In this document: piece after piece, positions 1 to 38,954 of the stretch
Layout of the letters: each line of letters starts with the position of its first letter
How positions within the stretch are numbered: the stretch's first letter is position 1
Assembly (NCBI GenBank): GCA_020436935.1
Contig: JAGQWX010000049.1
Span: 1 to 38,954, forward strand
Length of the DNA: 38,954 nucleotides
Source: Saprospiraceae bacterium
GTDB lineage: Bacteria; Bacteroidota; Bacteroidia; Chitinophagales; Saprospiraceae
Reading direction: 5' to 3'
The notes under the pieces: model-generated
Told to the model about the DNA's origin: nothing
The model's database searches: none
Seen by the model: the letters and a program-made list of their open reading frames with translations, nothing else
Made by a program: the position numbers and the translations under genes

Positions 1-75
1 CATTTGGCTAATGGTTCCCGTTGGCCGGCCCATTGAGGACTTCCACCTCTTAGGTTTTGAACATGCATGGCACAC
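1..75 (-). mobile_element. 5' end of a class C group II intron (cut by window edge)
   Basis: Read on the minus strand from position 75, the sequence begins GTGTGCCATGCATG, fitting the GUGYG 5' consensus of group II introns. It continues with a small stem GAGG-tggaagt-CCTC (36-50) and then a CATTAGCC stretch. The order and spacing resemble domain I of the class C intron from Oceanobacillus iheyensis, which starts GUGUGCC..GCAUG, has a GGG-ugagagu-CCC stem and then GUUAGCC; this comparison is from memory. Class C introns typically insert just downstream of intrinsic terminators, and here the intron would start two bases past the U-tract of the ftsZ terminator. The ribozyme core, any reverse transcriptase ORF and the 3' end lie outside the window, so completeness is unknown. 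Confidence 0.7.
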
Positions 76-76
76 A

Positions 77-107
77 TAAAAAAAGCCCCGGTTGACAGAC
101 CGAGGCT
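77..107 (-). terminator. Intrinsic terminator of the ftsZ end of the dcw cluster
   Basis: On the minus strand AGCCTCGGT (107-99) pairs with ACCGGGGCT (92-84) around a six-base loop. The stem is nine base pairs with one U-G wobble, and a run of seven T (84-78) follows directly. It lies about 140 bp past the ftsZ stop and faces the same way, so it most likely ends the division-gene transcript. The complementary strand has a C-A mismatch in the stem, which supports minus-strand use. Confidence 0.85.
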
Positions 108-247
108 CCAATAAACCAATCTCAATCTTATTAGATGAGAATATAAATAAATAGACGAAAGCAAATTAAAAAGGCTGCCGCTCTGATGATCACAGCAAAA
201 AATTGATTCAGTTATGAACAACAGCCGTTGCTCTTTCGCCCTTAAGG

Positions 248-1678
248 CTAATCTGCGTCTTCGTAAATGAAAGAATTGCCCGTTTGTACTACTGTACCTT
301 CTTCATCGACATAAATACTGGTGCTGGTTCTCCCAACAGGTATTTTGATCTTGTCTTCGTCGAGCTTAGTACCTCTTCTGAGGTAAGCTGGTACTTTTTC
401 TGCGTTTTCCAGTGCTTCCGGATTATCGAGAGGCACTGTCGTGCTGCTTCTGAGATATTGCAATCTGGCTGTTTCTGCCTCAATGTATTTCTCCTTGTCC
501 TGTGATTCCTTTTTGGCAACAAATGGATCTGTATGGTAAGGATTTTTCCTGCTCATGGCTTCGGCGCTCTCTCTGATGTCTTCATCATCGAAATCAAAGG
601 TACGTGCGTGTGCACTTGCATTGTCATTGATGGTGAATGTATTCATTTCTGCAACATCCTCAAAATCATCGGACAGAGGCACCTTGATTTCCTTTGGCTC
701 CTCCTTGAATTCTTTTTTTGCGCCTGCTGCAAAACCTGTAGCAATCAAGGTGATGCTCAACTTGTCACCCAAGCTTTCGTCGATGCAGTTACCCCAGATC
801 AGGTCGGTACCATATCCGGCTTCTTCCTGAACATAGTCCATGATTTCACCAATCTCATCCATAGATACTTCCTTAGCACCTGAAGTAATGTTGAGCAAAA
901 TGTGTTTGGCTCCCCTGATGTCGTTGTCTTCGAGTAAAGGTGAATTGAGCGCCATGCTGATCGCCTTTCTTGCTCTGTCTTCTCCTTCAGAAATACCAAT
1001 ACCCATCAGCGCAACGCCACTGTCTCGCATCACAAAGTTGACATCTTCAAAATCCACGTTGACATATCCGGGTACAGTGATGATTTCTGCTATAGCTTTT
1101 GCCGCAGTATTCAATACATCGTCTGCATTGGAGAATGCAACTGAAAGCTGAAGGTCTCCATGGATTTCTCTGATCTTATCGTTGGAAATCACAAGGATGG
1201 CATCGACATTCTTTTTCAGATTTTCCAATCCTTCCAATGCATGTCTCTTCCTTCTTGCTCCTTCAAAGTTGAATGGCAAAGTCACAATGGCCACTGTCAA
1301 AATGCCCATTTCTTTTGAAGCTTTGGCAATGATTGGTGCTGCTCCGGTACCGGTGCCACCACCCATTCCTGCAGTGATGAAGAGCATTTTTGTGCCATCA
1401 TGCAAAAAAGAACGGACCTCGTCTATGGACTCAATACAAGCCTCTTTGCCTGTCTCCGGCTTCGATCCTGCTCCTCTTCCTTCTGTCAAAGATGGACCAA
1501 GCGGGATTTTGATTGGAACAGGGTGATTCTCGAGCGCCTGATTGTCTGTATTACAAATACCAAAATCTACGCCAACAATCCCCTGCTTGAACATGTGTGC
1601 AACTGCATTGCCGCCGCCACCGCCGACTCCCAACACTTTGATGATGGAGGTCTTATTTTTTTCTATATCGAATTTCAT
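248..1678 (-). CDS. ftsZ: Cell division protein FtsZ
   Basis: Tubulin-like GTPase that polymerises into the cytokinetic Z ring at midcell. The GTP-binding signature GMGGGTGTG is at residues 104-112, with the N-terminal GVGGGGGNAV loop at 17-26. The globular domain ends near residue 320 and is followed by an acidic, low-complexity linker. The peptide VPAYLRR (429-435) matches the conserved C-terminal peptide that binds FtsA in other bacteria, but a further 41 residues follow it, ending SFIYEDAD. At 476 residues it is longer than the roughly 380 of E. coli, because of the linker and this tail. It is the last gene of the cluster, 36 bp after ftsA, stops at TAG and is followed by an intrinsic terminator. 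No clear ribosome binding site precedes the ATG. Confidence 0.97.
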   Translation of the reverse strand: MKFDIEKNKTSIIKVLGVGGGGGNAVAHMFKQGIVGVDFGICNTDNQALENHPVPIKIPLGPSLTEGRGAGSKPETGKEACIESIDEVRSFLHDGTKMLFITAGMGGGTGTGAAPIIAKASKEMGILTVAIVTLPFNFEGARRKRHALEGLENLKKNVDAILVISNDKIREIHGDLQLSVAFSNADDVLNTAAKAIAEIITVPGYVNVDFEDVNFVMRDSGVALMGIGISEGEDRARKAISMALNSPLLEDNDIRGAKHILLNITSGAKEVSMDEIGEIMDYVQEEAGYGTDLIWGNCIDESLGDKLSITLIATGFAAGAKKEFKEEPKEIKVPLSDDFEDVAEMNTFTINDNASAHARTFDFDDEDIRESAEAMSRKNPYHTDPFVAKKESQDKEKYIEAETARLQYLRSSTTVPLDNPEALENAEKVPAYLRRGTKLDEDKIKIPVGRTSTSIYVDEEGTVVQTGNSFIYEDAD

Positions 1679-1714
1679 ATCTTAATCTATTTAATCGTCA
1701 ATTAACAAATAAAT

Positions 1715-3157
1715 CTACAGTTCGTGATCAGGGGTTGGTTCGAAGAAATCTTTGGTGTAAGAGCTGATTTTTCGTACAAACTTCATGAATTTTTTCTCCA
1801 TGGTTGGTTTGTATTCATCCTCTTCATCATCCTCAGATTCCTGCTGCTTCGAGACTGAATTGGCCAAAGCAGTTGCCTTGTTGGCCAGGACCGGCATTTC
1901 AGGTTCTTTTTCTACCTGCTCAACACCGGTGATCATGTCAATGCTGTACTTGCTGTCTTGTTTGTTGTTGTCGATTGCATATTTGAGCAACCCCACTGCT
2001 GTCGCATACATGGGTGATGCCAATTCTTTGTTGTATCCGTGCGCCAGATGCTCGATAGGCTCTCCGATCCTTGCGTGCATGCCGGTACAGAACTGTGCCA
2101 GATGGTCGATGTTTTTCAACAAAGCACCTCCTCCTGTGAGTACCATTCCTGCCTGAAGCTTTCTTTCAAATCCTGACCTTTTGATTTCAAACATGATGTA
2201 GTCGAAGATTTCTTCAACTCTAGCCTGGATGATTTTTGAAAGATTCTTCTCACTGATCGCTTTAGGCTCTCTGCCTTTCAGACCTGGTATAATGATCTTG
2301 CGGTTGTCGATCAGTTCGTCAGACAATGCTGAACCAAACTTCACCTTCAGCTTCTCTGCCTGGTCTGCCAATACGGTACATCCTTCCTTGATGTCTTCGG
2401 TGATGATGTTGCCACCAAATGGTATGACCGCTGTATGTCGGATGATGCCATCCTTAAATATGGTGATGTCAGTGGTGCCTCCTCCTATGTCTATGAGGGC
2501 CACACCTGCTTCTTTTTCTTCTGCGCTGAGTACTGCACTCGCTGATGCAATAGGTTCCAGGGTCAGATCTGCGATTTCAAGGCCGCCCTTCTCGATACAT
2601 CTCATGATGTTTTTTGAAGCGGTGATCTGTCCGGTGATAATGTGGAAATTGCCTTCGAGACGGTATCCTGCCATACCGATCGGGTCTGCAATGTCTTTCT
2701 CGTCATCGACGGTAAACTCCTGTGGAATCACGTGCAGAATCTTATCGCCGGGGGGCAATGGAATTCTGTACATGTCTTTGATTAATCGTTCGATGTCGGT
2801 ATTGCTGATTTCAGAGTTATGGTCGACGCGGGTAATGCGACCAAGGTTGTGAAGGCTCTTGATGTGTTGGCCTGCAATTCCTACATGTACAATTTTAAAC
2901 TTGAAGCCTGCTCCTCTTTCGGCGATTTCAACTGCCTCTCTGATGGCTTTCACCGTTTTGTCAATATTGACTACTACGCCACGGTTGACTCCTTCAGACT
3001 TAACAGTCCCGAAAGAAATGACTTCCAATCTTCCAAATTCATCCAGGGTACCTGCTATCGCACAGATCTTGGTAGTCCCAATATCTATGGCAACAGAAAC
3101 ACTTCCCGGATCGAGGTGTTTGTTTGTCATCTGTGAAAAAATTTTGCTGTGATACAT
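1715..3157 (-). CDS. ftsA: Cell division protein FtsA
   Basis: Actin-fold ATPase that tethers FtsZ to the inner membrane and recruits later division proteins. The phosphate-binding loop VAIDIGTTKICAIAG lies at about residues 22-36, the second nucleotide motif is ALIDIGGGTTDI and the adenosine motif is MVLTGGGALLKNI. A long acidic linker (SEDDEEDEYKP) precedes a C-terminal segment, KFVRKISSYTKDFFEPTPD, which would suit the amphipathic membrane-targeting helix. The listed start gives 480 residues and lies 11 bp after ftsQ; ATG at codon 10 (MTNKHLD, 3130) is also plausible because the first nine residues add nothing recognisable. It stops at TAG, 36 bp before ftsZ, in the usual ftsQ-ftsA-ftsZ order. 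Confidence 0.96.
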   Translation of the reverse strand: MYHSKIFSQMTNKHLDPGSVSVAIDIGTTKICAIAGTLDEFGRLEVISFGTVKSEGVNRGVVVNIDKTVKAIREAVEIAERGAGFKFKIVHVGIAGQHIKSLHNLGRITRVDHNSEISNTDIERLIKDMYRIPLPPGDKILHVIPQEFTVDDEKDIADPIGMAGYRLEGNFHIITGQITASKNIMRCIEKGGLEIADLTLEPIASASAVLSAEEKEAGVALIDIGGGTTDITIFKDGIIRHTAVIPFGGNIITEDIKEGCTVLADQAEKLKVKFGSALSDELIDNRKIIIPGLKGREPKAISEKNLSKIIQARVEEIFDYIMFEIKRSGFERKLQAGMVLTGGGALLKNIDHLAQFCTGMHARIGEPIEHLAHGYNKELASPMYATAVGLLKYAIDNNKQDSKYSIDMITGVEQVEKEPEMPVLANKATALANSVSKQQESEDDEEDEYKPTMEKKFMKFVRKISSYTKDFFEPTPDHEL

Positions 3158-3168
3158 ATTATTAATTA

Positions 3169-3942
3169 TTATAATTCTCCAATAACCTGCCCTTTATACT
3201 TAAGATTGATACCCCGGTACTTTTGCCAGCCTACCATCGGTATACCGTCTTTGTACATGCTTTTGAGGTTGTCAAACTTTTCTGTAATATTCTCTGCACT
3301 GCCAATCTTGATCTCCTGCCTTCCAATTTTTGGAATGAGCAGCAAGTCTTTTTCCTGGTTGACATCGATTTGTTCGACCAATGCTTCGATGAAAGGATCA
3401 TTCATGATTTCCTTTGCTGCGAGATAAACTTCCCTCAGCGTTGACGGCTTTTCACTCAGTAGACTTTCTTTGTCATATATGCCTATGTAGCCTGTAGCGA
3501 GTGGCACTCTTACTGCAACTCCTTTCCTCGTGGCAATTTTATCTCCGTCTTCATCGATGTAATAGCTAAAGTTGGCATCATCCACTACTCTTACGATGGG
3601 TTGTCTTTGTACCAGCCACACCGTCAGCTTGTTTTTAGAATCCAGAAATACTTCGGCTTTTTTCACCCGGTCATCTTTTACCAAAAACTCCTCCAACTCC
3701 GCCAGGTTGATTTCAGTCACTTTTGCCTCCCGGACATCATATCCAAGAAGTTTTCTGAAACCATCTTCTATTTCTTTATCACTTATGAGGTTTTTATCGC
3801 CTTTGATCGGCTTGATAAAAACGACCAGATCTTTGACATTGGCATTGCTTTTATGATGCACCGACATGACGAGCAGCACGCCGATACCCAGGAGCGCAAC
3901 CGCCCAGAGTATCCTGTTTCTGATTTGTGTCCAGTTTTTCAT
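3169..3942 (-). CDS. ftsQ: Cell division protein FtsQ (POTRA domain)
   Basis: Bitopic membrane protein of the divisome core, which with FtsL and FtsB links early cytoplasmic division proteins to septal wall synthesis. The short charged N-terminus is followed by one transmembrane helix at about residues 12-28 (LWAVALLGIGVLLVMSV), then a POTRA-like domain beginning near residue 37 and the FtsQ beta domain. The C-terminal strands GINLKYKGQVIGEL are typical. The length of 257 residues is normal. Sequence conservation is low in this family, so the call rests on topology and on its place between murC (24 bp upstream) and ftsA (11 bp downstream). Confidence 0.88.
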   Translation of the reverse strand: MKNWTQIRNRILWAVALLGIGVLLVMSVHHKSNANVKDLVVFIKPIKGDKNLISDKEIEDGFRKLLGYDVREAKVTEINLAELEEFLVKDDRVKKAEVFLDSKNKLTVWLVQRQPIVRVVDDANFSYYIDEDGDKIATRKGVAVRVPLATGYIGIYDKESLLSEKPSTLREVYLAAKEIMNDPFIEALVEQIDVNQEKDLLLIPKIGRQEIKIGSAENITEKFDNLKSMYKDGIPMVGWQKYRGINLKYKGQVIGEL

Positions 3943-3966
3943 ATTAGCAATCTGCTTTTTTTATCA

Positions 3967-5358
3967 TCATTTATGTTCAGATCTTTCGATCATCAATTCA
4001 ATCAATTCTTTGTGTTTGGTATCGATGTCCCCCGCGCCGAGGGTCAGCAATACATCATAATTTTTATCACGAAGACCTGCAATCAATTCGTCTTTGTTCA
4101 GTACACTAACCCGCGATTTCATTCTTTGGGCCAGGGCCTCTGAAGTTACTCCTTCAATGGGCGCTTCTCTTGCCGGATAGATATCGAGCAGCACTACTTC
4201 TTCAAAGCCATCCAGGGCCTCAGCGAACTCAGTCATAAAATCCTTCGTCCTGCTGTAGAGGTGAGGTTGAAATATCGCCAGAATCTTTTTGCCTCTGTAT
4301 GCTTCTTTCACCGCAGCACAAATCGCCATGATTTCTTCCGGATGGTGTGCATAGTCATCGATCAGCGTCGTTTTCTCACTTTCATACAGTCGTTCAAATC
4401 TCCTTTTCACTCCTTTGAAAGTAGAGAGGGCATTTTCAATCTTTTCTACTTCTACACCCGCAAAGCTTGCAGCCATGGCAGCAGCAGTTGCGTTGCATAT
4501 GTTGTGAATGCCAGGCAGTGTAAACTGCAATCCTTTCCACGTTGAGCCATCAGCCATCACCAGATCAAAAACCGGTTTTCCTCCAGGCAGATAATCCTTG
4601 ACTTCGATTTTCACATCGCATGCTTCATCAGTTCCAAAGGAAATGATATCCACATTTTTCTGCAAAAGCTGCATTTGCTCCTCAGAAAAAAATTTCAGTG
4701 CCTTGTCTCTGACCAGCAACTTCCCTCCTTTCTGCATCCCCATGCCAAATTCAAAAAAAGCCTCCGTGAATGCTTCCTGAGATCCGTAGATATCCAGGTG
4801 GTCGGCATCCATGGCGTTGATGATGGCAATTTCCGGGTGCAGGTGATGGAATGAACGGTCAAACTCATCGGCCTCTACCACAAGCCAATCTGAATTACCC
4901 AGGAAGTAATTGGTCTCATAACCTGCCAATATTCCTCCCAGAAATGCAGAGATGTCCACGCCCGAAGCTTTGAGGCAGTGTGCTACCACCGAACTCGTTG
5001 TCGTTTTGCCGTGGGTGCCCGAAACTGCAATGCATCGCCCTTCTTCAGAAATCAAACCCAGCAGTTTTGCCCTCTTGACTACCGGCAAACCCCTCGACCT
5101 TAGATTTTGTAAAATGGCCAGGTTTTCAGGTACCGCAGGAGTATAAACCACCAGGTCAATGTCAGCAACAGCATGTGCAACATTGTCTTCGTATATTATG
5201 TCAATTCCTTCACCGACCAACTTTCTGGTCAATGCCGTCTCCGTCTTATCATAGCCGGAAACCTTCACCCCTTTCAGGTTGTAATACCTGGCAAGGGCAC
5301 TCATCCCTATTCCCCCAATGCCTACAAAATAGACATGCTCATACTTACTGGTACTCAT
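3967..5358 (-). CDS. murC: UDP-N-acetylmuramate--L-alanine ligase MurC
   Basis: ATP-dependent cytoplasmic ligase that adds L-alanine to UDP-N-acetylmuramate, the first amino acid of the peptidoglycan stem. The N-terminal Rossmann motif FVGIGGIGMSALA is at residues 11-23, the ATP-binding Mur-ligase motif GTHGKTT at 114-120, and DDYAHHPEEI marks the central/C-terminal catalytic region. The length of 463 residues is standard. Its start overlaps the murG stop by 4 bp (ATGA), so the two are probably translationally coupled. ftsQ follows after 24 bp. Confidence 0.97.
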   Translation of the reverse strand: MSTSKYEHVYFVGIGGIGMSALARYYNLKGVKVSGYDKTETALTRKLVGEGIDIIYEDNVAHAVADIDLVVYTPAVPENLAILQNLRSRGLPVVKRAKLLGLISEEGRCIAVSGTHGKTTTSSVVAHCLKASGVDISAFLGGILAGYETNYFLGNSDWLVVEADEFDRSFHHLHPEIAIINAMDADHLDIYGSQEAFTEAFFEFGMGMQKGGKLLVRDKALKFFSEEQMQLLQKNVDIISFGTDEACDVKIEVKDYLPGGKPVFDLVMADGSTWKGLQFTLPGIHNICNATAAAMAASFAGVEVEKIENALSTFKGVKRRFERLYESEKTTLIDDYAHHPEEIMAICAAVKEAYRGKKILAIFQPHLYSRTKDFMTEFAEALDGFEEVVLLDIYPAREAPIEGVTSEALAQRMKSRVSVLNKDELIAGLRDKNYDVLLTLGAGDIDTKHKELIELMIERSEHK

Positions 5359-6449
5359 TTTTCGAGTGCTTCCAGGATGTACTTTGCGATATCATCGGCA
5401 GCATTGGGTTTGCCGAGTTTTTTCATATGATCAGCCAGCACAGCGCATTTTTCCTCATCACCTGCCAGAGCCAGCATCTGAGGAACCAATTGCTCACCGG
5501 CATCTTTGTCTTTGATCAGCAGCGCAGCTCCGGCATTCACCAACGACATGGCGTTGTGTGTCTGATGGTCTTCTGCTACGTTGGGTGATGGGACCAAAAT
5601 TGCTGGTTTCCCCACCAAAGCCAATTCTGAAATGGTCAGCGCTCCAGCCCTCGCGACGATGATGTCTGCTGCTGCATAAGCGGCGGCCATATCTTCGATA
5701 AAGTCTTTGATGGCTACATGGTCGAGCCCTGCAATCGTTTCTTTTTTGAATTCCTCGATATAAAGTTTGCCTGCCTGCCAATAAAGGACTATATCCTTTA
5801 AGGCCGAAATCTGATCGGTTCCCCTCACCAGGGCTTCATTGATCGTTCTTGCTCCCAGGCTTCCCCCCATGATGAGGATGAGCTTTTTATCAGCGGGAAA
5901 TCCAAGCTTTTGCATGGCCTCTGCTTTAGAATATTTTCCTGAGCTGATGCCATTTCTGATGGGGTTTCCTGTGTAGACAATTTTCTCTCTATCGAAAAAC
6001 TTATCCATATTCGGATAGGCCACAAATATCTTTTTTGCATTTTTCGCCAACAGCTTGTTGGTCACTCCTGCATATGAATTCTGCTCCTGAATCATGGTAG
6101 GGACATTGAGCAGAGACGCTACCTTCAGTACCGGTCCGCTGGCATACCCTCCAACTCCTATGGCTACATCCGGCTTGAAAGACCTAACCAATTTCACTGC
6201 TTTGAGCAGGGATTTTGCAGCCTTAAACAAGGTCACTACGGTGTCCCAGCTGAACGATCTTCTGAACCCTTTGATGTCGAGTCCAATAATTTTATATCCT
6301 GCCTGAGGCACTTTGTCCATTTCTATTTTGCCATTCGCTCCTACAAAGAGTATGTCTATGTCATTGCGCAATTGTTTCAAAGCGTCTGCAATCGCAATTG
6401 CAGGAAATACATGGCCACCAGTGCCTCCGCCACTGATCATTACCCTCAT
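5355..6449 (-). CDS. murG: Undecaprenyl-diphospho-muramoylpentapeptide GlcNAc transferase MurG
   Basis: Membrane-associated GT-B glycosyltransferase that adds N-acetylglucosamine to lipid I to make lipid II. The first glycine-rich loop GGGTGGH is at residues 7-13, a second motif MGGSLGARTINEA lies mid-protein, and the UDP-GlcNAc site ARAGALTISELALVGKP with the AEDHQTHNA segment is near the C-terminus. The length of 364 residues is standard. It overlaps both ftsW upstream and murC downstream by 4 bp, so the three are almost certainly one translational unit. Confidence 0.97.
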   Translation of the reverse strand: MRVMISGGGTGGHVFPAIAIADALKQLRNDIDILFVGANGKIEMDKVPQAGYKIIGLDIKGFRRSFSWDTVVTLFKAAKSLLKAVKLVRSFKPDVAIGVGGYASGPVLKVASLLNVPTMIQEQNSYAGVTNKLLAKNAKKIFVAYPNMDKFFDREKIVYTGNPIRNGISSGKYSKAEAMQKLGFPADKKLILIMGGSLGARTINEALVRGTDQISALKDIVLYWQAGKLYIEEFKKETIAGLDHVAIKDFIEDMAAAYAAADIIVARAGALTISELALVGKPAILVPSPNVAEDHQTHNAMSLVNAGAALLIKDKDAGEQLVPQMLALAGDEEKCAVLADHMKKLGKPNAADDIAKYILEALEK

Positions 6450-7618
6450 GATACCACCTTTTTTTCTTGTGATACCATGCCCGATGCGGAGTAATCTTCA
6501 ACAAATCTGCTCACGCTAAGGATAATGCCAAATGACAAACATGTCAAAATCAAAGAGGTGCCTCCCATACTGATCAACGGCAATGTCAATCCGGTTGCAG
6601 GTACCAACTGTACTGAAACCGAGATATTTGCAAATGCGTTGATGACTATATCCAGACACAATCCCATGGCTAATATCGCACCAAAGGCTTTAGGACTTTT
6701 GGTGACCAGCTTTACGCACCTGATGAGCAACCAGAAATACATACCCAAAATGGCTAATCCTCCTATTAGGCCGTATTCCTCGCATATGATGGCATAAATA
6801 CAGTCAGAAAATGAAAACGGAAGGTAGTTTTTCTGCAGGCTCTTTCCGGGGCCAACACCAATCCACTCACCATTGGCTATAGCGATCTTGGCCTGTTGAA
6901 CCTGAAAAGTTTCATCGTTCATACTGACAAAATCAGTGATCCTGTGTATCCAGGTTTCAACCCTCACCACTTCAGGAAAGATGAAACCCAGCAATACGAC
7001 CACTGTACCGAACAATACCGCCAATAACAGCAGGTATAAAATATACTTCATGTGTATCCTCCCAATGAATAACATCAGCATACAAGTAATAAAAAGTAAG
7101 GCTGCTGTCGAAAGATTATTGGGTGCGATGATGATGGTTACCAGGATTACAGGTAGAAATATTGGCACCCATGCGTTTTTCAAATTTTTGATGACGTCCT
7201 GTTTGGTAGCTATTGTTCGCGCCAAATAAGTAATCAGCGCTATTTTAGCGAAGTCTGATGTCTGGAAGGTTTTGTCGATCCAGGGTATACTGATCCATCT
7301 TTTCGCTGAGTTGATTTCAACGCCAAAAAAGAAAGTATAGACCAGCAAAAGCACAGCACCCACCAACATGAATGGCGCCAGTTTTGCAAAAATGCGGTAA
7401 TCCATGCGGTACATGCCCCACATTACCCCTACCCCCAGCGCTATAAATACAATCTGCTGGATGAGGTAGAATTCGGTGTTACCACCGTGTTCTTTATAGG
7501 CTACACTACCGATGCTGCTGTACACTGCAAGTACAGACATCAATAAAAGAAGAGTGACGATCATCCATATGATCTTATCTCCTTTAAGCCCCTGATATAT
7601 TCTTATGACGTGCGTCAT
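6446..7618 (-). CDS. ftsW: Septal peptidoglycan glycosyltransferase FtsW (SEDS family)
   Basis: Polytopic SEDS protein that polymerises lipid II glycan strands at the septum together with its class B PBP partner, here probably the FtsI at 11804-13909. About ten hydrophobic segments are visible. The C-terminal region carries the SEDS signature ATGLTLPLISMGGTSL, and the periplasmic loop contains a YLPFSFSDCIYAIICEEYG segment typical of the family (FTDFIFAVIGEE-like). The length of 390 residues is standard. It overlaps murD upstream and murG downstream by 4 bp each. RodA is the main alternative within the family, but the dcw context favours FtsW. Confidence 0.95.
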   Translation of the reverse strand: MTHVIRIYQGLKGDKIIWMIVTLLLLMSVLAVYSSIGSVAYKEHGGNTEFYLIQQIVFIALGVGVMWGMYRMDYRIFAKLAPFMLVGAVLLLVYTFFFGVEINSAKRWISIPWIDKTFQTSDFAKIALITYLARTIATKQDVIKNLKNAWVPIFLPVILVTIIIAPNNLSTAALLFITCMLMLFIGRIHMKYILYLLLLAVLFGTVVVLLGFIFPEVVRVETWIHRITDFVSMNDETFQVQQAKIAIANGEWIGVGPGKSLQKNYLPFSFSDCIYAIICEEYGLIGGLAILGMYFWLLIRCVKLVTKSPKAFGAILAMGLCLDIVINAFANISVSVQLVPATGLTLPLISMGGTSLILTCLSFGIILSVSRFVEDYSASGMVSQEKKVVS

Positions 7619-8931
7619 CTTGTAGTTTTCTCTATCTTTTGTTTGTACTCCAGGACTTCGGCCTTAAACTGATCACCTCTGTCCATGTAGTTTTTAAATA
7701 AATCAAAGCTGGCGCATGCCGGAGAAAGCAAAACCGTGTTACCAGGTTGTGAACTTTCTCCGGCCATAGACACCGCAATTGAGACCTTAGTGGTTTCCAT
7801 AATGGTGGGTATAGTATCCACAAAGGATTGTTTCAATTTATCATTGTCAATGCCGAGGCATATCAATGTTTTTACTTTTTGTTTTGCAAGGGGTTTCAAT
7901 ACTTCATAATCATTGCCTTTGTCTGTGCCACCAGCTATCCAAATGATGTCTGTATCTATCGCATCAAGTGCATAAAACACCGAGTCTACATTGGTCGCTT
8001 TGCTGTCGTTGATGTATCTGACACCATTCACATCTGCAACCCATTCCAACCGGTGCGCCAGACTCTCAAAATCTGCCAGTCCAATGGCTATTTCTTCATC
8101 ATTCAATCCTGCGAGCCTGGCCATTTCTACGACCACCCGTGCATTGAATCTGTTGTGCTTTCCAATCAGGCGCATTTCAAAGTCCTCTCCATTCTTTTTC
8201 TTCACTCCACTTGCATAATCGCTACTCGTTATGGCAAGTTTTGAGGCTTTCACATTGGCTTGATCCAGAAAATTCAAAATCTCTTTGTCGTCCCCATTGT
8301 AGATGAAGAAGTCAGTTTCTTCCTGATTTCTGGTGATCCTGAATTTTGAAGCCACATATTTTTCCATTTTGTACTCATACCTGTCCAAATGATCAGGAGT
8401 GATGTTGAGAATGGTACTGATGTGTGGTTTGAAGGTGTCGATGTCATCCAGCTGAAAACTGCTGATTTCAAGAACCACAAATTCGGCTTGTTTTTCTGCC
8501 AGCAATCCGGCAAAGCTGTAGCCATAATTTCCCGCTATTTCAACATTTCTTCCGGCACTTTTAAGGACATGATAGAGTAAGGCGGAAGTCGTAGTTTTGC
8601 CATTGCTCCCTGTCACCGCAAGTATTTTGCTCTGACAATGCAATGCACCAAACTCTATTTCCGAGATCGTTTTGATGCCTTTTGACCTGATGGCCTTCAT
8701 CACCTCACTTTTATCCGGAATGCCCGGACTTTTGATGATGAGATCAGCCTCCAGAATGGTATCAAAATTGTGCCCTCCTTCTTCAAATCTTATATTGTGC
8801 CTTACCAAAACATCTTTATGTTCGGCTTTGAGTTGGCCACTGTCGCTCAAAAAACAATCGTAACCCAGTTTTTTTGCGAGCAGCGCCGCTCCTTTTCCAC
8901 TTTCTCCGCCCCCCAGAATGACCACCTTCAT
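7615..8931 (-). CDS. murD: UDP-N-acetylmuramoyl-L-alanine--D-glutamate ligase MurD
   Basis: Cytoplasmic ATP-dependent ligase adding D-glutamate to UDP-MurNAc-L-Ala. The N-terminal UDP-binding motif VILGGGESGKGAA is at residues 4-16, the P-loop GSNGKTT at 108-114, and YINDSKATNVDSV is the conserved MurD segment containing the carbamylated-lysine-region neighbours. The C-terminal LLSPACASFDLFKNYMDRGDQF is diagnostic for MurD. The length of 438 residues is standard. It starts 1 bp after the mraY stop and overlaps ftsW by 4 bp. Confidence 0.97.
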   Translation of the reverse strand: MKVVILGGGESGKGAALLAKKLGYDCFLSDSGQLKAEHKDVLVRHNIRFEEGGHNFDTILEADLIIKSPGIPDKSEVMKAIRSKGIKTISEIEFGALHCQSKILAVTGSNGKTTTSALLYHVLKSAGRNVEIAGNYGYSFAGLLAEKQAEFVVLEISSFQLDDIDTFKPHISTILNITPDHLDRYEYKMEKYVASKFRITRNQEETDFFIYNGDDKEILNFLDQANVKASKLAITSSDYASGVKKKNGEDFEMRLIGKHNRFNARVVVEMARLAGLNDEEIAIGLADFESLAHRLEWVADVNGVRYINDSKATNVDSVFYALDAIDTDIIWIAGGTDKGNDYEVLKPLAKQKVKTLICLGIDNDKLKQSFVDTIPTIMETTKVSIAVSMAGESSQPGNTVLLSPACASFDLFKNYMDRGDQFKAEVLEYKQKIEKTTR

Positions 8932-8932
8932 A

Positions 8933-10198
8933 TCACCTTACTTTGAGTGTGATGATGCCAATGATGGCCAGGATGATGGTGACAATCCAGAACCTTACCG
9001 CGATCTTGGCCTCATGCATTCCATTTTTCTGATAATGATGGTGCAAAGGCGCCATTTTAAATATCCTCCTGCCTTCTCCGTACTTCCTTTTGGTGTATTT
9101 GAAATATCCTACCTGCAGCACTACAGAAAGATTTTCTACAACAAAAATTCCACACAGTATGGGCAGCAATAGCTCTTTTCTAAGCAAGAGTGCCATGACG
9201 GCTATAATTCCTCCTATTGTCAAACTTCCGGTATCGCCCATAAATACCCTGGCCGGATAAGAATTGTGCCAGAGAAATCCTATGCAAGCTCCCACAAAAC
9301 ACGATGCGAATATGGTCAGCTCACTGATGTTGGGCAGATAAAAAATATTGAGATAATCCGCAATGATCGTATTACCCGAGACATAGGCAAAAATGGCCAG
9401 TGCCATTCCTATGATGGCAGATACCCCTGCTGCGAGTCCGTCCAGACCGTCCGTAAGGTTGGCTGCATTGGATATCGCCGTCACAATAAATATGACGATG
9501 GGTATAAATATCAGCCAAAGCCACACCTGCGAATTCTTAACAAACAAATCTGAGATCACCTGATAATCAAAGCTGTTGTCTTTGAGCAAAGGCACGTTGG
9601 TCAAGGTAGTCTTGACGTAAGCCATGTCTCTGACGCCTGCTTGCGTGTTCACAGTCGGCACCACAGTCTGGTAGGTTCTTGTAATTTCATAACCTCCTTT
9701 CTGAGCCTCCGCCAGTGGCATTCTCACTACGATGTCTTCATGTAACAGCATGATGCTGCCGATGAATAGTCCAAGTGTCACCTGACCAATGATTTTGGTA
9801 GTGCTCTTCAGGCCCGCTTTGTTCTTTTTGAAGACTTTGATATAATCGTCTGCAAATCCAATCAAACCTAGCCAAACTGTGGTCACCAACATTATAATAA
9901 GGTAAATGTTGTCTATCTTTCCGAAGAGAAGACACGGTATCATAATAGCTGCTATTATGATAAAGCCGCCCATCGTCGGTGTGCCTTCCTTCTCTTTCTG
10001 TCCCGTCAGACCAAGGTCACGGACAGTTTCCCCCACTTGCAATCTTTTCAAATAACTTACGATCCTTTTTCCAAGCACCAATGATATCACGAGTGATAAA
10101 ATGATGGCTGAACTGGATCTAAAGGTGATGTACTGAAATAAGCCCGCCCCCGGCAGGTCAAATTGTTTATCCAAAAAATCAAATAAATAGTACAGCAT
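8933..10198 (-). CDS. mraY: Phospho-N-acetylmuramoyl-pentapeptide transferase MraY
   Basis: Integral membrane enzyme that transfers phospho-MurNAc-pentapeptide to undecaprenyl phosphate, making lipid I. Catalytic aspartates are in FADDYIK and [10 protein letters not shown], with FMGDTGSL and the HHHYQKNG loop also present. At 421 residues it is about 60 longer than E. coli MraY. The excess is an insertion (about residues 155-215, [20 protein letters not shown] onward) between membrane helices, a feature I recall from other Bacteroidota MraY proteins. It lies 121 bp after murE, an unusually wide gap in this cluster that contains a terminator-like hairpin. Confidence 0.97.
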
Positions 10199-10224
10199 AT
10201 CTTCGCTTAAAACCTTTTCATTTT

Positions 10225-10279
10225 AAAAAAACAGTGCAGTGTAATGTTTCCGGACTTTTCCGGTAGGGATTACACTGCA
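10225..10279 (-). terminator. Terminator-like hairpin between murE and mraY
   Basis: An 11-bp perfect inverted repeat, TGCAGTGTAAT at 10235-10245 and ATTACACTGCA at 10269-10279, encloses a second small stem (CCGGA 10250-10254 with TCCGG 10259-10263). On the minus strand, three bases after the stem, there is a run of seven T (10231-10225). This has the form of an intrinsic terminator in the direction of the dcw operon. It sits after murE and only 27 bp before the mraY start codon. It may be a partial terminator or attenuator, since no separate promoter fits in the remaining space. Confidence 0.7.
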
Positions 10280-10319
10280 GCTGCTAAACCAACCTGAGAA
10301 TGATTAATAGAACCTCTCT

Positions 10320-11789
10320 TTAGGTCTTGGAAGACAGTGTTTCTTCCAGTACCTTTTTATCTTCGAAGGGAAATCTTTCTCCCTTTATTTCCTGGTATTT
10401 CTCATGGCCTTTGCCTGCTACAAGCACTATGTCTTCCGACTGAGCCAGCATGACTGCAGTGCGGATGGCTTGTGTTCTGTCGGCAATGGCCAAAACTTTA
10501 TTTTTCAATCCGCCCGGTACTCCTTCAAGTACCTGGTCAATGATCAGCTGCGGATCTTCGCTCCTGGGGTTATCGCTGGTGACGATGACCTTATCGCTGA
10601 GTCGGGCAGCTATCGCTCCCATTTCTGGTCTTTTGGACCTGTCCCGGTCGCCCCCGCACCCAAATACCGTGATGAGGGAGGTTCCGCTTTTTTTTGTTTT
10701 TTTCAGGGTTTGCAGCACATTTTCAAGTGCATCCGGCGTATGTGCATAATCCACAACTCCGGTTATTTTTGTGTTTTCTGTTTTTACTATTCCAAGCCTT
10801 CCTTCAGCTCCGGGCAGCATGGACAAGTGTTGAAGTATCAGGTCACTTTCGTATCCCATTTCTTTTGCCACAGCGTATACGGCTGTAAGATTGTAGGCAT
10901 TGAATTCTCCCATGATTTGGGTATATACTTCTTTGCCATCCATCACCATAGCCAGTCCACTGGTATCATTCGAAATGATTTTACACCGGTAATCTGCCAT
11001 GCTTTTCAGACCGTATGTCTTTACTGATGCTTTGGTATGGTCAGCCATAGACAAACCATTTTTATCATCCGCATTAACGATGGCGACTGCATCCTTGTCT
11101 AGTCCGTCGAAAAATTTCTTTTTTGCTTTTTTATAGCTCAGAAAATCTCCGTGATAATCGAGGTGATCGTGAGTGATGTTCGTAAAAATCGCCGCCTTGA
11201 AAGGCAATCCATAAACCCGGTTTTGATCGAGTGCATGACTGCTTACTTCCATGAAAGCGTGGGTGCATCCTGCATTTACCATTTGTTGCATCAATGATGC
11301 GATGCCTTCTGCGTCGGGTGTCGTGTGGGTTGCCGGAATCAACTTACCTGCAATCAGGTTTTCTACAGTTGATAACAGCCCGCAAGTGTAACCCATAGAA
11401 GAAAACAGCTGGTACAACAAGGTTGCAACCGTAGTTTTTCCATTGGTTCCCGTGACGCCAATAATGGTCATTTTTTGCGCCGGATGATCGTAATAGGCCT
11501 GGCATATCTTTGCATAGGCAATGCTCGGGTCACTGTTTTTGATGTAAGTAACCGTTTCGGCAAGTACCGAAGGCAATGTCTGACACAATATCACATTCGC
11601 CCCATTTGCAACAGCAGTATTGATGTAGTCATGACCATCAGCTTTACTGCCTTTGATGGCTGCAAAAACATAATGCTCACGCACTTTTCTGCTGTCAAGG
11701 CTGATGCCTTTTACAATTCCGGATGGAGTCGCACCGTGCCACTCACATTCTAAATCTCCCAGTATTTCAAACAACTTTTGTGCTTCCAA
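10320..11789 (-). CDS. murE: UDP-MurNAc-tripeptide ligase MurE (meso-diaminopimelate type)
   Basis: Cytoplasmic ATP-dependent ligase that adds the third amino acid to the peptidoglycan stem. The Mur-ligase P-loop GTNGKTT is at residues 114-120 and THDHLDYHGDFLSYKKAKKK is the central-domain signature. The motif DNPRSEDP at about residue 405 contains DNPR, which in MurE selects meso-diaminopimelate over lysine, so a DAP-type peptidoglycan is predicted. The length of 489 residues is standard. It starts 14 bp after ftsI. The downstream 121-bp gap before mraY holds a terminator-like hairpin. No murF or ddl gene is present in the cluster. Confidence 0.97.
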   Translation of the reverse strand: MEAQKLFEILGDLECEWHGATPSGIVKGISLDSRKVREHYVFAAIKGSKADGHDYINTAVANGANVILCQTLPSVLAETVTYIKNSDPSIAYAKICQAYYDHPAQKMTIIGVTGTNGKTTVATLLYQLFSSMGYTCGLLSTVENLIAGKLIPATHTTPDAEGIASLMQQMVNAGCTHAFMEVSSHALDQNRVYGLPFKAAIFTNITHDHLDYHGDFLSYKKAKKKFFDGLDKDAVAIVNADDKNGLSMADHTKASVKTYGLKSMADYRCKIISNDTSGLAMVMDGKEVYTQIMGEFNAYNLTAVYAVAKEMGYESDLILQHLSMLPGAEGRLGIVKTENTKITGVVDYAHTPDALENVLQTLKKTKKSGTSLITVFGCGGDRDRSKRPEMGAIAARLSDKVIVTSDNPRSEDPQLIIDQVLEGVPGGLKNKVLAIADRTQAIRTAVMLAQSEDIVLVAGKGHEKYQEIKGERFPFEDKKVLEETLSSKT

Positions 11790-11803
11790 AGCAACTTATC
11801 TTT

Positions 11804-13909
11804 CTAATTTAAATATATCTGTATCCTTTGGCCTTTGATGGGCGTCCCGGGGCTCAGCGACATCCTCGTCACCTTTCCTTTCCCCTGTACAGCCACTCCC
11901 AGACCAAGATTCTCCAGGACATAAACAGCATCTCTGGCCCCCATTCCTCTCACGTCGGGCACCTTGCCTTTCACTATCTTTTTCTTTTCAATCAGCATTT
12001 TTGTTTCAAAAGGATCTACATACACCCATGCATTGTCGGTTTTGTTTTTGTAGGGTATTTGCAAATAATCAAATATGCCTTTGAAGTCAGTTGCAAAACC
12101 TGCATTGGTCTCTGGTATGATGCGTTCTCTAAGCGTCGTATCCAGCATTTGATTCGCCGGTTTGCACATGTCATGCTGCCAGGCCATGGTTTTTTCAGCG
12201 ATGGCTTTGAAAACGGGAGCTGCTACAGCACTGCCATAAAATGCTCCTTTGGGTTCATACAAGATGATGATCATACTGTATTGAGGAGCTTCTGCCGGAA
12301 AGTATCCTGCAAATGATGCATTGTACCGGGCATATTCATCCTTTTTGGTATAGTTGACCCTTGTAGTACCGGTCTTTCCTGCAATCCTGATATAGTCCGA
12401 CTTGATATTGGTCGCAGTACCGTGAAGCACTACATCTTCCATCATTTCTTTGGCCTTGAGTATATTTTCAGGTGATGCTATACGCTCCCTGAGTACTCTG
12501 GGCTCAAACTTTTTCACTTTCCCGTTTTCGCCTTTGATTTCACTGACGAGGTAGGGCTTCATGACTCTTCCACCGTTGGCCACACCATTATAAAAGGTGA
12601 GCATTTGCAGAGGTGTCATCGCAAGTTCATATCCGTATGCCATCCAGGGCACTGTGGTTTTATACCATATGCTGTCATCTCTGACAGGGTCCTTTACTAC
12701 AGGTTGCGCCTCTCCTTCGATTTCTACACCCGTTTTCTCGGTGAGACCAAATTTTTCCAAATTTTTCCTCCACATGATCCTTCCTTCGAGCGACTGGTTG
12801 TATGCCTGATTGGCCAAAGTAGCAATGCCTATGTTTGAACTGATTGAAAAAGCTTCTTTCATCGTTACCACGCCTCTGCCATGCTCTTCAGAATCTCTGA
12901 TAAAGCGGTCGGCAAATTTTGTTGGCCTTCCTCCGTTCAGATTCACTTTGGTATCAAGGTCGGCTTTCTCATCTTCAAGCAGGGCAAGCACAGTAGCCAG
13001 TTTAATGGTAGAACCGGGTTCTCCCTTCTCTCCGATGGCGTAGTTGAGTACTTCTCTTGGAGTACCGTTGACGTTTGCCAGGTTGGAGATGGCTTTGATT
13101 TTGCCTGTTTCTGTTTCCATCATGATGGCTACACCCTTGGGTGCATCATATCTTAAGAGCGCCTTAGATAGTTCCTCATGTACCACATCCTGCAAGTGCA
13201 CATTGATGGTTGATACAATATCGTCTCCTCTTCTTGCTCCGAGTTCTGAGGGGTCATACACCGGCACCCAGACATTATGACTGAGTCGCTTTTGCAAAAC
13301 CTTGTCTGCCGGCCCACTCAGAAATTTGTCAAAAGCACCTTCAAGCCCGATTTTCGATGCATTCTCTCTATCCTCACCAATGGTTCTGGAAGCCAAATCC
13401 CTGAAAGGTTTGGTTCTTTTGCCATATTTCACCTCTATCAGACCTCCTTTGATTTTCCCTTCCCTGAGGATTGGAAAAGTTTTCAGCAATCTGTATTCAT
13501 CGACAGTTACTCCCTTGTCAATAAACAAGTATCTGTTTCCTTTCTTCCTGGCGCTTTTCAATGTCTGCGCCCATTCGTACTTTGACTTGTCTTTTCTGAT
13601 GGTTGTAGCCAAATAAAAAGCAAGTGAGTCAACTCCCGAATTGAAGACGTCATCTTTTGGAGCCTTCATGTCCATTCGAATTTCAAAGAACTGCAGCGAC
13701 GTAGCCAAAAGGCTTCCATCATCGGCGTAAATATCTCCTCTATCGGCGTTGAGTTCCTTCCACTTTACGTTTTTGGCACCCATTTTTCGCCACTTGTCTC
13801 CTTCCACCACACTGACCATAAATACACGGTATGCTATGATTGCAGACAGGATCCCAAAGACCATGACCACAAAATATGCCCGTGCGAGTAGTTCAGTTTT
13901 TTTATTCAT
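11804..13909 (-). CDS. ftsI: Class B penicillin-binding protein FtsI (PBP3-type) with PASTA domain
   Basis: Septal DD-transpeptidase that cross-links peptidoglycan at the division site. One N-terminal signal anchor lies at about residues 9-31, followed by the pedestal/dimerisation domain (GDIYADDGSLLATS). The transpeptidase motifs are STIK near residue 299, SSN near 354 and KTGT near 511. A single C-terminal PASTA domain follows (KGKVPDVRGMGARDAVYVL to the end), which accounts for the 701-residue length against 588 in E. coli. It lies 17 bp after the FtsL-like gene and 14 bp before murE, and is the likely partner of FtsW. Confidence 0.95.
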   Translation of the reverse strand: MNKKTELLARAYFVVMVFGILSAIIAYRVFMVSVVEGDKWRKMGAKNVKWKELNADRGDIYADDGSLLATSLQFFEIRMDMKAPKDDVFNSGVDSLAFYLATTIRKDKSKYEWAQTLKSARKKGNRYLFIDKGVTVDEYRLLKTFPILREGKIKGGLIEVKYGKRTKPFRDLASRTIGEDRENASKIGLEGAFDKFLSGPADKVLQKRLSHNVWVPVYDPSELGARRGDDIVSTINVHLQDVVHEELSKALLRYDAPKGVAIMMETETGKIKAISNLANVNGTPREVLNYAIGEKGEPGSTIKLATVLALLEDEKADLDTKVNLNGGRPTKFADRFIRDSEEHGRGVVTMKEAFSISSNIGIATLANQAYNQSLEGRIMWRKNLEKFGLTEKTGVEIEGEAQPVVKDPVRDDSIWYKTTVPWMAYGYELAMTPLQMLTFYNGVANGGRVMKPYLVSEIKGENGKVKKFEPRVLRERIASPENILKAKEMMEDVVLHGTATNIKSDYIRIAGKTGTTRVNYTKKDEYARYNASFAGYFPAEAPQYSMIIILYEPKGAFYGSAVAAPVFKAIAEKTMAWQHDMCKPANQMLDTTLRERIIPETNAGFATDFKGIFDYLQIPYKNKTDNAWVYVDPFETKMLIEKKKIVKGKVPDVRGMGARDAVYVLENLGLGVAVQGKGKVTRMSLSPGTPIKGQRIQIYLN

Positions 13910-13926
13910 ATAAAATACACCTCATC

Positions 13927-14250
13927 CTATTCTTTGGCTTCGGATTCCAGTTTGAGCGGCAACTTATTCAGGGGTTTCAATCCCTTTTCTTCCAGGTTTT
14001 TTGTCAACTGAGATTGCGTAGACTCATACATCAATTCCTGCTCAAGACTCATAGACTGCCAACGATAGTCATTGACTTCCTTCTTGAGTGCATCAATTTT
14101 ACGAATCGACCTCTCAGCGGCATGAGCATTCATGATGTAAAAGACTCCAATGCCCACTAAAAAGAAGACAAAGTGGAGGTTTACAAATAACCATTCAGCC
14201 CACCTGGATCTGATAAAAGTTGTAGCTTTCTTATCCTTAGAACCAGCCAT
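13927..14250 (-). CDS. ftsL: FtsL-like division protein
   Basis: Small bitopic protein of 107 residues. A basic N-terminus (SKDKKATTFIRSRWAEW) precedes one transmembrane helix at about residues 20-40 and then a heptad-rich, coiled-coil-prone stretch (RSIRKIDALKKEVNDYRWQSMSLEQEL). This is the architecture of FtsL, which with FtsQ and FtsB activates FtsW-FtsI. Sequence identity across this family is very low, so the call relies on topology and on its fixed place between rsmH (68 bp upstream) and ftsI (17 bp downstream). Confidence 0.8.
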   Translation of the reverse strand: MAGSKDKKATTFIRSRWAEWLFVNLHFVFFLVGIGVFYIMNAHAAERSIRKIDALKKEVNDYRWQSMSLEQELMYESTQSQLTKNLEEKGLKPLNKLPLKLESEAKE

Positions 14251-14318
14251 TATTTCAATTTTTATGTATCACTTTTCAATAATATCCTGAAAATATGACA
14301 CTTAAATATTAATTTATT

Positions 14319-15218
14319 CTATATCTTTTGTGCCACTCGGAGCTTTGCACTTCTTGACCTTGGATTGACTTTCTGTTCTTTAAAGTCTGGGACGATGGGC
14401 TTTTTTGTGATGATTTCAAAGGGTTTGTGTATCACTCCAAAATCATCTCTGATGATCTCACCACTGGTATTGCCGGTTTTAAACAAGTTTTTGACCAAGC
14501 GGTCTTCCAGCGAATGGTAAGACATGACCACAAATCTTCCCCCGGGCTTCAGCAAGGCTGCCGCGTCGGTGAGAAATTTTTCTAGTCCTTTTATCTCGCC
14601 ATTTACTTCTATACGCAGAGCCTGATACACTTGCGCATAATACTTGTTGGCAGGTCCCATAGCTGTCTTGTCCAGAATGGCGTTGAGCTGCATGGTGGTG
14701 TCCAGCGCTCTGTGCTTTCTGTGTTCGGCTATAGCCTTTGCCAGCGTCTTAGCGTTGCGTACTTCTCCATACTCAGAGAACAAGGCCTGAAGATCTTCCT
14801 CGCTGAATTCATTGAGAATCAGTCTGGCGTCGATCGGATTGGCCTGGTTCATCCGCATGTCGAGAGGTGCGTCAAACCTGAATGAAAATCCCCTTTCCGG
14901 TACATCAATCTGATGTGAAGAGATCCCCAGGTCCGCAAGTATGCCGTCTAAACCATTTACTCCGTACAAGCGCATAAATTTTTCAATAAACTTATAGTTG
15001 CTTTGTATCAGCGTAAAATTGGCATCATCTGGTGCATTGTCCCATGCATCGTCGTCCATGTCAAAAGCGTACAAATGCCCGTTGGCACTTATATTTTTCA
15101 AAATCGTCTTGGAATGTCCGCCAGCTCCGAATGTTGCATCAACATATGCCCCATCGGGTCTGATTTTTAAGGACTCAATACATTGCGAAAGGAGGACAGG
15201 TATGTGATAATCAGACAT
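14319..15218 (-). CDS. rsmH: 16S rRNA (cytosine-1402-N4)-methyltransferase RsmH (MraW)
   Basis: SAM-dependent methyltransferase acting on C1402 in the decoding centre of 16S rRNA. The family opening MSDYHIPVLLSQCIESL is followed by the SAM motif YVDATFGAGGHSKTIL, DGILADLGISSHQID, and the C-terminal VMSYHSLEDRLVKNLF. An ORF continues upstream to 15290, but the extra 24 residues lie within mraZ and carry no conserved sequence, so the ATG at 15216-15218 is chosen. That gives 299 residues, the normal length, with an 8-bp overlap onto the mraZ stop. Confidence 0.95.
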   Translation of the reverse strand: MSDYHIPVLLSQCIESLKIRPDGAYVDATFGAGGHSKTILKNISANGHLYAFDMDDDAWDNAPDDANFTLIQSNYKFIEKFMRLYGVNGLDGILADLGISSHQIDVPERGFSFRFDAPLDMRMNQANPIDARLILNEFSEEDLQALFSEYGEVRNAKTLAKAIAEHRKHRALDTTMQLNAILDKTAMGPANKYYAQVYQALRIEVNGEIKGLEKFLTDAAALLKPGGRFVVMSYHSLEDRLVKNLFKTGNTSGEIIRDDFGVIHKPFEIITKKPIVPDFKEQKVNPRSRSAKLRVAQKI

Positions 15219-15681
15219 TTTGATTGTCTTTGGTGTTGTTGGTCGCAAAAACCTCTTGTACCAAACTAGAAAAATCTTCAGGTTCCTCATTGATCATCTG
15301 CTGATAGCCTTCCTTAGACCACAGCTCGATCATGTTGTTGAAAGCAAAGAGAATTACTTCTTTGTCAATGCCGGCATACGTGCGCAAAGGCGCAGGCAGC
15401 AAAATTCGATCAGCACTGTCATTGGTCACCTCAGTTGCTCCCCTGTAGAAATATCTAATGACATCACGATGTCTCTTGTCGTAGATATTGAGTTGGTTTA
15501 TTTCTTTCGTCTTTTGTTCCCAAACTTCTTTGGGATACATTATAAGATTGTTGTCAAATCCCCGGTTTATGATGAACTCAAGCGTTCGCTTGTCTCCTAA
15601 GGCAGATATGAGTTTTTGTGGCAGTTTGATCCTGCCACGGTCGTCTATTTTACACTCATATTCACCTGAAAGTGAAATCAT
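15211..15681 (-). CDS. mraZ: Transcriptional regulator MraZ
   Basis: AbrB-fold DNA-binding protein that oligomerises and controls its own dcw operon by binding repeated TGGG-type boxes upstream. Two SpoVT/AbrB-like halves are visible: GEYECKIDDRGRIKLPQKL at residues 5-23, and TEVTNDSADRILLPAPLRTYAGI in the second half. Each has the DxxGR/DRxxLP core. The length of 156 residues is normal. It is the first gene of the cluster, and candidate operator repeats lie 41-65 bp upstream of its ATG. Confidence 0.95.
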   Translation of the reverse strand: MISLSGEYECKIDDRGRIKLPQKLISALGDKRTLEFIINRGFDNNLIMYPKEVWEQKTKEINQLNIYDKRHRDVIRYFYRGATEVTNDSADRILLPAPLRTYAGIDKEVILFAFNNMIELWSKEGYQQMINEEPEDFSSLVQEVFATNNTKDNQNV

Positions 15682-15702
15682 CTTTTAAACCGGTTGATAA
15701 AA

Positions 15703-15710
15703 CAAACATA
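15703..15710 (-). promoter_or_regulatory. Candidate -7 element of the mraZ promoter
   Basis: The minus-strand sequence TATGTTTG matches the Bacteroidota -7 consensus TAnnTTTG. It lies 22-29 bp upstream of the mraZ ATG. No convincing -33 TTTG is found at the expected spacing, and the MraZ boxes occupy that place. Confidence 0.45.
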
Positions 15711-15721
15711 AATCATCCGAT

Positions 15722-15746
15722 TTACATTTTTTACCATTTTATCCCA
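15722..15746 (-). promoter_or_regulatory. Candidate MraZ operator boxes
   Basis: Read on the minus strand, TGGGA (15746-15742), TGGTA (15736-15732) and TGTAA (15726-15722) are spaced by exactly five bases each. This gives the 10-bp periodicity known for MraZ boxes in E. coli (TGGGA-N5-TGGGA-N5). The second and third boxes are degenerate. The position just upstream of the candidate -7 element fits autoregulation of the dcw operon. Confidence 0.5.
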
Positions 15747-15809
15747 CAAAATTCAAAATAGAGAGAAAATATAGCAATTTTTAATCATGTGTTATCAAAG
15801 TGTTGTCGC

Positions 15810-15832
15810 TTTGTCAACAATCGGTTGACAAA
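15810..15832. repeat. Perfect palindrome TTTGTCAAC-N5-GTTGACAAA
   Basis: TTTGTCAAC (15810-15818) and GTTGACAAA (15824-15832) form a perfect 9-bp inverted repeat with a five-base spacer, about 130 bp upstream of mraZ and 420 bp upstream of the plus-strand gene at 16253. There is no T-tract next to it, so it looks more like a binding site for a dimeric protein than a terminator. The factor is unknown. Confidence 0.5.
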
Positions 15833-16037
15833 ATGAACAATTTTCACAACAATTTAAGAAATCCAAATAAACATGACATTATTTATTAATATATTATAAT
15901 ACTAATATGTAGCTTATTTTAAAATAATTGTTTAAACATTTGATTATTTTATATATAATAATGCGCAATTTATTTTTGAAATGTTTCTTTCTGGTTCATA
16001 TCAAAAATCAAGTACCATTGCTCCACCAATTGGCTTT

Positions 16038-16181
16038 TGGGGAAAAAATGGGAAGAAAATGAAAAATTTGATTCGAAATTATGATTTTGTGCCACTTTGT
16101 GCGGCAAATGAATGCACCTGCACGCCTTTTTGGGAGAACGATGGGAGAAATAATGTCCCGAATGGGAAATATGGGATGGGA
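16038..16181 (+). repeat. Cluster of TGGGA words upstream of 16253
   Basis: TGGGG at 16038 and TGGGA at 16049, 16131, 16142, 16163, 16172 and 16177 all lie on the plus strand. Two pairs are spaced by exactly 11 bp. The word is that of MraZ boxes, but the spacing differs from the 10-bp standard and the orientation faces the 16253 gene rather than mraZ. Confidence 0.4.
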
Positions 16182-16252
16182 CAATTAATTAACACTCGCT
16201 GTCAAACTTTTATCACTAGGCATCTGTTCCAATGGTATAAAGAACAGATATT

Positions 16253-16561
16253 ATGCAACCGGAATTTGATACAATGGTAGAAGCCATCGAAAGATTGAGG
16301 GCTCTTGGTTATACTTACGACTTCAACCTCAGGCCAGATTGCCTGGAATGTAGCAGTGAAGAAAAATCACTCAGCCCGGATGAATTTGAAATCGACAAAA
16401 TTTACAGGTTTGACGGCATGACCAACCCAGATGACGAAAGCATCCTCTATGCCATCTCTTCCAAAGATCATAATATGAAAGGAATTTTGGTCAATGGGTA
16501 TGGTCCTGATTCAGACCCGTTTTCCCAGGAAATGATTGAAAAGCTTGCACAGCGGTTCTGA
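16253..16561 (+). CDS. Small conserved Bacteroidota protein (mislabelled 'PRPP synthetase' family)
   Basis: Acidic protein of 102 residues. From memory it resembles a family of roughly 100-residue Bacteroidota proteins that automatic pipelines label phosphoribosylpyrophosphate synthetase. The shared pattern is an N-terminal helix (MVEAIERLRALGYTYDFNL), a CxxC-like LRPDCLECSSE stretch, a DEFEIDKIYRFDGMTNPDDE core and ILYAISSKDHNMKGILVNGYG. It is far too short for real PRPP synthetase and lacks its PRPP-binding and catalytic motifs, so no enzyme function should be inferred. The start at 16253 follows an AT-rich TATT; the ATG at codon 8 is an alternative. It stands 224 bp before the toxin-antitoxin pair, on the same strand. 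Confidence 0.75.
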   Translation: MQPEFDTMVEAIERLRALGYTYDFNLRPDCLECSSEEKSLSPDEFEIDKIYRFDGMTNPDDESILYAISSKDHNMKGILVNGYGPDSDPFSQEMIEKLAQRF

Positions 16562-16785
16562 TTGGTGTAAACCAACAGATAAAGCTTCATTATCAATTCA
16601 GTATCCGACAAAGGACAAATTTTCCCGAAAAAATATCTATGAGCCTTTCAATTTCCTAATATACTTAGATGGGATGGCCATTTTGATAAAAAAAATTAAT
16701 ACAAATACACAAAAAAGGCAAAGCTTATTGACAAACCACGAAAAAAACACGTAATTTGTCATTAATAAAACGACAATTTTCCAAA

Positions 16786-17199
16786 ATGACAACCATAAAG
16801 CTATCTCACAAACAAACAGATGACAATAGTCTGTTCCAAATCATCTCAGACATTCAGCGTGGTTTGTCATACGTCAATTTTAAAAATATCGCCCAAAAAA
16901 CAGCCTTTACCCTCAGCGATTGGTCATCCTACCTCCACCTCTCCGAAAGATCACTCCAGAGGTACGAAAAAGAAAACAAGTCCTTTGACCCTTTACAATC
17001 ACAACAAATTGTAAGGATTGCCATGTTGTACAACAGAGGAGAAGATGTTTTTGGCAGCCTTGAAAAATTCAACAAATGGATGTCATGGGAAAGTATAGCA
17101 CTTGGTGGCATCAAGCCAAAACAACTCCTGGACACTACATTCGGCATTGAGATGATCGAAGATGAGCTCACGAGGATAGAGCATGGTGTATTGGCATGA
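16786..17199 (+). CDS. Antitoxin of a RES-Xre system (Xre/MbcA/ParS, DUF2384)
   Basis: Predicted antitoxin that binds and neutralises the RES toxin encoded immediately downstream and probably represses the operon. An N-terminal helix-turn-helix lies at about residues 43-61 (LSDWSSYLHLSERSLQRYE). The C-terminal DUF2384-type domain shows DVFGSLEKFNKWMSWESIAL followed by GGIKPKQLLDTTFGIEMIED and a final RIEHGVLA. The reading frame continues upstream to a TTG at 16756, but the ATG at 16786 is preferred and gives 137 residues. The stop overlaps the toxin start by 4 bp (ATGA), typical of coupled toxin-antitoxin genes. Confidence 0.88.
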   Translation: MTTIKLSHKQTDDNSLFQIISDIQRGLSYVNFKNIAQKTAFTLSDWSSYLHLSERSLQRYEKENKSFDPLQSQQIVRIAMLYNRGEDVFGSLEKFNKWMSWESIALGGIKPKQLLDTTFGIEMIEDELTRIEHGVLA

Positions 17200-17657
17200 T
17201 GGTATACAGAATCACCAGGCGCCAGTACACAAAACTGGATGGCCAGGGCGCAAAGTTAGCGGGAGGAAGATGGAACAGCAGAGGCGTACCTCTGGTATAT
17301 ACAGGTCAAAGCATATCTCTTTGTGTTCTTGAAGTTGCTGTCCATTTGCCTTTGGGCATGCTACCCACCGACTACGTATTGATGAGCATTGAGGTCCCGG
17401 ACACAGTGAGTATGATAGAAATACCTGCAATGCGCCTTCCTTTAAATTGGCGGGTCACACTTCACGCATTGGAAACCCAAAGCATAGGTGACGAATTTTT
17501 CGAAAAGAAACAATATTGTATCTTAAAAGTACCTTCGGCAACAGTACCAACTGAGCACAATTTCATCATCAATCCGGAGCACCCTGAATTTGAAAGCATA
17601 AAAACAATTGATGTAAGTCCCTATGATTTTGATTCAAGGCTCTTTGTAAGGCAATGA
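17196..17657 (+). CDS. RES-domain toxin
   Basis: RES-domain toxins deplete cellular NAD+, which halts growth when the antitoxin is lost. This 153-residue protein has the family pattern: YRITRRQY with the first conserved Arg at residue 5, GGRWNSRGVPLVYTG at 23-37, the LCVLEVAVHL segment with Glu46 and His50, and VPSATVPTEHNFIINPEH in the C-terminal half. These supply the conserved Arg, Tyr, Glu and Ser of the family and suggest an intact enzyme. It overlaps the antitoxin by 4 bp. Downstream there is a hairpin shared with the convergent oxidoreductase gene. Confidence 0.88.
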   Translation: MMVYRITRRQYTKLDGQGAKLAGGRWNSRGVPLVYTGQSISLCVLEVAVHLPLGMLPTDYVLMSIEVPDTVSMIEIPAMRLPLNWRVTLHALETQSIGDEFFEKKQYCILKVPSATVPTEHNFIINPEHPEFESIKTIDVSPYDFDSRLFVRQ

Positions 17658-17696
17658 TTTTCAATCTCTTATTATACATATGCTCTTTATCTGAAT

Positions 17697-17734
17697 AAAA
17701 AAGGAGCGACCCTATTAAGCGTCACCCCTTTTTT
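17697..17734 (-). terminator. Intrinsic terminator between convergent genes
   Basis: Two 8-base arms (17703-17710 and 17721-17728) are flanked by A6 (17697-17702) and T6 (17729-17734). On the minus strand all eight positions pair, two as G-U, and a T-run follows, so it best serves the 17828-19027 gene. On the plus strand two mismatches remain, but it could still help end the RES operon. Confidence 0.75.
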
Positions 17735-17827
17735 GAACCATTCCTTCTGAATGTGTCCGACTCTATGAGCAAAATTTGGATTTTTTATCTTACTCTTCAG
17801 GCTCTATTCAGCGCATAAACTTTATTT

Positions 17828-19027
17828 CTAAGGCAAGAAAGAATAACCGTGTCTCAACTTCCAGAGGAAGTACTTTTCCAGAAATACCTTGCCAAAGTCA
17901 AAAATAACGTTGGGCAGCATGATGGCAAATGTTCTCGGTTTGAACAAGTGGTTGCTCAGAATCAATACTTCCTTTTTACCGGCATCCATGACACACAATC
18001 CAGGGATGTCTCCCCACATTTTTTCTTCAAGTTTACCTTTTCCGGTGATGGTCGCGATGATGTTTTTGGCTACAATCTTGCCGGTAACATCACTTGGATA
18101 TCCGGTTTTTGGAATAGTGAATGGAACTTCGCCTTGTTTAAACGGAGGTTTTACGTCCACTGCCAATCCTGCTCCCCAAACGTTGGTCAATGTTTTATGT
18201 CTGAAGTTGGGTAAAATAGGCAAGAATCTGTTTGGTCCGGTTTCCAGTCCGGGGCTGTTGGCCACAAAGTCAACACCAATAAACGGAGGCATCAACATTT
18301 TGAATCTTGTGGCAATTTCTTCCCCGGTAGACAGGATTACCTTGTCTTCAGTTACTTCCTTAATCCCTACGCTCGTCCTGTAATGGATGTGGAACATCTT
18401 CATAAAAGACTTGAGCATGCTTTCTCCCATTGGCATTCCGTCAATTCCAAAGTGGCCCAGGTATGGCTCAGGTGTGACCCAATACAGGTCAACCTTTTCT
18501 CTGATGTGTTCAGATCTCAACCACTCTTCGATGTTGAAGAGGAATTCATAAGCTGCCCCCATACAGCCTGCGTTTTGAGTTGCCCCGATCACAATCGGAC
18601 CAGGATATTTCTTGAATTCTTCCAATTTGGCCCTCGTATCCATAGCTCCCGGCGGTGTACCTATATAAGTACAGTGTTCGCGTACACCAGGAGCTATGTC
18701 GAAGTTAACTTTTGGTCCGGTCGCAATGACCAAATGGTCGTAAGGATATTCACCCTTTTCAGTATAAACTATATTCTTTTCTGTGTCTACATTCACTGCT
18801 GCATCCAGCACAAAATTTACACCCCTTTTTGCCAATACCTTATCTCTTGGTACTACTATGTCTTTTACCTCACGTCTGCCTGTAGGTACCCAAATTAAAG
18901 AGGGGATGTACACAAAGTCTTTGTTTCTGTCTATGAGCGTAACGTCAACTTTGTCTTTGAGTTTTCTCTTGATTTCCATTGCGGCTGTGCTTCCTGCAAA
19001 ATTTCCGCCAATAACCAGAACTCTCAT
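17828..19027 (-). CDS. Sulfide:quinone oxidoreductase-like FAD flavoprotein
   Basis: Flavoprotein of the SQR/NDH-2 family, predicted to oxidise sulfide and reduce a membrane quinone. The FAD-binding Rossmann motif VIGGNFAGSTAA is at residues 5-16 and LVIATGPKVNFD at 99-110. Three cysteines, Cys119, Cys155 (QNAGCMGAAYEF) and Cys345 (GLCVMDAGKKE), fall close to the positions of the three catalytic cysteines of Aquifex SQR (124, 156, 347). The C-terminal FGKVFLEKYFLWKLRHGYSF resembles the amphipathic membrane-binding end of SQR. The length of 399 residues fits. It lies 102 bp after the quinone reductase gene and has its own candidate -7 element. Confidence 0.8.
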   Translation of the reverse strand: MRVLVIGGNFAGSTAAMEIKRKLKDKVDVTLIDRNKDFVYIPSLIWVPTGRREVKDIVVPRDKVLAKRGVNFVLDAAVNVDTEKNIVYTEKGEYPYDHLVIATGPKVNFDIAPGVREHCTYIGTPPGAMDTRAKLEEFKKYPGPIVIGATQNAGCMGAAYEFLFNIEEWLRSEHIREKVDLYWVTPEPYLGHFGIDGMPMGESMLKSFMKMFHIHYRTSVGIKEVTEDKVILSTGEEIATRFKMLMPPFIGVDFVANSPGLETGPNRFLPILPNFRHKTLTNVWGAGLAVDVKPPFKQGEVPFTIPKTGYPSDVTGKIVAKNIIATITGKGKLEEKMWGDIPGLCVMDAGKKEVLILSNHLFKPRTFAIMLPNVIFDFGKVFLEKYFLWKLRHGYSFLP

Positions 19028-19057
19028 GATCCAAATTTTTGCTGTGAATTAATATTT

Positions 19058-19072
19058 CAAAATTATGGACAT
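19058..19072 (-). promoter_or_regulatory. Candidate promoter of the SQR-like gene with a half operator
   Basis: TAATTTTG (19065-19058, minus strand) fits the TAnnTTTG -7 consensus, 31-38 bp upstream of the ATG. One base upstream of it, GGACAT (19067-19072 on the plus strand) repeats one half of the palindrome at 19810-19823, suggesting shared control by the neighbouring Crp-type regulator. Confidence 0.35.
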
Positions 19073-19129
19073 CCTCTTCTGGAAAACATGATGCAGGTCA
19101 CTCCTACCGATGTTTTAAGACATCAGCTC

Positions 19130-19717
19130 TCACGCAGCATCTTCTCCAAGTGATCCTGCCTTATCTATCCATTCTTTGATCTTTTTGGATTCTGCTCCCC
19201 GCACTGCTCCAACATAAGTAAGCTTCACCGGGTTTATGCCGCAAAACTCCAATGTGCTCTTTTTCAGCTGATTGACACTTGGTCGGCCGTACATAAGCCA
19301 GTAATACCATCCAGGCTGGTCAAGCGTGGTAATGATGTGCGCGGTTTTGCCGGATAGCAGTTTATCCCACCAAACTGAATTTTCTCTGTATTTAAATGCA
19401 AATCCTGGGAGAAAACACCGGTCGATAAATCCTTTAAACAAGGCTGGTAGACCACCCCACCAAACAGGATGAACAAAAACCAGGTGTTCTGCCCACAGGA
19501 TATATTCCTGAGCCATTTTCAGATCTTGTTCCAACTCCATTCTTTTTTCAAATCCAAATTGGAGATTGATTTCAAACTCCATATCGGCCAGCACTAGTTT
19601 TTTCACTTCGTGTCCGGAGTTTTGAGCTCCGTTGCAATAGGCTTCTGCAAGCGAATAATTCAATGAAGTTTTACTTGGGTGGCCATAAATGACCAAAATT
19701 CTTTTTGCCATAATCAT
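19130..19717 (-). CDS. NAD(P)H-dependent quinone reductase (flavodoxin_2 family)
   Basis: Soluble FMN/FAD oxidoreductase of the MdaB/KefF/NQO1 family, which reduces quinones by two electrons and protects against redox cycling. The phosphate loop YGHPSKTSLNYSLA is near residues 10-23, the family segment HLVFVHPVWWGGLPALFKGF is at about 78-97, and FIDRCFLPGFAF follows. The length of 195 residues is standard. The reading frame offers ATG at codons 1 and 3; MAKRILVIYGHP is the more typical start. It lies 105 bp after the Crp-type regulator on the same strand, with a palindrome between, so it is the likely main target of that regulator. Confidence 0.85.
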   Translation of the reverse strand: MIMAKRILVIYGHPSKTSLNYSLAEAYCNGAQNSGHEVKKLVLADMEFEINLQFGFEKRMELEQDLKMAQEYILWAEHLVFVHPVWWGGLPALFKGFIDRCFLPGFAFKYRENSVWWDKLLSGKTAHIITTLDQPGWYYWLMYGRPSVNQLKKSTLEFCGINPVKLTYVGAVRGAESKKIKEWIDKAGSLGEDAA

Positions 19718-19809
19718 TAATTTTTAGAAAATTGAAGCTCAATCCCGGAATGGAATGAGCCACAAACCAATAATGATGGCAAAGTTGGAGTATTAAAAAA
19801 TCAAGCCAT

Positions 19810-19823
19810 AGGACATATGTCCT
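19810..19823. promoter_or_regulatory. Palindrome AGGACATATGTCCT, candidate Crp/Fnr-type operator
   Basis: A perfect 14-bp palindrome ends at the stop codon of the Crp-type gene, 93 bp upstream of the quinone reductase ATG. A near-consensus -7 element (minus-strand CAACTTTG, 19787-19780) lies about 30 bp downstream. That would place the palindrome centre near -43, a usual site for Crp-type activation. Confidence 0.5.
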
Positions 19824-20398
19824 TAAATGGTCATAAGGCTTTTTCTTATTCTGTTGAGATGTCGGGGCGTTATGCCCAGGTAGGATGACAGGTAGTTTAC
19901 CGGCAAATGGAGCACATATTCGGGATGTTGTTCCAGCAATGCTTCATATCGAGTTATGGCGGGTACATGTTGCAACTGATGCAGCCTTTGCTCCAATTCT
20001 ATGTATTGATATTCTGCCATATCCTTCAAAAACCGCATCCATCTGATGTTGTTCGCGCTCAATTTATGTATCGCATCAACAGGCACTTCTGTTACCTCAA
20101 TATCTGTCACAGCCTGAATGTTTTCAACCGTGGGTGTTTGCAAAATCAATGAAGAATAGGCAGTTATGAACGATCCCGGGAAAGTGATACAATAGGTGCT
20201 TTCCTCATCATTTGGAGAGAGGTAGTATGATCGTACAATACCTTCTTCTACCAGATATACTTTCTTGCAAATCATACCATTACGTACGAGAAGCTCTCCC
20301 TTTTTATAGGATTTTTTGGTACAATACCGGACAAAATCTTCAATGTCAGAGGAGAGCAAGTATGGGAAGTTTTTGAATATCATGGTTTGGAAAATCAT
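19823..20398 (-). CDS. Crp/Fnr-family transcriptional regulator
   Basis: DNA-binding regulator of 191 residues. The N-terminal cyclic-nucleotide-binding-like beta barrel spans about residues 15-115 (KKGELLVRNGMICKKVYLVEEGIVRSYY). A long dimerisation helix follows (FLKDMAEYQYIELEQRLHQL), then a C-terminal winged helix (HLPVNYLSSYLGITPRHLNRIRK). No cysteine cluster for an Fe-S centre is seen, and the canonical cAMP-contact motif is not evident, so its signal is unknown. Bacteroidota have many such paralogues next to the genes they control; here the downstream co-oriented genes encode two quinone-active flavoproteins. A -7-like box TAACTTTG (20421-20414) precedes it. Confidence 0.88.
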   Translation of the reverse strand: MIFQTMIFKNFPYLLSSDIEDFVRYCTKKSYKKGELLVRNGMICKKVYLVEEGIVRSYYLSPNDEESTYCITFPGSFITAYSSLILQTPTVENIQAVTDIEVTEVPVDAIHKLSANNIRWMRFLKDMAEYQYIELEQRLHQLQHVPAITRYEALLEQHPEYVLHLPVNYLSSYLGITPRHLNRIRKSLMTI

Positions 20399-20413
20399 TT
20401 CTTCTTAACAATG

Positions 20414-20421
20414 CAAAGTTA
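20414..20421 (-). promoter_or_regulatory. Candidate -7 element of the Crp-type regulator gene
   Basis: TAACTTTG on the minus strand exactly fits TAnnTTTG and lies 16-23 bp upstream of the ATG, implying a short 5' leader. No good -33 element is seen at normal spacing. Confidence 0.4.
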
Positions 20422-20514
20422 TAGTAAACATACCAATAGAATTTTGATGACCACAACTAATGCATTATAAAAATAAATTCATCAATAAGATTTGGAGAGC
20501 TTGTATTCCAATAG

Positions 20515-20554
20515 AAAAGGGTAATGCCTATGCAATCATAGACATTACCCTTTT
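20515..20554 (-). terminator. Strong intrinsic terminator after the small membrane protein gene
   Basis: AAAAGGGTAATG (20515-20526) and CATTACCCTTTT (20543-20554) are perfect 12-bp arms. An inner stem of CTATG (20528-20532) and CATAG (20537-20541) extends the hairpin, and it is flanked by A and T runs, so it can act in both directions. It separates the 20594-20779 gene from the Crp-type regulator. Confidence 0.85.
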
Positions 20555-20593
20555 TGTTTTGAATTAATTTAAGAGAATGGATTTTATACTTTA

Positions 20594-20779
20594 TCAGGCG
20601 CCCTGCCCATCACTGGTTGTTTTCAGGAGGCCAATCCCGGCTGTAAAAAATACAGCACCTAAAATTACTCCTATCCACGGATTTGAGTTGGTAAGCCCCA
20701 CGTTAAATATGGTTATGACTCCAAATACCAATCCACCAATGCCAAGTAGTGTCAATATGATAGCCAATCCTTTTTTCAT
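20594..20779 (-). CDS. Small membrane protein with two helices, unknown function
   Basis: Protein of 61 residues starting MKKGLAIILTLLGIGGLVFG. It has two hydrophobic segments, at about residues 4-24 and 33-52, joined by a short polar loop (NVGLTNSNP), and ends in the polar tail KTTSDGQGA. Glycines repeat along both helices. The frame is open upstream to 20884, but those 35 residues look non-coding and the KK-plus-hydrophobic start at 20779 is typical. I do not recognise a function; small proteins of this look are common in Bacteroidota. It is followed by a strong terminator. Confidence 0.7.
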   Translation of the reverse strand: MKKGLAIILTLLGIGGLVFGVITIFNVGLTNSNPWIGVILGAVFFTAGIGLLKTTSDGQGA

Positions 20780-20995
20780 TGTATTTAATTTTTGGTGAAA
20801 TATTGAATGGTAACGGGGAGGTATTTTAAAATGTTCGAATCCTGGTTTTGAATAGATCTTACCTAATATGGTTTTTACTTGCATATCCCGGGATGCAGTT
20901 AATATTGTTATGCTCCGTCCAATTAATACTTAAAATTGTCATTTGAAATGATAATTTTGGATATCATTGAAATGATGGGCAGATATTAAAAATTC

Positions 20996-21715
20996 ATGCT
21001 GAAAGAATTCGTAAAAAAAATAATCAAAACTATTCCCATTCCTCTGACTAAAAATCATAAATATGATTTGTTGTCAAGAAAAATCATTAAAAAACTACCT
21101 GTTTCTGCCAATTGCATAGATGTCGGCGCATATAAAGGAGAAATTCTAGACTTATTTATGAAAGTTGCACCTCATGGTCAGCACTTTGGCATTGAACCCT
21201 TACCAGCTCATTTTGATTTTCTGCAAAGAAAATTCTCAAAGTCAAAAAAATGTGTACTTCATAATTTCGCGGCATCCAATGTTTCAGGAGAATCACCATT
21301 TAATTTTGTGATTACAAATCCATCCTATAGTGGGTTAAAAAGGAGAGATTATGACAAGCCGAATGAAAAAGACACCACCATTATGGTCAAAACGGAGTTG
21401 CTTGATCATGTTATCCCTAAGGATGTTGGTATAGACTTGATCAAAATTGATGTCGAGGGTGGTGAGTTGCAAGTGTTAGAAGGTGCCTATCAGATCATTA
21501 AAAAACACCTCCCGCTCATCATTTTTGAGCATGGCATTGGGGCTGCAAATCATTATGGAACCAGCCCTTCAGACATTTTTGATTTTTTCGATAAAATTCC
21601 AATGAAGATCACCTCTCTTGCACAATATGCCAGGGATCAAGAACCCATATCCAAGGAAGAATTTGAAAGGCAGTTCTTCAATAATCTAAATTATTATTTT
21701 GTAGCCTTTGTTTAG
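20996..21715 (+). CDS. FkbM-family SAM-dependent methyltransferase
   Basis: Predicted methyltransferase, often associated with O-methylation of sugars in surface polysaccharides or glycans. The SAM motif IDVGAYKGE is at residues 41-49, IEPLPAHFDFL follows at the second strand, and the FkbM-diagnostic LIKIDVEGGELQVLEGA lies near 148-165. FEHG and a C-terminal YYFVAF complete the fold. The length of 239 residues is normal. It stands alone between divergent and convergent genes, and its sequence is visibly more A/T- and Lys-rich than its neighbours, which might indicate separate ancestry. The substrate cannot be told from sequence. Confidence 0.88.
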   Translation: MLKEFVKKIIKTIPIPLTKNHKYDLLSRKIIKKLPVSANCIDVGAYKGEILDLFMKVAPHGQHFGIEPLPAHFDFLQRKFSKSKKCVLHNFAASNVSGESPFNFVITNPSYSGLKRRDYDKPNEKDTTIMVKTELLDHVIPKDVGIDLIKIDVEGGELQVLEGAYQIIKKHLPLIIFEHGIGAANHYGTSPSDIFDFFDKIPMKITSLAQYARDQEPISKEEFERQFFNNLNYYFVAFV

Positions 21716-21804
21716 TTTGAATATGTACCTATGGTGTTAATTCACCTTATGTTGAGAGGATTTTGATTTTAAAGGTTTTACAATTTCCGCTTTAGGTCAG
21801 TCAT

Positions 21805-21845
21805 AAAAAAAGAAACGACCGATGGTCTTTACCGCCGGTCGTTTC
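21805..21845 (-). terminator. Intrinsic terminator of the T9SS cargo gene
   Basis: GAAACGACCG (21812-21821) pairs perfectly with CGGTCGTTTC (21836-21845). On the minus strand seven T (21811-21805) follow the stem. It lies 20 bp beyond the stop of the large secreted protein. Confidence 0.88.
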
Positions 21846-21865
21846 CAAAATTATTCTAAAACTCA

Positions 21866-24800
21866 CTACTCAATGATAACCATCTTGCGCGTTTGGATTT
21901 GATCTCCACTTTCCAATTGGTAGTAAAGAACACCGTTCGCACCAAGATCTGATCTCCTCAAGGTGATCATATTTTCACCTTTTGAAGCTGAAATTACTCT
22001 ATTCATCAAGAGTTTTCCAGTCACATCAAATACTTTGAATGTAACATTTGAAGCCTCAGGTACAGAGAAATTGATGTTTGTTTCTGCTTTGAATGGGTTA
22101 GGAACGTTTTGGTAGAGGACCATACCTTTGGCCTGACCACCTCTGACTTCCAATTTTGCATCTGCTGCAACAAAGTCGTCACCAACGTATGCCTCAGCTT
22201 CCACAATTTCATTTGAAGCTACAAGCGCTTTTGAAAGTTTAGTGGTATTGTTGGCTTTTACTTTGATGGTGAACAAAACTTCATTGTTGGCTACAGAAAC
22301 CCCATTGATGTTGTTATAAGACATTGTAAACAATCCATTTTCTAATTGAGCAAACATAGATTCCTCGATTTGAATTGCTTTTGAAATTACATCAACAACT
22401 TCAACACCTGACAACTGAGCAGCAAACTGGTAACCGAATACTTCATTAAAGTTTTCAGCCTTCACATCAATACTTGCTACTTCGCCACCTGTCAGTTGTG
22501 CGTCATCCATGATGAAGCTGACTGCCTTACCTGATCTTGTTGTAGTTTGTGATGTTGCACTTGTGCTGGCATTGATATCTACGTCACCCACTTTTACAGC
22601 GATGAAGTTATAAACACTGCTTTGGTCTGCTTTTGCAACGATCACCTCTTGCAATGGCCAAGGATTGGTCATGTCAGTGAAAGTCTGCTTGGCGTCAACG
22701 AATCTCCAAGACTGGTTTCTAGGAAGATCATCGATCACACCCAAAACAAGTTTTCTCAATTCTACAAGGTCATTGACGTCTACTTTCAAGTCATTATTGG
22801 CATCAGCCGCAATGATTTTATGCGCATCATCAAGTCTGGTGATGTTGAGGATGTGTCTTTGAATTCTCAACAAGTCCAGAGTGTTAACACCATTTCTGTA
22901 TGAAAGATCTTTTTTAGCGCTGATCTCATATTCCACTCCACTGTTGAGGTTGTTGAATGAGAAGCTGCCTGCAGCTGTCATTGCCTTTACAGGGAACTCA
23001 GGAAGGTTTGCATCGAGGCTTGTTTCAACATCGCTCACACCTTCGCCTGACATGGTTGCAACTGTACCAATGATTCTATTGCCAGTTGATCCTGCAGGAC
23101 ATGCTGTGTCACCCTGGTTGTTCTCTAGTGTTAGGGAAACTTTACAGAAGTCGCTTCCTTCGTTTGTACCAGGAACAAAGTATCTTGAATCCCATACTCT
23201 CATTTCGACCGGGAAAGCAGTTCTTACCGGATCTCCCACTGTACATCCGAACAACATTCCTGAAGTACCACCAATGAGTGTTTTCTTAATTCCACCTCCC
23301 GGCCAAACTGTTTCTTTCACCTCAGGGATCCATTTTTGCGCATTGCCTGCATCGTATTCTGCTTTTGTCGCAATGAGTCCCAATCCTTTGAAGTAGTGCT
23401 CCTCTGTAAGTAAGCTATCTACAGGATGAGAAGCTGCACCTGGAGTCATGTTGAAAGTAAACAATAAGAATCCTGTTTTATTCGGATCGCAATTGAGGAA
23501 AGATCCTTTATCAAAGTCTTTTGCCCACAATTCCACGATTCCGTTTTTCATCACTGCACTGCTCAAAGAGATGCAGTAAGGTGTTGGATCTTTTGGTATT
23601 ACAGTGATGGTTCCTTCACATTCTGCTACGTTGCCACAACCGTCTGTCAATTTGTATTCTACTGTGTAAACACCTGGGTTCAAACCAGTGAATGCACTGA
23701 ATTTTGGAGCATTGCCAGTACCTGTTCTTTCAGCTATATCTGCTCCTTCAGGGCTAACAAGTGTCACGATCCAGCTCATTGCAGTTTCGCATCCTCCCGC
23801 GTCACTTCCTACAGGTGCAACTGCCTGAGCGGCCGTACAGCTTGCCTGATCGACTTCGACTGTATAGCTAGGACAAGTAGTGATTGTTGGCGGAGTAGTA
23901 TCTTCAAACTTATATACTGTAGATCTGCAACCTGCATATCCATTGTTACACCAGTTGATGTAATCAAATTTTACCAGCCACTTTCTGCAACCAGTGCCAA
24001 CTACATAGTCTTCAATGGTAATGTGTCTTCCGAATACATTACAACCTACCTCTTTGTAGTTAGGGTTGAATCTGCTCTTACCTTGCTGTGCAGCTACCAG
24101 GAATCCACCTGTTGGAGTAAGACCGTTTGTAGTTGAGTCATTAGGCAAGATGCTGGATGCTACAGTTGCGCAACCACTGCCTTCTATGCTTTGGACTTCA
24201 TAGTAATAACCATCTTTAACATTAGCTCTGATGGTGTTATCAAGCACTTCTTGTTCTGTCAAAGTACATTTTGTCCAATGGTGTAGTGCTATTGGATATT
24301 CCAATACTGGATCTGATTCAGTGTTTTCTACTGTAATCGTCATTGTACAAGTTACCTGAGGGAATCCTTTCACTCTGTATGTTCTGACAATAGGTTTGCC
24401 TTCAGGAGTGGTATTACAAACTGTAAAGCTACCTGCGTCTTTGTATTCCAATTCATAATTGCTACATACGCCATCTACCCATGGGATAAATTCCGCAGGA
24501 ATTCTTGACCCTGCAACATCATGCCACAATCCATCTAGATTGTAGAAAACGTCGGCTCTGTCGCAGCTTGTTGTAATATCGTTTTCGCAGTAAATTTTTG
24601 GAACGATCTTGTCCTCTACTTTCACTTGAGCCCAAGTCTCGTTGTAGTTGTCACCTGCAGTTCCAAAGATTCCGTCGCCATCGGCATCATCCCAAACCCT
24701 CAACCACACTTTTACGGTGTCGCCTATGTCTTCACAACAGAACTTGACATACTGACCAAGATCAGTGTCTTTTGCAGCGTCTTCTTTGTGTAAATCTGTA

Positions 24801-26308
24801 GTTTGCTCTAATCCGTTGATGGTAGAATTATAAGTAAGGTTATTGTTGTATCCATCAGTACCTTCGTTCAAACAAGAAGGAGAACCTGCTTCTCTTCTGA
24901 TTTCAAGATAAACCGGAGTACAGTTATCATAAGAGCCATTGTCAATTTGTGAAGGGAATATTTTAGCTACACCGGTAACTGTTGAATCGCCGCTTCTTGT
25001 CAAACTTACAGTGATGAATTCTTTAGCAGTTGCTACAGGAGCTACCTTATCCACAACAGTAAGTGTGATTGAATCAATGGTGGTGTTGCCACAACAATCA
25101 GCTGCAGTATAGACAAATGTATGCGTTCCTTTTGGTACGTCAATAGCTAAAAACTGGCCATTGCCTTTGTTTTGTACTTCAACACCTACAGGACCGTAAA
25201 CTGTCAATACTCTTGGTTCAGCATCGCAATTGTCTGTCACAATTGCTTTTGGAAGTGCGATGTCAGTTTCGCAAGCCCATGCGTCAACAGAATAAGTTTT
25301 TGTTGGGCTGGTGACATCGATCTCAGGAGCGATATCGTCAACTCGTTTGATGAGCTGAGTGAGTGTAGCAACATTGCCTGAACACCAGTCAAGCACGATC
25401 CATGTTCTCAATGTTTTTGACCCTCCAAAACAACCAACGCCACAAAAGTCAATTGGCTTACTGTCTGAATATGAAGCAACTACATTGCAAATGGCTTTAT
25501 CAGGATAAACAGGATACATTGCACCTGAAGTGTCCTCTAAAACAGGATATCCATAATCAAGACCAAGTTCGAGTGCAAGTGCAGCCGGAGTAATTGGATC
25601 TCCGCACCCTACTTGTACCAAAGGTTGAATGGTCAACGTATCAACATTCAATGTCCTGACAGTAATGTTTTGAACACTCGAAGCTGAAACCCCATTTTTG
25701 TTGGTAACATACCAGGTACGAATGATGGTTTTAATGATATCATTCGTTGGAGAGCAAGGGATATTTGTAGTTTGATCCCTGTAATCGATACTTGCAACAC
25801 CGGAACAAGTTCCTGAAGCACTGGCAACGCCTGTAACAGAAGTGTCAGGGTTTCCGGCAGCATCAGTAGTAACAAGGCATGTTACTGTAATGTCTGGAAC
25901 ATCGCTGATGACCGGTGGAAGCTTGTCTTCTATGGTCAACTTGCCCCAGCAGGAGTTATTGCTTTGATCATATACGCTCACTTCTATAGGACCAACTTTG
26001 CCTTTTGAAACAAAAGCCGGAACCAGTTGAAGATTTACTACGATCGCAGCACCTCTATAAAAACCGTTGACAACAGAACCGCCACTAAGTGAAGCAGCAG
26101 GCAAAACTCCTACTTTAATACCAACAGCAACGCCGGTTGGAGTACCAGATTGCATGATAGCTGGAGTGATTGTGGCTGTACAAGCCGGATCTATAGAAAG
26201 GTTTACTTGATCAATGCATGGCATCCCACTGCTTTGAGCCCGGACAAAACCGGACAGCCCTATGATCATCAGGCCTAATAGAATTAAACGTAATTGTTTT
26301 AAGTCCAT
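21866..26308 (-). CDS. Giant secreted protein with HYR-like and dockerin-like repeats and T9SS type A sorting domain
   Basis: Secreted or cell-surface protein of 1480 residues. A signal peptide spans residues 1-24 (LILLGLMIIGLSGFVRAQ). Cys-rich immunoglobulin-like modules of HYR type recur, for example near residues 325-425 (VYTAADCCGNTTIDSITLTV) and 805-915 (VEYKLTDGCGNVAECEGTIT). A dockerin-like pair follows at about 1140-1200 (GVNTLDLLRIQRHIL; ADANNDLKVDVNDLVELRKL), with a cohesin-like or beta-sandwich domain at about 1255-1395. The C-terminal T9SS type A domain starts at YQNVPNPFKAETNINFSVPE (about 1400) and ends QTRKMVIIE. Export by the Sec and type IX systems is predicted, with cleavage of the C-terminal domain. 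The binding target is unknown. It is monocistronic with its own terminator. Confidence 0.9.
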   Translation of the reverse strand: MDLKQLRLILLGLMIIGLSGFVRAQSSGMPCIDQVNLSIDPACTATITPAIMQSGTPTGVAVGIKVGVLPAASLSGGSVVNGFYRGAAIVVNLQLVPAFVSKGKVGPIEVSVYDQSNNSCWGKLTIEDKLPPVISDVPDITVTCLVTTDAAGNPDTSVTGVASASGTCSGVASIDYRDQTTNIPCSPTNDIIKTIIRTWYVTNKNGVSASSVQNITVRTLNVDTLTIQPLVQVGCGDPITPAALALELGLDYGYPVLEDTSGAMYPVYPDKAICNVVASYSDSKPIDFCGVGCFGGSKTLRTWIVLDWCSGNVATLTQLIKRVDDIAPEIDVTSPTKTYSVDAWACETDIALPKAIVTDNCDAEPRVLTVYGPVGVEVQNKGNGQFLAIDVPKGTHTFVYTAADCCGNTTIDSITLTVVDKVAPVATAKEFITVSLTRSGDSTVTGVAKIFPSQIDNGSYDNCTPVYLEIRREAGSPSCLNEGTDGYNNNLTYNSTINGLEQTTDLHKEDAAKDTDLGQYVKFCCEDIGDTVKVWLRVWDDADGDGIFGTAGDNYNETWAQVKVEDKIVPKIYCENDITTSCDRADVFYNLDGLWHDVAGSRIPAEFIPWVDGVCSNYELEYKDAGSFTVCNTTPEGKPIVRTYRVKGFPQVTCTMTITVENTESDPVLEYPIALHHWTKCTLTEQEVLDNTIRANVKDGYYYEVQSIEGSGCATVASSILPNDSTTNGLTPTGGFLVAAQQGKSRFNPNYKEVGCNVFGRHITIEDYVVGTGCRKWLVKFDYINWCNNGYAGCRSTVYKFEDTTPPTITTCPSYTVEVDQASCTAAQAVAPVGSDAGGCETAMSWIVTLVSPEGADIAERTGTGNAPKFSAFTGLNPGVYTVEYKLTDGCGNVAECEGTITVIPKDPTPYCISLSSAVMKNGIVELWAKDFDKGSFLNCDPNKTGFLLFTFNMTPGAASHPVDSLLTEEHYFKGLGLIATKAEYDAGNAQKWIPEVKETVWPGGGIKKTLIGGTSGMLFGCTVGDPVRTAFPVEMRVWDSRYFVPGTNEGSDFCKVSLTLENNQGDTACPAGSTGNRIIGTVATMSGEGVSDVETSLDANLPEFPVKAMTAAGSFSFNNLNSGVEYEISAKKDLSYRNGVNTLDLLRIQRHILNITRLDDAHKIIAADANNDLKVDVNDLVELRKLVLGVIDDLPRNQSWRFVDAKQTFTDMTNPWPLQEVIVAKADQSSVYNFIAVKVGDVDINASTSATSQTTTRSGKAVSFIMDDAQLTGGEVASIDVKAENFNEVFGYQFAAQLSGVEVVDVISKAIQIEESMFAQLENGLFTMSYNNINGVSVANNEVLFTIKVKANNTTKLSKALVASNEIVEAEAYVGDDFVAADAKLEVRGGQAKGMVLYQNVPNPFKAETNINFSVPEASNVTFKVFDVTGKLLMNRVISASKGENMITLRRSDLGANGVLYYQLESGDQIQTRKMVIIE

Positions 26309-26668
26309 GAGTAAAATATTAAATTGAGTAATAAAATTTACTGTAGGACTATTAATCTCAGTGCAGGTAGGTCTCAGTTAAATACAGGGCAAATATATGT
26401 AATAAATAATATCCTGTATACTAAACCACAATAAATTTTACAAAAACGTACTACATACTATGTTGATATCCAGATACATACAGTTTACGAACTTTCATAT
26501 ATTAAAGAAATTTGTAAATTATTAATTGTTGATTTTCAATGGTATTACGAGGCATTACTAGTAAAAACCCTGATATTTAAATTTAGGGCATATTTCAAAA
26601 TATTTTTATGAAAATTTTGATCCCAAAACCAATCGTTGTATCTTTGTTTGTAATTAGTCTAAATAAGG
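26309..26668. other. AT-rich intergenic region upstream of the T9SS cargo gene
   Basis: These 360 bp separate the divergent 21866-26308 gene and the small ORF at 26669. A minus-strand TATATTTG (26397-26390) fits TAnnTTTG and would give the cargo gene an untranslated leader of about 75 bases. Nothing else recognisable was seen. Confidence 0.4.
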
Positions 26669-26863
26669 ATGGAGATGTTTCTGGAGTGGTTAAACCAGAC
26701 TGAGAAAGTTGGAAATACAAGCAAGGAGAAGCGTGGTTATATTGGGCTCTACGTCATTCAGGAGCCATTTATGCTGAGCAATGGTTATGTGGTTTATGAA
26801 CTGAAGAAGTGTTGTAAAAAATATAAGAAGAGCAAGGCTTGTAAAAAGTGTCCCAGGAATTAA
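26669..26863 (+). CDS. Small Lys/Cys-rich protein, unknown function
   Basis: Possible protein of 64 residues, MEMFLEWLNQTEKVGNTSKE onward. The middle (GYIGLYVIQEPFMLSNGYVVYEL) looks like folded beta structure. The C-terminal third is strongly basic with four cysteines: KKCCKKYKKSKACKKCPRN, a CC-x8-C-x2-C pattern that could bind metal or nucleic acid. I recall similar short Lys/Cys tails in small Bacteroidota proteins but cannot name a family. The amino-acid pattern is ordered enough to argue against chance, yet the gene is short and isolated. The ATG at codon 3 is an alternative start. Confidence 0.55.
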   Translation: MEMFLEWLNQTEKVGNTSKEKRGYIGLYVIQEPFMLSNGYVVYELKKCCKKYKKSKACKKCPRN

Positions 26864-26870
26864 GGGATAG

Positions 26871-26912
26871 GTTTTAGGTCTTAAGTTTTAGGTCTTAGGT
26901 TTTAGGTCTTAG
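26871..26912 (+). repeat. Heptamer array 1: (GTTTTAG GTCTTAG) x3
   Basis: Six contiguous 7-mers alternate GTTTTAG and GTCTTAG, the second unit reading GTCTTAA. The array begins 8 bp after the stop of the small ORF. Confidence 0.9.
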
Positions 26913-26975
26913 AGGAGGTTGGCTGGTCTTATTTCTTCCTCTCTTGCAAGCCATTCTGCTTTGTGATAATTCAAA

Positions 26976-27003
26976 GTTAAAGGTTAAAAGTTAAAAGTAA
27001 AAG
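26976..27003 (+). repeat. Heptamer array 2: GTTAAAR x3 plus GTAAAAG
   Basis: GTTAAAG, GTTAAAA, GTTAAAA and GTAAAAG follow each other without gaps. Confidence 0.85.
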
Positions 27004-27217
27004 GGTGTAGATGCCTGAACCCCGAATGGGGTGATATGATTATAGAACGACATCAGCAAAATAGACAACCCAATTTTGGCGGGATTTTTGACCAAAAATC
27101 ATGACAAAATGCTAAGGCAAGGCTTCGGCTCCACTCAGCCAACTTTGTCTTTGAACCTTTCCCGCGGAAATTTGCAGATATATGCACAAAATTCGTTGAT
27201 ACAAAATCTTATTTTTT

Positions 27218-27294
27218 AAACACCCAAAGACCAACACCCAAAGACCAACACCCAAAAACCAACACCCAAAAACCAACACCCAAAGACCAAAGAC
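27218..27294 (+). repeat. Heptamer array 3: CAACACC / CAAARAC x11
   Basis: Eleven 7-mers, exactly 77 bp, mostly alternate CAACACC with CAAAGAC or CAAAAAC. The first unit is AAACACC and the last two are both CAAAGAC. On the other strand the units read GTCTTTG, GTTTTTG and GGTGTTG, similar in style to arrays 1 and 2. Confidence 0.9.
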
Positions 27295-27352
27295 ATCCCC
27301 CTTCTGCCGCGCTCTACCCAGGCCCTGAAGGGAATCCGCCCACCAGAAGTTG

Positions 27353-27373
27353 GTTAAAAGTTAAAGGTTAAAG
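27353..27373 (+). repeat. Heptamer array 4: GTTAAAR x3
   Basis: GTTAAAA, GTTAAAG and GTTAAAG in tandem, the same unit as array 2. Confidence 0.85.
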
Positions 27374-27564
27374 GGAAGAAGGTATGGATTGTGGATGCCT
27401 GAAATACTCGAAGGCGTAGAATATGAATAACATATACCAACGCAGTGCAGTTTAGGGTATGAAATAAAAAATAAAATTCTTCAACTTCGAAGGTGTTAAA
27501 TGTGCTTGGGGAGTCCATTCCCGCTGAAATCGCGCAAAGTTGCGCAGAAGTTCGCTGAAAATTG

Positions 27565-27585
27565 GTTAAGGGTTAAACGTTAAAA
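27565..27585 (+). repeat. Heptamer array 5: GTTAANN x3
   Basis: GTTAAGG, GTTAAAC and GTTAAAA in tandem, a more diverged version of the unit in arrays 2 and 4. Confidence 0.8.
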
Positions 27586-27655
27586 GTGACCTTTAGAAAG
27601 TGGAGAACTCATAAATATCCAAAGTCCTTAATACTTTGACGATACCAAGAAAAAT

Positions 27656-27690
27656 TTCAAATCTCAATTTTCAAATCTCAATTTTCAAAT
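27656..27690 (+). repeat. Heptamer array 6: TTCAAAT / CTCAATT x5
   Basis: Five 7-mers alternate TTCAAAT and CTCAATT, ending 20 bp before the ferritin stop codon. Confidence 0.9.
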
Positions 27691-27709
27691 TTTCCAAAAA
27701 CCATAGGCC

Positions 27710-28228
27710 TTATTTTTCGGCCGCTGAACCTCCACCCACTGTAACCATGAGAATGTCTTTGTCGAAAAGATAAAGACCGCTTTTATCATCGCCTATCAGT
27801 TCGAGCTTATCGTTCATCGTTCTGGCAAGGGCTTCCTCTTCGATTTGTTCAGAAACATACCACTGCATGAAATTGTAGGTGGCATAATCTTTTTCATTTA
27901 AAGCAATGTCAACAACGGTGTTGATGCTTTGGCTGACGTATTCTTCGTGTTTCAGCAATTCTTTGAATGCATGCTTAATACTGGGGAAAGTTGGTTGCGG
28001 TTGTTCAAGCGCAGGAATCATAGCAAAGCCTCCGCGTTCATTGATGAATTTGATGAGTTTGAGCATGTGCATGCGCTCTTCATCGCTGTGACGATAAAAA
28101 AATGATGTGATATTGTCTATACCCGGCTGGATTTCCGCCCATGAAGCCATTGCGAGATATACCTGCGACGATTGAGCTTCTATTCTTACCTGCTCATTCA
28201 GAGCATCCTGCATTTTTTTTGATAACAT
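27710..28228 (-). CDS. Ferritin (bacterial non-haem, FtnA type)
   Basis: Iron-storage protein forming a 24-subunit shell with ferroxidase activity. By alignment from memory with E. coli FtnA, the ferroxidase ligands are Glu17, Glu51, His54 (EERMH), Glu95 or Glu96 (HEEY), Glu127, Gln128 and Glu131 (SEQIEEE). All are present, so the centre looks intact. The C-terminus is extended by a Gly/Ala tail (VTVGGGSAAEK). The length of 172 residues is normal. It is probably monocistronic, with a TATATTTG -7-like box (28265-28258) some 30 bp upstream. Confidence 0.95.
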   Translation of the reverse strand: MLSKKMQDALNEQVRIEAQSSQVYLAMASWAEIQPGIDNITSFFYRHSDEERMHMLKLIKFINERGGFAMIPALEQPQPTFPSIKHAFKELLKHEEYVSQSINTVVDIALNEKDYATYNFMQWYVSEQIEEEALARTMNDKLELIGDDKSGLYLFDKDILMVTVGGGSAAEK

Positions 28229-28257
28229 CTTTGAATTATTCTATTACGATTGATCAA

Positions 28258-28265
28258 CAAATATA
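28258..28265 (-). promoter_or_regulatory. Candidate -7 element of the ferritin gene
   Basis: TATATTTG on the minus strand matches TAnnTTTG exactly, 30-37 bp upstream of the start codon. The identical octamer occurs upstream of the T9SS cargo gene. Confidence 0.4.
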
Positions 28266-28367
28266 CAATTTTTCAATCTGAGGATTTCATTGTCCTGCCG
28301 TATTATTCACATATGTTCGACAAGATATAAATCATCACGCCCGACAAATTGTTTAATTTTCATGGGT

Positions 28368-29408
28368 TTACCATTCAAATAAATAAGCTTTTTTGTTCTT
28401 TTTACTCTTTTTCCTGTCTTGCTTATCGGATGAACGTTCACTGGCTTTTTTGACGCTGCCCGGAGTAAGATAAATCACCTGTCCCTGGCTTACTTCCTCA
28501 GTTCTTGACAATTTATTGATGGCTCTAAGGCTGGTTGCGCGCATGCCATATAGCTGGGAGATGGAAGCTATGGTTTCGCCTTGTTTGACATAATGCGCAG
28601 AAATGTCTCCCTCAAATTCTCTCTTTTTTTGTTCCAGGTAAATGATTTCACCTTTCTCCAGAACATCTGAAGGTACAAGAATCGTCTCGTTATAAGCCAG
28701 CAATTGTCTGACGGTCAACTTATAGTGATTCGCAATTTGTTCGGCTGTACTTTTTCCATCGGCAAGAATGTATTTCAAGCCCTGGTGGTGTATCTCTGAT
28801 TTTGAAGCCGAATTCACATTCATGTCCAAAACCGGTGCACCAGGCAATGAATTGTTGACTAAGTCTTTGGAAGTCAGTCGTTCATCGAAAGCATCCAGGC
28901 CAAATTTTTGGATGGTGGCAATCAATTTATCAGGATATTTGGGGTCGGTCGCATAACCCGCCTGGCGAAGTCCCTTTGCCCATGATTCATAATCGTCTGA
29001 GGCATAAGAGAAAAGAAAACCATACCGGCTTTGTTTGCGCGGCTCCTGGAGAAACTCCGTATGACTGATGTAGGATGACCTGGCATCGTCATAGGATCTG
29101 AAACAGCTTTCTACCTTATTGCCATTGGCATCGTAGTCATCGTCCATTCTGTAAAAACTGGGTCCGGCCCATTGTGATCCGCATTTGATACCAAAATGAT
29201 TGTTCGCCTTGGTAGCCAGCTCACTTTCACCCCATTGCGATTCCAACATGCCCTGCGCAAGTTTAATGCTCGCAGGAATACCCGATCTTCTCATTTCAGA
29301 AATGGCTATGTCCTTGTATTTGTCAATATAAGAATATGCCTTCTCATTGGAGGCCAACAGAGGAGTAGTACATACGATACAGCACACAAATTGAATCAGT
29401 CTCTTCAT
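28368..29408 (-). CDS. Exported N-acetylglucosaminidase with two LysM domains
   Basis: Peptidoglycan hydrolase predicted to act in the periplasm or at the cell surface. A signal peptide occupies about residues 1-19. The glucosaminidase domain (about 25-175) contains ASIKLAQGMLESQWGESELA, with Glu56 as the likely catalytic acid, then NNHFGIKC and a C-terminal GYATDPKYPDKLIATIQKFG. Two LysM-type segments follow: about 210-255 (YILADGKSTAEQIANHYKLT) and 270-315 (HYVKQGETIASISQLYGMRA). The tail is highly basic (KKASERSSDKQDRKKSKKNK). The length of 346 residues is usual for this Bacteroidota family. It is divergent from the DUF937 gene. Confidence 0.92.
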   Translation of the reverse strand: MKRLIQFVCCIVCTTPLLASNEKAYSYIDKYKDIAISEMRRSGIPASIKLAQGMLESQWGESELATKANNHFGIKCGSQWAGPSFYRMDDDYDANGNKVESCFRSYDDARSSYISHTEFLQEPRKQSRYGFLFSYASDDYESWAKGLRQAGYATDPKYPDKLIATIQKFGLDAFDERLTSKDLVNNSLPGAPVLDMNVNSASKSEIHHQGLKYILADGKSTAEQIANHYKLTVRQLLAYNETILVPSDVLEKGEIIYLEQKKREFEGDISAHYVKQGETIASISQLYGMRATSLRAINKLSRTEEVSQGQVIYLTPGSVKKASERSSDKQDRKKSKKNKKAYLFEW

Positions 29409-29630
29409 TGCTCAGTTCTTGGATCATTAAAACGGGAATACTTCAATAATATTACCGCTATCATATTAAATAAAATCATAATATATCAAAGATTGTGCCA
29501 AGAGCGGTTTCAGGAGGTCCATATCCAAAGAATATTAATTCACACCAGAAACAGCATAAAATCATATTAATCTGTATATTGGTCATCGCAAAAAAAGACA
29601 AGCATTTTTTAATTTTATCAATAGTAATAA

Positions 29631-30248
29631 ATGAATACTTTATTTGAAGTTTTGAAGGACCAGGTAGGCGACCAGCTGGTAGGTCAATTGAGTCAGCAAA
29701 TCGGTGCAGAACCTGAACAAACTGAGACGGCAATTCAAACTGCGTTCGGTGCAATCATGAGTGGATTATCAAGAAACATAGTTTCAGGCCAGGGAGCAGA
29801 ATCATTTCTTGGTGCATTGCAAAGAGACCACGACGGTAGTGTACTGGACAATATAGGTTCATACCTGGGTGGCAACATGCAGCCAGCAAATCCAAGCATG
29901 CTCAATGGTGCTGGTATCCTGAATCATATATTGGGTGGAAATCAGAATTCTATCATAGATGCAGTAGCGAAAATGAGCGGACTGGACAAATCCAAAACCG
30001 GTAAGTTGTTGATTACACTTGCTCCGGTCATTATGGGCTTGTTGGGCAAGATGAAAAACACCAATAACATCAGCAATAATTCATTGCTGGATCTGATCTT
30101 CAAAAGCGGTCAGCCTCAGGAAGAAAAACCTCATGGCGGCCTGATGGGCGTCTTTGGTGGTCTGCTCGACAGAGATGGCGACGGCAGTTACATGGACGAT
30201 ATTTTGTCTATGGGCGCAAAATCAATCCTGGGCGGATTGTTTAAATAA
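29631..30248 (+). CDS. DUF937 (YidB-like) domain protein
   Basis: Protein of 205 residues with the DUF937 pattern: helical repeats MNTLFEVLKDQVGDQLVGQLSQQIGAEPEQTETAIQTAFGAIMSGL, a GSVLDNIGSYLGG turn, and KSKTGKLLITLAPVIMGLLG in the second half. The C-terminus carries LLDRDGDGSYMDDILSMGAK, which resembles a calcium-binding DxDxDG loop, and ends in a Gly-rich helix. The biochemical function of this family is not established. It has no signal peptide. A terminator follows about 90 bp later. Confidence 0.85.
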   Translation: MNTLFEVLKDQVGDQLVGQLSQQIGAEPEQTETAIQTAFGAIMSGLSRNIVSGQGAESFLGALQRDHDGSVLDNIGSYLGGNMQPANPSMLNGAGILNHILGGNQNSIIDAVAKMSGLDKSKTGKLLITLAPVIMGLLGKMKNTNNISNNSLLDLIFKSGQPQEEKPHGGLMGVFGGLLDRDGDGSYMDDILSMGAKSILGGLFK

Positions 30249-30339
30249 TATGATTTTTTGCGAAGCTCTTTGCTTCTTTGTTCATGATTTGAATTTGGAA
30301 AGAGAGAGTGCGCAGATTTTAAAGAAGTATAAATTCAAG

Positions 30340-30376
30340 ACGATCCATCGACGCAGGTTGGTGGGTCGTTTTTTTT
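30340..30376 (+). terminator. Intrinsic terminator after the DUF937 gene
   Basis: ACGATCCATC (30340-30349) pairs with GGTGGGTCGT (30360-30369) over ten base pairs with two G-U wobbles, and T8 (30369-30376) follows on the plus strand. Confidence 0.85.
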
Positions 30377-30425
30377 AAGATATTGATTTGCTGTTTTGTT
30401 ATTATTTCCATAAATTAAAGATTAT

Positions 30426-33400
30426 ATGTCCAGTTTTTTTGGTAAAACCTGGTGGGGCCAACAATGGCTCAAATCACTTAGTAGAATCGACCATAGCAAC
30501 AGGCTACCTCGAGGCAGCAGTTATGCACGTAAAGAAGCAGTTGAGAAAATAAGTATTCATGACAACAGTATCAGGGCTAAGGTTGCAGGAAGCCGGCCTA
30601 AACCTTATGACGTTGAAATCATAATTCCTCTGTTTCCTGGTAATCAACGAAAATCATTTATCCAAAGGATTGCTGAAAAGCCAGCTATCATTTCTAAACT
30701 ACTCAACAGAGAACTTGATAGTGAAATTCTTCAAATAGCTAATCAAAGTGGCCTCATTGTCTTTCCTGAGAAATGGTCTGATTTCAATATGAATTGTTCT
30801 TGTCCCGACTGGGCTGTTCCCTGCAAGCATCTGGCTGCTGTTATCTATAAGGTTTCCGCTGAAATTGACAACAACCCCTTTTTGATATTTGAACTTCATG
30901 GCATGGATTTGATTCAGGAATTTAACAATATGGGCATTGTGGTCGAACGGTCACAAACAGATATCAAAAATGCAATTGACTTATACGTTCAGAAAAAACC
31001 ATCAGAAATAAAAAGCTTTCAAGAAGAATCTGCATTTCAAAAGATAGTTTTTAGTCAACTCTATCCCATACATGAACCATTGGCTGCATTGCTCGCAGAT
31101 TCACCTCCATTCTACATAGGAAAGTCTGATTTTAAAGAAGATTATTGCAAGAAGATTAAAAAGCTTGCCAACCACGCTCAAAGAATACTCTCTGGAAAAA
31201 TAGAATTTACAGACTTTAACGGATTCTCTCCTGTATCAAAAGAGAAATTGACACATCATTCTATTCTTTCAATAAGTATTGATGAACACAATAATGCTTG
31301 TATGTACTTTGATGAGCATACGGCTAAAGCTGAAGAATTATTCAGTCAACTTTTCGCCATCTCTGGTAGTTATATTAAAGACTACCAGATGGAAGTTGCA
31401 TCAATGCATTCTGCTTTTTTTCTGGCTATGCATTTACTTGCCAATGGCGCAATCATTCCACAAATCGTAAGATTTCCAAAAGATACCTATTTCATAAGAT
31501 GGCTGCCCGCGCAAATCAGTTCTGAGGTTCGAAGTCTTGTTTCAAAATTAGATGATATTCTACCAAATGAAATTTTGTATTGGGAAACAAATACAGGTTA
31601 TAAAGAAATCTACCAAGAAAAGGCCCTCAATATTTTATCAATATGGTTGACAGAATTGATCAAATTTTTCAATGCTGAAAAAGATCATGACCTTTTTGTT
31701 TCTATGTTTTTCAACATCAGAGCATACAGTTTCAATAAGCCTGGTGAAGCTTCACTTAAAGAAGGAATTGCTGTTTGGTTAAAAAAATATTTTATCACGC
31801 AAGGCATTTTCAGGCCTCACATCATGGTTGAAGAGCTACCACGAAACAGATTCAAGGTTGGAATTCTTATTTCCGATCAAAACAGAGGAAACAAGCCAAA
31901 ATCCCTGGAGCTTTTACTTTCCCAAGATGAGTACCTCCGAAATAAAATTGAAATCCTTCAGGTGTTGGCTCATTTAACCTCATTTATTCCGCACTTAGAT
32001 AAACACATCAATTCCGGAGGAAAAGAGATGATCACCATGAGCTCAAATGAGTTTGGAAAATTTTTGTTTGAGGTTATTCCAGCAATACAATTGCTTGACA
32101 TTGAGGTGCTTCTTCCTAAATCCCTTCAAAGCATTTTAAGGCCAAGACCGAGCATAAAAGTCAAAAAAAATAAAGGAAAATCATTCTTACAACTTGGAGA
32201 ATTATTGTCATTCGATTGGCAAGTCGCCGTTGGAGATGAGCTCATGTCAGAAGAGGAATTTCACCAACTAAGCCTCAAATCAAACAGTCTATTAAAATTC
32301 AAGTCTAAATACATTTATGTTGATCAAAGCGATTTAATCAAAATTCAAAAACATTTTGGAAATTCAAAAGGTCTTAACCCATTTCAAATTTTACAAACAG
32401 CGATCAGTGGAGAATATCAAGGCGCAAAGGCCAGTTTGACTGAAGAGGTTCAGGCACTCATACAGGAACTCACTTCCGTTGAAACCATCCAAATACCGCA
32501 AAACCTCAATGCAACTTTGCGTCCTTATCAGCATAGGGGATTTTCATGGTTGTATCGCAATGCTAAAATTGGCTTCGGAAGCGTATTGGCAGACGATATG
32601 GGCCTTGGAAAAACCTTACAGGTTATCACAGCGATCCTCAAGTTTAAGGAAGAACAAATGTTAGAAAGTGAAAAAATCCTGGTAGTAGCACCTACAGGTT
32701 TGATCACCAACTGGGAAGCAGAATTTGAGAAATTTGCTCCATCGATTCAAGTCAAATTATATCATGGCAATAAGAGAACCTTATCCAATGAAGACCGATT
32801 TGATGTATTGATCACAAGTTATGGAATTGTCAGAAGCGATGTATTGACGCTGAAGAAAACAAAGTGGCACAGTCTTATCATTGACGAAGCTCAAAACATT
32901 AAAAATGTAGGAACGGAACAAACCAAAGCAATTAAATCGTTGAAAGCCAAAAACAACATAGCCATGAGCGGAACTCCTGTAGAAAACAGATTGAGCGAGT
33001 TGTGGAGCATCATGGACTATAGCAACCGGGGCTATTTGGGTAATCAAAAAGAGTTTCATGAAAACTTTGGCCAGCCCATAGAAATTCAAAATGATAAATC
33101 AGCAGCTGAACGCCTGAAGAAAGTGACAGGGCCATTTTTGATGCGAAGACTCAAAACTGATAAAACAATCATCTCAGATTTACCAGATAAGATAGAGATG
33201 GACAGTTTCTGTAACCTGACCAAATCGCAAGCAGCCTTGTATAAAAAAACCTTAGACGCAGCCATGGAGGTGATTGAAGGGATTTCAGGCAATGATCATC
33301 AATCCCTCTTCAAGAGGCAGGGCTTGGTCTTACAAATGATACTTGGCCTCAAGCAGATTTGCAACCACCCGACACAATTCCTGAAAAACAAAAACTTCGA

Positions 33401-33926
33401 CGTAACACTGTCAGGAAAAATGGACCTTTTGTTCGAAAAATTAGACGTCATCGTTGATGCAGGAGAAAAGGTTTTGGTTTTCACCCAATTCAAAGAAATG
33501 GGCACCATGTTGCATGAATTCATTACTGAAAGATACGGCGAAGTTCCCCTATTCTACCATGGAGGATGCACTCTCAAGGAGCGCAAAACCATGGTAGAAA
33601 ACTTTCAAACCAATCGCGCGGATAAGATCTTCATCCTTTCACTCAAAGCCGCTGGAACAGGTCTCAATCTCACCGCTGCCAACCATGTCATACACTTTGA
33701 CCTCTGGTGGAATCCTGCAGTCGAAGCCCAAGCCACTGACCGAGCTTACCGTATAGGCCAGAAAAGCAATGTCATGGTCCACCGCTTTATCACAAAGGAC
33801 ACTTTTGAAGAAAAGATAAACCAAATGATACAAGGCAAAAAGGCACTGGCAGACCTTACAGTTGCTACAGGTGAAAACTGGATTGGCAACTTAAGTAATA
33901 AAGAGTTGAGACAGCTGTTTGAGTAG
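30426..33926 (+). CDS. SWIM zinc-finger SNF2-family helicase-like ATPase
   Basis: Protein of 1166 residues and likely DNA translocase of the HepA/RapA-Rad54 group, acting on protein-DNA complexes. A SWIM zinc finger (CSCPDWAVPCKH) lies at about residues 124-135. A long unassigned middle region follows. The SNF2 ATPase core begins near 690 (LRPYQHRGFSWLYRN), with Walker A DDMGLGKTLQV near 721, DEAQ near 819 and MSGTPVENRLSELWS; the helicase C lobe has FTQFKEMG, AAGTGLNLTAA and QATDRAYRIGQ near 1100. All motifs are intact. It is monocistronic. Homologues are common across Bacteroidota and the exact cellular role is not known. Confidence 0.93.
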   Translation: MSSFFGKTWWGQQWLKSLSRIDHSNRLPRGSSYARKEAVEKISIHDNSIRAKVAGSRPKPYDVEIIIPLFPGNQRKSFIQRIAEKPAIISKLLNRELDSEILQIANQSGLIVFPEKWSDFNMNCSCPDWAVPCKHLAAVIYKVSAEIDNNPFLIFELHGMDLIQEFNNMGIVVERSQTDIKNAIDLYVQKKPSEIKSFQEESAFQKIVFSQLYPIHEPLAALLADSPPFYIGKSDFKEDYCKKIKKLANHAQRILSGKIEFTDFNGFSPVSKEKLTHHSILSISIDEHNNACMYFDEHTAKAEELFSQLFAISGSYIKDYQMEVASMHSAFFLAMHLLANGAIIPQIVRFPKDTYFIRWLPAQISSEVRSLVSKLDDILPNEILYWETNTGYKEIYQEKALNILSIWLTELIKFFNAEKDHDLFVSMFFNIRAYSFNKPGEASLKEGIAVWLKKYFITQGIFRPHIMVEELPRNRFKVGILISDQNRGNKPKSLELLLSQDEYLRNKIEILQVLAHLTSFIPHLDKHINSGGKEMITMSSNEFGKFLFEVIPAIQLLDIEVLLPKSLQSILRPRPSIKVKKNKGKSFLQLGELLSFDWQVAVGDELMSEEEFHQLSLKSNSLLKFKSKYIYVDQSDLIKIQKHFGNSKGLNPFQILQTAISGEYQGAKASLTEEVQALIQELTSVETIQIPQNLNATLRPYQHRGFSWLYRNAKIGFGSVLADDMGLGKTLQVITAILKFKEEQMLESEKILVVAPTGLITNWEAEFEKFAPSIQVKLYHGNKRTLSNEDRFDVLITSYGIVRSDVLTLKKTKWHSLIIDEAQNIKNVGTEQTKAIKSLKAKNNIAMSGTPVENRLSELWSIMDYSNRGYLGNQKEFHENFGQPIEIQNDKSAAERLKKVTGPFLMRRLKTDKTIISDLPDKIEMDSFCNLTKSQAALYKKTLDAAMEVIEGISGNDHQSLFKRQGLVLQMILGLKQICNHPTQFLKNKNFDVTLSGKMDLLFEKLDVIVDAGEKVLVFTQFKEMGTMLHEFITERYGEVPLFYHGGCTLKERKTMVENFQTNRADKIFILSLKAAGTGLNLTAANHVIHFDLWWNPAVEAQATDRAYRIGQKSNVMVHRFITKDTFEEKINQMIQGKKALADLTVATGENWIGNLSNKELRQLFE

Positions 33927-33996
33927 AAGGATAGGAAAGGATCTATTATATGAATTAATCCTGGTTAAACGCTTAGAAAGCTCAAGCTTCATGCCC

Positions 33997-35518
33997 TCAG
34001 AAAATCAACTCCTCCCACTTCAACTTTTCCACCTTTTTTGTCTTGCTAGAAAAGTTAATGCCTATGGCAATTTTCTTTCGATCATCCAAGGCAAAACCGT
34101 GCAAATAGCCCTTGTTTTTAATTTGATCAATGGCCAGGTCTGCGCTTTCATCCAACTTGAACTCAATACAATAAATGAAGTCCTTCATCTGAATCAAAGC
34201 ATCCATTCTCCCATCTGAGGTTTGCACTTCCGATTGCACAAATACTCCGAGCAAAGAAAAAGTAAGATGCACGATGGCATGGTAAAAGTGTTCATTCTCT
34301 TTTTGCTAAAGCTCATATGGCAAGGATTTGAAAATGGAGTTCAAAATGCTTTCCAAGCGATCAATTTCTCCTTTCAATAAGCACTTTCTGATTTCATTAA
34401 CCCGGACAATACCTTGGTCTGAGGGATATTCCAGGTATGCATCAAGCAGTACTTCCAGGTACGATTTTTTGACTTCTAAATTAGGATATTTGAGTGTATA
34501 AATACCACTTTCCTCATCGTAGGACTTAAAAGTGAGGTAACCTGTTTGAAACAAAAAGGGTACAAGGGTCAACCTTTCTATATCATAGGAACTCAGGTGG
34601 GTCAATGTCGTCTCTTTATCATCAAAATCATACAAATGTTGCTGTTTGGCAAGTTTTAACAGGAATGTAGGTGTTCCTGTTTCAAACCAAAAGTTTTTGA
34701 ATTCCCCACCTCTAAAAAAAATGAAGTATTGAAAAAGGGTTGTAAACGCTAACTTTCAAATCCCATGTATAGCCATTGTACCATTCCTTTATTTTCTGCT
34801 TGTCATAAACCTGTAATTCTTCTTTGAAATTATAGGCAAGTTCTTCCTACGAAATACCACAAATGGCACCAAAATGAGCATCGATTGTTATGTCCGTAAG
34901 ATTATTCAAATCTGAAAAAATGCTCAACCGAGAGAACTTCGACACACCCGTGATAAAGACCAATTTCAAATGCGGATCTGCATCCTTAAGCACTGAATAA
35001 AAAGACTTCATGATGTCTCTGCTTTCCAAGGCCTTTTCAGTCTGATCGCCCAAGAAGTCTATGATGGGTTTGTCGTATTCATCGATAAGAACTACCACCT
35101 TTCCTCTGGCGGCAGATAGTTTCTCGATGAGCTCTTTTAATTTTCCGCTTATAACCGTGTCTTTAAATACGATTTCATTTTGCTTGGCAATTTTGTCCAG
35201 CTCATCTTCTATGGCTTTGTATAAGCCCTTTTCCTTATGCCCAATATTGCTGAATGAAATCCTGATGATGGGATATGTTACACCCCAATCCCACTTATCT
35301 TCAATGTATAAACCCGCAAATAATTCCTTTTTCCCCAGAAACATACTCTCCAGTGTGCTGATAAGCAAAGATTTACCAAATCTACGGGGGCGAGATAAAA
35401 AATAATATCCTCCAATATTGGCCAAATTGTAGACAAACTCAGTTTTATCCACATAGAGAAAATTTTCAACTCTAATTTGCTCAAAATCTTGAATACCTAC
35501 CGGATATTTTTGAATCAC
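33997..35518 (-). pseudogene. Broken AAA-ATPase-like / PD-(D/E)XK nuclease gene
   Basis: Remnant of about 506 codons of the widespread Bacteroidota family with an N-terminal AAA-ATPase-like domain and a C-terminal PD-(D/E)XK nuclease domain. The start (MIQKYPVGIQDFEQIRVENF), the Walker A-like RPRRFGKSLL, the Walker B VVLIDEYDKPI and the C-terminal nuclease motif DALIQMKDFIYCIEFKL are all present. Three lesions break it: TAG at 34847-34849 where the family has a Gln (CGIS-stop-EELAY), an extra base in the T8 run at 34721-34714 (seven T would restore ILHFF-RGGEFKNFW), and TAG at 34306-34308 (PYEL-stop-QKENEHFYHA). Both ftsZ and ftsA end in TAG, so TAG is a genuine stop here. The function of the intact family is not established. 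Confidence 0.88.
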
Positions 35519-35600
35519 CAGATGAAATTCCTTTTATGACCAAAGAGTAGGTAAAGGCAAGGAATTGAGACTGACTATTGTGTCCAATCAAATACTTCAT

Positions 35601-36467
35601 TTATAACTCATGCGGCTTACTTCCCTTGATGTCCGGTAGTCCCGTAAGGTAAATACATCCGTCGGTGTGGTCTACATAGGCATCCAAGACATAATTAAAC
35701 CAAAACCTCTTATCCAGGTTAAACTTCATAAAGTTGTGATACCTTTCATTTCCGTTGTTCTCGTCTTGGTATATATCTTGCCGCGCGAAAAACTGAAGCC
35801 AATCTTCAGCTCCATAGAGACGTATGATATACGGAGTTGTGACCGCAATCTTATAATCATAAACCGCATCAAGATTGGGCAACAACCTCACCAACCAGAT
35901 TTCACCTGCTTCTCCCTTATAATTTGAGGGGTTCACAACCAGCTTCTTTTCATTGGTAAAAATATCCTCCAACTCTATCATATCATCTCTAAAACCACAA
36001 TGCTCATAGAACCTCAATGAAGACCTATCACATTGCATCAAAGCAGGTTTAAGCATTTCACCCAACTTCCAATTTTTGGTCATAGTATAAAAAATAGTGC
36101 TTATGGTTTCCCTAAAACTCCCTAAGCGCAAATCAAAAAGGAAGTAATACATATTGAAAGAAGTAGTAACCGGGCTCATTGGTGGATATGAAGGCATAAA
36201 TTCATTTTCAAACCGTTCATACAGTTGGGTAAAAGCTTTCAGTTCCTTAAAGCCACCAACAGTTTCAGCGAATAATGACAAGATGTGTTGGGCATGGATA
36301 TACACTTTATGGCTCGGATCATATTCGTTGTTTAAAGTGATATCATTTAGCTGTGCAAACATCTCAGAGACTTCCTTTTTGGCCCCTTGTACTTCGTTCA
36401 ATCTAAAAACCCTGTCAAGCCTATACTTCTCAAAATTTTTGATGAGCTCGTCTGCGATTTTTTTCAT
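35601..36467 (-). CDS. Conserved-looking protein of unknown function beside IS66
   Basis: Protein of 288 residues starting MKKIADELIKNFEKYRLDRV. The N-terminal half is helical (ILSLFAETVGGFKELKAFTQ). The C-terminal half has the well-ordered stretches KLVVNPSNYKGEAGEIWLVR, TTPYIIRLYGAEDWLQFFAR and YVLDAYVDHTDGCIYLTGLP. No membrane segment, signal peptide or known catalytic motif was recognised. The frame stays open upstream to 36668, but that extension is low-complexity and not protein-like, so the ATG at 36467 is chosen. That ATG lies inside a perfect palindrome (36462-36475). It is co-oriented with the IS66 genes, 209 bp after tnpC, and may be a neighbour or a passenger. Confidence 0.7.
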   Translation of the reverse strand: MKKIADELIKNFEKYRLDRVFRLNEVQGAKKEVSEMFAQLNDITLNNEYDPSHKVYIHAQHILSLFAETVGGFKELKAFTQLYERFENEFMPSYPPMSPVTTSFNMYYFLFDLRLGSFRETISTIFYTMTKNWKLGEMLKPALMQCDRSSLRFYEHCGFRDDMIELEDIFTNEKKLVVNPSNYKGEAGEIWLVRLLPNLDAVYDYKIAVTTPYIIRLYGAEDWLQFFARQDIYQDENNGNERYHNFMKFNLDKRFWFNYVLDAYVDHTDGCIYLTGLPDIKGSKPHEL

Positions 36468-36475
36468 ATATGAAA
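36462..36475. repeat. Palindrome TTTCATATATGAAA over a start codon
   Basis: A perfect 14-bp palindrome includes the chosen start codon (36465-36467) of the 35601-36467 gene. It could be an operator or simply chance in AT-rich DNA. Confidence 0.3.
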
Positions 36476-36676
36476 TTTTTGCATAGGTACGGAAAAAGTT
36501 GGGGAAAAAGACGAAGATTTTTGCCCCAACAATTTTCTTAGTATTCATAATTGACTTTTTACTTTCGGGATTTAGCGTCACCGGTCCGCTGAGGGCACTA
36601 CTTTTTGCCTTTGGCTGATCGTTGTTGGGGGTTGGTGTGAATTTTGGGGATGAGTGAGAGGTATCCATACGGCCAA

Positions 36677-38155
36677 CTACATCTTGTTGAGCTGTAAATA
36701 AGCCAAAGGCGTAAAACTTGTTACGTGATTGATACTTGATTTTGGGAACTCATCGAGTACCCATTTGAGATAATCGTATGGATTAATATTTAAAGCTTTG
36801 CATGAGCTAAATAGGGAGTAGAACTTTGCTAAGTTCATGGCAGCATCATCAGATCCTGCAAATAAATAATTCTTTCGACCTAGAGCCAGAGGTCGGATGG
36901 CATTTTCTACCAAATTATTATCGATTTCAATATCTCCAGTATAGGCATAAGCTATTAGTTTATGCCACCGCACTATGATGTATTCCAAAGCCTTGCATAT
37001 AGGGCTCTTCGGTATGGCTGTCAGCGCATATGTGTCCAGAATTATTTTAAGATTTTCTAAGATAGGAATAGCCTGTTCTATTCTTTTTTTCTTTCGGTGG
37101 TGGTGATCCAATTGATTATCTCTGCAATAAGCTTCTATTTGGTAGAGCTTTTGCATTTCTAAAAGTATGGTATCTGCTTTTTGTTTATCATTATTAATAG
37201 CCTCAGTAAATTTCCTTCTGGCATGTGCCATACAACAATAATGGACTATTTGCTTGTTCAGCCCGTCTATGATTTCATACACATTATATCCGTCGCTTTG
37301 CAGCGCACCTGCGAAGTCACCCAGCATACCTTTGGGTTTACTCTGATCTCTTCCCGGGTGATATTCAAAGTAACTCATTCCTAAGGATGGGCTGTTGATC
37401 ACCCACATATAGCCTTTATGTGTCTTGTCTTTCTGCATCACCTGGATGGTAGATTCATCCATTTGTACATATCCTTGTGCCAGGATTTGCTTTTTAATTT
37501 CCTCAACAATAGGTGTAATATACCTGCCTATGCTTTGCACCCACGAGTTCATGGTTGATGGAGGTATATTGACCCCTTGTCTGGCAAATATTTTTTGTTG
37601 ACGGTATTCCGGCAGGTGGTCTACGTATTTTGAGGTGATGATATGAGCCAACAGTGAACTATCTGCCTCGCATTTATCAATGGCCTGCTCAGGCAAGTTA
37701 CCGATTTTTATTTCACCTGTAGGTTCAACATATTTCTTTCTTATGATCTGGCGGATAAAGAAGGCATCGGGATTAAAGCCTAAACTCTCGCTGATTAGCT
37801 CTCCTATATACTTTGCTTGCTCACTTTGGCACGCTGGTATTTCTTCTTGTATTTTCTTTATCCCAGCAGGTAGATGATCCAGCAACCTTCTCCCATTGTG
37901 GTTTTCATTCTTCTTTCTTTGGTAGGTGATGGTTTCTGTTGGAGCTTGTTCTACTTGTGGGGCGAGCTGCTCCTGTGGTTCTTCCATATGGCTAAACAAA
38001 TTTGGTCCTGTATATGGAGCTGGTTTGAACGCCTCACTTTTTTTGCCATACATCATACGAAGCACTTGGTCCAACCGCCATTCCAACTCTTGCACTTTTG
38101 TATCGAGTTTGGCAATTTTTGCATCTTTTTCAGCTATTAGCGCTTCGTAATTCAT
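36677..38155 (-). CDS. tnpC: IS66-family transposase TnpC
   Basis: DDE transposase of 492 residues that catalyses IS66 movement. An N-terminal leucine-zipper-like helix (MNYEALIAEKDAKIAKLDTK onward) is followed by an IS66 zinc-finger/helix-turn-helix region. The catalytic core has GYVQMDESTIQVM (first Asp), GALQSDGYNVYE (second Asp) and DNNLVENAIRPLALGRKNYL (Glu), and the IS66 C-terminal domain ends the protein (FYSLFSSCKALNINPYDYLK). The frame opens at 38182, but the ATG at 38155 gives the typical family start. No frameshift is seen. Confidence 0.93.
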   Translation of the reverse strand: MNYEALIAEKDAKIAKLDTKVQELEWRLDQVLRMMYGKKSEAFKPAPYTGPNLFSHMEEPQEQLAPQVEQAPTETITYQRKKNENHNGRRLLDHLPAGIKKIQEEIPACQSEQAKYIGELISESLGFNPDAFFIRQIIRKKYVEPTGEIKIGNLPEQAIDKCEADSSLLAHIITSKYVDHLPEYRQQKIFARQGVNIPPSTMNSWVQSIGRYITPIVEEIKKQILAQGYVQMDESTIQVMQKDKTHKGYMWVINSPSLGMSYFEYHPGRDQSKPKGMLGDFAGALQSDGYNVYEIIDGLNKQIVHYCCMAHARRKFTEAINNDKQKADTILLEMQKLYQIEAYCRDNQLDHHHRKKKRIEQAIPILENLKIILDTYALTAIPKSPICKALEYIIVRWHKLIAYAYTGDIEIDNNLVENAIRPLALGRKNYLFAGSDDAAMNLAKFYSLFSSCKALNINPYDYLKWVLDEFPKSSINHVTSFTPLAYLQLNKM

Positions 38156-38237
38156 AGCATGAATATAGTGGCAAAACACCATATTTCAATGCTTTATACA
38201 TTGAATAATTTCAACTCTTTTTACTCCGACTCCATGA

Positions 38238-38588
38238 CTAATTTAGTTTGTATCTAGGTCGCTGTTTTACACCTATCAAGCTCACTCCACTCAGTAACAT
38301 AATCAAATAATGATAGGTCAATTCATATTTTTTTTCAGCTATGGCTGAGGTTATTTTTTCAAACCTTCCTCGAGCCAACCATTTTCCATACACCACAAAT
38401 CCATCTTTATCCCACACCAACATCTTTACGGTCTGGTAACTTCTGGAGAAAAATATATACACATTTCCGTCTGTGGGTTCACTTTCAAGTTCGTTGCGAA
38501 CTACGCCACATAGGCTGTGTAAGCCTTTCCTCATATCCACGGGCTCAACATGTAAATAATACTTCTGCTGGGAGTTAAACCCGATCAT
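38238..38588 (-). CDS. tnpB: IS66 accessory protein TnpB (Orf2)
   Basis: Protein of 116 residues of the IS66 Orf2 family, required for transposition but of unclear biochemical role. The hallmark YLHVEPVDMRKGLHSLCGVV is near residues 11-30 and VYIFFSRSYQTVKMLVWDKDGFVVYGKWL follows. Its C-terminus (YLIMLLSGVSLIGVKQRPRYKLN) is close to the usual pattern. It overlaps tnpA by 4 bp and lies 82 bp before tnpC. Confidence 0.92.
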   Translation of the reverse strand: MIGFNSQQKYYLHVEPVDMRKGLHSLCGVVRNELESEPTDGNVYIFFSRSYQTVKMLVWDKDGFVVYGKWLARGRFEKITSAIAEKKYELTYHYLIMLLSGVSLIGVKQRPRYKLN

Positions 38589-38872
38589 GCAAAGATTAAT
38601 TCAAGTAATTCCTTATTGCTTATCTTGCTCATAATCCGAACTTCTACGCCATTTGGATATTGTATGATATATAATGCCTGTTCAGGTTTTACTTTGGGTA
38701 CCACTTCTACAAACTTACTTTTATTTATAGGGGTACCATTCTGTTTGCTAAGCCAGTTATACATGTTTCCTGCGATCAATCCATTATCAGCACAAAATTG
38801 ACTAACCGGCAATCCTGACGCTCGATATTGGTCTATCCACGATCTTCGTTCGGCTTCTGTATATCTTTTCAT
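38585..38872 (-). CDS. tnpA: IS66 accessory protein TnpA (helix-turn-helix)
   Basis: Protein of 95 residues with an IS3/IS66-type helix-turn-helix (RRSWIDQYRASGLPVSQFCADNGLIAGNMYNWL) at about residues 9-41, followed by a short C-terminal domain (LYIIQYPNGVEVRIMSKISN). It is thought to bind the element's DNA and is required for transposition in other IS66 members. It is the first gene of the element and overlaps tnpB by 4 bp. Confidence 0.88.
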   Translation of the reverse strand: MKRYTEAERRSWIDQYRASGLPVSQFCADNGLIAGNMYNWLSKQNGTPINKSKFVEVVPKVKPEQALYIIQYPNGVEVRIMSKISNKELLELIFA

Positions 38873-38954
38873 TACCTTTAACGTGTTGAGCTATTAAGCC
38901 GCCAAAGCATGTTTGGTTTGATTAATAGGTTTTCCATTCAATAAATTGATGTAT

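Follow-up and report, generated by a model that had tools for sequence, protein, structure and literature searches.

Two insertion habits, at intrinsic terminators and at the attC sites of integrons, are described for class C (IIC) group II introns in PMC4424553, which names intrinsic terminators as insertion sites of these introns. Introns of types g6, U1 and U2 (names of one classification scheme) are found in nearly half of the cases directly after terminators, and their proteins branch near class C in the tree; effects of such insertions on host genes are limited, according to PMC8919778. The element found behind the ftsZ gene of a Saprospiraceae bacterium resembles the terminator-type IIC introns in its sense insertion right behind intrinsic terminators and in its many copies, as in its matches to a domain I–IV model, its domains V and VI, and a protein that among solved structures is nearest to the GsI-IIC reverse transcriptase. 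It differs from those described in that the Saprospiraceae sequence family has no name found in print, and the whole element is unassembled here. Introns of the attC type belong to the same class but insert at integron attC sites, whereas 11 of the 12 copies here sit at terminator-like hairpins. A literature search on group II introns, ftsZ and terminators gave, among the titles listed, none about such an insertion, and one on group II introns and Saprospiraceae retrieved nothing. The family was not found described in the literature searched; its kind is well known.

The window (38,954 nucleotides) is the entire contig C125 of an assembly of 5.8 Mb in 181 contigs, and the contig begins at window base 1. 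Features are listed in Table 1. The open reading frame is putatively called ftsZ from a reading of its translation; all 13 genomes compared, among them the own one, have a match to it, and G005, 90% identical, is the nearest relative as judged by this gene. At a probability of about 0.88, the segment at the window edge forms the 5' end of one copy of a class C group II intron, a mobile element, inserted in sense orientation directly behind the ftsZ intrinsic terminator. A group II intron start two bases after this terminator had been proposed in an earlier note on the sequence, and the spacing was confirmed and the identity supported: the GAGG/CCTC stem with its TGGAAGT loop and the ATTAGCC motif are present, and the same segment recurs at 11 other genomic places, more often than expected by chance.

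Table 1. Features at the edge of the window (positions in window coordinates)
Feature	Position	Strand	Basis and remarks
Predicted ftsZ, 476 aa	248..1678	-	Open reading frame; stop codon at 250-248; gene 5' of the terminator
Terminator hairpin, GCCTCGGT-CTGTCA-ACCGGGGC	85..106	-	8-pair core, 6-base loop
T-run of the ftsZ terminator, seven T	78..84	-	Sequence reading and terminator scan
AT, last bases of the 5' exon, spacer between T-run and intron	76..77	-	Sequence reading
Intron 5' end, domain I, class C-like group II, intron bases 1-75, begins GTGTGCCATGCATG	1..75	-	Found 11 more times in the genome; C115, the longest copy, runs on into matches to Rfam group-II D1D4 models

A simple terminator scan counts 11 pairs for the ftsZ hairpin, at 109-82. 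In window positions 1-4000 the same scan finds 2 terminator-like sites, versus 3.5 (sd 1.8) in shuffled sequences, and the hairpin alone does not exceed chance expectation. It is supported by its place 3' of ftsZ and by hairpins with T-runs at the equivalent place in G005 and in G004 (apparently isolate Bin_11_1), a genome of the same genus as the host. The region after ftsZ aligns between the window and G005 through the T-run.

The intron 5' end occurs in 12 genomic copies, window included, and the 11 others are 82–100% identical to the window segment in a search of the own genome. Ten of the 12 reach a contig end; the other two, in contigs C66 and C178, are diverged 5' remnants inside contigs, followed by other sequence. 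The ftsZ copy might likewise be a dead fragment, a short 5' piece only. This is improbable: over 82–83 bases the window copy agrees with that of C115 at 99% identity, and it stops at the contig end as repeats do, whereas the two remnants are 82–87% identical to it and contig-internal. The bases AT lie immediately 5' of the element in 7 of the 12 copies (by eye), and 6 to 9 T are counted in the final 12 bases before the element in all.

The junction of ftsZ and intron could in principle be an assembly chimaera, as C125 ends in a repeat and the genome is broken into many contigs. The same 5' end stands, however, behind 12 different upstream sequences here and behind 14 more in Bin_11_1, mostly after a T-rich stretch, and a chimaera is hardly credible. 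The picture is that of a terminator-targeting intron which multiplied in a Saprospiraceae genome, breaking the assembly, with ten contig ends in the 5' part of one family.

A check by covariance models, suggested in the earlier note, was negative for the window and positive for another copy. No Rfam match was obtained in the window, where the 75 intron bases reach no gathering score, because the model for domain I sets in at intron base 84 and the window stops at 75. The longest copy, C115, holds 472 intron bases before the contig end (1450-1921 of the fetched stretch L017); it matches RF02001 (group-II-D1D4-3) at 120.5 bits (gathering 32), starting at intron base 84, and, further along, RF01998 at 36.3 bits (gathering 35). 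Base pairs of the 5' part exhibit little covariation (term +0.94).

Nine contigs (C138, C133, C129, C122, C117, C104, C77, C143, C93) share one common 3' end, which comprises the 3' strand of domain V or more of this domain, followed by domain VI and CTACTCGAT, after which the flanks differ. C93 contains all of domain V and C143 almost all of it, and the other seven contigs start within it. Eight of the nine had first been seen as weak matches (E 0.15–0.51, search at a looser limit) at contig ends, and an apparent deficit of 3' ends disappeared once the common end was recognised. The nine-contig 3' end is joined to the 5' end of the window through one matched site (C33/C93, see below), similar numbers of contig ends (10 versus 9), and a like picture in G004. 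There, domain V matches are found on 14 contigs, 11 of which were read: C11 terminates in CTACTTGAT and the ten others in CTACTTAAT. No contig read in the own genome contains the whole intron. The 3' end first considered, on C113, C154 and C165, was rejected, being found in three contigs only and belonging to another intron family.

Domains V and VI can be folded in seven 3' regions, of which three belong to other families. Changes on both sides affect 14 of the 29 domain V/VI pairs, but the covariation term is small (-0.34), and for several pairs of domain VI two or three of the seven sequences lack complementary bases. The CGCC opening domain V is presumably a class C trait. At E values up to 0.1, the Rfam domain V model RF00029 matches neither the domain V of the window family nor those of the fetched stretches L077 and L149; in the whole genome it matches four other places.

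Other group II introns reside in the same genome. The family represented in C113 (47850-48200), C154 (21944-22074) and C165 (1-97) is distinct in domain VI and in the C-terminus of its protein, WWNAGSSHMNEAYPKKYF; C165 carries the 3' end of this second family at its start and the 5' end of the window family at its other end. Two further group II introns, on C130 and C40 (231-314), score above the Rfam cut-off, and what by eye seems to be a second, diverged copy of the intron end lies about 1.2 kb further on C130.

Of the intron protein, the own genome provides the last 108 residues, encoded on C93, which match GIIM at 34.3 bits and TIGR04416 at 22.9 bits, versus a cut-off of 300. A search for domain V and a reverse transcriptase, also put forward in the earlier note, succeeded in part on the other copies: domain V and domain VI are found at the 3' ends, together with the C-terminus of a maturase in C93, and the reverse transcriptase domain of the family was not found in the own genome, where the sole RVT_1 match belongs to the other intron on C130. 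A protein match to the C93 piece was obtained in 5 of 60 genomes searched, own included. One of these, G007, encodes a complete related protein, 49% identical to the 108-residue piece, which scores 137.5 bits with RVT_1, 65.1 with GIIM and 381 with TIGR04416. Compared with solved structures, the G007 protein reaches 378 bits with GsI-IIC RT (6ar1), 308 with 7uim, 114 with 6me0 and 112 with LtrA (5g2x).

These scores, which are those of a protein from a relative, point to class C, the best-supported class, in line with the assignment made from the window sequence, and the window intron is probably of the class C terminator-targeting type or of a type close to it. A type near class C (g6, U1 or U2) rather than strict class C has to be weighed, because PMC8919778 gives these types the same terminator habit; proteins near those of class C are ascribed to them there, and the protein of the window family is known from its last 108 residues alone. 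Set against the high score of the G007 protein with GsI-IIC RT, in a comparison that was made among proteins other than those of g6, U1 and U2, such a type is unlikely, and class C is the more probable reading.

Sites were called terminator-like if the 45 bases upstream fold at an energy of -8 or lower into a stem of at least 6 pairs, the stem ending at most 14 bases from the element, and if 6 or more of the final 12 bases are T; this definition was set only after the folds had been viewed. Eleven of the 12 own copies qualify, and the sole failure is the remnant in C178. In a control on the fetched DNA of the own genome (both strands, coding DNA included) 497 of 20,000 random places do so. This difference supports insertion behind terminators, the habit that the earlier note ascribes to class C introns. 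Of 14 copies in Bin_11_1, which are exact pattern matches (a search with the 5' part lists 16 places in that genome), 13 qualify. Among three further copies two do so, both in G011, and they count as one site, since their upstream 45 bases are identical; the third, from Candidatus Obscuribacter, has too few T.

By analogy with the known class, the intron body would encode a reverse transcriptase/maturase in domain IV, and occasional read-through of the terminator would transcribe the intron. RNA and protein may then splice and, by reverse splicing, enter DNA at further terminator hairpins. An intact terminator upstream would leave ftsZ expression nearly untouched by the copy.

A possible effect of the insertion on how the division operon is terminated had been proposed as well, and found no support. 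Altered ftsZ expression, for example through termination or mRNA stability, is favoured only by the position directly behind the ftsZ terminator; the terminator is complete, and both its hairpin and its seven T lie upstream of the intron. For 11 of the 12 copies in the own genome (C158 is the exception), a same-strand open reading frame of 60 aa or more terminates at most 700 bases upstream, these frames being mechanical calls, not gene-checked. Since 10 of the 11 copies other than the window also follow such a frame, ftsZ is not singled out. With the limited effect on host genes stated in PMC8919778, an influence on expression is very unlikely. Equally improbable is the proposal that read-through of the ftsZ operon supplies the intron transcript, which would couple intron mobility to cell growth and division, with the copy tuning the end of the ftsZ transcript. 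The insertion illustrates that such an element can adjoin a cell-division operon and leave genes and terminator untouched, a principle already known.

Sites free of the intron were found in relatives. G005 has no match to 480 bases of the intron 5' part; it keeps the ftsZ terminator, and beyond the T-run other sequence follows, without the intron. The ftsZ terminator of G004, read directly, is not followed by an intron either. The upstream flank of the C33 copy and the downstream flank of C93 both have their match on a single contig of G005, C145, where they follow each other in order. In C145 104 unmatched bases separate the flanks, and the corresponding own ends, intron omitted, add up to about 103 bases; divergence of the intervening bases prevents a precise placement of the insertion. 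The intron-free sites in G005 indicate past insertion or loss only.

Resumption of host sequence after the intron, which was also to be looked for, was thus seen for the C33/C93 copy and not for the ftsZ copy, the 3' partner of which was not found by either of two routes. The genes after ftsZ in G005 have as best match in the own genome 68% identity over 241 bases, on C102, and the 12 downstream flanks gave no blastn match in the post-ftsZ regions of seven relatives. The downstream flank of C138 has a counterpart on G005 contig C214, where 3.7 kb were compared with nine upstream flanks and gave no match to any of them. A plasmid collection queried with 130 bases returned no match.

A short class C-like intron is found in G011 on contig C180 (L077). 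It measures 654 bases end to end, lies behind a terminator and matches RF02001 at 131 bits. It has in common with the window family the first 13 bases, GTGTGCCATGCAT, the domain V/VI sequence and the position behind a terminator, and differs in its small size, which leaves no room for a reverse transcriptase gene. The class C-like copies of C180 and of C128 in G011 share the 45 bases upstream; one of the two is too short for a protein gene, and the other adjoins a protein piece with an internal stop. The pair may have arisen by duplication, or may represent a single locus in two strain variants.

A related intron resides in another phylum, in a Candidatus Obscuribacter metagenome-assembled genome (JADYXS010000107.1, 2721-3568 of L118). 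It features the same first 14 bases, matches RF02001 at 122.8 bits, and is preceded by a hairpin with few T; by our own reading, most of its reverse transcriptase is missing. In G005, the nearest relative, four tandem units of 181 bases lie closely behind the ftsZ terminator on contig C235 (651-1401 of the fetched stretch L070).
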